Shown piece by piece: positions 1 through 64,000 of a stretch of 64,000 nt of DNA. Numbering within the stretch: position 1 is the first letter of the stretch; every line of letters starts with the position of its first letter. The DNA comes from Rhizoclosmatium globosum (taxonomy: Eukaryota > Chytridiomycota > Chytridiomycetes > Chytridiales > Chytriomycetaceae). The stretch spans positions 1 to 64,000 of the forward strand of contig MCGO01000108.1 of the NCBI GenBank assembly GCA_002104985.1, written 5' to 3'. Under the pieces are notes generated by a model that was not told the DNA's origin, made no database searches, and was given only the letters and a program-made list of their open reading frames with translations. The translations under genes were made by a program, and so were the position numbers.

Positions 1-222
1 AAGTTGGTTGAATCTGAAAAGCCTTCAACAAAATGGGATATGTGGAAGGACACCCCACGTCAAGTTATTTGTGAGGCTGATCCATCTTTACCGCAAAAAG
101 AAGTCAAGCCTTTCAAAAAATCATATACGAGACGGGATACAGCTCCGCTGCAAGATCTAGCCGAAGCTTCCTCTGTCCACGCAGCCGCAAGTGAAGAAGA
201 GTTATTCGCAAGGAAAGCCTAA
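1..222 (+). CDS. 3' end of an unidentified gene
   Basis: The frame is open from the window edge and ends with TAA at 220-222. The residues are polar and Lys/Glu/Ser-rich with no recognised domain. A second frame also looks coding just past this point: it runs through 200-292, is very basic (repeated Lys/Arg-Pro) and ends at TGA 290-292, so the true C terminus may be that basic tail reached through a frameshift near 200. Only the end of the protein is visible, so no function is assigned. Confidence 0.4.
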   Translation, partial: KLVESEKPSTKWDMWKDTPRQVICEADPSLPQKEVKPFKKSYTRRDTAPLQDLAEASSVHAAASEEELFARKA

Positions 223-517
223 AGATACTGGATCAAAACCGATCAAACCTGTTTATCGAAGGAAGGACAGGAAGAGAGTGAGATTGAAGTGAGTGTACTT
301 GAAGGAATTCAAGCGGTAGCTATGCCACGGAGAAGGCAAGGCACGTTTTCCGCACCTAGGAGAAAACCCGGAATTGAATAATAAAAGGGTGTTTTTGCAG
401 TGTGACTTTGTTTCGCTGAGTTTTTCTGATAAGTTTCCTATAAATTTAATTTGAGTCACCCACCTTCAAATGACAGTGGTTCGTTGCCCATGACCCATTT
501 AAGAGTATGTATTACTA

Positions 518-1746
518 ATGCACCGAATCGCACAGGCTGAGACGGTGTTTGTGTCAGTGCGAGATGAAGGGTCGCCCGTGTGTGTTGTGTGCCATTTGAT
601 CGGAGCGCACGTTGGCACTGCGCTCGACGATGTTCTCCTTCTTCAGCCCGAGTGCGGCCACGTTGTCCACGCGCACTGTCTTGCCCCGCGCGTGGCCGAC
701 GACGGGTCCTGCGCGTGTCCGGCTGCCCGCTGCCAAAACACGTGGTCAATCAGAAGGACCGGGCCCTGTGTCGCCGAATCAATCGAGGAGTTTCAGCTGC
801 TGCTGCTGACCCAGGAAGACGCAAATCTAAATGCTGCCCTGGAGTCGGAATCGGATTTCTCGGACCTGTGCCACTCCCAAGCAGCTACTATCAATATTCA
901 AGCATTGAATACTGATTTCACGGTCCTGAATCTAAGTGAAATCACTACATCGTCGCCAACGCCATTCACTCTCCATGATGCAACGCATACTCCTGATACT
1001 GCTTTTCTACGTGATTCTATGCAGGTCCGCACCTGCGATATTTGCAGGCAACGAGATCCATATGAAGGCACTTTCCTTGAAGGTCATGTACTTATTCAGC
1101 CGAATTGTAATCACTCGTATCATGATCGATGTTTGGCTCCATTCCTCACTGAATGAATGCCCTGTTTGTAAATTCCATGGCATCTGCCTGGAACCACTCT
1201 CGCTACAATATTGTTACAAATACGACTCAAGAGTACGAAGCATTGTTTGGGCCGATTCCCACTGATGCAATGCGAGCAGCAAACATTCCTCCAAATTACG
1301 ACACAACGTTTCTCATCAACCCATCCAAAACCCTCCAAATGTTACCATGTTCCTTGCATATTCCGATAATGGCCGTAAAACTTGTCAACTTTTGCAACAC
1401 AATCAGTCCATATGTTGGAACACTCCTCGAAGACATGTTACTAACGCAGCCCGAATGCAATAACACTTTTCATGAAGCGTGTCTGGCCCCTCATCTGCCA
1501 AAACGGAAATGCCCCAATCTGCTTTGTGGATTGGATCTTACCAACCTATTTAGTGGGTACACTCACCATCTTTGAACGGAAGAAGAATATGATTCGGTTC
1601 TGAGAACGCGGCAAAAGAAGGCACACGAATATCGGGCAAATGAAGAGCATCAGAGATTAGGCGGTGAATCAAATCTGCCTCCTCCGATTGTGCATTTGGA
1701 CAACCTCAACGAAATGCCACCAAATTATCATGAACTTACAAATTAG
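518..1746 (+). CDS. Protein with three tandem RING-like zinc fingers (frame disrupted)
   Basis: Three successive RING-like modules are visible. Module 1 (about 575-740) has CVVC, CGHVVHAHC and a C-terminal CxC/C group. Module 2 (about 1033-1175) is a clean RING-H2 with CDIC, CNHSYHDRC and CPVC. Module 3 (about 1385-1530) keeps FHEAC and a final Cys pair but has lost the first Cys pair. Modules 2 and 3 are each followed by a similar segment with an E-Y-[ED] start and a PPNY end. The frame breaks after module 2, where GAAT is duplicated (1151-1158); removing one copy joins the histidine half to CPVC. An in-frame TGA lies at 1573-1575, and the same frame then stays open to TAG 1744-1746. This is either a decaying E3-ligase-like gene or one carrying assembly indels. 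RING modules of this type usually recruit E2 enzymes; no substrate can be named. Confidence 0.55.
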
Positions 1747-1801
1747 ATAACATAATATCATATTATATTGTTTACTGCATTAAATCGCTTGTTTCCAACC
1801 G

Positions 1802-2758
1802 TTAATAAACATTTTTTCTATACCACAAATATAATTCAAGGCCATTTAAATTGTTGAAGGTGGATTCTTGGAAGCCTGACGAGAGCCGCCAGAAGTGTGG
1901 AGAAGAATTTACATTATCGTACATATGTCGCAGCGACACTTTCATCGCAAACAAGACAGCAACCACAAAGTTCATCAAACAACTATAAGCTGAGGTCTCG
2001 ATCAGATAAAACGGCCAGTAATATGGATTCGTCGACCTTGACGGTAACAAAAAGTAAACCCAATCGACACAGACCACAAAGGAACTGTCAAGAAACACGC
2101 TCCACTCGCCAACATTCCATATCGTGAAATTAAGACAAATGCTGGATCAATGGGACGGAGAGATCAACCTGGGTCCGCCGAAGATACCGTACAAAACAAA
2201 CCAAGAACAACGTATCAAACGCCGCCAGTGTAATTGTACACAAAATCTGACTACATTGATACCAAAAAAACTCGCTCTTTCCTGAAGCTTTAAACGCGTC
2301 GATATTGATCAGCTTGATAACGCCAACAAGACTGGAATCAGGAATATCGAAAGCGGAACGGCCCAGCATGAGCTCACAAGCTTATACGTACAAGGAAACA
2401 TTGCGTCTAGCTGTGTTGACGACCTTACAAATGAGAAGTACAGGTAACTGAGAGCCCAGAGGGCTTGGCATGAATCAACAACCACTTCAAGTAGGGCTTG
2501 TGTTTGACTTGACAGTTCTCCGTTATCATATCGAGTGAGGAAATATTGCACAATGTCGTATCCAAGGAGTGATATTGTTCCCGTGAGCAGAGACACGTTG
2601 AATGAGTTAAGGACCTTTTCTTTCCTCTGTTTACTTCGAAAGATGATATCAAAGTATCCTATAAAGAAGACTAGTGACGCAAGCATCGCGATTGCAAACA
2701 CAGAGAGTACGATGTAGACGTACGACACTTTGATGTCGATATCGTTGAGAACCGCCAT
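1802..2758 (-). CDS. Multi-pass membrane protein, function unknown
   Basis: The first exon reads from ATG 2758 and encodes four hydrophobic helices: about residues 12-34 (VYIVLSVFAIAMLASLVFF), 50-72, 85-112 and 125-147. Two further segments in other frames continue the pattern: about 2270-2160 (LCTITLAAFDTLFLVCFV) and about 2030-1940 (CLMNFVVAVLFAM). Together they give six or seven helices, similar in layout to the 7TM proteins common in chytrid fungi. The frame changes imply at least two introns; one candidate donor is GTACGT near 2385. The gene ends near 1802. No receptor family signature was recognised, so the name stays descriptive. Confidence 0.5.
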
Positions 2759-2871
2759 TGTTTTTATGTTACTGCTTTGACAATGAATTTTTTTGTAAAA
2801 TCAAGTAAGTTGGGCAACATTACAGTTAATCGTGAATTTATAATGAAACAGTTCCGGTGATGAAATTATAT

Positions 2872-5764
2872 TCATCGCAAGCTACGGCGAAACCTGTCAA
2901 TCATATTCTCCCGTTCCTCTCTACTTGATTTGACAACAAGCTCCGCAAACTCAGTTGTACTCATATTCTTCTGCTGCGCCATTGCCGCCAGCAGAATACC
3001 GCGAACTTCTTCTGTTATGTCACCATCATTTCCAGCATCATCGTCAGGAGCGAATCCGTATACAGGTTCCTGTGTCAACTCTCCTGCTTCAACGGCACGT
3101 AAAGCGTCTTTTGTTATGAGTTTCTCTGCCTTGGATGAACCTAGAATATCTGTATTGACGTGCGTGTATGAAATGCTGTGACCACTGAGAATCGCAGATA
3201 CAGCATCTCGTTCCTGCTTTGCCATATCGCTTTCTGGTCCTCTATCAAATCTGGAAAACGTAAAATGGTTATTAAAAGTCCATACAGATAAGACTCCAAA
3301 CCTTTGAATGCGTTCTTGATTGAATTAGCTTCCTCCTCTTCCTCGCCAAGAGCACTTATTTTTTGCCTTTTCCGCGCTCCTGTATCTTCGTCTTCCTCCA
3401 TTTCGTCAATGTTTTGCTCTTCAGTAACAACCGGTACCATATCAACAATCTCAACACCACCTGTCGCCACAATCTCACCACCCTGTACCAGAAATTTGCT
3501 TTCCGCCTTTTCAAGCTTATCAATAATCAGTTTTGTAATCACTTCGCTGTCTGAATACACAGTCAACAAGTTCTCCAGCCCAAACAACTCGCCCTTTTTT
3601 TCTTGTCTCCCTGGATTCCAGAGAATAGCCGCCGCTCTTCTGAGGCTTCTAGCCTATTTGCGCTTGCTGTTGTTTATAAACTTGACGACCGTAAATCACT
3701 TCTTCCAAAGAGCCGGCGGCAATCAGCCTGTATACCTCACGTCACGCGTTTGTCCCTTTCATGTTGTCTTAATCATTAAAAAAATATGCGTTTTTAAGGA
3801 TACTCACAATGCGAAAGGCACGATCCTGGGCCTGCAAGTCATGACTGGGATTCCAATTTGGATCAAAGATCACCACAACATTCGCGCTCGTCAAGTTCAG
3901 ACCCACACCTCCAGCTCTCGTACTAATCAAAAACACAAACTGCCGTGGATCGTTGTTGAATTTATCAACGATTTCAAGCCGATCTGCGATAGGTGTTTTG
4001 CCATCCAATCGAGAATAATAGTATGATTTGTCCGACATTAAGATTTCAAGCATGTTCAAGAGCTTTACGGAGGCACTGAAGAGAAGGACTTTGGAGTTGA
4101 GTTTCTTCCAAACTTCGAGGAGTTTTTCGAGGACTCTCCATTTCCCGCAGAACTCTGGATTTCTCATGTTTATCCAAGTCATTTTTAATGATTCAGGAGA
4201 TGGCCGTTGGGGAAAGCGGACTGGACGAGGGTTTTATCTTTTTCCTGCTTTTCTGCGGGATCAGCTTGATCTGTCCTAATATAAGTACATGAGGGTGAAA
4301 TCGAGGCCAACATACCCGGCATAATGAGAGCAATATGATTAGACACTTTTTGAAGGGTAACCAAAGCCGACAGGACGGTGTGCTTTTATACAGATGTTAG
4401 GATTGAAAGTCTAAACAAACTCAACATCACTCACACCAATGGGAACATTTTCAGAATTCCTAGAATAACAGCACTTCCCCCGTGTCAAACTAGCATCCAT
4501 AATCGCGTTCCTACAATCACATCGCTCGTCCTTCCGAATCAACAGCTGAAAATCATCGCTCTTCAACAAACTCGCATACGCTTTTGTCTGTGTTTCACTC
4601 ATGGGACAAAACACGATTTTATCTTCCTTCTTGGCATTTGATGAGCAATCAGACTCTTTGTCCTTCGCAACATGTACTTCTGAAGAACCAGTTCACGGAA
4701 TTTCGTAGCAACTCGACGTGCTTCAGCGATTTCTCGTTTTGTTGCATCAAAGCTTGTCCACGTTCAAAGGAACTGCAATGCTCTGTTCAAACGAAGATTC
4801 CTTGCCAACAGACCACGGTTGCAGAAGTCAAGAATGCACCAGAGGTCTTTATACTTGTTCTGAATCGCTGTTCCAGTAAGACCAAAATGGGACTTGACAT
4901 TTTTGAATGATTTCATGGCTTTCGTTGTTTGCGATGAAGTTCTAAGGAATATCGTTCAGGTTTGGATTACACTTTGGTGAAATACCTTTAATTGATGGAC
5001 CTCATCGACAATAATACACGACCAAGGAACTGTATCCAATTCATGTTGATAATTTCTGGCAGTTCCAAAGCTTGTGATGGTGACTTCGAGTAATCCCACA
5101 ACAGCTTTCGCTAGAGTCTCTTCCTCATCGTTCCATGAAATATAGCCTGTCGAAAAGTATCCCCACGTGTCCAATTCTCGCTCCCAGTTGTATATCACTG
5201 ATGTTGGGCAAACAATCAATGCACGAAATATTTCAGATGGTTCCATTTGCTGTAACCGACCATTACGATGCATGAGTTTCCGAGTATTCTTCTCGTCAGG
5301 AATTCCAGTCTTGTGCATGACGGCTGAGAGAAACGCAATGACTTGAATGGTCTTTCCAAGACCCATCTATCCCAAACCGAATCAGAGAGAGTTGCGTTCG
5401 ATTTGAGGTCTCACATCATCACAAAGAAGGCCACCTCTTCCGTTCGCGTAGTGGTTGAACAGAAACGCCGCCCCTTCACGTTGATAGGATCTGAGGTATC
5501 GGTTGATTGCTGGACAGACTTCAGCTGTTGGTTTCCGAGCCTGCCCAAGATCAGAGGCTCTCCAAGCGGTATGTCCAAGTGGCTGAAGTTCTAACGACGT
5601 GGGTTAGACATCGTCGTCTTGTTTAGGAAAGCACTCAACTGGTTTAATGTCTTGATCTGGAACTGTAGTTCGAGGTATGTCCCTGGGTTTCAGTACTCCG
5701 GTTGGCAAACTTCATCTTCGTCCTCTGTGTCGCTCGCGACGAGAATGCTTGGTTTGGTGGACAT
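2872..5764 (-). CDS. ERCC6L2: SNF2-family DNA translocase, ERCC6L2-like
   Basis: ERCC6L2 is a nuclear SNF2 ATPase acting in DNA double-strand break repair. Reading down the minus strand: start ATG 5764-5762; a Q-motif region ending [12 protein letters not shown] (about 5513-5478); a GT-AG intron (about 5415-5367); Walker A MGLGKT (about 5366-5349); motif II as DEVH (about 5010, usually DEAH); LTGTAIQN (about 4873-4850); a Cys-rich CDCRN..CC insert (about 4520-4470) typical of ERCC6L2; motif [12 protein letters not shown] and motif [11 protein letters not shown] (about 3920-3800); and a C-terminal block ending at TAA 2872-2874. The paired DELDTWGY-like segment and the Cys-rich insert favour ERCC6L2 over CSB/Rad26. 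Frame changes without splice sites occur around 4820, 4760, 4745 and 4637. An in-frame TAA near 5608 may lie inside a 69-nt intron. Confidence 0.85.
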
Positions 5765-5867
5765 TTTGCGGACAAAAATGGAAACTGGTGAATAACCCAT
5801 TTATTGGCAAATATATTATATATGTGCAACTTCCTATAAGGCCGGGGTTTTCTCATGATAATGAAGC

Positions 5868-7819
5868 TTATGTATCCTGCAGATTGTCCGATATTCTTTG
5901 AGAAGGCATTGAATGTCCCAAAACCTCCTTCCACCAAGAACCAGCGGCCAAACGAGACGTGACACTTTGCAAATCAACATTCAACACAGCCTGCATAAAC
6001 AATCCAATGTCCGTGTTCTCATGGTTCCCTCGCAACAGCTCAGACTTGTATCCGTGCGCATAGAGGTTCACATCAACGCACTGTGTCCATGTGTCGCCCA
6101 TCCCATCCTGCACGGTCGCTTACCATAATACCCAAGAATTCTTGGTATTCAGCGGCTGTACGGTTTGGGTTTGTCAAAAAGTCCAACTCGGTTTTAGTTG
6201 CGTCTTTGATTCCGAGCCATTGTGGAAGAACAGTTTCCGTAATGTAGGTGGGAAGAGCGACTTGTTTGGGTACGAGATGAGGTGGCGAGCAATCTTTTCA
6301 GTTGAGTTTTGGACGGGACGGAGGACTTCAGGGTACCAGGCATATCAGGTACACGTTTCCGAGTTCGTGGGCGACGGAGAGACCGCCAGTTTCGTGGTCT
6401 GAAGTCTACGAATTACGTGAGTCACGGTTAAGTAGTTAAAATTCTTAACCCACTCACCGAAATCATACTGTGTTGGGTGTTTGTTGCCCAACCAATGACA
6501 GCTTCAATTAAGTGGTTGTATTGAAGAATGTCATGGACATGAGCAGCAGGGTCGTTACTACGTCGTAAAGTTACTATGCACCTCCGAAATAAATGTACTT
6601 ACATATGAGCTGCCATGTCGATTCTGCTTCCTTCAATCATGATGAAGAACCCCTTGCGGCTCCTTCTCGTCGCGTGGCTCAAAATGTCCAAAGCCTTTAT
6701 AGCCATTTCCTTCAACGAGGGTTCCTTGGTGTCATCTCTGTCATCTCAAACGACATGTGATCAGGTGTAAATAAACCGAGAAGTGGCAGACTGTTGAAAG
6801 ACGCTTTAGAATCGAGAGACAGAATTTTCGGGACAAACTGACAGCTGTAACATCCAAGTTTCTGAACACTTCAACACTCTCCAAAATATTCCATCTGTAC
6901 TTTTCAACTCCCCAAGAAAACAAATCCAGGTCGTCTGCACGACAGCTTCCCGCATTGCTTCCAGTTTGAGGCTTGAAGTGACACGAACCTCCACCAAAAG
7001 CAAGGTCAACCATTCTTCCCAAGGAATAGTTTCCAATTTGCTGAACAGCGATTTCGTCCTCCATTTCTCTGTCGATGACATGGGCAGAGAAAGAGGCGGG
7101 AGTTGCTGATGTCAGATATTTAAGGATGATGAAAGTGCAATCAAGTAATACCGTGGGTAATTCTAGAGGTCGCAACAAGTCCAGTCATGTATCCTTTAAG
7201 TTTTGCCGCCTCCAAGATAGTTCCACAAGGACACCATCGGATTCTAAAATAATATCAGGGAAATACTTGGCAATAAGCGAAGAGACTCACGACGCCAATA
7301 GCTCCGTTGTAAGACTTAAGGGCACAAGAAAAGGCTAGATATGGTTAAAGATAAGCTTGAACAAATAACCCTTACCTGTTGCACCTGCAGCTGAATCCGT
7401 ACCAAAGACGACGAGCTGCGTGTTCTAGAGAGCCAACAAGAATCGAGTCGAGGGAAGCAGCAGCTCTGGCCCAGCCTCTTTGATGAACGCGTTGTAGTTG
7501 CGGGCGAGTGTCTGCGAAGCCGGGCTGTGTGTGCCATGCAGTAGTCAGCCAGCACTCACGCCAAAACAACAAACGCACCCGAATCCATCCGACACGAGCA
7601 TAATCACATTGACCGGCGGTGGCGCTCCAAACTCAACCGCGGCCCACACAACCAGCGACACAACCACAACAACGCCACACTGGCACCCGCGCGTTGCACC
7701 GAACTCGCCTTGCTCAGACCAAGTGACCGGAGCACGTACGAGAAGTATGTGCCTTCGTCTTGGGCGTGGGCGGGGGTTGTGGTTGTGGTTGCTTGACGGA
7801 AGGAGGGAGTGGAGGACAT
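5868..7819 (-). CDS. PHO8-type membrane alkaline phosphatase
   Basis: This hydrolyses phosphate monoesters, and the fungal homologue is vacuolar. From ATG 7819 there is a short cytosolic part, then a signal-anchor helix (GVVVVVSLVVWAAVEFG, about 7690-7640), then VNVIMLVSDGFG (about 7620-7580) with the first metal-binding Asp. The DGFG/PAS junction crosses a GT-AG intron. The nucleophile region reads TDSAAGATG (about 7400). VDLAFGGG lies at about 7010, EGSRIDMAAH at about 6635-6605, DPAAHVHDIL at about 6555-6525, DHETGG at about 6400, and a C-terminal block with ALDVNLYAHG-like sequence runs to TAA 5868-5870. Length and motif order fit the family. The frame slips twice around 7395-7430 without splice sites, matching other genes in this part of the window. 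Confidence 0.82.
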
Positions 7820-7889
7820 TTTTACTGAATCATTGGTCAATGCACACTCCTTCTCTTGAATCTTTATTGGTTTGGTTATTGTCGGCTAT

Positions 7890-8100
7890 GACTTAAGTCA
7901 CAGTTGCAGCCAGTGTGGGAGACAAGCCGTCCCATACACAAGCTACTTCTTTGCTGCTGCTTTCTTACTAAACACGATCTCATTTCCTGATGGTTTAAGT
8001 GACGGAAACCGGCAGTGGTGTTGAGACTAGTATTAATAAACACTTGTCGCTGAATGGCGCTCGATCCAAAATCACCTTGAAAATCACTCTCATCAATTTG
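7890..8100 (+). pseudogene. Relic of an SDR-gene 5' end
   Basis: This stretch aligns base by base with the 5' part of the SDR gene at 9257-9450. Shared blocks include ACAGTTGC, the region encoding the residues before the nucleotide-binding loop, and an almost identical AAACACTTG..CTGAATGGCGCTCGA at the end. The relic lacks about 20 bases that encode the TGG start of the dinucleotide-binding loop, has stops in every frame, and is followed directly by the DUF829 gene rather than by the rest of an SDR. It is a truncated duplicate. Confidence 0.75.
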
Positions 8101-8123
8101 TAAGGTTCAAATTTTTATTACAC

Positions 8124-9094
8124 ATGACTCAAGAGGAAGGCAGACTGCTGCCAATGCCACTAGCTCTGCTACGGGCTCTCCCTCTATCACAGATGCTTAT
8201 CCGGACTACGAACAAGTAGGACCTGCTTGGATCGCCCCTCCTACAAAGAACCATATGGTTTCAGACATCTTTATTGGAAAGCGATACGCCTTGCTCTTTG
8301 GATGGCTGGACGGCCAATTCAAGTACGTTGAAAAGTATGCCAGTGGTACCGGTAAGGCTTAAGTCCTATGAGTGTACATAATGGTATTCCTAAAAGTTTA
8401 CCGTTCTCAGTGCCAACGGCTACACAGCCATTGTCCAGCTCAGCGCAGACCGAGACTGGTCTTTTGTTTGGAACGGCAAGGATGAATTCGACGAATTTGA
8501 TTCCTTGATCGCCTACCTTCAGGAACACAAAATCACCGAACCTGCTGGTTCTAAAGTTCAATCCACAAACCCAAACGTTATTATCCACTCGTTTTCCAAC
8601 GGCGGCGTTACAAAACTCAAGCGAAACATTAACGCTCTTCATGCCAAAGGCCTCCAACTCAAATCGCAAGTGGTCATTGTTGATTCTGCTCCAGGCAAGG
8701 CATCGCCAGAGTTTAGGAGGATATATGGCTTCACTCTCCTCAACTACTTTTGCAAAAGATTTTGTATGCTGGTGCATACTCCTTTTTGGTTGTTGCAGAG
8801 TTTATCGGTTACTATGATAGAAACCTTCATCCAGTGTCTCGTTCTGCGCCTTACGCCCTCAGCACAGGAAATACGGACGGAAACGCTTTCGGAGCTCGTT
8901 TGTTTTTGTATTCGGAGGCGGATGCTGTTGTTCCCTTTGTCGAAATTAAGGACAACATCGAGCTTGCCAAAGCAAACGGTTTGATTGTTGAAGAAATGAT
9001 GTTTACCACTAGTGCTCACGTCAAGCACGCCGTGGACTTCAAGGAAGAGTACTGGGCTACTGTGGAAGCTTTCTTGAAGAAGCACGTCAAATAA
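8124..9094 (+). CDS. DUF829/TMEM53-like alpha/beta-hydrolase-fold protein (copy 1)
   Basis: The family (DUF829; TMEM53 in animals) has an alpha/beta-hydrolase fold and poorly known activity. The N-terminal part has VGPAWIAPPT then GKRYALLFGWLDG (about 8268-8310). A GT-AG intron follows (about 8354-8410). The second exon has IIHSFSNGGV (about 8578-8607, the nucleophile-elbow position), LKSQVVIVDSAPG, a variable helical segment, then GARLFLYSEADAVVP and SAHVKHAVDF near the C terminus, ending TAA 9092-9094. The Asp and His of the last two motifs are the expected catalytic-triad partners. The frame slips near 8755-8765 and near the start codon, so this copy may be damaged. Its closest relative in the window is at 50441-51462. 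Confidence 0.75.
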
Positions 9095-9256
9095 AGAGAA
9101 ACCTTCAAGATGAATAAAGGTTTCGCGTACTCCAGTCACCATTAGGCCGGAATGGTTTGAGAGTTTAAGATTGACAAAAAGGGATTGGTTAGCAATCAGC
9201 GTTTTGCACACTCAATCCCTGATTTCTCCAGATAATTGCCACTCTTATTGTAAGGT

Positions 9257-10260
9257 ATGGCTGCTTCAGTAACAGTTGCGGCTAGTGCGGAGACAACAAG
9301 CCATACTCAGGCACGAACTACTTCCCGTCTGCTTTCTCGCTCAACACTATCCCATCTCTTGATGGATTAACAGCTGTTGTTACTGGCGGGAACAGCGGTA
9401 TTGGTTTCGAGACCAGTAAACACTTGGCCCTGAATGGCGCTCGAGTCATCATAACCTGCAGATCCAGTGCAAAGGCCCAAGATGCCATCGCTAAAATCGA
9501 ACAAGCTGTAAACGAGGTTAATAGAACGGCTCGCATTGAATTCATCGTACTTGATCTCGCGGACTTGGAAGCGTCAAAGTCATCACACAACATCTCCCTC
9601 AAGACCTCAAATCAATCGATATTCTCGTTTGCAATGCCGGTGTATTTAATCTAGATGCAAACTTCTTTCAAGTTTCCCCCAGTTCTGGCCTTGAAACAAT
9701 GTTTGCAGTGAACCATCTTGGTCACTTTCTCTTGACTCTTCAACTCATGTCCCTAATCCTCGCGTCTTCATCTCCACGAATTGTTATGGTCTCATCGTAC
9801 GGAACTTGGAGAGCACCTCTATGTGGAATCGACTTTGATTCTCTGACTGTCCGCAATCCAAGCTTCACTTCAAGGCATTATTATGGACAATCGAAACTTG
9901 CGAATATGCTATTTGCTGCCGAACTAAACCGAAGATACGGTCATCAAGTGTACGTAAACTCTGTACATCCAGGAAATGTTGCAACGGAAATGACAAGGGA
10001 CTTATTTGCGTCAGCTCAAGCTTCGATTTATACAAACATCTTAAGTGCAGAACAGGGAGCGATTGCAAGTCTTTTGCCGCTGTCTCACCCGATATCGTGG
10101 AAAATGGAGTAAAGGCTCATACATTATTCCATTTGGAGTTGTGTCAACTGATCACAACCCTATTGCAAATGATGTTGAATTAAGCAAGCGACTTTGGGAT
10201 TCAGTGAATCGATATTGTCGGTGTTTTGGAATAGAAGAACTACATCGTTTATTCTTCTAA
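9257..10260 (+). CDS. Short-chain dehydrogenase/reductase (retinol dehydrogenase/WWOX-like)
   Basis: This is an NAD(P)-dependent oxidoreductase of the classical SDR type. VTGGNSGIGFETSKHLA (about 9375-9425) is the TGxxxGxG dinucleotide loop. CRSSAKA (about 9460) sits where NADP-preferring enzymes carry Arg. Next come ILVCNAGV (NAG motif, about 9622-9645), NHLGHFLLT (about 9712-9740), VMVSSYG (catalytic Ser, about 9785), YGQSKLAN (catalytic YxxxK, about 9882-9905) and SVHPGNVATEM (about 9960). The order and spacing fit RDH/WWOX-like SDRs with a C-terminal extension. The substrate cannot be told. The frame slips near the start, at about 9568, about 10070 and about 10120 with no splice sites. 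The stop overlaps the stop of the LRR gene on the other strand by 12 bases. Confidence 0.82.
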
Positions 10261-11342
10261 CAAATCGTTCTCGCTAATATCAAACATGATTATTTGATTG
10301 AAATTCACGTCCGTGAATGGTGCGCGGATTTGCAGTTTGTTTCGAGAAAGGTTCAGTACTTGAAGATCAACTAGATTTCGAAGACTGGGCGGAATACTTC
10401 CACTTAAATTATTATCATTGAGATGTAGGCATTTAAGGTTTCCAAGACCCTCGATAGACTCTGGAATACAGCCGGACAGTTGGTTATGAGAAATGAAAAG
10501 ATCCATCAAACGATCCAAACGTGTGATTTCAGCTGGAATACTTCCTGTAAGTTGATTCTTTGATAAATCTAGTATCATAAGCTGAGTCAATTGACTTATG
10601 TCTCCAGGAATATCGCCTGAAAACTCGTTTGATGATAAATCCAAAGCTTTTAAGCTCTTCAGACGGAATAACGCTGATGGAATACATCCGATTAGGCTGT
10701 TAGTTCCCAAGTCAAGGTTTGCAAGGTGTTCAAGGTTTCCAATTTCGTTGGGAATGATACCTTCCAGTTTGTTATTCGAAAGGTCCAAAAGCTTGAGAAA
10801 AGTAAGATCTCCAATCGACTTCGGAATGTGTCCATGCATTCGATTATCGCACAGATTTAGTTCGACTAGGTTTTTGAGGTTCGATATTTCGTTTGGTATG
10901 GTTCCCTTCAACCCACACGATTTCAATGTCAGCACTTCCAAGTTGTTCAGTGCCATTAATTCCAAAGGAATCTGGCAATCAAAGCTCCAGTTGATGAGTT
11001 TTAGTGTCTTGAGATTGTGTAATAGTCCGAGTTCCGTTGGAATCACTTGTTTTGTTGGAAGATTGGTTCCCCACCAATCAATCTTGGCCAAACCGGCAAG
11101 ATAATGCTCCACGTATACTCTTGTGTAATTATCTGGCCATAGGAAGAAGTCTGAATTGTAGGATTGTTTGACGGAACGGCGCTTGACGGAACGAGGGGAT
11201 TGGAGTTTCAAATTGGCGCAGCAAAGTGTGTGGACATAATGCAGTCATATATCCTTTGAGAGATACGGCTCAAGTAAATAGCATTTGTGGGCTCAATCCA
11301 TTTGAAGACTTCGATCAAGACGTCGAACGGCAGTGATTCCAT
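10249..11342 (-). CDS. F-box-like / plant-type LRR protein A
   Basis: The start is ATG 11342-11340. The first 45 residues (LPFDVLIEVFKWIEP..) match the F-box-like head shared by the other LRR proteins here. The frame then slips by one base near 11215, and the rest (11211-10249) is a clean 320-residue LRR frame. The linker carries FFLWPDNYTRVYVEH, the family motif. About ten 24-residue repeats of the form LxxLxxLxLSxNxLxGxIPxxI follow, typical of plant-type LRRs rather than the RI or cysteine-containing LRRs usual in F-box proteins. If the head binds Skp1, this would be an SCF substrate receptor; that role is inferred. Confidence 0.8.
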
Positions 11343-11408
11343 TTCGACGAAACAATCCTGAAACAACCAAAACCCAAATACAAGTTTCAGTATTTATTAT
11401 ACATGGTT

Positions 11409-12341
11409 TCAATATTTCATTACTGGGGACGTAAAAGAACACGTGAGCCCAGCATTGTTTCTAAGGTCTAAATCCTCCAGTCTCCTTAGGCTCAAAATCT
11501 CCAATGGTATTTCACCAGACAGTTGATTATCCTCAAAATACAGACACCTTGCACTTTCGAGTTTCCCAATTTCCCGAGGGATTCCTCCAATGAGCCTATT
11601 ATTATGTAAGAAGAGGTCTTTCACGTTTGGTAGACTCAAGACTTCCGGCGGTATTGTCCCAGTCAACTCATTATTCGCCAAATATAGTTCAGTAAGTTCG
11701 CGAAGATTTCCAAGTTCAGGTGGAATCCGTCCATTGAGTAGATTAGGCCCAAGGTTTAATGTGTTCAATGAAAGCAGTTTCCCGATACCGCTCGGGATGG
11801 GCCCTGAGAGCCTATTCCTCCCAAGATACAACTCTTGAAGGTTCACCAAATGCTCATTTGAACCGGTATTTCTCCCTCCAACTCATTCTCATATAACGAC
11901 AAAAGTTGAAGCTTGACAAGGAAACAAAGCTCAATCGGGATCTCGCCAGTCAGCCCACAATCATTCAAATTAAGCCGTACAAGATTCGTAAGCCGTGAAA
12001 ACTCAGACGGAATGGTCGCCCAAAGTAACAGTCGTCTTCACCCCATCGATTTCTAACAAAGGTTTCAACGAGACTTCCGCATGAGCGAACCGGTATTGCT
12101 CCGGAAGACGAAAGAACAGAACATCAAACTCTGTCGGACTTTTGCTGATTGTTGAGGAGGGTTGCAGCGGTGCGGGCCGGAACCGTCGGAGATTCATAGA
12201 GGCAAATGATTTGGACATTATCAAGGCGTTGAAGGCTTTGCATATGAGGCGGAAGGCAAAGACTTCTGACGGATGGATCCAGCTCATAATTTGACGGGTT
12301 ATTTCGGTGGGGATCCGTTCTTGGAAGGCAACTCGGATCAT
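11409..12341 (-). CDS. F-box-like / plant-type LRR protein B
   Basis: ATG at 12341 begins an F-box-like head (IPTEITRQIMSWIHPSEVF) followed by FASMNLRRF and the linker motif FFRLPEQYRF. The LRR part has about nine GxIP repeats and ends with a DLRNNAGLTC cap just before TGA at 11409-11411. Three frames are needed. They switch near 12010 (at ..VTL / IPSEFSRL) and near 11855 (at GEIPVQ / LVNLQELYLG), with no splice signals at either point. The start lies only 25 bases downstream of the LRRC45 stop on the same strand, an unusually tight spacing. Confidence 0.75.
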
Positions 12342-12366
12342 TGTGATAGAAAAAAGAGATAGATAA

Positions 12367-14648
12367 CTAAACATTCTGATTCCACAAATCATTTTGAGCG
12401 ACGGATTTTTGTCGCTGCGCTAAAACAGCAGCAATTTGAAGAGAAATCTCTTTCATTCGTAGCTCCTGGTCCTCTCGTTCTTGCTCCATTTCGTCTTCAA
12501 GTCTATCATCTAAAATTAGATACTTCAATAGATATCACATGGATATCACCTTTTCAGCTCTTCTTTCAACTTGTGATCATTTCATCTTTTTGAGCGAGAA
12601 GTGCGTCGTGATTCTCACGTTCCTTTGCCTTTGACTTTTTCAAGTGCGATATTTCCTCATGAGCTTGATCAAGTTTAGTTTCAAGAACTTGTATTTTTTC
12701 GTCCTGAGATCGGATAGTTTTCAGACTGACGGCATTATCTGCTGTAACTGCCTGCAGCTCTGAAGAAAGCTTGGTGACTTTATGCTCAAGCTTCGAAACT
12801 TGTTCATTCAACGAGGAGCGAGACTTTGTTAAGCTATGAACTTCAGCTTCATGGTCTCGTAGAGATGATGTGTGAATAGAAACTTGGGCTGAGAGTTCGT
12901 CTTGAATCTTTTCTTTCAGAGCACGGACTGAAGCCAGTTCTTGTTCTAATCCTTGCCGCCGCTTTGCCTGCCATATTTATGTTATACTTTGAAACCATCA
13001 GGACATCTAGAGTCTTACCTCGTCATTTCGAATCTTAACTTCGGTATCGCTGACCAAATCCAAGAGTTTATGCTTCTCAGCCATAAAATCGGACTTGACG
13101 CGGTCAAATTCTTCAGCAATTTTGGCTTTCTGCAGCTCGATTGCGCGAACTCGGTCCTCATACACTCGAGTCTTCTCCACGAATTCTCGCTCCTTATCAG
13201 CTTCAACTTCCATGATTCTGCGGTGTTGGGCTTGCTCTAAGCGCTCAAGTTTCTCGTTGTGCAAATCTGCACGGTCTTTCTCCCTTCGCTTGACTTTATC
13301 CAATTCATCAACTAGAAACGCTTTGTCTTTCTTTAGGACGCTAATTTGCAGGTCCATATCTTTCGTTATAGTTTCTAAGTCTTTGATTTTAACGTGCAGA
13401 GAAGAAGAAGTTTTGGATCCATTCAGTTCTAGGTGTGAAATTCTCTGATTGTATTTTGTCAGCATGAATTCACTACGATAAAAAAGGACGGACCTCTTTT
13501 TCATTGAAAAGCTCTTTTTGAAGACCTGATATAACGCTCTGTAATTCGGCGTTTGCTTTCTCTTTTTCTTTCAAGGTATTTTCCAAAGCTCGTTTAGACT
13601 CATTCGTCTCCAACAGTTCCTTTGTAACCGCGGCAAGCTTTCCCGTTACAGTTCCAGCTGCTTCTTTGGACAACTCTAATTTCGTACTCAAACTTTCGAT
13701 GGTGTTTTGATGGTTTTGTGCAAGTTGTTGAAATGTGGAACTCAGAAAGTCGGCGTTCATTTTAGATTTCATGGTTTCTTCATGTCGAGAGTTGTTTCGT
13801 TCACACAGGACTCGATAGCACGGAGTAGATCCTCTGGAATCTCGTTTCCCACGAGGTTGAGTTTTGTGATAACATGATTGTGCTTCATGCATTGTAGAAG
13901 CCCACGTCCTCCCACTAGACCGCCGCTATTCCATCTCAAATCTGAAATCAAATTAGTTCCTGTTGTAGTATCAGGTTTCACGCACCCAATTCGCGTAACG
14001 CCTTATTCTGTTTCAATCCCAAACTCAACATATTCACTCCTTGTGGACTAAGTTTACAGTTTCGCAAATCCAATACTTCAAGCCCGTCATTTGAGGCGAT
14101 CGCATCTGCTAAGGCCTTGATTCCAGTCTCCCAAATACCCAAACAGTTCCATTCTAGCATCAAGCTTCGCAGCGTGTTATTCATTTTAAGCATCTGAGCC
14201 AAAGCGATAGCGCCGTCAGATCGAATATTGTTTCCTCGAAGGTCCAAGTGTGCGATTGTTCCATTCTTCTTTAAGCATCTACAAAACGCGCCGGAGATCA
14301 ATATTTGATTATACTAGGAAACTTGCAAAGTATACCCGGCCAGTAAAATCGCGCCGTCGTCGCCGAGGAATGTATCGGCGAGACAGATACTTGAGATCAA
14401 TACATCTTTTGAAAGGACTGTACATAGAGCAGTGAGAGCCTATATTTATGTTTAACCATATATCATTCTCACAACCTCGTATTAAACGAGCTTCGTACCT
14501 TCTGGTCAATACAGTGGCCCTGCAAAACAACCTTATTCTTATCCTTCTCCTTCTCCTTCTGCGACTTGAGCGAGTTTTTGACAGCTTCGACGGCACTTTC
14601 GCAGGCACCAAGAACGGCACATTCTGCCTCAAACTGTTCGGCAAACAT
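12367..14648 (-). CDS. LRRC45: LRRC45-like centriolar linker protein
   Basis: LRRC45 tethers centrioles and supports ciliogenesis in animals. Here, RI-type leucine-rich repeats come first: LADTFLGDDGAILLAG, then LDLRGNN (about 14250), LMLEWNCLGIWE (about 14170-14140; human has a near-identical LTLEWNSLGTWD), LDLRNCKLSPQG and LNLVGNEIPEDLLRAIE. They are followed by about 400 residues of charged coiled coil reaching TAG at 12367-12369. Exon 1 (from ATG 14648) ends at a GTACGA donor. Another intron has GTATAC..TTGTAG ends (about 14338-14281). The frame slips near 13803 within CACACA, consistent with a two-base GT duplication. A centriole-specific gene fits a zoospore-forming fungus. The start lies 57 bases from the divergent calpain-7 start. 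Confidence 0.88.
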
Positions 14649-14705
14649 GGCCTTAATTTGTCGTGTTTTTTTTTGACGTCTCTTCTTTGTCTTGATTTAA
14701 CCAAA

Positions 14706-17525
14706 ATGGATCCAACAACACAATTACAACGGCATGAAAGCGCGAGGCAGTTGGCGGTATGGCGTCAGGCGTTCATGCTTTGAGAATATTGACACTTGGG
14801 TCCAGGTATCTGCTGCAAATGCTGACAGAGAGGCAAAGTACGATAGAGCATATGAACTCTATTATAGGCTGACTGAAGCCCTAATGGATATTGCCATGGG
14901 TATGCAAGTAGATTGAGTTGTAATTAGTTCTCACACTTGCACCAACGTCAGAGGAGAAGGACCAAGACGTGAAGGATGCTGTACTTGCAAAAGCCACTGA
15001 ATACTGTGACAGAGCTGCTGTAATCAAACAACTCTCCAAAAACGTGACAGATCGAGACTCTCATTCGTATCGAATGGATCATATTGATGTAATGGGGCAT
15101 CTGTCGCGAGCTGTTGACTCATCAATTTAACTCTAGTTTCTATTGGAACGAGGCCTCGAATTTGACGAGAAAGAGAAATGGAATAATGCTTATGATGCGT
15201 ATGTCGCAGGATGCGAATTGGCCTTAAATTATCTGGATAGTTGGGTGGATGAATCCTTTCTTGGCACATCTGATTTCAAACATCACAGCCCAACCACCCA
15301 ACAAAGAGACTCTATCCGAAAAAGTCCACCTTATTCTCGAACGAATTGAAGTTCTAAAGGAACTTATGAAAGAAGAAAAACAAAAACCACAACCAACAAA
15401 CACTCCAAGCACTCCTTACTCTCAGCATCCGAGACGGAAGTCCTAAAACAGGCTTCCATCATTAACTCGAAAATATATCTCCCTTGGTTCGAAGATGATT
15501 CCACCGACTCGTTCTGGACTCAAGAACCCTTTCGCGATCCTGACGGGTTCTTGAAGTTGTCACAGGAACAACATGAGAAATTTGGTTGTTGGAAGCGCGT
15601 TCCCGAGCTCATGGCTAACCCTCGAATGGTATCTCGTATGTCGAGCTCTTCCATAGTGCAGGTAACTGTCTCTTCTCTCTACGTGTTTTCCATCTGACAA
15701 AAGTTTAGGACGTGGTGACTGATTGCTCATTTGTTGCATCTCTATGCGTAAGCGCTGCGTACGAGCGTAAATTTCAGAAGCAGGTTAGGAAAAAGCGGAA
15801 AGGTTTAACGTTTTCTAAGAAAACTGTAGTTAATCACAGGTTGCATTTATCCCCAAGACGCTGATGGTATGCCACTCTATAATATGTCAGGAAAGTACGT
15901 AGTAAAGCTCTTTTTCAATGGGATCTATCGGAAAGTTGGTACGGTCCTACTTTCTTTTCACTCTCCCTGACATTCATTGCAGTTGTGGATGATTACCTTC
16001 CCGTGAGTAAGGACGGAAAGTTGATGTGCACGTACTCGAATTCGCTAGATGAAGTGTGGCCTTGCATCATCGAAAAGGCCTATATGAAAGTAAATGGAGG
16101 GTACGACTTTCCTGGATCTAACTCTGGGATTGATTTATATGGTATGCATTTCATATTCTGACTCGGTCTCATGTATCATTGTAGCTTTGACTGGCTGGAT
16201 TCCTGAGCAAATCTTTATCAACGAGTAAGTGCTCCAAGATTTTCTGGCAGTGTTTAATTTACCACAAAAAGCTACAAATGGAATGCAGAAATACAGTGGA
16301 AAAGAATGATGAGTGGGTTCAAGAAGGGTCGTGCTTTAATCACCCTTGCAACTGTGAGTCTGTTCCATTTGAAGTCATTCTCTAACATACTTTATTAAGA
16401 TTGACATGGACGAAGAGCGAGCCATCAAAATTGGCCTCGTCCCAACTCACGCCTATGCTGTTCTCAATATTCAAGAGGTTGATGGACAGAGAATGATGCA
16501 GCTCAAAAATCCGTGGAATCACCGTCGGTGGAATGGGAAATTCTCTCACCTCGACAACGAAAGTTGGACAAACGGTATTCGAGAAGCTCTACATTTTGAT
16601 CGTGCGAAAGCTTTGGAACATGACGATGGTATCTTTTGGATCTCATTTGACTCGGTGTTACAGTACTTCGAAAGTATTCATGTCAATTGGAATCCGGCCA
16701 TGTTTTTGTATCAACATGTGATGCATGTTTCTTGGCCTTTAGAAGTTGGACCGATGGTTGACGCTTATACTTTCGCACATAATCCACAATTCGGATGTGA
16801 GGGACTTGAATTTTATTGTTGAATTTTCTTACCTTGTCACAGTGGAAGTCAACGCAACGGACGATTCATCGACAATGTGGTTGCTTCTTTCAAAGCATGT
16901 GACTACAAAAGACGAAAACAAGGACTATATCACACTCCATATCTATGAAAACACAAACTGTCATCGTGTTTACTATCCTGACATGTATTCTGTGATTCAT
17001 ATCGGCGCTTACGTTAATAGCCCTCATATTCTTGCTTCTATCAAAATACCGCAGGGAAGTCTAGGTATACTGTCGTTGTTTCGCAGAATGAAAAGACGCG
17101 TTCCTTGACGTTTAGCTTGAGAGCGTATGGAAGCATCCATTCTTTTTGGGGCTATTGGGAACGAGTATCCTGAAGAAAAAGAGATCCGGCATCGTTTCAA
17201 AGTGGGGAGCGACACCAAAACGAGTGATATTCATGTGTGGGAACAATCTTTGACTATAGAAGCCGGCCAGATTTGCATAATGACCGAGGCTCAAGAAAAT
17301 GTTACCCTGAAATTGAAGTTTGTGGATTCCAAAGGAGCAGTGATTGCGGAGTCTGTTGGTGGATACCGGCCCAAGTTTGCGTTTGTAGAATTTGCATTAC
17401 CTGAGAAGGGAAAGTTCCAAGCTGTTGTGACAGTGACAGGGTTTAGTGGAAGCAACGATGTAAACGATATCGAGGTTTCACTTAATGTTCGAAGCGAAGG
17501 GCGGATAACTTGGGAGAAAGTATGA
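14706..17525 (+). CDS. CAPN7: Calpain-7 / PalB-like cysteine protease
   Basis: Fungal PalB/Rim13 cleaves the PacC/Rim101 factor in ambient-pH signalling on ESCRT-III; animal calpain-7 also binds ESCRT-III. The N-terminal part from ATG 14706 is helical with two MIT-like segments (about 14815-14925 and 15140-15240). The protease core follows: [16 protein letters not shown] (catalytic Cys about 15724), [48 protein letters not shown] (catalytic His about 16448) and QLKNPWNH (catalytic Asn about 16508). All three catalytic residues are present. C2-like calpain beta-sandwich domains follow, ending at TGA 17523-17525. At least eight short introns are readable, for example 16798-16842 (GTGAGG..CACAG). 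Frame slips without splice sites occur near 15400, 17057 and 17150. Confidence 0.92.
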
Positions 17526-17608
17526 TCCTTTACTGAAAAGAAACGCACATGGAAATAAAGGATTCTTTAGCTTATCACCACAGTTTGAGTTAAATTCAAG
17601 CAATTAGA

Positions 17609-18554
17609 TCAGTGCTTTCTGCCCCGCGCTTTGAACGACCTCTTTCCTTGCATTCTTCCTTCATCATTTTCGACGTCCATGTCAGTGTGGAATGAACGCG
17701 CCGCAGCAATCTTGGCCGCATCTTGTTTCGCATTTTCAAGAGCCTTATCGCGAATTTCTTTTTCTTTCAAGTAAGCGGCATCAGATGCAATGACGGATTC
17801 GAGCTGACGATCAATAGCATTTAGGATTTGATCTGAAGTCTCCAACCTTGATGAAATCAAAATTAGGGACGTGATTCCTTTGACATTAAAGAACTCACCA
17901 TTTCGTCAAAGAATTCAATAGCTGCAGGGACTGGCCGGGTTTCAAGTCTCGTCCCATTGCATTCGTGACTCGCAAGCACATATGCTTCTGGTCCAGTTTG
18001 CCTTCAATGATTGACTGGTACATTGTGTCGATTATCAAGTCTTCGAGATCTCTGATATTGGCAATGTCGAGGGACGTTTGGAGAGTATCGTAGGGAAGGA
18101 CCTTTGCGTGGTTTAGCACACAGTGTTAAGTTGAGCGAGTCAACAAAGTAGTAAACCTTTGACGATTGCGAAAGAGTCACGATAGAGAGTTGTTTGAGTT
18201 TCTTTAGCTGAGCGGGAGAGAGCTGTGGCAGGTTGCTTGCCTCCGCTAATGTGGATAGTTTAAGTATCCCAATGCACATCGATGGCTGACAACGCACCTG
18301 CATATTCAGCAAACGTTCCGTAGGCAAATAGTTCGAGAAGACGAAGGCTCGAGGCATGAGCCGGGTTCCGTGCGAGCTGGGTGGTAAGGTTCATACACTG
18401 TTGACCTGTTGAATCAACGACGCACCTCGGCCACATTCGGTGATTCGAGCAATTCGGAGAAGACAAAGACGCCTGGGGCTGCAAGCGCGTCACTGATCAA
18501 TTGGGCAGCTGCTGCTCCTTTTGCTCCCTTTGCAAGTGCGAGATACCCCTCCAT
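17609..18554 (-). CDS. CSN7: COP9 signalosome subunit 7
   Basis: CSN7 is a PCI-domain subunit of the COP9 signalosome, which removes NEDD8 from cullins and so resets SCF-type ligases. From ATG 18554 the helical N terminus has [12 protein letters not shown], then [16 protein letters not shown] (about 18340-18295). The PCI winged helix reads [19 protein letters not shown] (about 18220-18165), [24 protein letters not shown] (split about 18065-17995) and [11 protein letters not shown]-terminal coiled coil ends in a basic tail ([10 protein letters not shown]) at TGA 17609-17611. Introns separate the blocks. One frame change near 18420 has no good splice pair. The gene is tail-to-tail with calpain-7, 83 bases apart. 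Confidence 0.9.
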
Positions 18555-18659
18555 TCCAACGTTACTTTATTTTATTCTATTTACTGTTTCTTTTTGTTAT
18601 TTAATCAGTCATTTGTTCAACTATGAAGGAATCATAATGGCTGGAGAGTAGTGAATCTT

Positions 18660-19869
18660 CTAAGATTGGCTCAATGTTCTGAGTTCCTGATCCAGTTGAG
18701 CATCCTAAAAACAGCCAGTGTTGGAGGTAGCAATAAAATGAGAATATAGTACGAACCATCAGGTTGGTTGAATTCATCTTGGCAACTTCCAAGGCAAGCA
18801 TATATCGTTCCATGTCATCCGTATTGGCGCATAATGATAATATTTTGCGATTAAGTTTTGTCATTCGATCAAACTTAGTTTCATCATTGCACAGCTGAAA
18901 ACGAAGTGTGAGGAATTCAAAAGTAAGTGAAGGCGAATTACCCAAAACACGGCACAGAACTCCGCAATTACATCATGCGCATCTTTCAATGAGGATATTT
19001 GCTCCATCTGTCGTCGGAATGAAATGGATTCAGGAGGCAAGTCGGCCAACATGAACTCAAATCCAGGAGAAAGAGCACCTAATGCACCAGAAGCACTCTC
19101 TGATATTTTATACATATGATCCTGAGTGGATGAGATTTCAGCAAGTGTTGGATGGGCAAGATATCATACACCCTTACCATATGCCTTTTGTTCACTTCCA
19201 TAAAGATGGCCATAACCTCAAGACAACGCTTTCGATCAACAATATTACATGCATTCACGAGTTTTTGCGATGTGGCAGAGATCTTGAGTTGGCTTGTTCT
19301 GATCCTATTCTTGTCCACATCTGCTGCTTGCTCCAGGAACATCTCCAGCATAGTATCAATCAAAGGATTGTTCTTTATGCTTGGGATTGCATTGAGGCCG
19401 ACTCTGCATGATTCTGTCTCTGGCTGACCATACAGTCAGTGCAGTCTTGTCGCCAAGTGCTGGTGAGCGACTCCTCGCCACGCCCTTCAGCCGATCGTTC
19501 TCTTGTTGTAGCTGAGCAATGAGAGCATCTTTGGCAGCGCAGGCAGGACAGGCAGAGCACAACGTCGCGGAAGTTGAAGTCGAAGTTGAAGTTGGATTTG
19601 AAGTTGAGTTTAGTTCTGATTCGAGGGCCGCCACCTTTGCCTCCAATTCTTCAATGTGTCTGCGCCGGCGTTCACGGAACTTTTGCTGAGCTTCGCGGTT
19701 TTGGTCCTGGCGCCGCGCCTTTGGATCCGCGAGAATTCTCTTTCGGCCGCGGTTCGATTTGCCGGGATTCGGGCCTCGCTTGGCGGTGATGATCAGCGGT
19801 GGTCGACTCTATCAGTGCTGAGTCAAGTACCAGGTTGAGGAAGGGGGCGTGGTGGTTCGTCGGATTCAT
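18660..19869 (-). CDS. bZIP transcription factor with uncharacterised helical C-terminal region
   Basis: The basic region reads KARRQDQNREAQQKFRERR (about 19707-19650), matching the NxxAxxxFRER DNA-contact pattern of AP-1/Yap-type bZIPs, and a leucine-zipper coil (HIEELEAKVAALESEL) follows directly. A Ser/Thr-rich linker with CSACPACAAKD comes next. The remainder (about 19380-18660) is helical and runs through three introns (donors GTAAGG near 19200, GTAATT near 18940 and GTTCGT near 18755), ending DAQLDQELRTLSQS at TAG 18660-18662. The C-terminal half was not recognised. The start is probably ATG 19869; a 22-base GT..AG gap near 19815 before the basic region is either a frameshift or a very small intron. 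Cornichon is divergent, 308 bases away. Confidence 0.75.
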
Positions 19870-20177
19870 CACACTTTGGCAACACTTTGGGGCTTTCAAG
19901 GTACGATTTCAGGCAACTTAACTTCTGACTGGGAATTTGATTCAGATTCTCCTTGCTCTTTATCGACGAAGAATTTCCATCTTGACTTCTCCTTCATGTC
20001 CTCACATTCTAATATAAATATCAGTTTTGAAATATATGACGATTTCAAACAAAGGTATGATTGTCGCTGCCTCTAGGGCCTTAAGATAAGTGGAAGTTAA
20101 GCATATCAGGAAGGTTGATATAGAACGTCTCTTCCATGTGGCGGCAACAAAACTGTTTGAAGAAAAAGACTGCGAAC

Positions 20178-20841
20178 ATGAACGGAGAAGCGGTATTGAC
20201 CCCAACTAAGGACCTGTTCCGGATAGCGACTCATCTTCACATTTTAGTGGTTATTTCTTTTCGCCATCGTAATGGCTGCTGTGCTGCTCTTCACCATGGT
20301 GTTCTTTGTGAGTCCTTGCATCATCGGTGTTTCCCACTGACAACAACCCTCAGATTATCATGTTCTCCGACCTCGAATGTGATTACATCAACCCTATCGA
20401 TCTTTGCAACAAGCTCAACCAGGTCAGTTGTGGGCCTCAACTCTGTGGATTTACATCAATTGACAACACCAACACTAAATCGTGAACCTTTCCACCTCGC
20501 TAGTTTGTTCTTCCTGAAAACATCGGACATGCTATCCTAGCGTTCATCTTCTTGTTCAATGGAGCCTGGGTTTCCCTTTTGCTCAACCTACCACTAGTCG
20601 CTTTCAACGCCAACAAGTAGGATACCAAATAGTAAATCTATCTCAATCCATCTAAACACTCATTACTTGTAGGATCCTTAACCACAGACACACATATGAT
20701 GCAACAGAGATCTTCAAAACTCTCCCACAACACAAAAAGGAGTGTTTCTTCAAACTCGCATTCTACCTCCTCAGCTTCTTCTTCTATTTATACTGTATGA
20801 TTGTTGGGCTATTGGCCGAGCCTATTAAGCCCAGACACTAA
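20178..20841 (+). CDS. ERV14: Cornichon / Erv14 ER export cargo receptor
   Basis: Erv14/cornichon is a three-helix ER membrane protein that loads transmembrane cargo into COPII vesicles. Five exons read cleanly with GT-AG borders: 20178-20192 (MNGEA), 20248-20307, 20354-20422, 20504-20616 and 20673-20841. The product is about 142 residues, the family norm. Signature blocks are [20 protein letters not shown] (helix 1), [19 protein letters not shown] (the family hallmark), helix 2 and [15 protein letters not shown] followed by helix 3. The frame is intact in all five exons. It lies tail-to-tail with ZFPL1, 77 bases away. Confidence 0.95.
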
Positions 20842-20918
20842 ATTTCGCTGAGGATGAAAGGGGAATGATGCGGAAATAAACAACCACTATAGGATGTATT
20901 TCGTGTGTGTGAATCCAT

Positions 20919-22106
20919 TCAGATGATGAAATAGTAAAGAAAAATGATAAGGAAGAGCGCGAAGCCAAGAACGAGGCCCAGTCTCTTTGGCGATAACCAT
21001 CGACTTTTTGGATTCCTGTTTGTTCATTCAAATCATAACTTTCATATAATGCTTCAATCAGACATACCAGGAGGCAGTAGCTCTATCATTTCCTACTTTC
21101 CCATATTTATCGTCATCTGCATCCCTCAATGAGCTCGACTTTGTGGTGAGCTTCTTCGGGGAAGGCCTATTTCGATCTCATTGCGTTAACTACAACCTCT
21201 TCACTTGTGAACAATGCTTTACCGCATCGATGGAAACGGATGAAGATTCCAGAATTGGTTTGGATACGGGCTGGTCACAACATGGTTATTCTTAGGGACT
21301 CCGACATCAACGCGAGGTTCCGCCTTTGGAATGAAATATGAGCTTCTGGGAGGACGTTATTCTGGGTTCACTCAACTCCTTTCTTTGGTAACACGTTCTG
21401 AGCCCATTTTGCACCTGCAAACGCCAAACGAACATTCTCGGCGATTTGGGAGGCATTATTGTCGGCTGGAATGACACCAGCCTAACTTTTCCATTAGTAT
21501 GTGCCGGGTTGGTATATTCGATAGACATACATTGCAGACGGGGCATGTGTATCCAGCTGGGGCTGTGGTTTCAGGAAGTTTACCACAGACTTCGTTAATA
21601 CACTTCAAATGGAAAATATCTGGCAGTTTAATTCGTTAGTTGACTGGATGGGGATGCTGCATTCAATGTTACCAAGACAGGTGAGTCGCAGTAGTTCCCC
21701 CTGCTCTAACGGCTGAGTACAAATCTGGCAAGTTGCGTCATAGTCCGAGTCTTGAAGCCATTGCAAATATGATTTCACTGATTGTTTGAATTAGTGTCTG
21801 ATGATAGTGTTTGTAGGTTGTGGGCGGGGCATTCGAAGGCGCCAAAGGATTGATAGTTACCGACACACTAGAGAGCAAGTATTGAGCATTAAACACAGCT
21901 GTAGTTGAAGAACAGAGGCTTTACCTTATTGTGATCTGAGACGATGCATTTTTCACAGACGTTCTTGCGATGTTCGAAGCAGCTGGAGTGATTGACGTTA
22001 GTTCCACAGGGTCATAAGAACTTCACATCGAGGACATAAATCTGCTGGAAGTGTGGAATAGAACTCACAAGAGGTTGGTGACGTTTCGACACTTGCACAG
22101 TCCCAT
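20919..22106 (-). CDS. ZFPL1: ZFPL1-like cis-Golgi zinc-finger membrane protein
   Basis: ZFPL1 is a tail-anchored cis-Golgi protein that binds GM130. From ATG 22106 it begins MGLCKCRNVTNL. After an intron comes HRKNVCEKCIVSDHNK (B-box-like), then SYLQWLQDSDYDATCQICTQP (about 21778-21716, close to human SYLQWLQDSDYNPNCRLC), then the RING half with LFHLKCINEVCGKLPETTAPAGYTCPVC (about 21625-21540). The C terminus has the family's DDDKYGK block (about 21110) and a single hydrophobic anchor (GLVLGFALFLIIFLYYFII) ending at TGA 20919-20921. Several introns split the gene. Zinc ligands are preserved in both modules. Confidence 0.88.
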
Positions 22107-22250
22107 CTTTGTGACTTCTTTTTCTCTCCCTTTACTTAATTTATTTACTATTCTTTACTTTGACTTTACTCTGAAATATCTGCTTTGGATCGGGAGGGAT
22201 TTTCATTCCGTTCTTGAAAATTCAGCCCGTAATTCTCTTGTGAACCAAAT

Positions 22251-23519
<1,269 letters not shown>

Positions 23520-23580
23520 TCTTTAAATTGCAGTATTTTTGGTCATTTTATTTCAACGTCATCACTTCATCAATAAGCAA

Positions 23581-25560
23581 TTACTTCTTCAACTTTTTTA
23601 GAGCCTTTTCCATTCTGGTTCTCACATTATCTTTCTTTTTCAGAAGCTGTAGTTCTTCTTGGAGTGCAGTTTTGGCAGGTCCTCTCTTTTTTGGGACTGA
23701 GCTTTCGCCAACAGCTTGATTCACATCGGCTTCTAATTCCTCCCAAAGTGCCACCGCTTTTCCTTTTCCCTTTCCAACTGGTTGATCGTGATTTGGATCT
23801 AATGGATCTCCATATGCATCTCTAAACCAGAAAGTAGTAAGACGAGGCCCCATCATAATATCAGTACGATCTCTTACCGAGGGACTTTGATTCCATGGAA
23901 CGGGCATTTAACCTTGTCTTTCCTAGGACATAGTTTTCCATTCTTCATCCTCGCACCACACGCAGTTATTTCCTCGTGTTCCATTTCAACAACCACAGTT
24001 CGTTTCCTGAGGTCTTCCATTATCGACTCTGGAATTATATTTTCTCCTTTTCCATCACCCAAGAAGCGATGATGGAAATCGATTCCTGTCGTGTTGAAGG
24101 GAATGTTTTTCTTGTCCCAGTAATAGAGGTCTTGATTAAAGTCTACAACGGGTGCAACTTTGAGGAGGTCTGTTATGTGAGAATTATTAAGACGGTTAGA
24201 CATAATTGAATCAAATACCTTGAATTGAGCTTCCGGCTGGGAGTACAACGCGCTCTCTGGTCGGTGCTTTGCTGGATGAAGACGTTGACGATGAACGTGC
24301 TTTTGTGGCTGAAGATTCGTGAAGCTGCGGAGGTGGATTGGAACCAGAGCTGGAACTGCTTCCACCAAGGCTTTGACTGAGAAAAGCTGGGGCAGCTTCT
24401 GGAATCGGTATCTCTTCGAATTCTTCATCGTCAAATCCATCGTCCTCTAAATCGTTCCCAGGATGCGAGTTTGTAATTAGAGTATCGGCTTTGGAATTTA
24501 CAGTCTCTAAAGCAGCTTTTAGATCCAGAAGTCGTTTCAGAGTTGCGCTGACTGTCGAGGGTGACTGCATGAAATCGGTAAACAGGTCTGACATAAAAGA
24601 ACAGATACACACCTCGATTTCTTCCAATGAAACTACGCGAGTCCACTTCTGTATCAATTCTAAATACCGCTCTTGAAGTCGTTGACATTCGCGTAATTCG
24701 TCATACAAGACTTTGTTTTCCTCATTCTCTGGGTCTGCCAACTCCATAGGATCCCTGGGAACTTCAATTTCAAGCGTATAGCTCGTAGTCCCAAGTCCAT
24801 ATTCTTGAATCATTTCCTTATGAGTAGCCGTACGATTTAATGTTCCACTGAAACTGGAGCTGCTTCCAACACCATTCGATTCGAAAATATTGTCGCTCTT
24901 GATTAGGATTCCAAATAAGCGCTTCATTCGGGCTAAATTCTCTTCGATCTCAGTTTGCTTTCCCTCCACTTCCTTCATGGCTTCAACATAAGCATCATGT
25001 CGTTCCCTTTTCACGCGTTCCTGTCGCATCGCCTCCTGTCTCGACTGCACAGTCTCTGCGGCTGCTTGAGCATAGAAACCAAGCTTCCGCAAATGAAATC
25101 TTGCAATCTCGATTTGCCGATGATATTTGCCAAACTGTTTGTACCATTCTGTGATGGACTTAAGTGTCAGGTCTTTGCATTTTTGAGCATATTGTGGAGG
25201 CCCTGGTATTATATATCCCTGAATACCAACAGTACGTTGCAGTATCACTGGTAGTTCGCCAACAACAATAGAACGAAAGACGTGAGATCGAGCAAACAGG
25301 TACACAATGAGTTCCAAAGCAAAGAAACGAGAGACAGAATCAGTTTGTGTCAAGTGAATATCAATCAGAGTCTGTGAACAGTGTGCAAAGACGTCTTGAG
25401 TTGCGGAAGTTGGTGCCTTCCTCAGTTCTTGTTTTAACAGCTTTAAGGCTTCCAAATCTTTGCCCAAAGACGAAATGTATAAATCAATGTAATGGTCTAT
25501 GGATTCGAAAGGCGTCCTTGGTTTTGCAGCGGGGGCATTTCGTTTTGTGGATCTGTTCAT
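23581..25560 (-). CDS. UVSSA: UV-stimulated scaffold protein A homologue
   Basis: UVSSA couples stalled RNA polymerase II to TFIIH in transcription-coupled repair. The N-terminal VHS-like helical domain runs from about residue 15 to 150 (start ATG 25560), followed by a coiled coil and an acidic segment (DLEDDGFDDEEFEEIP, about 24460-24410) like the TFIIH-binding region of the human protein. The C-terminal DUF2043 domain is clear: APVVDFNQDLYYWDKK, HRFLGDG, then a zinc-ligand set around CGARMKNGKLCPRKDKVKCPFH (about 23960-23895), and RDAYGDPLDPNHD after an intron. The end is Lys-rich, with TAA 23581-23583. A long open exon of more than 400 codons is undamaged. Confidence 0.92.
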
Positions 25561-25734
25561 AAACTGGTTTTTTTGGACTACTCCACAATCTTTACTGAGT
25601 AAATTAAAAGAAGTCAGGAAAGAATATGCTTTATGGCTTACAGTCTCAACCACCCACACCCTCACACACCGACCCACCACACACGACAAACGAAAACGAA
25701 AAATAGGGGATCAATCAAGAAAGGAACAGTGACT

Positions 25735-27785
25735 TTAGATCTCCAACAACAATCTACGTGGGTCCTCAATCAACTCCTTTACGCGAACAAGGAATGTAAC
25801 AGCCTCACGACCATCAATCAATCTGTGGTCGTATGTAAGAGCAACGTACATCATTGGACGAACAACGACTTGTCCGTTGACAACAACGGCACGGTCCTTG
25901 ACGGCATGCATTCCCAAGATGGCGGATTGTGGTTGGTTGATGATTGGGGTTCCATACAGTGATCCGAATACTCCTCCGTTAGAAATAGTGAAGGTACCTC
26001 CAGCAAGGTCCTCAATGGTAATGGCGTTGGCCTTGGCCTTCTTTCCGAGCTCAGACATTGCCTTCTCAGTCTCCAAAATGTTGTATTGCTCGCAGTTTCT
26101 CAAGACTGGGGTAACGAGACCCTTTGGAGTGGCGACGGCAACAGAGATATCAACAAAGTCAGAGTAGACAACTTCGTCTCCTTCAATACGAGCGTTGACT
26201 TCTGGGACCTCTTTCAGGGCCTGGGCAGAAGCCTTGATAAAAGCACCCATGAAACCCATCTTGACTCCATACTTTTCCAGAACAGCGTCCTTGTATTTGC
26301 TTCGGAACTCAATCAAGTTGCTCATGTCAATTTCGTTGAAGGTGGTCAAGGTGGCAGCAGTGTTTTGGGACTCCTTTAATCGGGAGGCAATGGTTTTTCG
26401 CATTCTGGTCATCTTTACGCGACGCTCAACACGGGAACCAACAGTGGCAGGTGAATCAGCAATTGGAGAGGCGGAAGCAGCTGTCATACAAAGTAAGTTA
26501 ATGAATGATTGTCGTTTGAAAGCAACCAACCTGGCTTGGCAGCTGGGGCAGCAGCCTTTGGAGCAGCGGCAGGGGCGGCAGCAGGTTTTGATGGAGCAGC
26601 AGCAGCTGGAGCTGGAGCGGCAGCCTTTGGAGCAGCAGCACCGGCCACACCGTTGGTGTTGACCTTGAACAAGTTGGATCCAACAGCGATGGTCTCACCC
26701 TCCTTGGCAAAGAACTCCAAGATAATACCAGCTTCAGCAGAGTTAACAGCAACGTCAACCTTGTCGGTTTCGATGGTGGCAATTGGTTCGTCACGAGCAA
26801 CGTAGTCTCCAACCTCTGAGTTTTTGATGCTGTCAGTATCTGAATCTTCAACATTGAGGAAACGTACTCTTGTGCCACTTTGTCAAAGTTCCTTCAGTAA
26901 TAGAATCGGCCAATGATGGGGTCTTGACAATCTTCTCGACAACTGTTAAGAAATGGTCAGCTTTCCAACGATACGAAATCTTATGACATACCTGGTCCAG
27001 AGGAAGCAGCAGGGGCGGCAGCTGGAGCTGGAGCAGCAGCAGCAGGAGTTGGCTTTGGAGCAGCGGCGGCCGCAGCAGGGGCGGCTGCACCAGCAACACC
27101 ATCAATGTCAACCTTGAACAAGTTGGATCCAACAAGAACATTGTCTCCCTCCTTGGCAAAGAATTCCAACACAGTTCCAGACTCAGCAGAGTTAACAGTA
27201 ACGTCAACCTGAATAGTAAATGATATTTCCCAGTTAATAATTTGACGTCAACAAGGGTTCTTGACAGGCAAGATTCAATCGCTTATCCCACCTTGTCAGT
27301 CTCAATAGTGGCAATTGGCTCATCACGGGCAACAAACTCTCCAATAGCTGAGTAGACACAATTCAGTTCATACGAAGTGGGGAGATTGACGAAAACATAC
27401 TCTTGTGCCATTTTGTCAATGTTCCCTCGGTAATAGAATCGGCCATAGGTGGGGTCTTCACGACCTTTTCGGCTGGTATGAGTTTTCGTTAGTAAGTTTC
27501 CAAGATGGCTTTCCAAAGTCAGGAATTCCAAACTCAACCGAGGTTGAACGATTGAGGAGGAACTGAAGACGGTACAGGGATCATGGAAAGAAAGAGAAAA
27601 CTAACTCAAGAAGCGGGACTGCATGGCCATAACGCTATTGGATAAGAAGGATCAAGTCAATTTCCAATGCTAGCAAATCGTAAGCTAAAGCAACTTTACC
27701 GAGCAGAGCAGGCGACCGTGGTGCTTCTCAGAGAGGCGGCGGACACGAGACCGACTCTTCCGGACCGAACTAGTTGTCTTAACAT
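25735..27785 (-). CDS. KGD2: Dihydrolipoamide succinyltransferase with two lipoyl domains, mitochondrial
   Basis: This is the E2 core of 2-oxoglutarate dehydrogenase in the TCA cycle. From ATG 27785 there is an Arg/Ser-rich presequence ([20 protein letters not shown]). Two lipoyl domains follow. Domain 1 spans about 27480-27090 and domain 2 about 26945-26640; each has [14 protein letters not shown] and the lipoyl-lysine motif ETDK. Each is followed by an Ala/Pro linker; the second linker is about 40 residues. The catalytic domain runs from [17 protein letters not shown] (about 26430) to the stop at 25735-25737, with [24 protein letters not shown] [11 protein letters not shown] and active-site [11 protein letters not shown]. 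No peripheral subunit-binding domain is visible, as in other eukaryotic E2o enzymes. Having two lipoyl domains is unusual for this enzyme. Confidence 0.92.
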
Positions 27786-28137
27786 GGCGGAGGTGTTGGA
27801 GGGGTGATTTTCGTTTTGCCTTTTTTGATGTGGGCGACCCTTCAACGCAGCCAGACACATCCGTCTTTCCCCGATTCGCGGCAACCAAGTGCTGGTTACA
27901 CTTCGTATTTACTACTTAATCTGCAATCACGCATGGATGTTAATGCTGTTAATGTCACGTAATTCTCATTCAGATCTTGTGAGGATACTGTCCTTATAAT
28001 CAGTAGAGCAGCCACACATCGATACACGAATATCCAACAAAACGAGTGCACGAAAGAAGCGGAGTAAACATGAACAAGGACTCTTTCTTTTTCTTTCTTC
28101 TTCTTTTCCAAAACCAACACAAACACCAAACCAACAA

Positions 28138-29235
28138 ATGCTCGCCCTTCGCCGTCTTTCAACGCTCGCTCTTTCAGCCTCAGTCCGCGCATCGGCTCCA
28201 GCTGCCTTTGCTCGTGCCTCTCCAATTGTTGCAAGACAGTTCTCTGCTGCTGCCTTTGTTCGCAGCCACGGAAAGAGTAAGTGAGACCTGGATCCCTTTG
28301 GCTCTTGAGTGGCATTTGTCCTTCAACCTGTATTCATTCGTACACGCGATTTAAAGATGTTTAATCTGTGCTCTGATGTGGCATTCAGCATAACTAACTG
28401 CTTTTTCCCCTTTTGCACAGGCGACCGTGACTTGGCCCACAAGCTTGAATCTGAGCTCAAGTTCGAGAAGGAGAATGCTGAAACTGGTGTTCCCTCTTTC
28501 ATCCAGGCTTTCAACAACCGTGGTGTCTTCAAGGTGAGCTTGGGTTGGTCACCTTGCTTTGGAACACAAAGGCTTGGTTCAAGGAAAGCTTTTATTTAAG
28601 TGGAAAGTGAAGGATGAACGATAGCATATCTGATAGGAATATGACTTTAAGGAACTGTGTGTTTTGCAGTCGCGATTGGCTCGTACCTTTTACAAACCAC
28701 GTGTTTATGATTCACTGAACACTAACATCATTTTTAACACAGATTGAAGACAAGGTTGGAGAAAAGGAAGTCACTCTCGTTCGCAACTTTGGAAACGAAA
28801 AGATCTCAGTCATCTTCAGTACCGATGCCATTGCCGACAAGGCTGAATTCGACGACACTGAGTCCGACCAGGACGAGCAATTCGCTGTCAATGTTACCAT
28901 TGTGATTGAGAAGAAGGCTGCCACCGACAACGGTGCATTGGAGATTCTTGCCACTGTTCAAGACAATGCATTCTTCGTTGACAGTGTCAGATTCAACCCA
29001 TCTTCAACAATATGACTGCTCAGAATGCTGAAGCTGACTGGCAGCGTAACGGAAGCTACGGAGGTCCAGTCTTCCAGGATTTGGACGAGGGTTTGCAGGA
29101 CCAGTTCCACGACTTTTTGAGGGAAGAGGTTTCGATGAGGCTCTTGCTGAGTTTGTTCCTCAGTACATTGACTTCAAGGAGCAGAACGAGTACACTGAGT
29201 GGTTGAAGAGAGTTGGTGAATGGGTTGCCAAGTAA
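28138..29235 (+). CDS. MAM33: MAM33 / p32 (C1QBP) mitochondrial matrix protein
   Basis: MAM33/p32 is an acidic trimeric matrix protein tied to mitochondrial translation. From ATG 28138 a typical presequence (MLALRRLSTLALSASVRA..) leads to the processed start near RQFSAAAF. Exons then read DRDLAHKLESELKFEKEN, ..IEDKVGEKEVTLVRNF, an acidic stretch DDTESDQDEQ, NVTIVIEKK and DFLREE near the C terminus, then TAA 29233-29235. Two single-base frame slips occur, at the CCC run 28997-28999 and the GG at 29128-29129. One extra base at each restores a continuous family-like sequence across both joins. Confidence 0.9.
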
Positions 29236-29447
29236 ACTGGACACCATTGATCCAAGTTCCCTGAGTTGGAATATTTACTGCATACGAATAAACTTACGTG
29301 GTTTAAAATTAATTTTCCATTGGTATATCAGTGAATTATGAAAATGAACAAAGGATTTATTCAGAACAACTTTGTTTAAATTAGCTGGAGAGAAAGAGAG
29401 ACGGAAAACAGCGATTCCAAAAAGAAAAATACCCAAAATTAAGATGT

Positions 29448-31223
29448 TTAGTGGTGACGGGCAGATTCTGGAACAGAAGCTGGGTCGAATCCTGGCATTG
29501 GGAATTGGTGAGCAAATTGCTCAACCTTCACCCTCAAGGCCTTAACATCTGCATCCTTCTCAAGAGCAGCCAAGAAGTCCTTCAATAACTTGCTTCCACT
29601 TCGCTCCTGAATCTTGAGAGCCAACTGAGCAGCTTGGTGCAAAAACTCAGCGACCTGCACAAAGTCCTTCTCCTTGAATGAACGAGATGTCAAGGCAGCA
29701 GTACCAACACGCAAACCACCTGGAACGAAAGCACTGCTGTCTCCAGCAATAGAGTTCTTGTTGACAGTAATGTTCAAGGCATCACAAATCTTCTCCATCT
29801 TGTTTCCGTTAAGGCCGATTGGACGCAAGTCCCAAAGAACCAAGTGGTTCTCAGTACCACCAGAAGCAAGCTTGTAACCGTGCTTTTGGAGGGTGTCGGC
29901 AACAGCCTTAGCGTTCTTACGCACCTGGGAAGCGTACTGCTTGAAGGATGGCTCAGCAACCTGCTTCAAGGCAACAGCAACGGCGGCAATGGTGTTGTTG
30001 TGTGGTCCACCCTGGTTTGATGGGAACACGGCAAAGTTGCAGCGCTCCTCCAAGTCTCCACGCAAGGTTCCCTTCTCGCCCTTGTGGAAGAAGAGGAGAC
30101 CGGCACGAGGACCACGGAGGGTCTTGTGGGTGGTGGTGGTGACAATGTCGCAGAGGGCGAAGGGAGAGGATTGTTCACCGGCGGCAACGAGACCGGAAAT
30201 GTGGGCAATGTCGGCCATGAGGTAGGCGCCGTGCTTGTCGGCGATGGCGCGGAGACGGGCGTAGTCCCAGTCGCGTGGGTAGGCTGAGGCTCCGCAAATG
30301 ATGAGTTTTGGACGGTATCCGTCGGCCTGGGCCTCGAGTTTGTCGTAGTCAATGAGTCCAGTGGATGGGTTGACTTGGTATGGGAAAGACTCAAAGTAGA
30401 TGGCGGAGGAAGAAATCTTCTTCTTGGCGGTTTGGTGACCGTGGGTCAAGCTGAGAATTGATCACGATTAGTAAACTCGCTTTATGATAGGTTTTCCATC
30501 CAGATGGGAACAGGTTGATAGTGTTGGTGTTCAAAAGGAGTGAAAATACTCACTGTCCACCAGAAGCCAATTCCAAACCCATAATACGGTCGTGTGGGTT
30601 AAGGAGAGCAGTCAAAGCAGAGAAGTTGGCAGTAGTACCTAACATGAAACACGGTACAGATTAGAAATCATTGACTGTGCTAAAGACTAAGAAACTCACC
30701 AGAGTATGGCTGGACGTTGACCCCCACTCCTCAGACTTCAACTGGAAAGCCTTCAAGGCACGGGTACGGCAGAGGTTCTCGACAACGTCAATGTGCTCGT
30801 TACCTCCGTAGTATCGGGCTCCAGGAAGACCTGTTATCTTTTTAATCAGCCCTTTGTTTTCCAATACCGGATCGCTTCGTGTACACGCACCTTCAGAGTA
30901 CTTGTTGGTAAGGGCGGATCCGTTAGCCTCCATGACGGCTTGGGAGGTGAAGTTCTAATTGATGTCATGGGTTCGTTTTGACGTCAGTTATCCAGCTTTT
31001 TTTTAGACTCAATCATTCAGTCTCACCTCAGAGGCAATGAGCTCGAGGCAAGAGTATTGTCTCCACTTCTCCTTCTGGATCAGTTCATAGATTTCTGGGT
31101 CCTCCTTTGAAGAGGGACGTTGAGGCAGGTGTTCTAAAAGGAAGAACAGCACAGGTGATCAGCATGAGGAAACCATAGCAAACACAGCAAGCGTACCCAG
31201 GAGTCAACAGCAGTCTTGGTCAT
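29448..31223 (-). CDS. SHM2: Serine hydroxymethyltransferase (cytosolic type)
   Basis: This PLP enzyme moves the serine hydroxymethyl group to tetrahydrofolate. From ATG 31223 there is a short N terminus without a presequence, suggesting the cytosolic form. [15 protein letters not shown] and LELIASE (about 31110-31030) follow, then NKYSEG (about 30900), [29 protein letters not shown] (split by an intron), [13 protein letters not shown], the PLP-lysine motif [14 protein letters not shown] (about 30140) and [18 protein letters not shown]. The long last exon ends at TAA 29448-29450. A one-base slip in the CCCCC run at 30721-30725 breaks [10 protein letters not shown]; one more base repairs it and leads straight into a GTGAGT donor. 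Confidence 0.94.
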
Positions 31224-32260
31224 TGTTTGGGAGTAGAATGTGATAGTGAGTTTTTGAGGAAGCAAAAAAGAAGAGGACGAAAATCTGATTTTTCAACCTT
31301 CCCCAGGTCCCCAAAAGCTGTGCCGCCAGTTGGATCTCTCGGCCGCGTTGGGGAGGAAACCAAGAATCTCTCGCGTCAAAGAAATATTGTTGGGGTGAGA
31401 GATTCATGGATACCGCTGGCAATGGTTCATGAACTGATAAGGTGGTTGCCTCGATTCCGTTGCTCCCTAGATCGATGAAGCCAGCAGTCACAGAATTTTC
31501 CATTAAATACCAGAGATAACAACGAATACTTAATTTTGGAAGATTGTCCTGAACGGAAGCGGAATGTCTGATGTAAATGATGCAATACAAGGTTTCAACG
31601 ACATTCAAACGAGTGTCTTTCTTGAGTATGCTAACTTTGAAGTCACAATGATTAAACATTCTGTTTTTAAGTTCAGCCACAAAAAACCTTTGAGCAACAG
31701 CGTCCCCAACGACTCTATGGCAATCGTAAACTGTTGAGTTGATGGAATCAATTATTTATTCTCCAAAAACACAGCTCAACGTGAAATGAGCAAACGCGTT
31801 TCCAAGTGCGCATTCGTTACGGATTTTTCAAAGAACGTGATCGATTTGCAGCTTCATGCACGTGGAACTCTATCTTGGATATAATTTCTTGCTCGCGAAG
31901 AGACGCGTCGCTGCAGTAGCCGAAGTCGTTGATGTACGCGCAATCTGGCGACCTTCCCAATGGATCAGTCAATGGCGATGTTGATACACTGAGTCCTGTG
32001 GTCAAACTAGAACAGAAAATAATTGTTGAAAGGAATAGTTTACACAACCTATATTATTTACTATGAGACTCTCATAGGTAATCCTTTCAAGACTCTTTAA
32101 CAACCCAATGCACTTTAGACTATTTAGTCATCTTCGCGTCTTGCCCTTGTCCAATGTTATTTGGTGAATATGATGAAGGAATCTCGTGGCTTATTGACTT
32201 TACTTGTCGAAACAAACAAAGACTTTCCAAAATGGAGGCGAAATCCGAAATGAGTATTTT
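31224..32260. other. Spacer; one weak secreted-like reading frame
   Basis: No convincing gene is seen between SHMT and the tandem LRR pair. A minus-strand frame at 32047-31817 (76 codons) starts with a hydrophobic stretch like a signal peptide, but the sequence TTTTCTGTTCTAG at its start also looks like an intron 3' end, so it may be a downstream exon of an unrecognised gene. A 158-codon minus frame (31680-31204) overlaps the SHMT start and has no family features. Confidence 0.3.
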
Positions 32261-33539
32261 ATGTTGTTGAATAATGTCATCACCAGTAGTTACCCCGTCC
32301 ATGCCGATGTGTTCAATCTACTCCAAGCCACTCTTACGGAGCTTGCGTCGGTGAAACAGTCACTTGCCGTCCTTCAAATCAGCCACAACTCCCTCCAATC
32401 TTCAAACAACTCAATCAAAGCATCGATCGAGTCTCTCAAACTGACAACCCAATCTCTGCTGGTATCAAATGAATCAGTGAACGCAACTATGATCCAAAAC
32501 CATCGCCAGATCGTTCAGGAGATAGAAATGCTACACAACCCAAGAAAGAAACGCTACACCCAACTGTCTAGTCTTCCGATAGAAGTCGTGGGCCAAATCA
32601 TGAGTTGGATTCATCCCGTGCAAGTTTGGAAGTACGGGGACTTTCTAAATGTTCAAAGAGCTTTTGAGCTCACCTGAATTCGCTTCGTTGAACTTGAGTC
32701 AATTTGTTTCACATCCGACTGATACCTTGAATTCATCCCCCGGAGAACTTATCCAATGGGACATGCTTTTCTTCAACGCGCCGGTTTCATATCAGTCATA
32801 TATGCACAAAGGTGTTATCGTCGTATTCCAAATTGAGTGGTATGAAAGGTTTTACATGAAGAATCCCATTCCGATTGCCTGGCTCTCTCATCTTAAAAAC
32901 CTTACTATCTTGGACTTAAGCTGCTGTGCATTGGTCGGCAATATTCCTGCTGAAATTGGACTCGTCCTCAATCTGCAAATGCTTGATTTGTCTGAAAATC
33001 TTTTGAGCGGAGATATTCCCTCCACAATCGGAAATCTTGTCCATTTAAAGCATTTGCAGCTTTCTGAGAATTGGGAACTATGTGGTGCAATACCTGAGGA
33101 GCTGTGCTCTCTGGCGTCACTGGAATACCTCAATATTTGTAAAACAAAGTTGATGGGACCTATTCCCCCTGCAATAGTCAACTTGAAAAACCTGGATACG
33201 CTCAGTTTGAATATTTATAGCAATCCATTGAGTCCGAATCGCTTGTTGCCAGAGCTCGGAACCCTTCCTCGCCTTCGTGTCTTATGTCTACGTTCATGTA
33301 ATTTAGTGGGAACCATTCCAAACTCCCTCGGAAAACTCTCAACTTTATCAAAACTTTTCTTGTGTCGAAACAATTTGGAAGGAGCGGTTCCAGTTGAGTT
33401 GAGACGATTGAATTTGGAGGAATTCAATTCGGAAGGAAATCCGAAACTTACGTTTCCATTTGATATCCCAGAGCATTGGTGCACGGATTTAATTTTGAAT
33501 AACGGAATGCAACAGATCAAAAAAACGAGTTTCTTGTGA
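32261..33539 (+). CDS. Coiled-coil / F-box-like / plant-type LRR protein C
   Basis: This is the first member of a tandem pair. An N-terminal coiled coil (about 32300-32540) has Ser/Asn-rich heptads. The F-box-like head is LSSLPIEVVGQIMSWIHP (about 32565-32620), followed by FKELLSSPEFASLNLSQF, the linker motif FFNAPVSYQS and about seven GxIP repeats, with a C-terminal cap around GNPKLTFPF. The start is taken as ATG 32261, since earlier in-frame codons are not ATG. Two single-base slips around 32635-32652 (at GGGG and AAA) split the head from the LRR part. The next gene begins 19 bases after the TGA at 33537-33539. Confidence 0.75.
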
Positions 33540-33558
33540 AATAGTTTGTCAAATCACC

Positions 33559-34723
33559 ATGTCCTCACCCATGGCTGGCCCGTCTATCGTCGATGTGTTA
33601 ATCTTCTGCAATCTACTTTGACGGAACTGGCGTCGATGAAACATACTCTGGCAGCGCTGCAAACAAGTAACAACGTCCTCCACGCTTCAAACGAATCACT
33701 CAAAGCATCGAACGAGTCTCTCAAAGCCACTATCGCTCAAAACCACCGCCAAGTCATTCAAGAGCTCGAGAAGCTGCGCAATCCGACCAAGAAGCACTAC
33801 ACTCTGCTGACCAGTCTTCCGAAAGAAGTGATGGGTCTGATTATGAGTTGGATTCATCCGCAGGACGTATGGAGATTCAGAGGGCTCTCGCATCGTTTAA
33901 GCAGCTCTTGAGTTCACCTGGATTCGCTGCTTTGAATTTGAGACGCTTTGTTCCATCGCATGACCCTTTATCTGCTGATTTCAAGGGTTCTGAAGAATTC
34001 AACAGCTGGGACGTTGTATTCATTAGAGCGCCTTCTTCGTATCAGTCAGAATACGGGCGTATGTATTTGACTTGTCGCTCTACTATCAAAGTACACTTCA
34101 AATTCAATTGTCCTTTACCAAGGTTATTTATCCCTCACCTGAAGAATCTCACCACATTGGAATTAGTCTCGTGTTCATTGACCGGCGCTATCCCGTATGA
34201 AATCGGCATCCTACTCAACTTACAGACCCTTAATTTGACGTACAACTCTCTTGAAGGAGAAATCCCATCCAGCATTGGAAACCTAGTGAATTTAAAATAT
34301 CTTCATTTGTTTAATAATCATGGAATCTGTGGACTTCTCCCCGCCGAAATAGGTTGTCTTGTGTCGCTCAAAGTCCTTGATATAACGGGAACAAGCTTAA
34401 TGGGTCCCATCCCCAATGAGATTGAGAACTTGAAAAACTTGATCATTTTAAACTTGAATCTTAAACAAAATTATCTGAGGCCTACGTATCTCTTGCCAGA
34501 ATTGGGAAAATTATCCAATCTCTACTTTTTACATCTTGCGAATTGTCATTTGGTTGGTACCATTCCTAAAGAGCTTGGTAATCAAAATCTGAGAGAGCTG
34601 AGTCTTCTTGATAATAATTTGGTGGGGGAGGTTCCAGAGGAGCTTTTGAATATTGAAGAAGTCAGTTTGAAAGGCAATCCAGATCTTACTATTCCATTTC
34701 AAGTCCCGAGAGTTGGAGTATAG
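33559..34723 (+). CDS. Coiled-coil / F-box-like / plant-type LRR protein D
   Basis: This is the second member of the tandem pair, with the same order and clear residue identity to protein C: LLQSTLTELAS coiled coil, LTSLPKEVMGLIMSWIHPQ head, FAALNLRRF, linker motif FIRAPSSYQS, GxIP repeats such as SLEGEIPSSIGNLVNLKYL, and the cap GNPDLTIPF. ATG 33559 opens MSSPMAGPS; a slip near 33600 and another in the TTT at 33896-33898 break the frame, and one base at each repairs it. Several repeats (LLPELG, MGPIP) line up position by position between C and D, showing recent tandem duplication. Confidence 0.75.
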
Positions 34724-34924
34724 ATGTTGGACAGCAGATTTTTTTATAAGTTGAACACCAATAATATCGAGAAAAAGTATTGTACTGTTCCAATACGAAA
34801 TGTCGTTGGACATTTCATTATTGTGGTTGTGTTTCTCACACCAGAAATCCCGCATAACTTTATTAAATAAACTACACTTGGTAGCATCTCATCGACAAGT
34901 GAGACAATGATGTTCTCCTCCATT

Positions 34925-36845
34925 TCACTTTGTCGAAACGCGAGAATCCACTATCCGCAACGAAGGCACGCCAAGCGTCCCATTCCTCCTCTTTCTTCTA
35001 ATCTTACATTTCCTACACAAACACCGTCCATCCTCATCCGAACTCTCACTTTCTGTGTTATCCCGACTCGCCCCCTCCGTCTCACTACTTCCACTACTGC
35101 TACTACTCGAGCTACTCGAACTATCCGACGAACTCGGAGGAACCTGCGGAACAGTCTCCAACATCTTGGCCGTCTCCACAAGCCCCTTGTACACCAACCG
35201 ATCCTCCAACGCGTCCTCACGCGGATGCTCCACAAAACTCGAGAGTTTCTTGAGGAGTCGAAGACTCATTTTCGGGCGTGAGTTTCGCGTCTTGAGCCAC
35301 ACAGTTTCCCAATTCGCAACGGAACAAAAGTTTTGGGTTACACCAACTGTGAAGTCCAGGTTAATAACGAGGTGGTGCCAACCTCCCGGAACAAACACGG
35401 TTTCGCCGGGCCGTTGAATGAGGTTTATGATTCCAAGGCGGTCAGCGAGTGTTTTCCCGGACGCGTCGATTGTGGAAGGGTCAGTGAGACGTGGGTAGAC
35501 CATGACGAACCAGGTGGCTGCTTCGTGATCGGGGAGTCCTCGCATCGTGACCATGTTTTTGGGGATTTCGGGTGGGAAGAGGGCCCATCGTTTGTGACCT
35601 GTGAGGAGTGTGTTCCAGGCGGAGGTTCCGAGGGGGTCGACGTGGATTCCGGTGCCGCTGCGTTTTGGGCCGATGACGACCCAGCGATGGGGTGGCCGCT
35701 TTGAGCCGGTGTATTGGAAAAGGTCGGAGCGGAAGTAGCGGGGGATTATGTAATCTGCGAGCATTTCTTTTGTGGGGCGGGAGGTGGAATGTCGATTTCT
35801 TCAGATGTTGGGCTGATTGGTTCCGTAGGAGCTATAGTTGCAGGTGCAGAGGTGGGTGTTTTGTAAGTCAGTTTGATGAGGCTTCTTCCTTCTCGGGGCT
35901 CTTTGCAGGGGACGAACGGTCGATTGTTTTGAGTCGTTTTGGAGGTTCTTGTTGGTTATCTGAGCCATCTGTGTTGGAATTCCTGCCTCGCTTCTCTGGT
36001 GATGATGGTTCTGACTTGATTGAACCAGATTTCCCTTCCTTATCAGACTTTAACTCTTTCTCCTTCTCTTTTTCTTTCTCCTGCCGTCTCTTTTCCTTCT
36101 TTTCCTTATCGCGTTTCTTGATGTCTTCGGCAGTGTTGTTTCGAGACCGATCGGCAAAGTTTGGGTCAAAGATGTACAGCGGGGAATCATCTTTTGCAGC
36201 GTCGCCTGACGTGCAGTAATGCATAAAGTAGTTGAAAGGCAAGAAAACTGTTTATGATGAGTCAGTACGAGTCACCAACGCCAAACCAAGGGTACTCACC
36301 ACTCTTTCCATCATCGTCTTCGCCAACCTTAAACTTTTCGTTGTAAAAGCGGTCGAGCAATCTCTGTGGAGTCCATTCCGTTCAGCTTTCCATCCTTTGT
36401 GACGCCAGTGATGACACAAGGCACACCATCCCTCTCGAATCGGTCTACAAAGTCCTGGTCGCTCACATCATCGACATCGATTCTCTCGACAGTGTCAAGG
36501 TGGTCCGGGATGTAAAACGAGAGGTTCGCAAAGTTTGCTCTCGCCCAGTTTCTGCAGTCGAGTTCTGTGTCGTTCAAGTTAGTCGTCGAACAAGGAAGCA
36601 AACGCCAAACAAACAAAGGCCACCTGATCGAGCCGCCCTTTCCAGCGTCGAAGTCGTCGCTCGAACCGCGCCAGTTTAATTGGCACTGGCTGCGCAACCA
36701 CAGCCGTCGATTCGTTTCTCGCCGCCGCCGAGAACCGCCGCGCGTCCTTCGAAACGAGCCATTTCATCGATTCGTTGCGCTCGTTGGTGATTCGTATCGA
36801 CGTCACATCGGCGCAGGTCAACGAATGGGTCCCTTGCTTCATCAT
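34925..36845 (-). CDS. JMJD6: JMJD6-like JmjC oxygenase (arginine demethylase / lysyl hydroxylase)
   Basis: JMJD6 is a nuclear Fe(II)/2-oxoglutarate enzyme acting on splicing factors and histones. Family blocks in order: NWARANFANLSFYIPDHLDTVERID (about 36545-36470), QDFVDRFERDGVPCVITG, KFKVGEDDDGKS, FMHYCTSGDAAKDDSPLYIFD, a long charged insert not seen in the human protein (about 36165-35790), IPRYFRSDLFQY, GTGIHVDPLGTSAWN (iron-binding HxD, about 35660), GHKRWALFPPE, PGETVFVPGGWHHLVINLD (second iron His, about 35380) and VTQNF. The C terminus carries a poly-serine tract (about 35130-35085), a hallmark of the human enzyme too. Slips at 35779-35781 (GGG) and 35872-35874 (TTT) are each repaired by one base. 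The exact start codon is uncertain. Confidence 0.9.
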
Positions 36846-37135
36846 TTCTTCTTTCTTTCTCTACTCAATCAAAATGAATAGAAAAAAAGGAAAGAGGTCA
36901 GAAGAGTCTCTACCTAGATTTCTTTCATCGTGTTGACAGTTCCCAATCATTATCGAGTAATGGTCGCCATTCACATGGCAATAACGACTCTTCGTATTCT
37001 ACTCTTCAGCTTTAAAATAATAAATATCTCTCGAACAATAAGATAATAATGACTGTTCTGATTGTTCAGTTTCCATTATTGACTGACTGTGTCACCAAAA
37101 AAGACACTTCCAATCATCAACAACCTCAAATCCCA

Positions 37136-39830
37136 ATGGCCTTCGACTTCTTCACATCGATGGGCTCGTCGATGCTCGGCCTTGGCACAACTGCACCAAA
37201 GGGTCGGCCATCTTCGGTTCTTCTGCAGCCAGGAGGTTGGTCCTATCAACTGTCGTTTCATTAGGCTGATCATCCCCATCCATTACAGTCCTCCAATACA
37301 AGTACCAACGCGCCTGGGACAATATTGTTCTTGACTGCGAAACTGAAGCCAACTGGAGACGGCCCGTGGATGCAACTGACATTCCCCGCAACCTGAACAT
37401 CATTGTTGATATCCTCGTCAAAGAACATGCCACCGTCGATGGTGAGCTCTAAATACATACACAACTATGATTACTAAAACATAAGAACACAACAAAAAGG
37501 CGGCGTGGACCCAGGAGGCATCACAGAACGTTTCCTCTCAGACGATCTCCTCGGAAAACTCGTTTCCTTCAGTGAAGCAGACTGTCCCCAAGGGTTCCGT
37601 GGACAAGTCATTTCTTTTGTAGCTCAATTGCTGTTGGTTCTTGATCCCCAGATCCTTGTCCATGCCGCTGTTCACAGACCTCTCCTCAACTTGATCAAAC
37701 AAGGACTTGAGAGTCAGAAATATGCAAAGAGCTGTTGACGCTTGAACTTGACCTTGCTGCAAAGTTGTATGATTACCCGCACTTGCTTCCCCTCTTTTTC
37801 TCAAAGAACGAGAACCCTGCTGCACTTGAAGTTGGTTCTGCGGCGCTTGTGACGGGTCATGATTTTGTGCTTCTTGATCATATATTGCGGTATGTTCATG
37901 CTGATGGGGAGGAAGGAGATTTGGCGCGGGACGCTTCTCTGTTTCTTGTGGAGTTGGCGGCAGGGGATTTGGCAACGTATTTTGAGGTTGCTGATTTTCC
38001 TGCAGTTGCTATTGCGGGGCTTGGGTCCATGTATTCACTTCTTCCTCAGTATGTTGCGCGTGGTATCAAGTGGGAACAGCAATTTAAGGGACGGTCTGCT
38101 TCGAATGCGTTCAGAGACTCTGGTCAAAGGCTATTGCGTAGACCAATTGAAGTGTTCAAGGAAGATGTCGAGGCTTTGATTCGGGTCCTTCAGTTTATTC
38201 AATCTGTTGTTTTGCGTTGTCCCGATTCTGGAATCACCACATCGATTCTTGAAGACTTTCAAGGAACGTTCTTGGATAATATTGTATCCAGTGGATTCAC
38301 ATCCTCCAGTGATTTTGATGGGTCTACTGTTGCAGCTTTGTTTTACATGACGAAAATGGCGGAAACTCTCAAGGAAGAATGCCTCGTTGCAATCTTTACC
38401 CAATTCCTTCTCAGTTCTGATGCTGTCGATGAAGAAGAAGAGACCGACGAGGCGAAAAAGAAGGCTTTCAGAAAGTCAATGAATCGTCGATCCGTTATCC
38501 GTCCTTCGTCTGCCCTTATGATGTCCAATCCTCTCGCTCCCATGATGAATCGTCCACAATCGCCGTTTGTGACAGCCCAACCTCCAACTTCAATCCCAAA
38601 GAAAGACATCAAACTTCAAATCCGCGATATCCTCCTTTCCAAACTTGCATCCTTGTCTGAAGAAGTAGTCATTGCAACTCTACACCTGCTACGCACTCTC
38701 CTCCAACACCACCCAGTCCGCACAACTAGTTTACTCATTGAACGACTTCCACACTCAGACGCTTCCACCACTAGCCCTACACTGAAAATCTCTGCCCAAA
38801 CACACCTCTGGCTCCTTTCTCGGTACTTTGCTCTTACCCCTGCAGACTCGCCCGATCCAGCAACCACCCGTCAAATCCACATCCGCTCAGACCCCTCGAC
38901 CAACCCCTCCAACTCTTTTCCTCCATCATGGACAGTTTTGTGTCTGGCGGTGACAGTATCGTCTCGACACCGGGACGCATCATGGTTCAAGGACCACTGG
39001 GAGTTGTGCCCGTTGAAACGAGTCTAAGTCGGTACGTCTCTGCCAGTGTTGCAAAGGCGTCGCAGGAGGGTGGGAAACCGGTGCGCGCGAGGGCTGATGT
39101 TGATTTGGATGAGATTTTGTTGTTGGGGAGCGCGGGTGGATCGAAAGGGAATGAAGTGGATCGAGAGAGGGTGCGAAGGAAGCGTGCGCGTGGGCAGATT
39201 AACTTTGCGGATGCGACGCAGCATGAAGGGGAGGTTGCGGGGGTGCTTGGGAGGGGGAGTGTGGAGAGGGGGTGGGTTCTTGAGGTTTGTAAGGACGCGA
39301 GTTTGAGGAAGGTGTTGGATATGCTTGGTGGGTTCTTTTCGCATAGCTATTCAGTCAATTTGGTATGTGTTGTGTTTCTCTGATGACTTGAACTGATTGG
39401 AATTATGAAAACAGGCACTCACTGGACTTGTTACAAACTTGCTTGCTTCACCAACTCCACTCGTGTACCACACTCTTCTCTCGGCAGACCTTCTCTTGGG
39501 TCCACGTGGAATCCTTTCTCCATTTTCCCCAACGCCTTCTCTGTACACTATTCTCCTCAAATTGCGCCGCGAAGTTAGTGACCGTCGTTCAACGCATGGG
39601 GACGGAAGTTTGAGGAGCTCCTCTTACTCACGCGCGAGGAACTATTTGGTCAACGTAGGGCGACCGAAGTGCAAAAGCTGAGTGTTACAAACGCGGGTGT
39701 TGACCTTGAGATTGAATTTTTAAGAACGTTGTTTTGTTGGAAGAGTTTGTGAAGAGGTAGTGGTGTTGCTGTTGGGCATGCTGTTGCTGGGGATACGATT
39801 TGGTATTGTATGCTTGATTTCATTTTCTAA
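37136..39830 (+). CDS. FHIP / RAI16-family protein (FTS-Hook-interacting)
   Basis: FHIP proteins link the Hook dynein adaptor to early endosomes. From ATG 37136 short exons read through GT-AG introns (about 37235-37290 and 37441-37500) into a 430-codon exon. Recognisable RAI16-type stretches are WDNIVLDCETEANWRRPVDATDIPRN (split by an intron), VHAAVHRPLLNLI, LLDHILRYVHADGEEGDLARDASLFL, a helical core, a disordered Pro/Ser insert (about 38480-38620) and KLQIRDILLSKLASLSEEVVIATLHLLRTLL. The C-terminal helical part follows (about 39330-39600), with KFEELLLTREELFG and NVVLLEEFVKE, like the end of animal FHIPs. The last frames shift around 39610 and 39730, so the stop (TAA 39828-39830) is tentative. 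Confidence 0.8.
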
Positions 39831-39908
39831 AATAGAGATTCTCTTTCATTTCCAATGTTGTAACTTGGTTGTAACTGTTGCGTGAAGAGATGATGTGGAT
39901 CCAAAAAG

Positions 39909-42620
39909 ATGGAATATTCAGGAGTGAGTGAGGATGGACACCCACTCTCGCCGCTTTCGCCAACACACTCGCGACCCGTTTCACCCTCGCAATCGCAATC
40001 GCAATCTCAGGCACCATGGACTCATCGGCAATATCCACTTGAGTCGCCGTTTGCCCAGTTGCCGTTTGAGACACACGCACTTCACGATGACCACAACGAC
40101 CACAACGACAACAACGACCACGACAGCGACGGCGACTCGGACGCGCCGCCGCCATCCAACTTGATTGTGCAGGACACGCGGCAACAAAACAGCGTCCAAA
40201 AGAAAGTATCGCGAAAACAGCCACTCGCAACGCTGCGACGGGCCCTCGCGAATCCCTGGTCCGCCTTTCCCGATCAACAACAACTCAACAAAACCTGCGA
40301 CTCGACTCGGCCTCGGCCCCGCTTCTCGATCCCACAATCAACTTGCACTCGCCGGAAGGACCTCAGCACAAGTCCAATCTCTCAGCACAGCAATGGCAAC
40401 TACGCAACAATAACAACAACAACTATATTGATGACGATGAAGAGAACGCGTCACCGGGTCGCTTCAATCATGAACGTGACTTGGATGATTATGTGGATGA
40501 TAAAACTCGGGCACTTCGGATTTGGGCTTCTATTGAACCTGAGAACCTGGACCTCCACTTGCAACGGATATATTCGTATTTTGTCGAAAAGGGCTTTTCG
40601 CCGTTGTTCTGGGGCGAGTGTGTAATTTAATGTACGTGGAATTTCGCCATATTGTGATCTAGCAAAGCACTCGAATCTAATCCTTTGTACGCGTTCCCTT
40701 CCAGTATATTGGCATTCATTGTCGGGTTCTCAACTTTTACATTTTCTTGCATCGACCATTCACGTATCCACAAGCACAAGAGTCTGTCTGAAGTAATCAT
40801 TCCACAATGCCTCAAAACTCTGCCGGAATCCAAACGTTTTTCTTGATACTCTTTTCAATATGGTGGTATCGCAGCTCGCGCATTTGATTCTCGATCTTCC
40901 AACTCTATATCAGACGAAACTCATATACAACCATGTCCTCGAAATCACTGACGCGGAAATGGATACAATAGAGTGGCAAGACATCGTCACAAAACTGACT
41001 CAACTCAAATACTCTCTTCCTCCTGAGTCTCAGAACCCATATACTCGAAACTTGGATGCTCATACAATCGTGAATCGAATAATGAGGAAGGAAAATTACT
41101 TGATGGGAATGTTCAATAAGGAAATATTGAGCTGCGATTACCAGGAATCCTTGGACGGGTATTTGGAGGAGGAATCAATCGAAAAGGTGGATTATGGGTT
41201 ACAAAAGTTATGGAATGGAACCTATACTTTTGCATTCTGCTGTATGCCTTTGACGAAAATGGGTTGTTGCGAAAACGGTTTCTGAAGGGAACTCATCGGA
41301 GGCGACTTGTTGTTGGGTAAGGACAAACACTTAACCCTTTTGATAATGCTGACCTGCAACCACAAGACTTCAGAAACGGTTTGAGTTGATGGCATTTTTA
41401 ATTTATATTCTCGCCCTTCCTGATTGTCATCACCGTGCTGTATTTTGTGTTCAAGTTTGCAGAGGTATACAGAAACCCGTTCTCGTTTCCACTCTTTGTT
41501 AAATCACTCAATCAGGAATACCAAAAATCTCCAGCATCACTCTCTGCACGAGCATACACTTTACATGCTCAATATATCCTCAGAGACTTCAACGAACTCC
41601 CCCACCTTTTCAACACTCGTCTCAACAGATCCCACCCTTTAGCGTATCTTACCTCTCCCAATTCCGAAACCAAAAACAAATCCTTGTCGCCCGTCTCATA
41701 TCCTTCCTAACAGCCGGTATTCTCACCGCCCTAGCCCTCCTTGCCATCGTCGACCAAGAACTCACCGAATTCGAAATCACACCCGGCCGCTCCGCCCTCT
41801 TCTACGCAACAATTTTCGGAGGCATTCTTGCAACAGTTCGAAACATGATCCCCGACGAAACCCGCCTCTTTGAGCCCAAACGCGCTCTCGAACAAGTCAT
41901 CCAAGAAACGCACTACTGCCCGCACGACTGGAAATCCCGTCTCCACACGGAACAAGTCAAATCCGAGTTTTCAAAACTATTCGACTTGAAGGTGACGCAC
42001 CTTGTGTGGGAGCTTGTGTCGATTCCTGTTGCGCCGTTGATTCTGTATTACAGTCTTCCAATGTGCGCGGAGGCTGTTGTGGATTTTTTGAGGGAGTGTA
42101 CGGTTGATATGGAGGGGGTTGGGTTTGTGTGTAGTTTTGCGGCGTTTGATCTTGCGAGGTATGGGAACCCCAAATATGGTGTTCCTACGACGTCGACGGC
42201 CCAGGATGGGGTGGCGGGGAATGTGGGGATGGTTAGTAGAGAGGGGAAGATGGAGCAGAGCTTTTTGTATTTTAAGGCACAGTATCCGGGTGGGATGAAG
42301 GTGTGGATGGGAGTTTGTATTTACAGGCTTTAGGGCGGAGTGTGGGAGGAGGTGCGTTTGGGGGTAGGGGTGTTGGGTTACGTGGGGAGGCTAGTGTTTT
42401 GTGGGAAGGTGGAGGAAGGAGTAAACGAAGTGTCAAGTTTGGATCTCCTTTGGCTCATGGTGCGACTGGCGGAGGTGGGGGAAGCAGTAATGTCAGGATG
42501 GTGGATTTGTCAAGTTTGGAGCGAAGTGCGATTGATGATGAGGATGGCCCAGCAGAGACAGTGGGTATTCTGGGTATTTTGGATGCTGTTTATGAAGCGA
42601 ATAAGGGAGCTCGCCTGTAA
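39909..42620 (+). CDS. ATG9: Autophagy lipid scramblase ATG9
   Basis: ATG9 is the multi-pass vesicle protein that seeds autophagosomes. From ATG 39909 a long disordered N terminus is rich in Ser/Pro, then His/Asp/Asn (about 40080-40150). The core begins ALRIWASIEPENLDLHLQRIYSYF (about 40510), then has the first membrane helices, LPTLYQTKLIYNHVLEITDAEMDTIEWQDIV, DAHTIVNRIMRKENYLMGMFNKEIL (ATG9 hallmark, about 41060-41130), FKFAEVYRNPFSFPLF, ELTEFEITPGRSALFYATIFGG, a re-entrant region and CAEAVVDFLRECTVDMEGVGFVCSFAAFDL (about 42065-42155). The tail is Gly/Ser-rich and ends at TAA 42618-42620. Several GT-AG introns are readable and a slip occurs near 42310. Confidence 0.93.
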
Positions 42621-42731
42621 ATTCTTCTGGTACCAATATTTATTTTTTAGCATTTTGTTTGATATAGGATAAAGTACACATTTATTATGTATTGCAGACC
42701 TCATTTTTCATCAGGTAATCACCAAATCCAG

Positions 42732-43769
42732 CTAATTCCCCTTCTTTGCCTCCTTCAATCGCACGTTTGCTCTTGCAACAAATGCTTGACGACCCAACAA
42801 TCCCATCACACTCCAAATCACACTTCCGTATCCAAACAACTGGAACAAGTTCAATTGAACCCAGTACACGTAGAAAAAGACACAGGATGCAGTAAGGGAC
42901 AAGAGGAAAGCAGGTCCCCAGAACAAGCTGGCACCAGAAGCAGAGATGTTGCTCACGTTCACCTTAAGAGCGGACCACTACCAACCACATGTTATAAACC
43001 ACAACACTTTTCGCTTGAATCGAAATGGCTCACCAGAATAATCAAAAGAGCCCATGGAGCACCAACGACTGCAGCTGCGAAAGCATAAGAAACAATCGCA
43101 GGTGGCATCTTCTCCGGCTGTCTGAACTGATGGTAAATTTCATTCACAGGTTCAAACGTCTCTGTGCTTCCCAAAACGTGGTATGAAGGACCCGTGGCTC
43201 TGAACTCAAACTTGACTTGCCCGAGCTTCACGGACTCCTTGGTTGCACGGGAGAGCAATGTGACAGTGTAAAGACCTGGGTGTTGCTTGATCTGAGCGTA
43301 GATGAAGGTGTTCTTCTTGATAAAGTCCTGTTTTTGTAGTTGCGGGGGTTAAGTACTTGATCTTGAAGGCATTCAGCCCCAGAGGGTCCTCCTCTCAAAA
43401 TGCGAGTGTAATTTTTACCAGTTGCAGTTCGTGCTTTCCGCCCTTTGCTTCAAAGGGAAACGAAGCCTCAACGTCCTTCAACTCAGTGTGCGCAAAGTGG
43501 GCAAACACAACATCGTTCTCTTCGTCGCTGACGACTCCGAGCGCAAGAAGCTCATCTTCGCCAACAATGACTGGCTTTGCGAGGGTTTTTGGGGATTTAA
43601 CGCTGGTTTAACGTGTTGTTAGATGGGATGGGAGAGTGCCTATGAGAGGGTACCTGACGCTGCTGACTTGACCACCGTCTCTGCCAATGACGATTGCCTT
43701 AGTGGTAAGAGCTGCAGAGGCGACAAGGGCACTCAAGAGCAATGTGAGAAGCGCGAGGATTTTCGACAT
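42732..43769 (-). CDS. SWP1: Ribophorin II / SWP1 oligosaccharyltransferase subunit
   Basis: SWP1 is a subunit of the ER oligosaccharyltransferase that attaches N-glycans. From ATG 43769 there is a clear signal peptide (MSKILALLTLLLSALVASA). The lumenal beta domain follows (VGEDELLALGV, FEAKGGKHELQL, FIKKNTFIYAQIKQHPGLYTVTLLSR). The family-typical block YHQFRQPEKMPPAIVSYAFAA (about 43140-43080) leads into the first of three C-terminal membrane helices, the others being ASLFWGPAFLLSLTASCVFFYVYW and LFQLFGYGSVIWSVMGLLG. A short basic cytosolic end closes at TAG 42732-42734. Introns lie at about 43660-43580, 43420-43330 and 43035-42980. Confidence 0.88.
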
Positions 43770-44321
43770 TTGTTTTGTTCTTCATTGATGTTGGACCTGA
43801 TACACTGTGCCCTCATCATTACTATGGACGCGGAATCATTTCTTCCCTCTTCTTTGTTACTATTTTGTGATGGGGACATGACAGCTGCGTTGGATGCTTT
43901 GAGGTTGCCAGCACAGAAATTACAGAATGCTGCGTGCCGTCCGAGATAAATTATGAATTTATGATACAGTAGTAGTAAAACTGAAAGGTAAATATTAACT
44001 TGTATTCCTAAGCTCCTCTGAAGTTGATGTGTCTTCGTTATGTAATTCGTCGGAAACTTCGCTCATGATTCATGGGTCAGTCTTCATTGTATCGAAATAA
44101 TGGTGCATTAAATAGTCTGTGAAATGTAAGAACATGGAATGAAGGTCAAGGCTTGACCTGTTTTCCTCCGCCAAACAAGCCGATACTATTTGTACATTCT
44201 ACAAACCTCATAACTTTACTCCATTTAGGACACAACCACATCAGACTTCGTGCAGCAGGATTCTTTGCCTTCCAGAATCTTTCTCCCATCACCCGTGCCT
44301 CCAACGACAATCCAAGCAAAA
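43770..44321. other. Spacer between SWP1 and LRR gene E
   Basis: This is the shared upstream region of two divergent genes. No conserved reading frame, RNA gene or repeat is seen. Confidence 0.5.
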
Positions 44322-45239
44322 ATGGCGTCGCTCCCACCCGTCCTCCACCTCGATATTCTCAAGGAAATCCTATCGTTCCTTCACCCGCGCCAAAGTATCC
44401 GCCTCCGCCGCCTCTGTCGCGACATCAACTCTCTGATCCTCTCAAAACACTTTGCAAAGCAGAACCTCTCCCGATTCGTATCGCGAAGATCTCCTCCCGA
44501 TTCCAAAGGCTTCAACACGCTCGAGTTTGATTGGTTTCACTGGCCGGAATCGTTTGCCGTGGTTTATGTGGAACGGTGGAAGAGCCATCAAAGTCACTTG
44601 TGGTGGGGTGAAAACGCTGTGCGAACTGGAAAGATCCCGCGGGCTCTGCAGTTGATGACGGGATTGGTTTATTTGAACTTGGGGATGGGCAGGTTGAAGG
44701 ACGAGATACCCTTGGAGCTGACTACCATCGTATCTCTTGTTTCGCTTGATCTTGGGTATAACAGACTCGAAGGGTCTATCCCGCCATCTATCGGAAATCT
44801 CCAGAATCTCCGACTCCTCAAATTGAATGGGAATCTGCTCACTGGAAGTATTCCCATGGAAATCTGCAAACTCGGAAATCTGGTTGAGTTGATGCTGAGC
44901 CGAAACAAGCTTGCGGGACAAATACCTGCGGAGATTGGGAATCTGGTCAATCTAAAGGAGCTCTTACTTCGTGAAAATAGCCTCTCGGGCCCTATTCCTT
45001 CGTCGATTGGACAGTGTACTCGCTTGACAGATTTGTATTTGCAAAACAACAAGCTTGAGGGCCCTATTCCATCTGAGCTTGGACAATGTTTCAGATTGGA
45101 GAATGTGTATGCTCACAATAATCAGTTGAGTGGACCTTTACCGCAGTCACTAGTCAGTTTGCCTCGCTTGGCAATGTTTGACGTCCGAAATAACGCAGGA
45201 TTACACTGCGATTTCGAGTTTCCGAGGCTTGTCTCATAG
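44322..45239 (+). CDS. F-box-like / plant-type LRR protein E
   Basis: This is an intact single-exon gene of 305 codons. MASLPPVLHLDILKEILSFLHP begins the F-box-like head, then FAKQNLSRF, the linker motif FDWFHWPESFAVVYVERW, and eight GxIP repeats (for example RLEGSIPPSIGNLQNLRLL and SLSGPIPSSIGQCTRLTDL). The C-terminal cap is DVRNNAGLHCDFEF before TAG 45237-45239. There is no N-terminal coiled coil, unlike C and D, and no signal peptide or membrane helix, so this is an intracellular protein. It is the best template for the family because it is undamaged. Confidence 0.85.
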   Translation: MASLPPVLHLDILKEILSFLHPRQSIRLRRLCRDINSLILSKHFAKQNLSRFVSRRSPPDSKGFNTLEFDWFHWPESFAVVYVERWKSHQSHLWWGENAVRTGKIPRALQLMTGLVYLNLGMGRLKDEIPLELTTIVSLVSLDLGYNRLEGSIPPSIGNLQNLRLLKLNGNLLTGSIPMEICKLGNLVELMLSRNKLAGQIPAEIGNLVNLKELLLRENSLSGPIPSSIGQCTRLTDLYLQNNKLEGPIPSELGQCFRLENVYAHNNQLSGPLPQSLVSLPRLAMFDVRNNAGLHCDFEFPRLVS

Positions 45240-45319
45240 TGTTTTATCCGTATCGTGAATAAATCATGTTTTTAGCTGTATCTGAACTACTTGAACTTAT
45301 GGATTGATTATTACTTCGT

Positions 45320-45659
45320 TTATTGCGAAAATAAGTCGTCCCAATCACTATGAATCCTTCGGCCAAGACCTCCAGAATGTCCACCTCGACCTCGACCACG
45401 TCCTCGACCACGCCCTCTACCCCTGAATCCACTATAACTTTGCGGAATATATGCATTCTTCTGATGCACACTGAAAACTTTTTTCTTGTTCTTTTGGCTC
45501 ACCAAGAACGTTCCAAATGAGGGAAAGAGGAACGTGATGAAAGATCTCAACACCATTCCAACAAGAGAGCCGCAAGCTGGATTTTCCGACTGTAAATATT
45601 TTTAAGTTTTGAGGGCTTTTTGATTTACCTGTACCAAACAATGCCCCCATAATAGCCAT
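45320..45659 (-). CDS. Small single-pass membrane protein with RG repeats (possibly SelK-like)
   Basis: A possible first exon (ATG 45659, MAIMGALFG) ends at a GTAAATC donor, with an acceptor near 45594. The main frame reads SENPACGSLVGMVLRSFITFLFPSFGTFLV (one membrane helix), a basic stop-transfer KNKKK, then seven to eight Arg-Gly pairs, GGLGRRIHSDWDD and a stop at 45320-45322. One helix plus a Gly/Arg-rich cytosolic tail ending in GRRI resembles selenoprotein K-type ER proteins, but the N-terminal signature is not clear and no selenocysteine codon is needed. Treat the family name as a suggestion. Confidence 0.45.
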
Positions 45660-46834
45660 TCATCACAAATTTCGACCCTATTGGAATTGATGTGCGAATG
45701 ATGTCATTTCAGAAAGAAATGTACGGCATAAGAATAAAGGATATAGTTTGAATACACTTGAGTAACATTGTTGTAAGAAAGTCTGATGGTAAAGGTTGGA
45801 TCCTCGGAAATGATGTCATAACGATGAAATCAAAATAACACCATTTTGACACCATTTGTGGCATGCGCATGGTATCAGTTGTGACGTATTAACTCTAAAG
45901 AGCTGAGGAACAGTATTACAAATACAGAATGATTGTAAAACTTAATTGTATTTATTCAACAGAAACACCAATTGTAACAAGAACAGAGTTTTGGATAGGT
46001 CCTCGGATTTCAAGACACAATCAACGCAAAAACTCACCAGAATTCTTCAGATTGAAAACAATGTGAATATGTTGCATACGCTTCCCTTAAACTAGATGGA
46101 GGATACAACGCAACAATTTGAGTTTATTTACGCACAACAGATTTTGACCTCAACACCGTCAAATTCAAAGCATGGTATTGATGATGTAAACTACAAAGGA
46201 ACACTCTGCAAGTTTGGAGGCAAATCGAGGTAAGTTGAGTGTGTCGTGACGAAATAAGTACTCAACTCCACGTTCCCTTTGGCCCACAGCTCTTACCTTC
46301 TTCAACTTTTGGCTACATTCATTACAATATTCTTGTATATTTTCGCATTTTTATTTATTTTATGTATGTCATTTGAGTTGAGGAGTCTTACGCCGAACTG
46401 AGTACATCCAACCAACACATTCTCAAACATTCCCGTTTACAGAAGTTGTCAACCGTTTCAATTTTTTGCGCTTTTAATTATACATCTGTTTTCAAGTTGA
46501 GCAGGACTGGTATGGATACAGCTCCATAAAAACTTCTCTCTTTTCGCCTGCTCCCAACACTGGCATTAGAGGCAACCTCTTGGTCTGATGAGAATCGACA
46601 TTAGAGGCAATCTCTTGGTCGCCTCTCTTTGCTGAGCGTATGGTGCATGGAATGCTGTCGCTGGTTAGCTTGATAACAAGGTAGGCTTGTGGTGGTTCTT
46701 GTAGCAACTCCACCCTCTATCTTCACTCTCCCCTTACATGCCAAACGTAATTAAACGTCTTGCACTTCTTAAAGTATGCCCGTGGTCATGATACCACTTC
46801 GTCGAACACGTTATTTTCAGCCAGGCTTTCAAAA
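45660..46834. other. Gene-poor spacer
   Basis: This AT-rich stretch of about 1.2 kb has no convincing coding frame. It holds a two-copy short repeat at 46564-46620 and a TATGGTGCATGG-rich upstream part before the small gene at 46835. Confidence 0.45.
46564..46620. repeat. Two-copy direct repeat, each copy self-complementary
   Basis: CATTAGAGGCAACCTCTTGG at 46564 recurs at 46599 with one change (period 35). The core AGAGGCAACCTCT is an inverted repeat with a three-base loop, so each copy could form a small hairpin. Confidence 0.7.
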
Positions 46835-47272
46835 TGGGTCGTCAATGGATCTGGCAGTCAGTCTCGTGTATGCCCCCCTTTCATACTCACATGAACGACT
46901 ATGTTTAACAATAAATATCTAGATTCGAACACGGAGTGCTCAAAAAGGACCCAAACGATGTTACATTACAGGACTCGCTTTTACCTGCCACAAACACGTT
47001 CAAGTGGAATGACGATGGCTGTAAATTGGATAAGGAATGCAGTGAGTGTGGTGGTTGCATCTGGTTTCCTTTATTGACGTTGTCCGCAGCGAGCAAAGGG
47101 GAAGAGTCACTCTACCGTTATGCCATATCTATAATCTCTTTTACGGAATGGAAGAGTCCAATGTCGCTGTTTCTTGGTAAGCTCTCCTTTCCCCTCAACT
47201 ATTTTACCAGCACTGATGATTTACTTTTTAGGATTAGTATCCACTGTATCCAGTTCTTACTTCAATGGATGA
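46835..47272 (+). CDS. Hypothetical small four-exon gene (about 93 residues)
   Basis: Four short exons join in frame through three GT-AG introns. ATG 46835 (MGRQWIWQSVS) runs to a donor near 46868. The acceptor CTAG ends at 46921, followed by FEHGVLKKDPNDVTLQDSLL. A 47-base intron (47041-47088, GTGAGT..CGCAG) comes next, then SKGEESLYRYAISIISFTEW, a third intron (47177-47232, GTAAGC..TTTTAG), and the ending LVSTVSSSYFNG at TGA 47270-47272. Stops in the intron sequences make intron removal necessary. No family was recognised and no signal peptide is seen. Confidence 0.4.
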
Positions 47273-48577
47273 ACACGCGAGGATTGAGAAAGCTCTATGA
47301 CTCTACTACTACGTCGGAATCCAGTGGATGAGAGTTAACAAATTGCTGTCTATCAACTCATTTCTTTATTCAGTCCTATTATGCGCACACTGACATCCTG
47401 GATTCCAGAAGGTATAGAAGCTGCATAACCACATGAAATCTGGTGTTCCCGTCAAAAGCTCTTGCTTGCACGAGATGTGAGTATTTTGAATAAATGGTGC
47501 TAATAGCCAAGAATTGACGATACAGAAAAGGGCAAGCGACGTTAAATTATGGACGGCGTGGCTGAAATGTGAGTTATTTACGGAGATTGAAATCCTGACT
47601 ATCAAATTTGTACAATAAATGAATACAAATGTACCATTCTTTTATTATTCTGTGGAAGCAATGACATTATGTGCTATTTGGACAACGTGTTCTTGTTATT
47701 TACAAGACAGTAACCTTGTAGAATAGATCCACGTGAATTCTCTGTCTTTGCTGGCATACATAGTTCGCAATTTTATTCAATTGGTTTATTGTGAGAACTG
47801 AGTGTTTGACAGACACAAATATATGACACTGTTTTGACGTCATATTGAACAAGGTTCTGCTGTCAAAACCCAACACCAATTCGTTATTGTGCTATATGAA
47901 CATGAGGTATTTGTCATATGAGACGTTCTTTGTACAAACTAAAACAATTTCACCCACACACTGTTTCGATCAGGGCAATTTTTTGAGATGTTAGAGTTGT
48001 ATTGAGTGTGTTCCAAACATCAGTCACAACAAGCGAATCAAGGTGCTCTTGCATAGTTTGCGGCGAGTCGAAAAAGGAGAAGTGATGGACAAAGGAGAAC
48101 CTTGTCTATGAATTTCTGGGTCGATATTGGTTTCACGCAATTTATGAGGCACGGTTGTGGTGGATCAGCTACTGTTGTCAGTCTTGCAGTCCGCAACTAC
48201 AGAAAATCGCACCATAAAACAAATTTATTAAAAAATTAAGGTGAGTGAGATTCGTTACTTATGTTTTCTTCGTCTGCGACTCGAAGGTGCTAAGAACTTA
48301 TTTATCTTGTCCTTGGCATTCTCGATATTTCGCACGTTTCTGCAATGCGACTCTTTTTTTCGTGATGAAGGACTGTGCAAAAGTATATTTCGTTGGTTGT
48401 GCCATTGATTCTTTACTGCAGTTTCATAGAACAAGAACATTTGCTTCCTTTCTTCAACTGAGATCATCTGATATTCTTATAATATCACAAGTTATGATGT
48501 GTATTTGTCATGAGTCGCGTCCTTGAATCGATTTGCTCTTTTTGCACATCATCTTCTGTTGTCAAGACTTACCAAGA
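47273..48577. other. Gene-poor spacer upstream of COQ1
   Basis: About 1.3 kb is AT-rich with no supported gene. Short open frames near 47366-47605 and 48245-48526 lack family features or splice context. Confidence 0.45.
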
Positions 48578-50181
48578 ATGCACCTTCTCCGGCCCCTTCG
48601 CATCATCCGTCGCTACTCATCAATACCGACAGCGACCGTCTCCGCCACAGTTCCGGTGTCGTCTGCAAAGGCCGAGGAGTCCGCGGCGGCGCTCGGGGCG
48701 CTTGCGAGTCTGTTGACGTCGACGATGGCTTCGGCTTCGGCTTCGGCTTCTGTGTCGCCTTCGCCGTCGCCAAGCCACAGCAGCTTTAGTCAGAGCCACA
48801 GCCAATCAAAAGCCGAGGCCAGTTGGACGGCGACCATGGCCCAGGCACAAAACGTTGTTGATCGCAGCGGCCCGTCAACCACCGATTCAATCATCAATCC
48901 ACAGCAACTGCTTGGCTCAGACTTGGCCCTGCTGACGGAAAACATCAGGAAGTTGCTTGGTGCGGATCACCCGGTCCTCAAGTCCGTTGCTTCCTATTAC
49001 TTTATGGGAACGGGCGGGAAACACATCAGACCTATGCTTGTGCTCCTGGTTGCCCAGGCATCTGCTCTGACAACGGCTTCCTCCTCGCGAAAGGTGCTGA
49101 GTGATTCGCTGATTGATAAACCCGTCTCGCCTCAATGCACAATCAAGTTTGACCCTTCAACAACTGCATCCTCCTCATCTGCATCTTCTATCCTTCCCAC
49201 TCAGCGCCGTCTCGCGGAAATAACTGAAATGATTCACACTGCATCTCTTCTCCACGACGATGTTATTGATGCGTCCTTGACTCGCCGTTCAAAACCATCC
49301 GTGAATGCTGAATATGGAAACAAAATGGCTATTCTGGCTGGAGATTTTTTGCTTTCTCGTGCGTCTATTGCGCTTGCGCGATTACGGAACATTGAAGTTG
49401 TCGAGTTGCTGAGTACTGTCATTTCAAACTTGGTCGAGGGAGAGTTTATGCAGTTGCGTAACAGTGCAAAGGCGAAAGATCCGAGTGCTGGACTCAATAA
49501 GACGAATGCACATGATTCATTGGATACTCCTGCCCCTGAATCTCTTGTCCCAACTCGAAGATCATATCCCCTCTTTAGTTCTAATGTTGCGACTGCACGT
49601 TTCGAGTACTACCTGACAAAAACGTATATGAAAACTGCTTCCTTGATTGCAAACAGCTGTCGCGCGTCGGCTGTTCTTGGGGGGTGCAATGAGGTGGTTG
49701 CCGAAGCTGTGTATCACTATGGAAAGTCTCTTGGTCTCGCATTCCAGGTTTGTAGACAGTTTCGAAGTCTATCCTGTATCTCATATCCGTTTTCTGTAGG
49801 TTGTCGATGATATGCTGGATTTCACAGTCACTGCAGATGAAATGGGTAAACCTGTCAATGCAGACATCAAACTTGGGATCGCAACAGCACCTGTCCTCTA
49901 TGCCGCCGAAGAATTCCCTGAGTTGGATCAAGCGATCGAACGAAACTTTAAATATGAAGGCGACGATGCATTGGTATGTACTCTCTACTATTATCATAAA
50001 TGCTAACGTTATGTGAAAGGCACTGAAGCTTGTGCATGCAAGTCAAGGAATTGCGCGAACGCGAGCATTGGCTGCTGCTTATTGTGCGGAAGCTGTGGAT
50101 GCAATCAGCATTCTGCCGGATTCTGATGCTAAACGAGTACTGATTCAGCTGACAGAAGCTGTTTTGACGCGTAAAACATAG
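48578..50181 (+). CDS. COQ1: Polyprenyl diphosphate synthase for ubiquinone side chain (COQ1)
   Basis: COQ1 builds the long isoprenoid tail of coenzyme Q in mitochondria. From ATG 48578 there is an Arg-rich presequence (MHLLRPLRIIRRYSS), then a Ser/Ala-rich low-complexity stretch (about 48650-48800) absent from the catalytic fold. GGKHIRPMLVLLVAQAS (about 49014-49065) is followed by a Ser-rich insert, then EMIHTASLLHDDVIDASLTRR with the first Asp-rich motif (about 49256-49272), GNKMAILAGDFLLSRA, and the second motif VVDDMLDFT after an intron (about 49800). QGIARTRALAAAYC lies near the end; the stop is TAG 50179-50181. Introns are at about 49747-49799 and 49975-50020. The frame is undamaged. 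Confidence 0.94.
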
Positions 50182-50440
50182 AGTGATTTAATTTCAATCA
50201 AAATTGTGCGTTGATGTTGGTGGTGGGTGGTTCGTTAAATCGGAACCATGTGATGATCATCATTCGTTCTTTCTGGGGGAATATACTAAAATATATAAAC
50301 TTAACTGACCATTACTTTGAACTTGTGCTCACTGTTTAACTTTTTGAGTTTACACCATACACAAAGCAATACTGCTACAGTCCTCTATTCTATACATATA
50401 TGTACTTCATATCACTCTATCTAACTTCCGAACTTCAAAA

Positions 50441-51462
50441 TCAATGGACATTTCTCTTCAAGAAAGAGTCCACAGTAACCCAATATTCGTCTTTGAAATC
50501 AACTGCGTGTTTCAAATGCCCGCTGGAAATAAACACTTTCTCCTCAACACTTATTCCTTCATCCCTTGCCAAATTCGCATGGGCATTGATTTCTGATGGA
50601 AGCGAAATTGTGTCGGCTTGAGAGTACAAGAACAATCGGACTCCATTCACGTTTCCATCTTCGTTGTTTGTACTAATCGTATATGGAATCGCCTGATTGA
50701 ACGGATACTTTTTCATGTCAATCACTTGTTTTCCAACAAACGCGAGCGCAAACGCAGCACCGAAAGAAAGGCGTTTCACAATCGGCCCTTTGACCTCTGC
50801 TGTATTGTATCGTGCCCAACTTGCCGCAGTTGTTGCACTTGGAGCTGAATCAAGAAGCAGAGCTTGAGACTTGAGTTGGTACCCTTTTGCATGGAGAGCG
50901 TTCACTGTACGCATCATTTTTAAGATTCCTCCTTTTGATAGCGCATGAACGACGAGCTTGGAGAGTGAGAACGCGGACTTCGGGGTTCCAGTTGGTTCGA
51001 CCAATTTGTTTGCTTCCAGGAAAGAAACGAGAGGCTCAAACTCGTTTACGTACTTCTCTTTTCCCTTTCCAGCCCAGACTGTGTCGATGTCGTCCGTTGT
51101 TCCGATAAGGATTATGACGGTGAATCCGTTCGATCTTTTTGCATATTGTTTGGGTTAGTGACTGGAGTGCAAGCAGAACCAATTTAATTGTCAGAGTTCA
51201 TTCACCTGTAGTACTGAGCGTACTTCTCGACTTCAGAGAATGGTGCATCGAGCCATCCGAATATGATGACATATCGCTTTCCGGCGAAAATGTGGTGTGC
51301 AGTTGGTTTTGCAATCCAGGCGGGACCCACTTGTTCATAGTCGGCGAATTCTTGGGCTTCGGCTGGAGAAAGAGCCACGGGACCCGTTGCGTGGACTCTC
51401 ACTGGACTCGTGGATGCTTGGGCGGCCATGATGGCTGATGCGCTGCCAGATTGAGCGTTCAT
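50441..51462 (-). CDS. DUF829/TMEM53-like alpha/beta-hydrolase-fold protein (copy 2)
   Basis: Exon 1 (51462 to about 51206) has YEQVGPAWIAKPT and GKRYVIIFGWLDAPF. A GT-AG intron follows (GTGAATG.., about 51205-51135). Exon 2 runs undamaged to TAA 50441-50443 and contains LVVHALSKGGILKMMRTVNALHAKGYQLKSQ at the elbow, LLLDSAP, GVRLFLYSQADTISLP and SSGHLKHAVDF. The elbow reads ALSKGG here and SFSNGG in copy 1, so both keep the Ser. Identity to the copy at 8124-9094 is obvious along the whole length. This intact copy is a good guide for repairing the frame of the other. Enzyme activity is unknown. Confidence 0.82.
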
Positions 51463-51589
51463 TCGACTTCTGTGGGAGACTTTTTGTGAGACACACCTTT
51501 GCGGACTGACTGACTGACTGACTGATCAGCAACTGAACTATTTTAGACTTAACGTTTATTGATAGAAAATGATGGACGATAAAGAAATT

Positions 51590-52945
51590 TTAAAATGATG
51601 GAGATGTTGGAGTGTAGTTTGGTGATGTCGGAATGTATGTTGGTGAAGATGGTGTCCAAGATGGAGAAACTGGACAATACGAAGGAGAGGTTGGTGTGTA
51701 GTTTGTCGTCACAGGTTGGTATGAAGGCGATGTTGGAACCCAACTTGGTGACGTTGGGGAATACGCGAATGTTGGCGAAGTGGGCGTCCACCCGAGATTT
51801 GGCGAAGCAGGGCAATACGCAGGAGATGTTGGTGAATACTTCAAATTTGATGTGTATGAAAGGCTTGTGGGTACGTAGCTGGGAGATTTTGGAGAGAAAG
51901 AGGCCTGCGTAGGTTTATATGCAGCCTTTAAAGCCCCATTCTTAGTGAGGTAGTTTGATTGTGGAAGGATGGTCGAACGCCTACCGCTTTTAGACGCTGG
52001 AAGCTTTGGCTCGATTGGAATAACACACACGTTCTGCTTCTTCTTTGGGGCTTCAGAAACATCTGCTGAGTTGTCATGATTCTTCCTCTTCAGTGGAGAA
52101 TACGAGGGATTCAAAAGTTGAAAGTAAGCTGGGCGGTTGCACATTTCTAACACCAAGGCTTTCATTCCCCCTCTTTTCACAACCTCCCTCAATCTACAAG
52201 CTTCCTTTTCTTTCAAATGCTCCAGCATAAATTTTACACATGCAGTGTGTCCGCGATCTTTCGCATCTTGTAACACATCGCCAATGTCTTGAGTGGTAGA
52301 AACGAAGCGCCCATCTGTGATCAGAATGCGAACAGATTCCGTCTGTCCACAAAGTAGCGCCCAATCCATGACGTTTTCGTTGTATGTTGGATTGAGGCTT
52401 TTACTTTTCAGCAGAAATTCAAGACAGTTGGTGTTACCAGTGCTTGCTGCCACCGCCAAGGGCAGGTTATTATTAAATGACGGATTAATGTGATTTGTGT
52501 CCAGCAGAAGGCGGATCACGTTCAGATAGCCGTGACATGAAGCCCAAAGAAGTGCTGCTTCCAAGTGCAACTTTCTGTGCGTGTCAGCCAATAAACTTTG
52601 TACGAGCTTCTTTGATTTGATTCTCCACTTTCTGGTTTCCCATACAGAGAACGTCTGAAAGTCTTTTGGGCAACTGGAGAAGAAGACGGGAGCTGTGATT
52701 AATTGGTATGTAAATGGCAAAGCCATCCATTCCTGGATCCCATACATCTCTAAATCTTTATTTGTTATCCTGTTGTTCAGATGGGTTTGGGCGGACAAGG
52801 CGTCGGGTAGGACAATGTCGGCCAGTTTCTTGCAGAGGCGGCCCACCACTGTCAGATGACTGTTTACAGGCAAGAAGGAAACTATGCGGGCAACAACGGG
52901 AGGGGGGAGGGAGTCGAAGCTCATTTTGTGGAAGGAACTTCTCAT
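51590..52945 (-). CDS. F-box-like / ankyrin protein with RNA polymerase II CTD-like heptad tail
   Basis: One intact exon encodes about 451 residues from ATG 52945 (a second ATG at 52924 opens MSFDSLPPP). Residues about 10-50 form an F-box-like motif ([25 protein letters not shown]). Residues about 120-250 contain four to five ankyrin-type units (for example [20 protein letters not shown] and [18 protein letters not shown]). A basic stretch with two KRK/KKK clusters (about 290-315) could be a nuclear signal. Residues about 343-451 (51593-51919) are about 15 tandem heptads of the form aromatic-x-P-T-S-P-S: one exact YSPTSPS, plus YTPTSPS twice, [21 protein letters not shown] and YIPTSPN. This is the Pol II largest-subunit CTD consensus, but no polymerase sequence is present. 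A role in binding CTD readers or kinases, or in Pol II turnover, is inference. Confidence 0.88.
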
Positions 52946-53360
52946 CACATTCTTCCCCTTTTAAATAAGTTCTTAATAAAACTTAACCACAACTTCCCCA
53001 ATGATTTATTATAACATTCAATTTTTCGACGGCAGATTATAACAGTAAGAGTGTGGGTCGCAAAGTGGACTCAGACTGTTTACTGCACAAAGTGCCTGCG
53101 AAAAGAGGGAATTCTGCTCCGAAGAGAGAAAAGGGTTGCCAAAAATTGGATACACTCTCCTTGTGGCCCTACCACACGGCAATCTTTAGTAAAAGGCGAA
53201 AGATTGAAGCGCTGTTGCGATAAAGCCAGAGAGGATGGGGATATAAGGAGGGACAAGGGATTTCCTTTTATTGATTGCTGGGTGACTGCGCATCAAGTCG
53301 TCAGAGCCAATCAAATCACTCCACAAATTTCAAAGGGTTACTCGACTGCGCACCCAAAAT
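52946..53360. other. Shared upstream region of the CTD-tail gene and U2 snRNA
   Basis: No gene is seen in this stretch. It separates the minus-strand F-box/ankyrin gene from the plus-strand U2 gene, so it must hold both promoters. Confidence 0.5.
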
Positions 53361-53361
53361 C

Positions 53362-53371
53362 CTATAAAAAC
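53362..53371 (+). promoter_or_regulatory. TATA-like element upstream of U2 snRNA
   Basis: CTATAAAAAC begins about 39 bases before the U2 5' end. The position fits a TATA box of a Pol II-transcribed snRNA gene. It is assigned from position and sequence only. Confidence 0.5.
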
Positions 53372-53400
53372 ACCACTCACATCTTTCGTTGTTCGGTACA

Positions 53401-53592
53401 ATCCTCTCAAGCCTATTGGCTAAGATCAAGTGTAGTATCTGTTCTATTTAGTGTGATAACTAAATCTGCGTACATTGTACGTATTCTATTATCACAATTA
53501 TTTTTGAGCCTCTCCTGTGGACCCTGTGTGCTTGCACCAGACCCGGGAACTGGTGTCGCTGGCCTTACACTGCCGCCTGCTGACGCCGAGCC
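53401..53592 (+). ncRNA. U2 spliceosomal snRNA
   Basis: The 5' domain is unmistakable: after ATCCTCTC the sequence TTGGCTAAGATCAAGTGTAG continues into TATCTGTTCT, matching the universal U2 core that includes the GTAGTA branch-site-pairing element (about 53431). ATTTAGTGTGATAACTAAAT forms stem-loop IIa. An Sm-type site ATTATTTTTGAG lies at about 53497-53508. The 3' domain has a stem CACCAG/CTGGTG (about 53536-53556) and a terminal stem-loop around CTTACACTG (about 53552-53588). Total length of about 190 nt matches U2 elsewhere. The 3' end is estimated from the last stem. The plus-strand open frame across this region is a by-product of the RNA gene. Confidence 0.92.
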
Positions 53593-53928
53593 CCTTCCTC
53601 TTTCTCTCAAAACAAATGATGAAAAACAAATACCCAAATCATACTTAAAGGCATAGAGTTGAACCTCCTGCTGTCGCTGTAGAGACTATGACTTCATGGG
53701 AAATCAGGGAAATCATGTAGGCAAGAGGACTTCATAGTCCCCATCCAATAGACTGTGATGTGTCTCGCAAACATGATCTTCTGAGGTTTGGTTTCTTCGA
53801 TACACCAAGCCTTTATACCAATGAACTGGGTTATGTTGTTATCAGTGTGTTATATCTGATGTTGTGTTGCCTTGCGATGTTTGTTTATCTGGATCAAATC
53901 AAGTGCAAATAATATATTTTCAAAATAG
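53593..53928. other. Spacer after U2 with a small inverted repeat
   Basis: No gene is seen. GACTATGA (53684-53691) and TCATAGTC (53732-53739) are perfect inverted repeats around a 40-base loop that also repeats GACTTCAT. Confidence 0.45.
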
Positions 53929-55964
53929 TCACTCTTGCTTTTCTCCACTCGGCGGTTCTTGGCCCGTCAACTCATAATACGACTCCCACAGCCGAATAAT
54001 CTGGAACAGAGCGATTAGTCGACAGGATTGGCCTAAGTTTACTCTCACCTCTTTCTGATTTTCCACAAAGGACTTCAACACCGCCTGCACACTTCCAGTA
54101 AAATCCGCAATCCTCTCCTTATCATAGCGCTCCATTTCTTTGTTGACCAAATCTGTCACCTTTTTGAGCTCATCCCATGCAAATCGAGCTTGTCCCTCCA
54201 ACTCAGGCAAATTGTTCAAACCACCCACAATCTGGTCCGCCCTTGCCTTTGGATCAGCGCGCATTCGTTCAATGCCTTCCTTCTTTTTCTTCACAGCCAA
54301 ATCCGCATTCTGCCAAACAGTAAACGCCTTCATCCTTCCCGCAAAGGCCACACGGATGGCGCCAATAAGCCGTAAATGCTCTTCCACAGTCGCAGCCATA
54401 TTCGTGATATCCATACTCGCCTGCTTATCATGCAACTCTTTGATGCGTTTGTGAATCTCTCCAACAACAGCGAGGCTTCTGCCGATTGGTTTCCCTCCTT
54501 CGACAGCAGCCAAGGCGTTCAGTGATTCGCCAAATTCGAAAGACGCGTTGGCGTAGTCACGACGTTGTTTGACGAGTGATTCCAACGCCTTTTGAAGAAC
54601 TTTGAGGTGTCGTTCGTCCACAAAGTCCATTTGATGACGCCGTTTGTCCAACTCCGCATTATCAAGAATTCGACCACTATTAGCTCCAGCTGCAAATGTG
54701 GACGCGGCTGCAGTGAGTCCCGGAATGGATATAAAAGATGAAGTTGGCTTCGCCTCTTTTTGCTATTTTTTGGTTGGAATAGAAGGTTTATTTTAGAATC
54801 CAACTGCTCCAACGACGAGTAAAGGAAGGGGATTTTACATCAGTGGCGAACGTTGATGATTCGAGGAAAAGACGAAGGTCTGCATCTTGCTGGAACAGAG
54901 AGTGCGAAACAGTCTTCCTGAGGAACTTTTCAAGCCCAGCGCGTCTTGACTCGACAAAGTCCTCCGCAAATCGTCCTGTTTTGGCACAGGAAAGTCAGAA
55001 TAAGTATGAGACGGGCACAACACACAAACCTAGGTTCTGCTTTCCAGGAAGAGGCTGAATAATCGCACCAGGGTATCGTTCGACGAGTTGATTGTATAGC
55101 CATAAGAAATCGCTGTATCGTCGAGAGACTGAGAAGGACGAATGTTTGTATCCGGGACAGTTTGTCTGCGGGAGAAGTGAATAAGCTGCTTCGACATAAA
55201 TAAATTGAGGCAAGCCAGTCGCTGAAAATTGAGTCGCATCTGGTTTGCAGGTATAGTCCAGGTCCTGCGAAAATCTAATCAACATACCCATGTCGAAACC
55301 TTGTAGATAGTGTACCCTCCCATTAACTCATTTCCAATCTTTTGAGGTTCAGAGATTGAAACTTGGAATTCATAAAGGTGCTGTTTTGGTTGGCGAATTG
55401 AGTAGATAGTCGCGCCCAATTCAACGACAGTGCAAGTACCTCATTGTCAGCATCATCGGCCTCTCGTTGAGCATGCTCTTCATCCTCATCTTCATCCCTT
55501 TGAACATTGGCTAGCGGGTCAAAGAGGACAGGCGTTGGTGTGATAGTTGTAGTCACTGCAATACCACCCTTGAGTGGCACGTGAGGCTGAGAAGCATACG
55601 GATTTGATGAAGAGGCAAAAGGAGATCCCCAAGCATCGCCCTGGCTGTCAGAGGAGTAAGAGGGCTGGGCATAACTCTGTTCCACCGGCGCAAAGTGCGA
55701 GCGGGCATCAAAGGGATCCTCAAAGGCACTTGAAGCCGTCGCAAACGGCGCGTGTCCAAGCGAAAGAGCATCGAGATTGAGTGGATTTGACGAGTAGTTT
55801 TTATAGTTTGTTTCCGTGTTTTGCGGCTCGTACTCGTCGTTCGCGGCGTCGACATCGAGTGGCGGCGCCGATGTCGTCAGCGCAATTGATGACGTAAGCG
55901 GAAGAGGCGGGAGGGACGAGTCGTCGCCGCCCCAGACGCCAGAGCCAAATTCATCGTGGTCCAT
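53929..55964 (-). CDS. VPS5: Retromer sorting nexin VPS5/SNX1
   Basis: Vps5/SNX1 pairs with Vps17-type nexins to tubulate endosomes for retromer recycling. From ATG 55964 a disordered acidic/Ser-rich N terminus runs about 180 residues. The PX domain follows: VSISEPQKIGNELMGGYTIYKV, SSFSVSRRYSDFLWLYNQLVERYPGAIIQPLPGKQ (phosphoinositide site, about 55140-55040), RRAGLEKFLRKTVSH and DLRLFLES. The BAR domain (about 54700-53940) has EFGESLNALAAVEGG, a long charged coil and IRLWESYYELTG, ending at TGA 53929-53931. Introns are short GT-AG. A segment around 54840-54720 is hard to place in frame. Confidence 0.88.
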
Positions 55965-56121
55965 TAAGAAAAGAGTTTTTGACTGTAGAAAGAACGCATC
56001 TTGCTCAGTTCAATGAAGAATTATATCAATGTTAAAGACTGACGATACAGTACAACCACGGGATCGCTGTAATTCCTGTTCCCTTCCGGTTTCATGTTTC
56101 AATCATCCCACAAATTGAAAG

Positions 56122-57216
56122 ATGACCACGCTCCTTGTCACCAAGTACGTCACCGATTCCGACGACATTGAGCATCCAACGCAATTGCAAGTGACACTGG
56201 ATCTGGCGCTGCTCAAGAAAGTGTTCAGTTTCGTGCATCCAAAGCAAGTTCACCGTCTTCGTCTCCTCAACAAGACATTTGCGTCCCTGGTTTTATCCGA
56301 CGACTTTGCCCTTCTCTGCCTCTCAAACTCGGTTCCAAAGACGCAGCCCGGCGATTGGTCCGACCTGTTTGCCATCACAAACAAACGCTCGTCCCTCTCA
56401 TTTCAGAGACCCAACGAGTTTCAGGAACTCTTTTTCCAATGGCCTGACTTGTATCAGCGGCTGTATGCTCAGCAGTTTGCTCAACACACAAAGTCGCTCG
56501 GCAAAGTGATTGGTTTGGGACGAGGCCGTTCTCTCACAATTCCACACCACATCCAGGAAATGACATCTCTTGTTCGTCTTGATTTAGGAATGTGTGGACT
56601 CTCTGGTACGATCCCATATGCCATCACAGGGCTTACTGCTCTTGAGTACTTGGACCTGTCACGAAATAGACTTGAGGGAGGCATCCCTGTCGGCCTTGGA
56701 AACTTGACGCAACTAAAATTGCTCAATTTGGAAGACAATGAACTGACTGGAGATATTCCTGCGGATCTGGGCTCTTGTGTTCAACTTGTTGGCCTCCAAC
56801 TGAATGACAACAAACTCTCGGGGCCGATTCCTTCAACCTTGGGATACCTTACAAAAATTGTGAAGCTATACTTGAGCAAGAATAATCTGTCCGGACCTAT
56901 TCCATCGGAATTCGGTCAATTGATTTCTTTGTCGGAGTTGAGACTCAACAACAACAGTCTTACTGGATCCATTCCATCAGAAATTTGTCGTCTTCAACAA
57001 CTCCGAAGCTTATATTTAAACAGGAACAAATTGTCGGGTCCAATCCCTCTTGAAATTGGAGGTTTGGTGCAATTACGCCATTTTGTTGTGAATGGGAACG
57101 AGTTGAGTGGTCCAATTCCTCAGTCCATCATGTCACTCGAAGAATTGGAGCTGTGTAATTTGAAAGGCAACGCTGGATTCACTTGCGACTTTGATTTTGA
57201 TTTCTCTATTCAATGA
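56122..57216 (+). CDS. F-box-like / plant-type LRR protein F
   Basis: This is an intact single exon of 364 codons. The F-box-like head is LDLALLKKVFSFVHPKQVHRLRLL (split here for length), followed by FASLVLSDDFALLCLS, the linker motif LFFQWPDLYQRLYAQQF and about ten GxIP repeats (such as RLEGGIPVGLGNLTQLKLL and NLSGPIPSEFGQLISLSEL). The cap is NLKGNAGFTCDFDF before TGA 57214-57216. There is no signal peptide or membrane helix. The gene is divergent from VPS5, 157 bases away. Confidence 0.85.
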   Translation: MTTLLVTKYVTDSDDIEHPTQLQVTLDLALLKKVFSFVHPKQVHRLRLLNKTFASLVLSDDFALLCLSNSVPKTQPGDWSDLFAITNKRSSLSFQRPNEFQELFFQWPDLYQRLYAQQFAQHTKSLGKVIGLGRGRSLTIPHHIQEMTSLVRLDLGMCGLSGTIPYAITGLTALEYLDLSRNRLEGGIPVGLGNLTQLKLLNLEDNELTGDIPADLGSCVQLVGLQLNDNKLSGPIPSTLGYLTKIVKLYLSKNNLSGPIPSEFGQLISLSELRLNNNSLTGSIPSEICRLQQLRSLYLNRNKLSGPIPLEIGGLVQLRHFVVNGNELSGPIPQSIMSLEELELCNLKGNAGFTCDFDFDFSIQ

Positions 57217-57351
57217 TAGGTCTGAAAATAAATGCATAGATTCCATTGTGAATGCACGAAGAACTTTAATTTCTGTAGATATGAACAATCCCTTTGTTGA
57301 CTTGATCCCTCTTTCCTTTTGGTTGCGAAACTCTACCACAAAAACAAATCA

Positions 57352-60300
57352 ATGTCGAAAGGGTTACCGAAAGGAAGCAAAGCCGCTGGAGCAAGGTTAG
57401 AACACTTATTTCAGCGTAGCTTTTCTAATCGGAGTCCAGTCGAATTGCTGATCTTGGCTCCGGCACTCCTGCGTTTGGGTTTGGAGCATTTGGTGGAGGA
57501 GCTGCAAACCAGACGCTCTCTGCTGCGAGCATGTCCTCACTCCTTCCCGAGGACATTGAGCACTTGGACTCAGAACTTAAGGTTGGCTTGAATGCGGTTG
57601 TTGAAGTAGCTGCTGAAACCTGTATCAACAGGTTCTATTGAAGCGCTTGGCAAAGAAGGATGCCTTGACAAAGATTAAGGCCACTGATGACTTGAAAGTT
57701 TATCTCAATCAAGCTAACGACGCGGATCTGGCAAAGTTCGTCTTCATCTGGGTGTGTACATTGTTCTTCTTCTGGATCATGGCCAACTCAATGTCTCCTC
57801 AGCCCAAAATATTCAACAAAACTGCTCTAGACGTCGAACGAAAGATTCGGGAAAATATGATTGCGTGTCATTCGACTTTATTCACAAGACTGAAGAAGGA
57901 AATGGCACCTGTTCTCAAACAAGTCATTGGAACATGGCTTTGTTTGCAGTTCGATAACTCTGCGAACGAAGTTGCCAAGATTGCCACTGAGTCATTTCAG
58001 GTGCGAAGATCCCGATTTGATATTCTGGTTGTAACCTCCATCCCAACAAATAGAAAGCCTTTCCAAACAAACGTGCTGACGTTCTCTCCTTCTGTCAATC
58101 TGAAATTCATACATTCGTGAACGACAATATCGTTTACCATACAGTCGAGACCATGAGTGATGCTCGATACAACACACCTGAAGAAATGCTGTCAAAGTAC
58201 ATTCGCGTTGTTTCAGGATCTTTATTAATCATCTCTTGCCTTTATGGTACCTGGTTCCTTCACCATAAACTCATGCCTAACTCCATTCCCCAGAAACAAT
58301 CACTCCTCTTGACAACCTAAACATAACATTCGAACAACTCCTTGACACTCCGAAATTTTGGGAAACTGCGAAATCGCCACACGCGCCAATCCGTCGTGCG
58401 TTTTACACTCTTCTCAAGACATGGGCTCTTCTTTCCACAGCTTCGCCACTCGCTGACCAGCAGACCCTCCTCAAAACAACGTTCTTGAACGAATGCTTCG
58501 CAGACAAGGAGTCTTCAACACATGACGCGTTGTGGGACGCCGTGCTCTCGGTGACACAAAAGTACCCAACCTTATGGAACGCTGAAGACATCAAAAACAA
58601 AAAGAGTGCACCTGTGCGTTTATTCAAGTTTTTGGAAGGTGGTTGTTATGGAAGTGGTGGAAGCAGTTATCCTGCACTGCTCGCCCTCCTGGCGAATTTG
58701 CCGTCGGACTTCTTCAGCGAAGGCGTCGAGTTCCGTGACCGCTTTTTTGATTCGTTTTGGGCAGGTGTCAAGAGTGTTGGTGTGACGCCTGTGATTGGAG
58801 GTGTATTTGTCAAGAGTTTGCAAGAATGTTGTTTGTATTTGGTTCTGAAGTACGGGGATTCTGTTTTCAACCAAGCAGACAATAGCAAATTTATGGATGT
58901 TGCGCCTCGCGTGTTGGGATGGCTGGTTGAGGCATTGTTGTTCCCAGCTTTGGTAACTTTGAAGGTGAAATGAACACAATGTTGTACTAACATACGTCAC
59001 AGAATGCTGACGCTCAATTCAAACTTGGCAAAGACGACTTGCAGGTTGCTATCGCTGGTTTTATTGCCAAAATGTGCTCGACTTCAACAATTCCATCCGC
59101 GTACTCGGAATCACTATCGGCTTCACTTTGCGATGCAATCTTGTCTTCATTCGTTTTAGCTCAACGATTTGATGGCACGGATTTGTCTGTCGATGAGTTT
59201 ACATCATTCTGTGACGGTGCTTCTGGTCTTATCACCTGTTTCAGCGGAATGGAAGTCAAAAGCTTGCTGTTGAAGCAAAAAATATCCGAGTTATCTGAAA
59301 ATCTGGTAATCAAGTCAATAGAGCGGATTTCCAAGCGAGATGGTAAAGTGATCATTTTAAGAAATCTTAAATTAACACATTTTAACATAAAGAACACTTC
59401 ACGGCCGCCTCGAATATGTTCTCAAAGCTCCCTCCAACGAGCTCTTCACGCGTCACGCCTGTCATCTCTCTGCTTGCAAAGGCGTCACCACCCTTCACGC
59501 CTCTCATCCGTTCGCTACTTGCATACATCTCACTCTCTCAAGAGGATAGTGAATCACTACACACAACACTTGTCGAAACTGTAGTGATAAGTCAAGATTT
59601 AGAAGCCATTTCTGAATACCTGACAAATCTACCTGGTTCTGGGCTTGCAAAGATCAGATTGTCAGAATTTGATACACTTGTCGAAGGATTGGCAGAAGCA
59701 GGAACTGGGAAAGAAGTTGTCGTGAAGGCGCTTACTGTTGGCGCTGTTTCGGATATCGTTGTGACGAAAATCTTTGACTCGTTTCACTCAGAGTTGGATG
59801 CTTTTTGGACGTCATCAGTCGACGGAAAAGTGGAGAATCAGGAGAAAGCTTTATTCGCCATCTCCATCCTCAAGACGCTTGTTTCCAAAATCGCTATCAA
59901 TGTCGACATTGTAGCCAGAGTGTTGATGTTAGGAACTTTCCAGTTTGTTGCAGGTGAAGTGTCAGAAGGCGCTTTGGAAGTTTGGAACTTCTATAAAGAG
60001 ACTCAATCTGGAAACGAAGAGTTTCTTGATGTGGTAATGGAGGTCTGGAAAAGTTGCTTACTGGATGAGAACTTCCCTGGAACGTAAGTGGCTTTATAAC
60101 GTTCTATTCATCTCAAACAACAAATCTAGCGCAACAGACTTTGTCTTGCTATTCGAGCGTTTACATGATTTGTATTCGAGTGATCTTGCCATGGAGAAAT
60201 TGCTTTCAAAAGCGTTGCTTGACACTGATAGTTGGAGCTCATTAATTGTTCCATACAAGCAATCCAACAGCTCCCTCGCCATTATCGAATCTTCTTATCT

Positions 60301-62785
60301 CGGTAGTGAAGATGGTGGAATTCCCAATTCAGCAGATACCAGTATCGAAAACAGTGTGGTGGCTCGTGTCGCATGCACGTTAGCTGGTATTTTAGGCTCA
60401 GTTTCTGCAATCACTGAATCAGAAGCTCTATGCTTCAATATATTCCAGCTCGTTACGTTCAAGACACTTCTCGCTGATACACGCGCTACTAACGGCGTCC
60501 ACAACATTAAATTTGAAGATCCGTCTGATCAAATTGATGCCATTGTCTTGGATATTTTAGGAAAGCGTGACAGAACAAATACTTGGCCTACTGATGCCTT
60601 ATCTGCACTTCATTCAAAAACACCAGGAACATACTCTGAATTCAAGATTGCCTTATCAGGAGATTATTTGGAAGGACGAGTCTATTCGAAAATTGTTTCC
60701 AGTTTGTTTGATGATATGTCTGCCTCATCAAGACAATCTGTTGTCGATCTCGTCCAAGCATGTTTTGATTCAGGATATTATCATTTGGCTGTCCCTTTAA
60801 CGTACACTGCTCGCAAGTATTTGGATGCTGATCTTTCTGATACGTTCATTACAAAACTATCCCGCGCCTGTATGATTCCCAAAGTTGAACTTTCGAACTC
60901 CAAATCAATCGAAAAGACAGTCGCTGGGATTTCCATTATTACGAACTTGTTATACAACTGCAAAGATATTTCAAGTGAATCGTTCGCACTCCCTCTCAAA
61001 AATCTGGTCAAACAGTTCAGAGTTTGGTTTACGACAGCCAACGAAGTTCGAGCGGATGGGGTGATTCCTACATTGGTTTCACAAGTGGCACTATTTTTGC
61101 AGTGTATTATTGACAAAGGCGCGGAGTTTGACATCAATGTCGCGGGATTTGTCGTGGAGCTGACAAACATTATGATCACAGACGTAAGCTTTATTTCTCC
61201 TGATTTTCAAACAAACAATTTAAAATTTCTGCAGTTTAAGTCCTCTTACAAGCCGCTTTTGTTTAATTCTCTTGGTTTATATCAGTGTCTGACAAGTGCG
61301 GACCCTGAGACTTGGACATCCCTTGATAAATTTACCGATGACATTCAAAAGAGCTGCCTTGAGCATTTCATTCGTGAATGCTCTGCCGAACAACTGAACG
61401 TTTCATCAAAACCCCAAGCCGAATTGCAGTCTCGGCTTGCCTATCTTTGCAGCGAGATGGACTTCAATATTTTATTCAAACGCCTACCTCTCGACGAGGT
61501 ATTTAAATATCCGTTTGTATATCTAGTACTCATATTTCTTCAGTTTTCCCGTATTTTGTTCACCAACAACACAGACGCTCAAATCACAACATACCGCTTG
61601 TTGTCCAAAATGACGTTTAAACTAGTTGAAGCAATTAGCGTTCGTCTTGAAATGCGAATCCGCAGCGATGACGATGAAAATGGGTCCGAAAAATATATTG
61701 GAGAGGAACTGGCGAAAGGATTGTCAAAGGATTTGGTTCTGATGGAGCCAGATCATTTAATTGAGTCGAAGCAAAATTTGCATAATGCATTTGGAGTTTT
61801 GTTGTCGTGGATGGCGCTACTCGATCATTTTACTGGCGCGGTGAGTTCACGCACAAGGTACCGCGTATTCTGATGGTTTTTTAGACATACGATTTGAAGC
61901 GATACATTATCAACGAGTTAAAGGAATTGGATGCATTGCCCAAGCTTCTGGATTTCGTTTTTTACGCTCTTGGTGTTGGATACACAACGAAACCGTTTGA
62001 TTTAGCTGGCTGGGAATTCTCAGCTATTGAGATCGAAGGTGGGGCATTTTATTGCATTATTTCTCGTCTGACCCACATTCCAGGTCTTGACTTTGAATCT
62101 GAAATTGGAATCTCACTTCTTTGTGCTCACATCTACTACCGAGTCTTGCGAAATACTCCCGCACTGGCTAGAACTTGGTGGTCGAGTTGCAAAGATCGCC
62201 AGCTCACGCTTGCTGTCGAAACATATACCGACAAATGGTTCACGCCTTTGCTCGTTCAAGCAGAAATCGAACTTGTGCTTACAACTGGGCGATCTTTGCT
62301 CGAAGACGTTGATGTAAAGGCGTCGAAACAAAACCGAGAAATTAAGGCCGTTTACAACATGGATGAAGCCTCGGCTGATATGATTGTTCGATTCCCCGCT
62401 GCATTCCCTCTAAAGCCTGTCGAATTTACTAGTAGCAGCGGTGGAAGAACTATCGGAGTGGAAGAAGGAAAGTGGAGGGGGTGGATGATGAGCGCCAATA
62501 TTCTTGCGCAAAACACGGCTATTTTAGATTCTTTGAGTCTATGTTCCAAGAATATCAAGCTTCACTTCGAAGGAAAAGAGGAATGCTCCATTTGTAAGTG
62601 ATCTTTTGCATTGTCAAATAATTCTGACAATTTCTTCAGGTTATTCGGTTGTTGGTGTTATCGATCAGACAATTCCGAACAAATCATGCAGAACTTGCAA
62701 AAACAAGTTCCATAACGCATGTTTATTCAAATGGATTCGTACCAGTGGTAATACGCAATGTCCAATGTGTCGTAGCGAGCTCTAA
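57352..62785 (+). CDS. LTN1: E3 ubiquitin ligase listerin
   Basis: Listerin ubiquitinates nascent chains on stalled 60S ribosomes in ribosome quality control. From ATG 57352 the N terminus has ADLGSGTPAFGFGAFGGGA, SLLPEDIEHLDSELK, then after a 51-base intron VLLKRLAKKDALTKIKATDDL, the conserved N-terminal NEMF/60S-binding region. HEAT-like helical repeats fill about 58300-62000, including an undamaged 602-codon exon (60065-61873). LFALAVETYTDKWFTPLL-like sequence (about 62215-62240) precedes the RWD-like part. The RING is CSIC..CRTCKNKFHNACLFKWIRTSGNTQCPMCRSEL (about 62587-62782, split by an intron; listed in pieces here), with TAA 62783-62785. Listerin of this size, about 1,600 residues, is typical. 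Confidence 0.95.
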
Positions 62786-63880
62786 TTACGAATAAAGTAA
62801 ATCGTGTGGTTAATTTTGCTTCTTAACGCATTTCAAGCATGGTAGCCAAATAATGATAAGTACTTAGGCGTTGGAGATCACTTAGAGGGACGCGGGAGGG
62901 CTGAGCGACGGCTTATGACACTCAGGCGACGGGGCGTTGGACCGTTGTCACTGAACGTTGTGACCATTGTCCACATTTCCAGACAGATTGCTCATTTCTG
63001 GAAGATATTCTTGAACACAACGTTGGGATCACTAACATATTCTGACACTTCCCCTGTTCAATAATATCATCAGTAATAGTGGTAAACTGTTCAATTAAAG
63101 CCATCCAATAAAACCACATTACTCGTTGCATTTCGTTCTGGTTCGTTCCCCTCGCTGTCAATTGTACACCAAACTTTGTACACATGACATCATTGTACAT
63201 ATAGCGTTGTACACGTTAAACATTATGCCATACATTTAACATTGTTCATCGCACTTTACGTTGTACATCACATATGTTCGCGTTGTGCCATAACATCAAT
63301 TGTTGTTCATTGCACCATTGAACATTACTTGTTCGCGTTGTGCCGTAACATCAATAGTTGTCCATTGCACCATTCATTGAACAAAATTTGTACATATTTC
63401 ACATTGCGCTAAATATCAATCATACGTCTGCAGTACTACTTATTTTCGTTGCATTGAGAACTTATTACATCCTTGTGGCCACATTCGTTCTGTCTCGCAT
63501 ATTTTATCGTTGGCATAATCAAGTCGTTTTAATCGTTGACATTGGTTTCATTTTGCGTAGGTCCAGTTGATTGGCATTATCCATTGTCTGCATCGTTGAT
63601 TTACAACTTTCACTTCAGACATACTGATACATCCAATCATCGTTGACACTCATCGCAAGTCGTGAACCATTCAGCATTTATCAAATTGTTTGTCGTTCAT
63701 TGTTCATAGCAACTGCTTATCGGTCGCCTTGCGTTGTGTCCTTTTCGCGTCCTGCTCTAAGCCTGGGCTCATAACTTGTCAACCATTCTGCAAATTTATC
63801 GAAGACAAGACTGGAAGGAATGAAACTGGAACCCCGCCTTCAAGTTCCCGCCGTTGTCACATCTACCCACGACCAAAATT
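62786..63880. other. Repeat-bearing spacer at the right end
   Basis: About 1.1 kb has no supported gene. The stretch 63190-63440 is built of short recurring words (CATTGCACCATT, GTTGTAC, ACATCAAT, GTTCATTG), giving a degenerate satellite-like texture. Confidence 0.5.
63276..63376. repeat. Imperfect tandem repeat, period 55
   Basis: GTTCGCGTTGTGCC at 63276 recurs at 63331, and the following roughly 30 bases (through AACATCAAT..GTTGT..CATTGCACCATT) match with a few changes. Weaker relatives lie just upstream (about 63200-63270) and downstream (to about 63440). Confidence 0.7.
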
Positions 63881-64000
63881 ATGCTCAAAACACTTTCGGC
63901 CTGCTTCTTTGCCTGCGCTGCATACGCACAATCTGTAGTTCCTGGGGCATCTATTCCCTCACAAACAGATCCGAACACAACATCAAGCCTAATCCCAAGA
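63881..64000 (+). CDS. Start of a secreted-protein gene (truncated by window end)
   Basis: ATG 63881 opens 40 codons to the window edge. The first 17 residues (MLKTLSACFFACAAYAQ) are a textbook signal peptide: short basic n-region, hydrophobic core, and AYA-Q cleavage site. The mature part seen so far is Ser/Thr/Pro-rich with an N-glycosylation sequon (NTTS). The family cannot be told from this fragment. Confidence 0.6.
   Translation, partial: MLKTLSACFFACAAYAQSVVPGASIPSQTDPNTTSSLIPR

Follow-up and report, generated by a model that had tools for sequence, protein, structure and literature searches.

A Pol II CTD-like heptad array on an F-box-like/ankyrin protein of the chytrid Rhizoclosmatium globosum

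The window considered here, by which we mean the whole stretch of DNA analysed (64,000 nucleotides of Rhizoclosmatium globosum contig MCGO01000108.1, positions 1 to 64,000), carries on its minus strand an uninterrupted frame at 51590..52924. Running from an ATG at 52924 to a stop codon at 51590-51592, it comprises 444 codons and the stop, or 451 codons from an alternative in-frame ATG upstream (52945, minus strand); there are no internal stops, and the claim of an intact frame made in an earlier note on this DNA is upheld. The encoded protein opens with a weak F-box-like segment (residues 3-43; 52796..52918), followed by ankyrin repeats (about residues 125-241; 52202..52552), a basic linker in which KRK and KKK, 12 residues apart, weakly resemble a bipartite nuclear localisation signal (residues 279-296, 52037..52090) and a C-terminal tail of 15 aromatic-led units resembling the C-terminal domain (CTD) of RPB1 (residues 335-444; 51593..51922), all on the minus strand. 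The earlier note had proposed that CTD-like heptads are joined here to an F-box-like head and ankyrin repeats and not to a polymerase, and this we can confirm: the order of parts is the same in both alleles, a Pfam scan finds no polymerase catalytic domain in the window protein, and RPB1 is another gene. NCBIfam has no match for the window protein.

A search of the genome assembly (56.9 Mb in 420 contigs) recovered two alleles, that of the window, on contig C11, and one at G000:C257:337964-339292. The second has the same neighbours and is 96% identical overall to the first; between-allele indels in the head preserve the frame, and the tails are 100% identical in amino acids, differing at two synonymous sites only, a number too small to be tested alone. 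RPB1 has a gene of its own, whose CTD was located on C257 (about 111.8-112.6 kb) and on C407; the C257 copy lies some 225 kb from the allele. A misassembly or chimera with RPB1, which the earlier note had named as a possible source of the fusion, is very unlikely because a second haplotype has the same gene, with the same order of parts and an identical tail, and a separate RPB1 with its CTD; we reject it. The CTD of the second RPB1 copy, on C407 (L011, about 3009-3595), is itself split over two frames, which is perhaps an assembly fault in the repeat. The alleles differ most in the F-box segment, where pS is 0.24 and pN 0.09 against a pS of 0.00-0.03 elsewhere. The F-box-coding segment thus shows about ten times the synonymous divergence of the rest of the gene and is still in frame (window 52750-53000), perhaps through gene conversion or balancing selection.

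The ankyrin repeats are identified by Pfam (Ank_2, E 1.1e-18) and by phmmer against PDB sequences, in which the middle of the window protein aligns to ankyrins. An AlphaFold2 model, built from a thin alignment of 5 rows and with a mean pLDDT of 50, is moderately confident in this region (ten-residue blocks within residues 121-240 score pLDDT 59-86), renders the head as helical and low-confidence (under 50 across residues 1-86) and models the tail as disordered (33-41 by block). Among the matches listed by Foldseek for this weak model, most are ankyrin repeat proteins and none reaches E 0.001. The F-box is less secure: residues 3-43 match the F-box-like model PF12937 at E 0.003 with 17.7 bits against a cut-off of 24.3, and score 15.4 bits against a cut-off of 20.5 with PF00646, so the curated score is reached in neither. 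An N-terminal F-box-like segment followed by protein-binding repeats is nevertheless present, its F-box part weak, and judged by sequence the window protein is likely to be an F-box protein, though under the curated threshold.

Among chytrid F-box/ankyrin and F-box/LRR families, the head belongs to the former, which in the genome stretches examined numbers 23 frames, alleles included (phmmer with residues 1-262), 14 sequences being aligned. The F-box is weak across this family, PF12937 being found in 4 of 14 members and PF00646 in 4 of 14 at E 0.5; one paralogue (L062:1031-2152) also falls under both cut-offs, with 20.0 and 19.5 bits, and the N-terminal pattern is common to the aligned paralogues. 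The linker and CTD-like tail are missing from all 16 F-box/ankyrin paralogues examined, and when the whole genome was searched, with PF05001 and with the tail as queries, no other F-box/ankyrin gene was listed as having an array. A full-length search of a global protein set gave 89 matches and no orthologue, and a profile of 14 heads gave 12 matches and no orthologue, only candidates sharing most words being scored in both; a search with residues 1-330 found nothing at E 0.001 among 5207 candidates. The only match bearing a Rhizoclosmatium name, P0090 (sp. JEL0117), is the counterpart (94% identical) of another F-box/ankyrin paralogue. We have dropped any strong claim of nuclear localisation because the bipartite pattern arises in 7% of linker shuffles (346 of 5000) and, when residues 1-334 are shuffled, in 12% (608 of 5000), and occurs in 2 of 16 paralogues too.

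The tail consists of 14 full heptads and one unit of six residues, with an inserted FA pair and a final F. The earlier count of about 15 heptads including one exact YSPTSPS is accurate for units and for the single consensus copy, but only 14 units are full heptads. Eleven of these match [YWF]xPx[ST]Px and so form a tandem series of strict heptads with an aromatic residue at position 1, Pro3, Ser5 (or Thr) and Pro6; 20,000 composition shuffles gave on average 0.33 strict matches and never more than 4, and we reject chance low complexity as the source of the tail. Stretches within residues 335-444 align to RPB1 CTDs in phmmer searches of PDB sequences, the best whole-sequence E of 4.1e-54 being summed over several repeat stretches. 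The best PF05001 match to the tail reaches 18.8 bits, under the 20.3 cut-off, and PF05001 is absent from the Pfam scan of the window protein at E up to 1. Position 1 is aromatic throughout, being Tyr in 11 of the 15 units, Trp in three and Phe in one, a distribution that does not bear out the alternation of Tyr with Trp/Phe reported earlier. Of the residues said to be kept, Pro3 is invariant in the 14 full heptads; Ser5 is present in 12 and Pro6 in 11.

Deviations from YSPTSPS at positions 1-7 of the 14 heptads number 4, 11, 0, 5, 2, 3 and 6, an unequal spread (chi-square p 0.011). When the heptads of the organism's own RPB1 were mutated at random to the same total of changes in 2000 simulated runs of drift, five or fewer changes at Pro3, Ser5 and Pro6 combined were seen in none, and position 1 stayed free of non-aromatic residues in 27; both the chi-square and the simulation assume independence among units, although two-heptad blocks (units 6-7 and 12-13) look duplicated by eye, and neither counts the six-residue unit, in which Pro3, Ser5 and Pro6 are missing. 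Ser2 remains in 3 of the 11 strict heptads, whereas all 29 of those in the organism's own RPB1 have it; in the window tail, position 2 of the strict heptads still gives Thr-Pro in four cases and Ser-Pro in three. The aromatic residue, Pro3, Ser5 and Pro6 are therefore retained non-randomly and most Ser2 is lost. Residues 335-444 contain neither Asp nor Glu. Synonymous diversity among the units was considered as a clock and rejected, since the units of the organism's own RPB1 are similarly diverse; great age of the tail is therefore not proved.

The tail shares with the RPB1 CTD (PF05001) its tandem aromatic-x-P-T-S-P-x heptads, its predicted disorder and its C-terminal position, but it is carried by an F-box/ankyrin protein, has 11 strict heptads instead of 29, admits Trp at position 1 and has lost most of its Ser2. 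CTD-like sequence in non-polymerase proteins has precedents: in the portions of the sources available, the Nrd1 CID is described as binding CTD mimics in Trf4, Sen1 and Mpp6, which use acidic residues near the Ser5P site (PMC4186968, PMC7110113). As described there, these are short motifs with an acidic stretch, serving in Trf4 as a Ser5 phosphomimic, whereas the window tail is a long array with no acidic residue. The Nrd1-interaction motif is marked by an acidic stretch that precedes a Tyr-bearing hydrophobic part, and such a stretch is likewise missing from the window tail. Elongin A and Ela1 are F-box-like receptors that act on Pol II; to our knowledge these ligases target RPB1 without mimicking its tail. 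Searches of a literature set with few subscription papers and no preprints found no described protein combining an F-box/ankyrin head with CTD heptads, which agrees with the earlier note's remark that it knew of none.

PF05001 and tail searches of the genome located CTD-like arrays in RPB1 (two contigs), in the window gene (two alleles), at C16/C366 and at C90. The tail search also picked up a degenerate stretch, at C24 with E 0.19, and two more places with E about 1. The C90 frame (G000:C90:266402-268657; L046:2903-5158) encodes 752 residues with an F-box over the cut-off (PF00646, 24.0 bits against 20.5), leucine-rich repeats and seven strict heptads, and its product aligns to the window protein through the repeats only. 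Its relatives in the genome, judged from the best 60 of 666 candidates, match its F-box/LRR part, the best-scoring being 36% identical, and the whole-genome PF05001 and tail searches list no array at their places. The C16 frame (L012:835-3960, also on C366 at about 734.8-735.4 kb) encodes 1041 residues with an internal array of seven strict heptads; the array is the only domain recognised in it, and NCBIfam gives no match. Ser2 is found in 5 of 7 strict heptads in each of C90 and C16; Ser2 loss is therefore a mark of the window protein and not of the C90 protein. Because none of 16 paralogues of the window gene is tailed, yet the F-box/LRR gene at C90 has an array, the pairing of F-box and CTD-like array has apparently arisen twice in this genome. 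F-box proteins make up two of the three non-RPB1 array families with good matches, an enrichment that is suggestive and post hoc, since F-box genes are numerous here (at least 150 matches over the cut-off, from the best 150 of 486 candidates). The C90 gene adjoins an F-box/LRR neighbour without an array (L046:5158-6612), and a single C90 copy was found in the assembly. Frames matching the F-box/LRR family of C90 also flank the window gene (44376-45221 and 56428-57036, both plus strand), which makes the window rich in genes of F-box type.

In the global protein set, P0082 is a RING protein with a CTD-like array whose PF05001 score is under the cut-off, and P0078 has an array over the PF05001 cut-off together with an LRR match to an F-box-associated model that is under its own. 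Many of the 89 full-length matches are RPB1 or likely RPB1 fragments, and arrays also occur on unrelated, non-ligase-like heads (P0006, P0032, P0049, P0055, P0062, P0073), so that ligase-like heads are a minority among them.

Our preferred reading, to which we attach a probability of little better than one in three, is that the window gene encodes a lineage-specific SCF-type receptor with a selective, Ser5-phosphorylatable mimic of the CTD that would draw in CTD-binding factors or bring the ligase to sites of transcription. The F-box-like N-terminus would hold Skp1 and the ankyrin repeats would bind a partner, while the disordered tail would serve as the selective mimic of the Pol II CTD. A CDK7-type kinase would phosphorylate its Ser5-Pro6 sites in the nucleus, and the phosphorylated tail might then bind readers of Ser5P, such as CID proteins, capping enzyme and a Pin1-type isomerase; either the ligase would be placed at early transcription complexes, or CTD-binding factors would be presented for ubiquitylation. 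Skp1 binding, nuclear location, phosphorylation, reader binding and the direction of action are what we infer from these parts. The idea of a CTD mimic, already put forward in the earlier note, fits the anatomy and has precedents, but the mimicry would be selective: most Ser5-Pro6 sites survive and most Ser2 do not, a pattern that speaks against a full substitute for the CTD. The known mimics are acidic; with neither Asp nor Glu, the window tail would have to be phosphorylated at Ser5-Pro6 to be bound, and we accordingly propose an SCF-type receptor whose tail docks in a Ser5P-dependent way. In favour are the match to RPB1 CTDs, the chi-square and drift tests, the absence of any amino-acid difference in the tail between alleles, the C90 array, P0082, P0078 and the precedent of the mimics bound by the Nrd1 CID. 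Against it are an F-box that lies under the Pfam cut-off and is the most diverged segment between alleles, the low pLDDT of residues 1-86, the recurrence of the NLS-like cluster in shuffles, the want of acidic residues, the outcome of the protein searches described above, which yielded no orthologue, the tailless state of the 16 paralogues examined, the lack of an array in any other F-box/ankyrin gene listed by the whole-genome searches, and the assumptions noted above for the chi-square and drift tests.

Of the alternatives, the one that survives best, though we think it unlikely, is that the tail is a generic aromatic and proline-rich sticker, which enters condensates (perhaps with the Pol II CTD) or binds WW/SH3-type domains and leaves the CTD phosphorylation code unread. 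Predicted disorder would suit such a role, as would position 1 remaining aromatic in 15 of 15 units despite changes from Tyr to Trp/Phe while positions 2, 4 and 7 vary; but a sticker would presumably need aromatics and not Ser5-Pro6 in register, and the latter is retained beyond simulated drift.

We regard it as quite improbable that the tail is instead a decoy or pseudo-substrate for a Ser2 kinase of the P-TEFb/CDK12 type, restraining elongation, with the F-box/ankyrin part adding turnover of the kinase. PIE-1 blocks Ser2 phosphorylation through an alanine-bearing heptad, and unlike that motif the window tail retains Ser5; moreover, the Thr-Pro (4/11) and Ser-Pro (3/11) at position 2 are still possible kinase sites. 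PIE-1, Pem-1 and Pgc are germline inhibitors unrelated to the window protein, and we know of no F-box/ankyrin part or long heptad array in any of them. What commends a decoy is the scarcity of Ser2 relative to the organism's own RPB1, and the fact that these three, non-polymerase proteins themselves, block Ser2 phosphorylation of the CTD according to the part of the source available, so that decoy logic is possible (PMC11094015).

Improbable too, and ranked below the decoy, is the idea that the tail is a captured piece of the RPB1 CTD which, attached to a redundant F-box/ankyrin gene, has no function and drifts. The positional pattern of changes is unlike simulated drift, and frame and tail are intact in both haplotypes; on the other side, RPB1 is on the same contig as the C257 allele, no close orthologue emerged from the full-length search of candidates sharing most words, and the RPB1-like synonymous diversity of the units leaves great age unproved. 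Least probable is that the F-box has decayed and the protein is an ankyrin scaffold for transcription factors or kinases with a CTD-like tail and no SCF role, for which the sub-threshold F-box and the sparse family matches speak, and against which stand the weak match of residues 3-43 to both F-box models, the N-terminal pattern common to paralogues and a pN below pS in that segment.

An SCF-type receptor with a selective CTD mimic would be of interest because the CTD mimics found in print outside polymerase are, in the parts of those sources available, short motifs, and here a probable ubiquitin-ligase receptor bears a long array. Such an array, with a second, apparently independent case, would link protein degradation directly to the transcription cycle. 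By keeping Ser5-Pro6 when most Ser2 is gone, the array pulls apart, in a natural protein, the two principal marks of the CTD code, and this separation predicts which kinases and readers need which residues, predictions that are testable. A broader and more speculative extension, which we consider doubtful, is a class of E3 receptors with CTD-like tails, represented here by F-box/ankyrin and F-box/LRR proteins and elsewhere by RING and LRR counterparts, in which independently acquired Ser5-Pro6 arrays couple ubiquitylation to the Pol II phosphorylation cycle. If it is real, this class would be a ubiquitin arm answering the CTD code.

The loss of Ser2 does not extend to a rule that arrays outside RPB1 lose it, which is unsupported by a count over all 89 matches. 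In the 34 proteins without RPB1 domains, among them likely fragments of RPB1 and two other subunits of polymerases, Ser2 is present in 260 of 388 heptads (per-protein median 0.82; seven have none), and in the 55 with such domains it is present in 891 of 987 (median 0.91; P0075, 0/17). P0081, with RPB3-like and RPB11-like polymerase parts, and P0077, with an RPB2-like C-terminal domain, both have CTD-like arrays without Ser2, which suggests polymerases that carry the array on another subunit. Our guess is that they are perhaps from giant viruses; viral contigs, scanned twice, yielded no confirmed relative. PHROGs gave one weak match for seven proteins, that of P0006 to a tail-fibre family over its repeats. 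Finally, P0032, from Chytriomyces sp. MP71, bears its CTD-like array on an unrelated head, and its repeat part alone matches the genome studied here.
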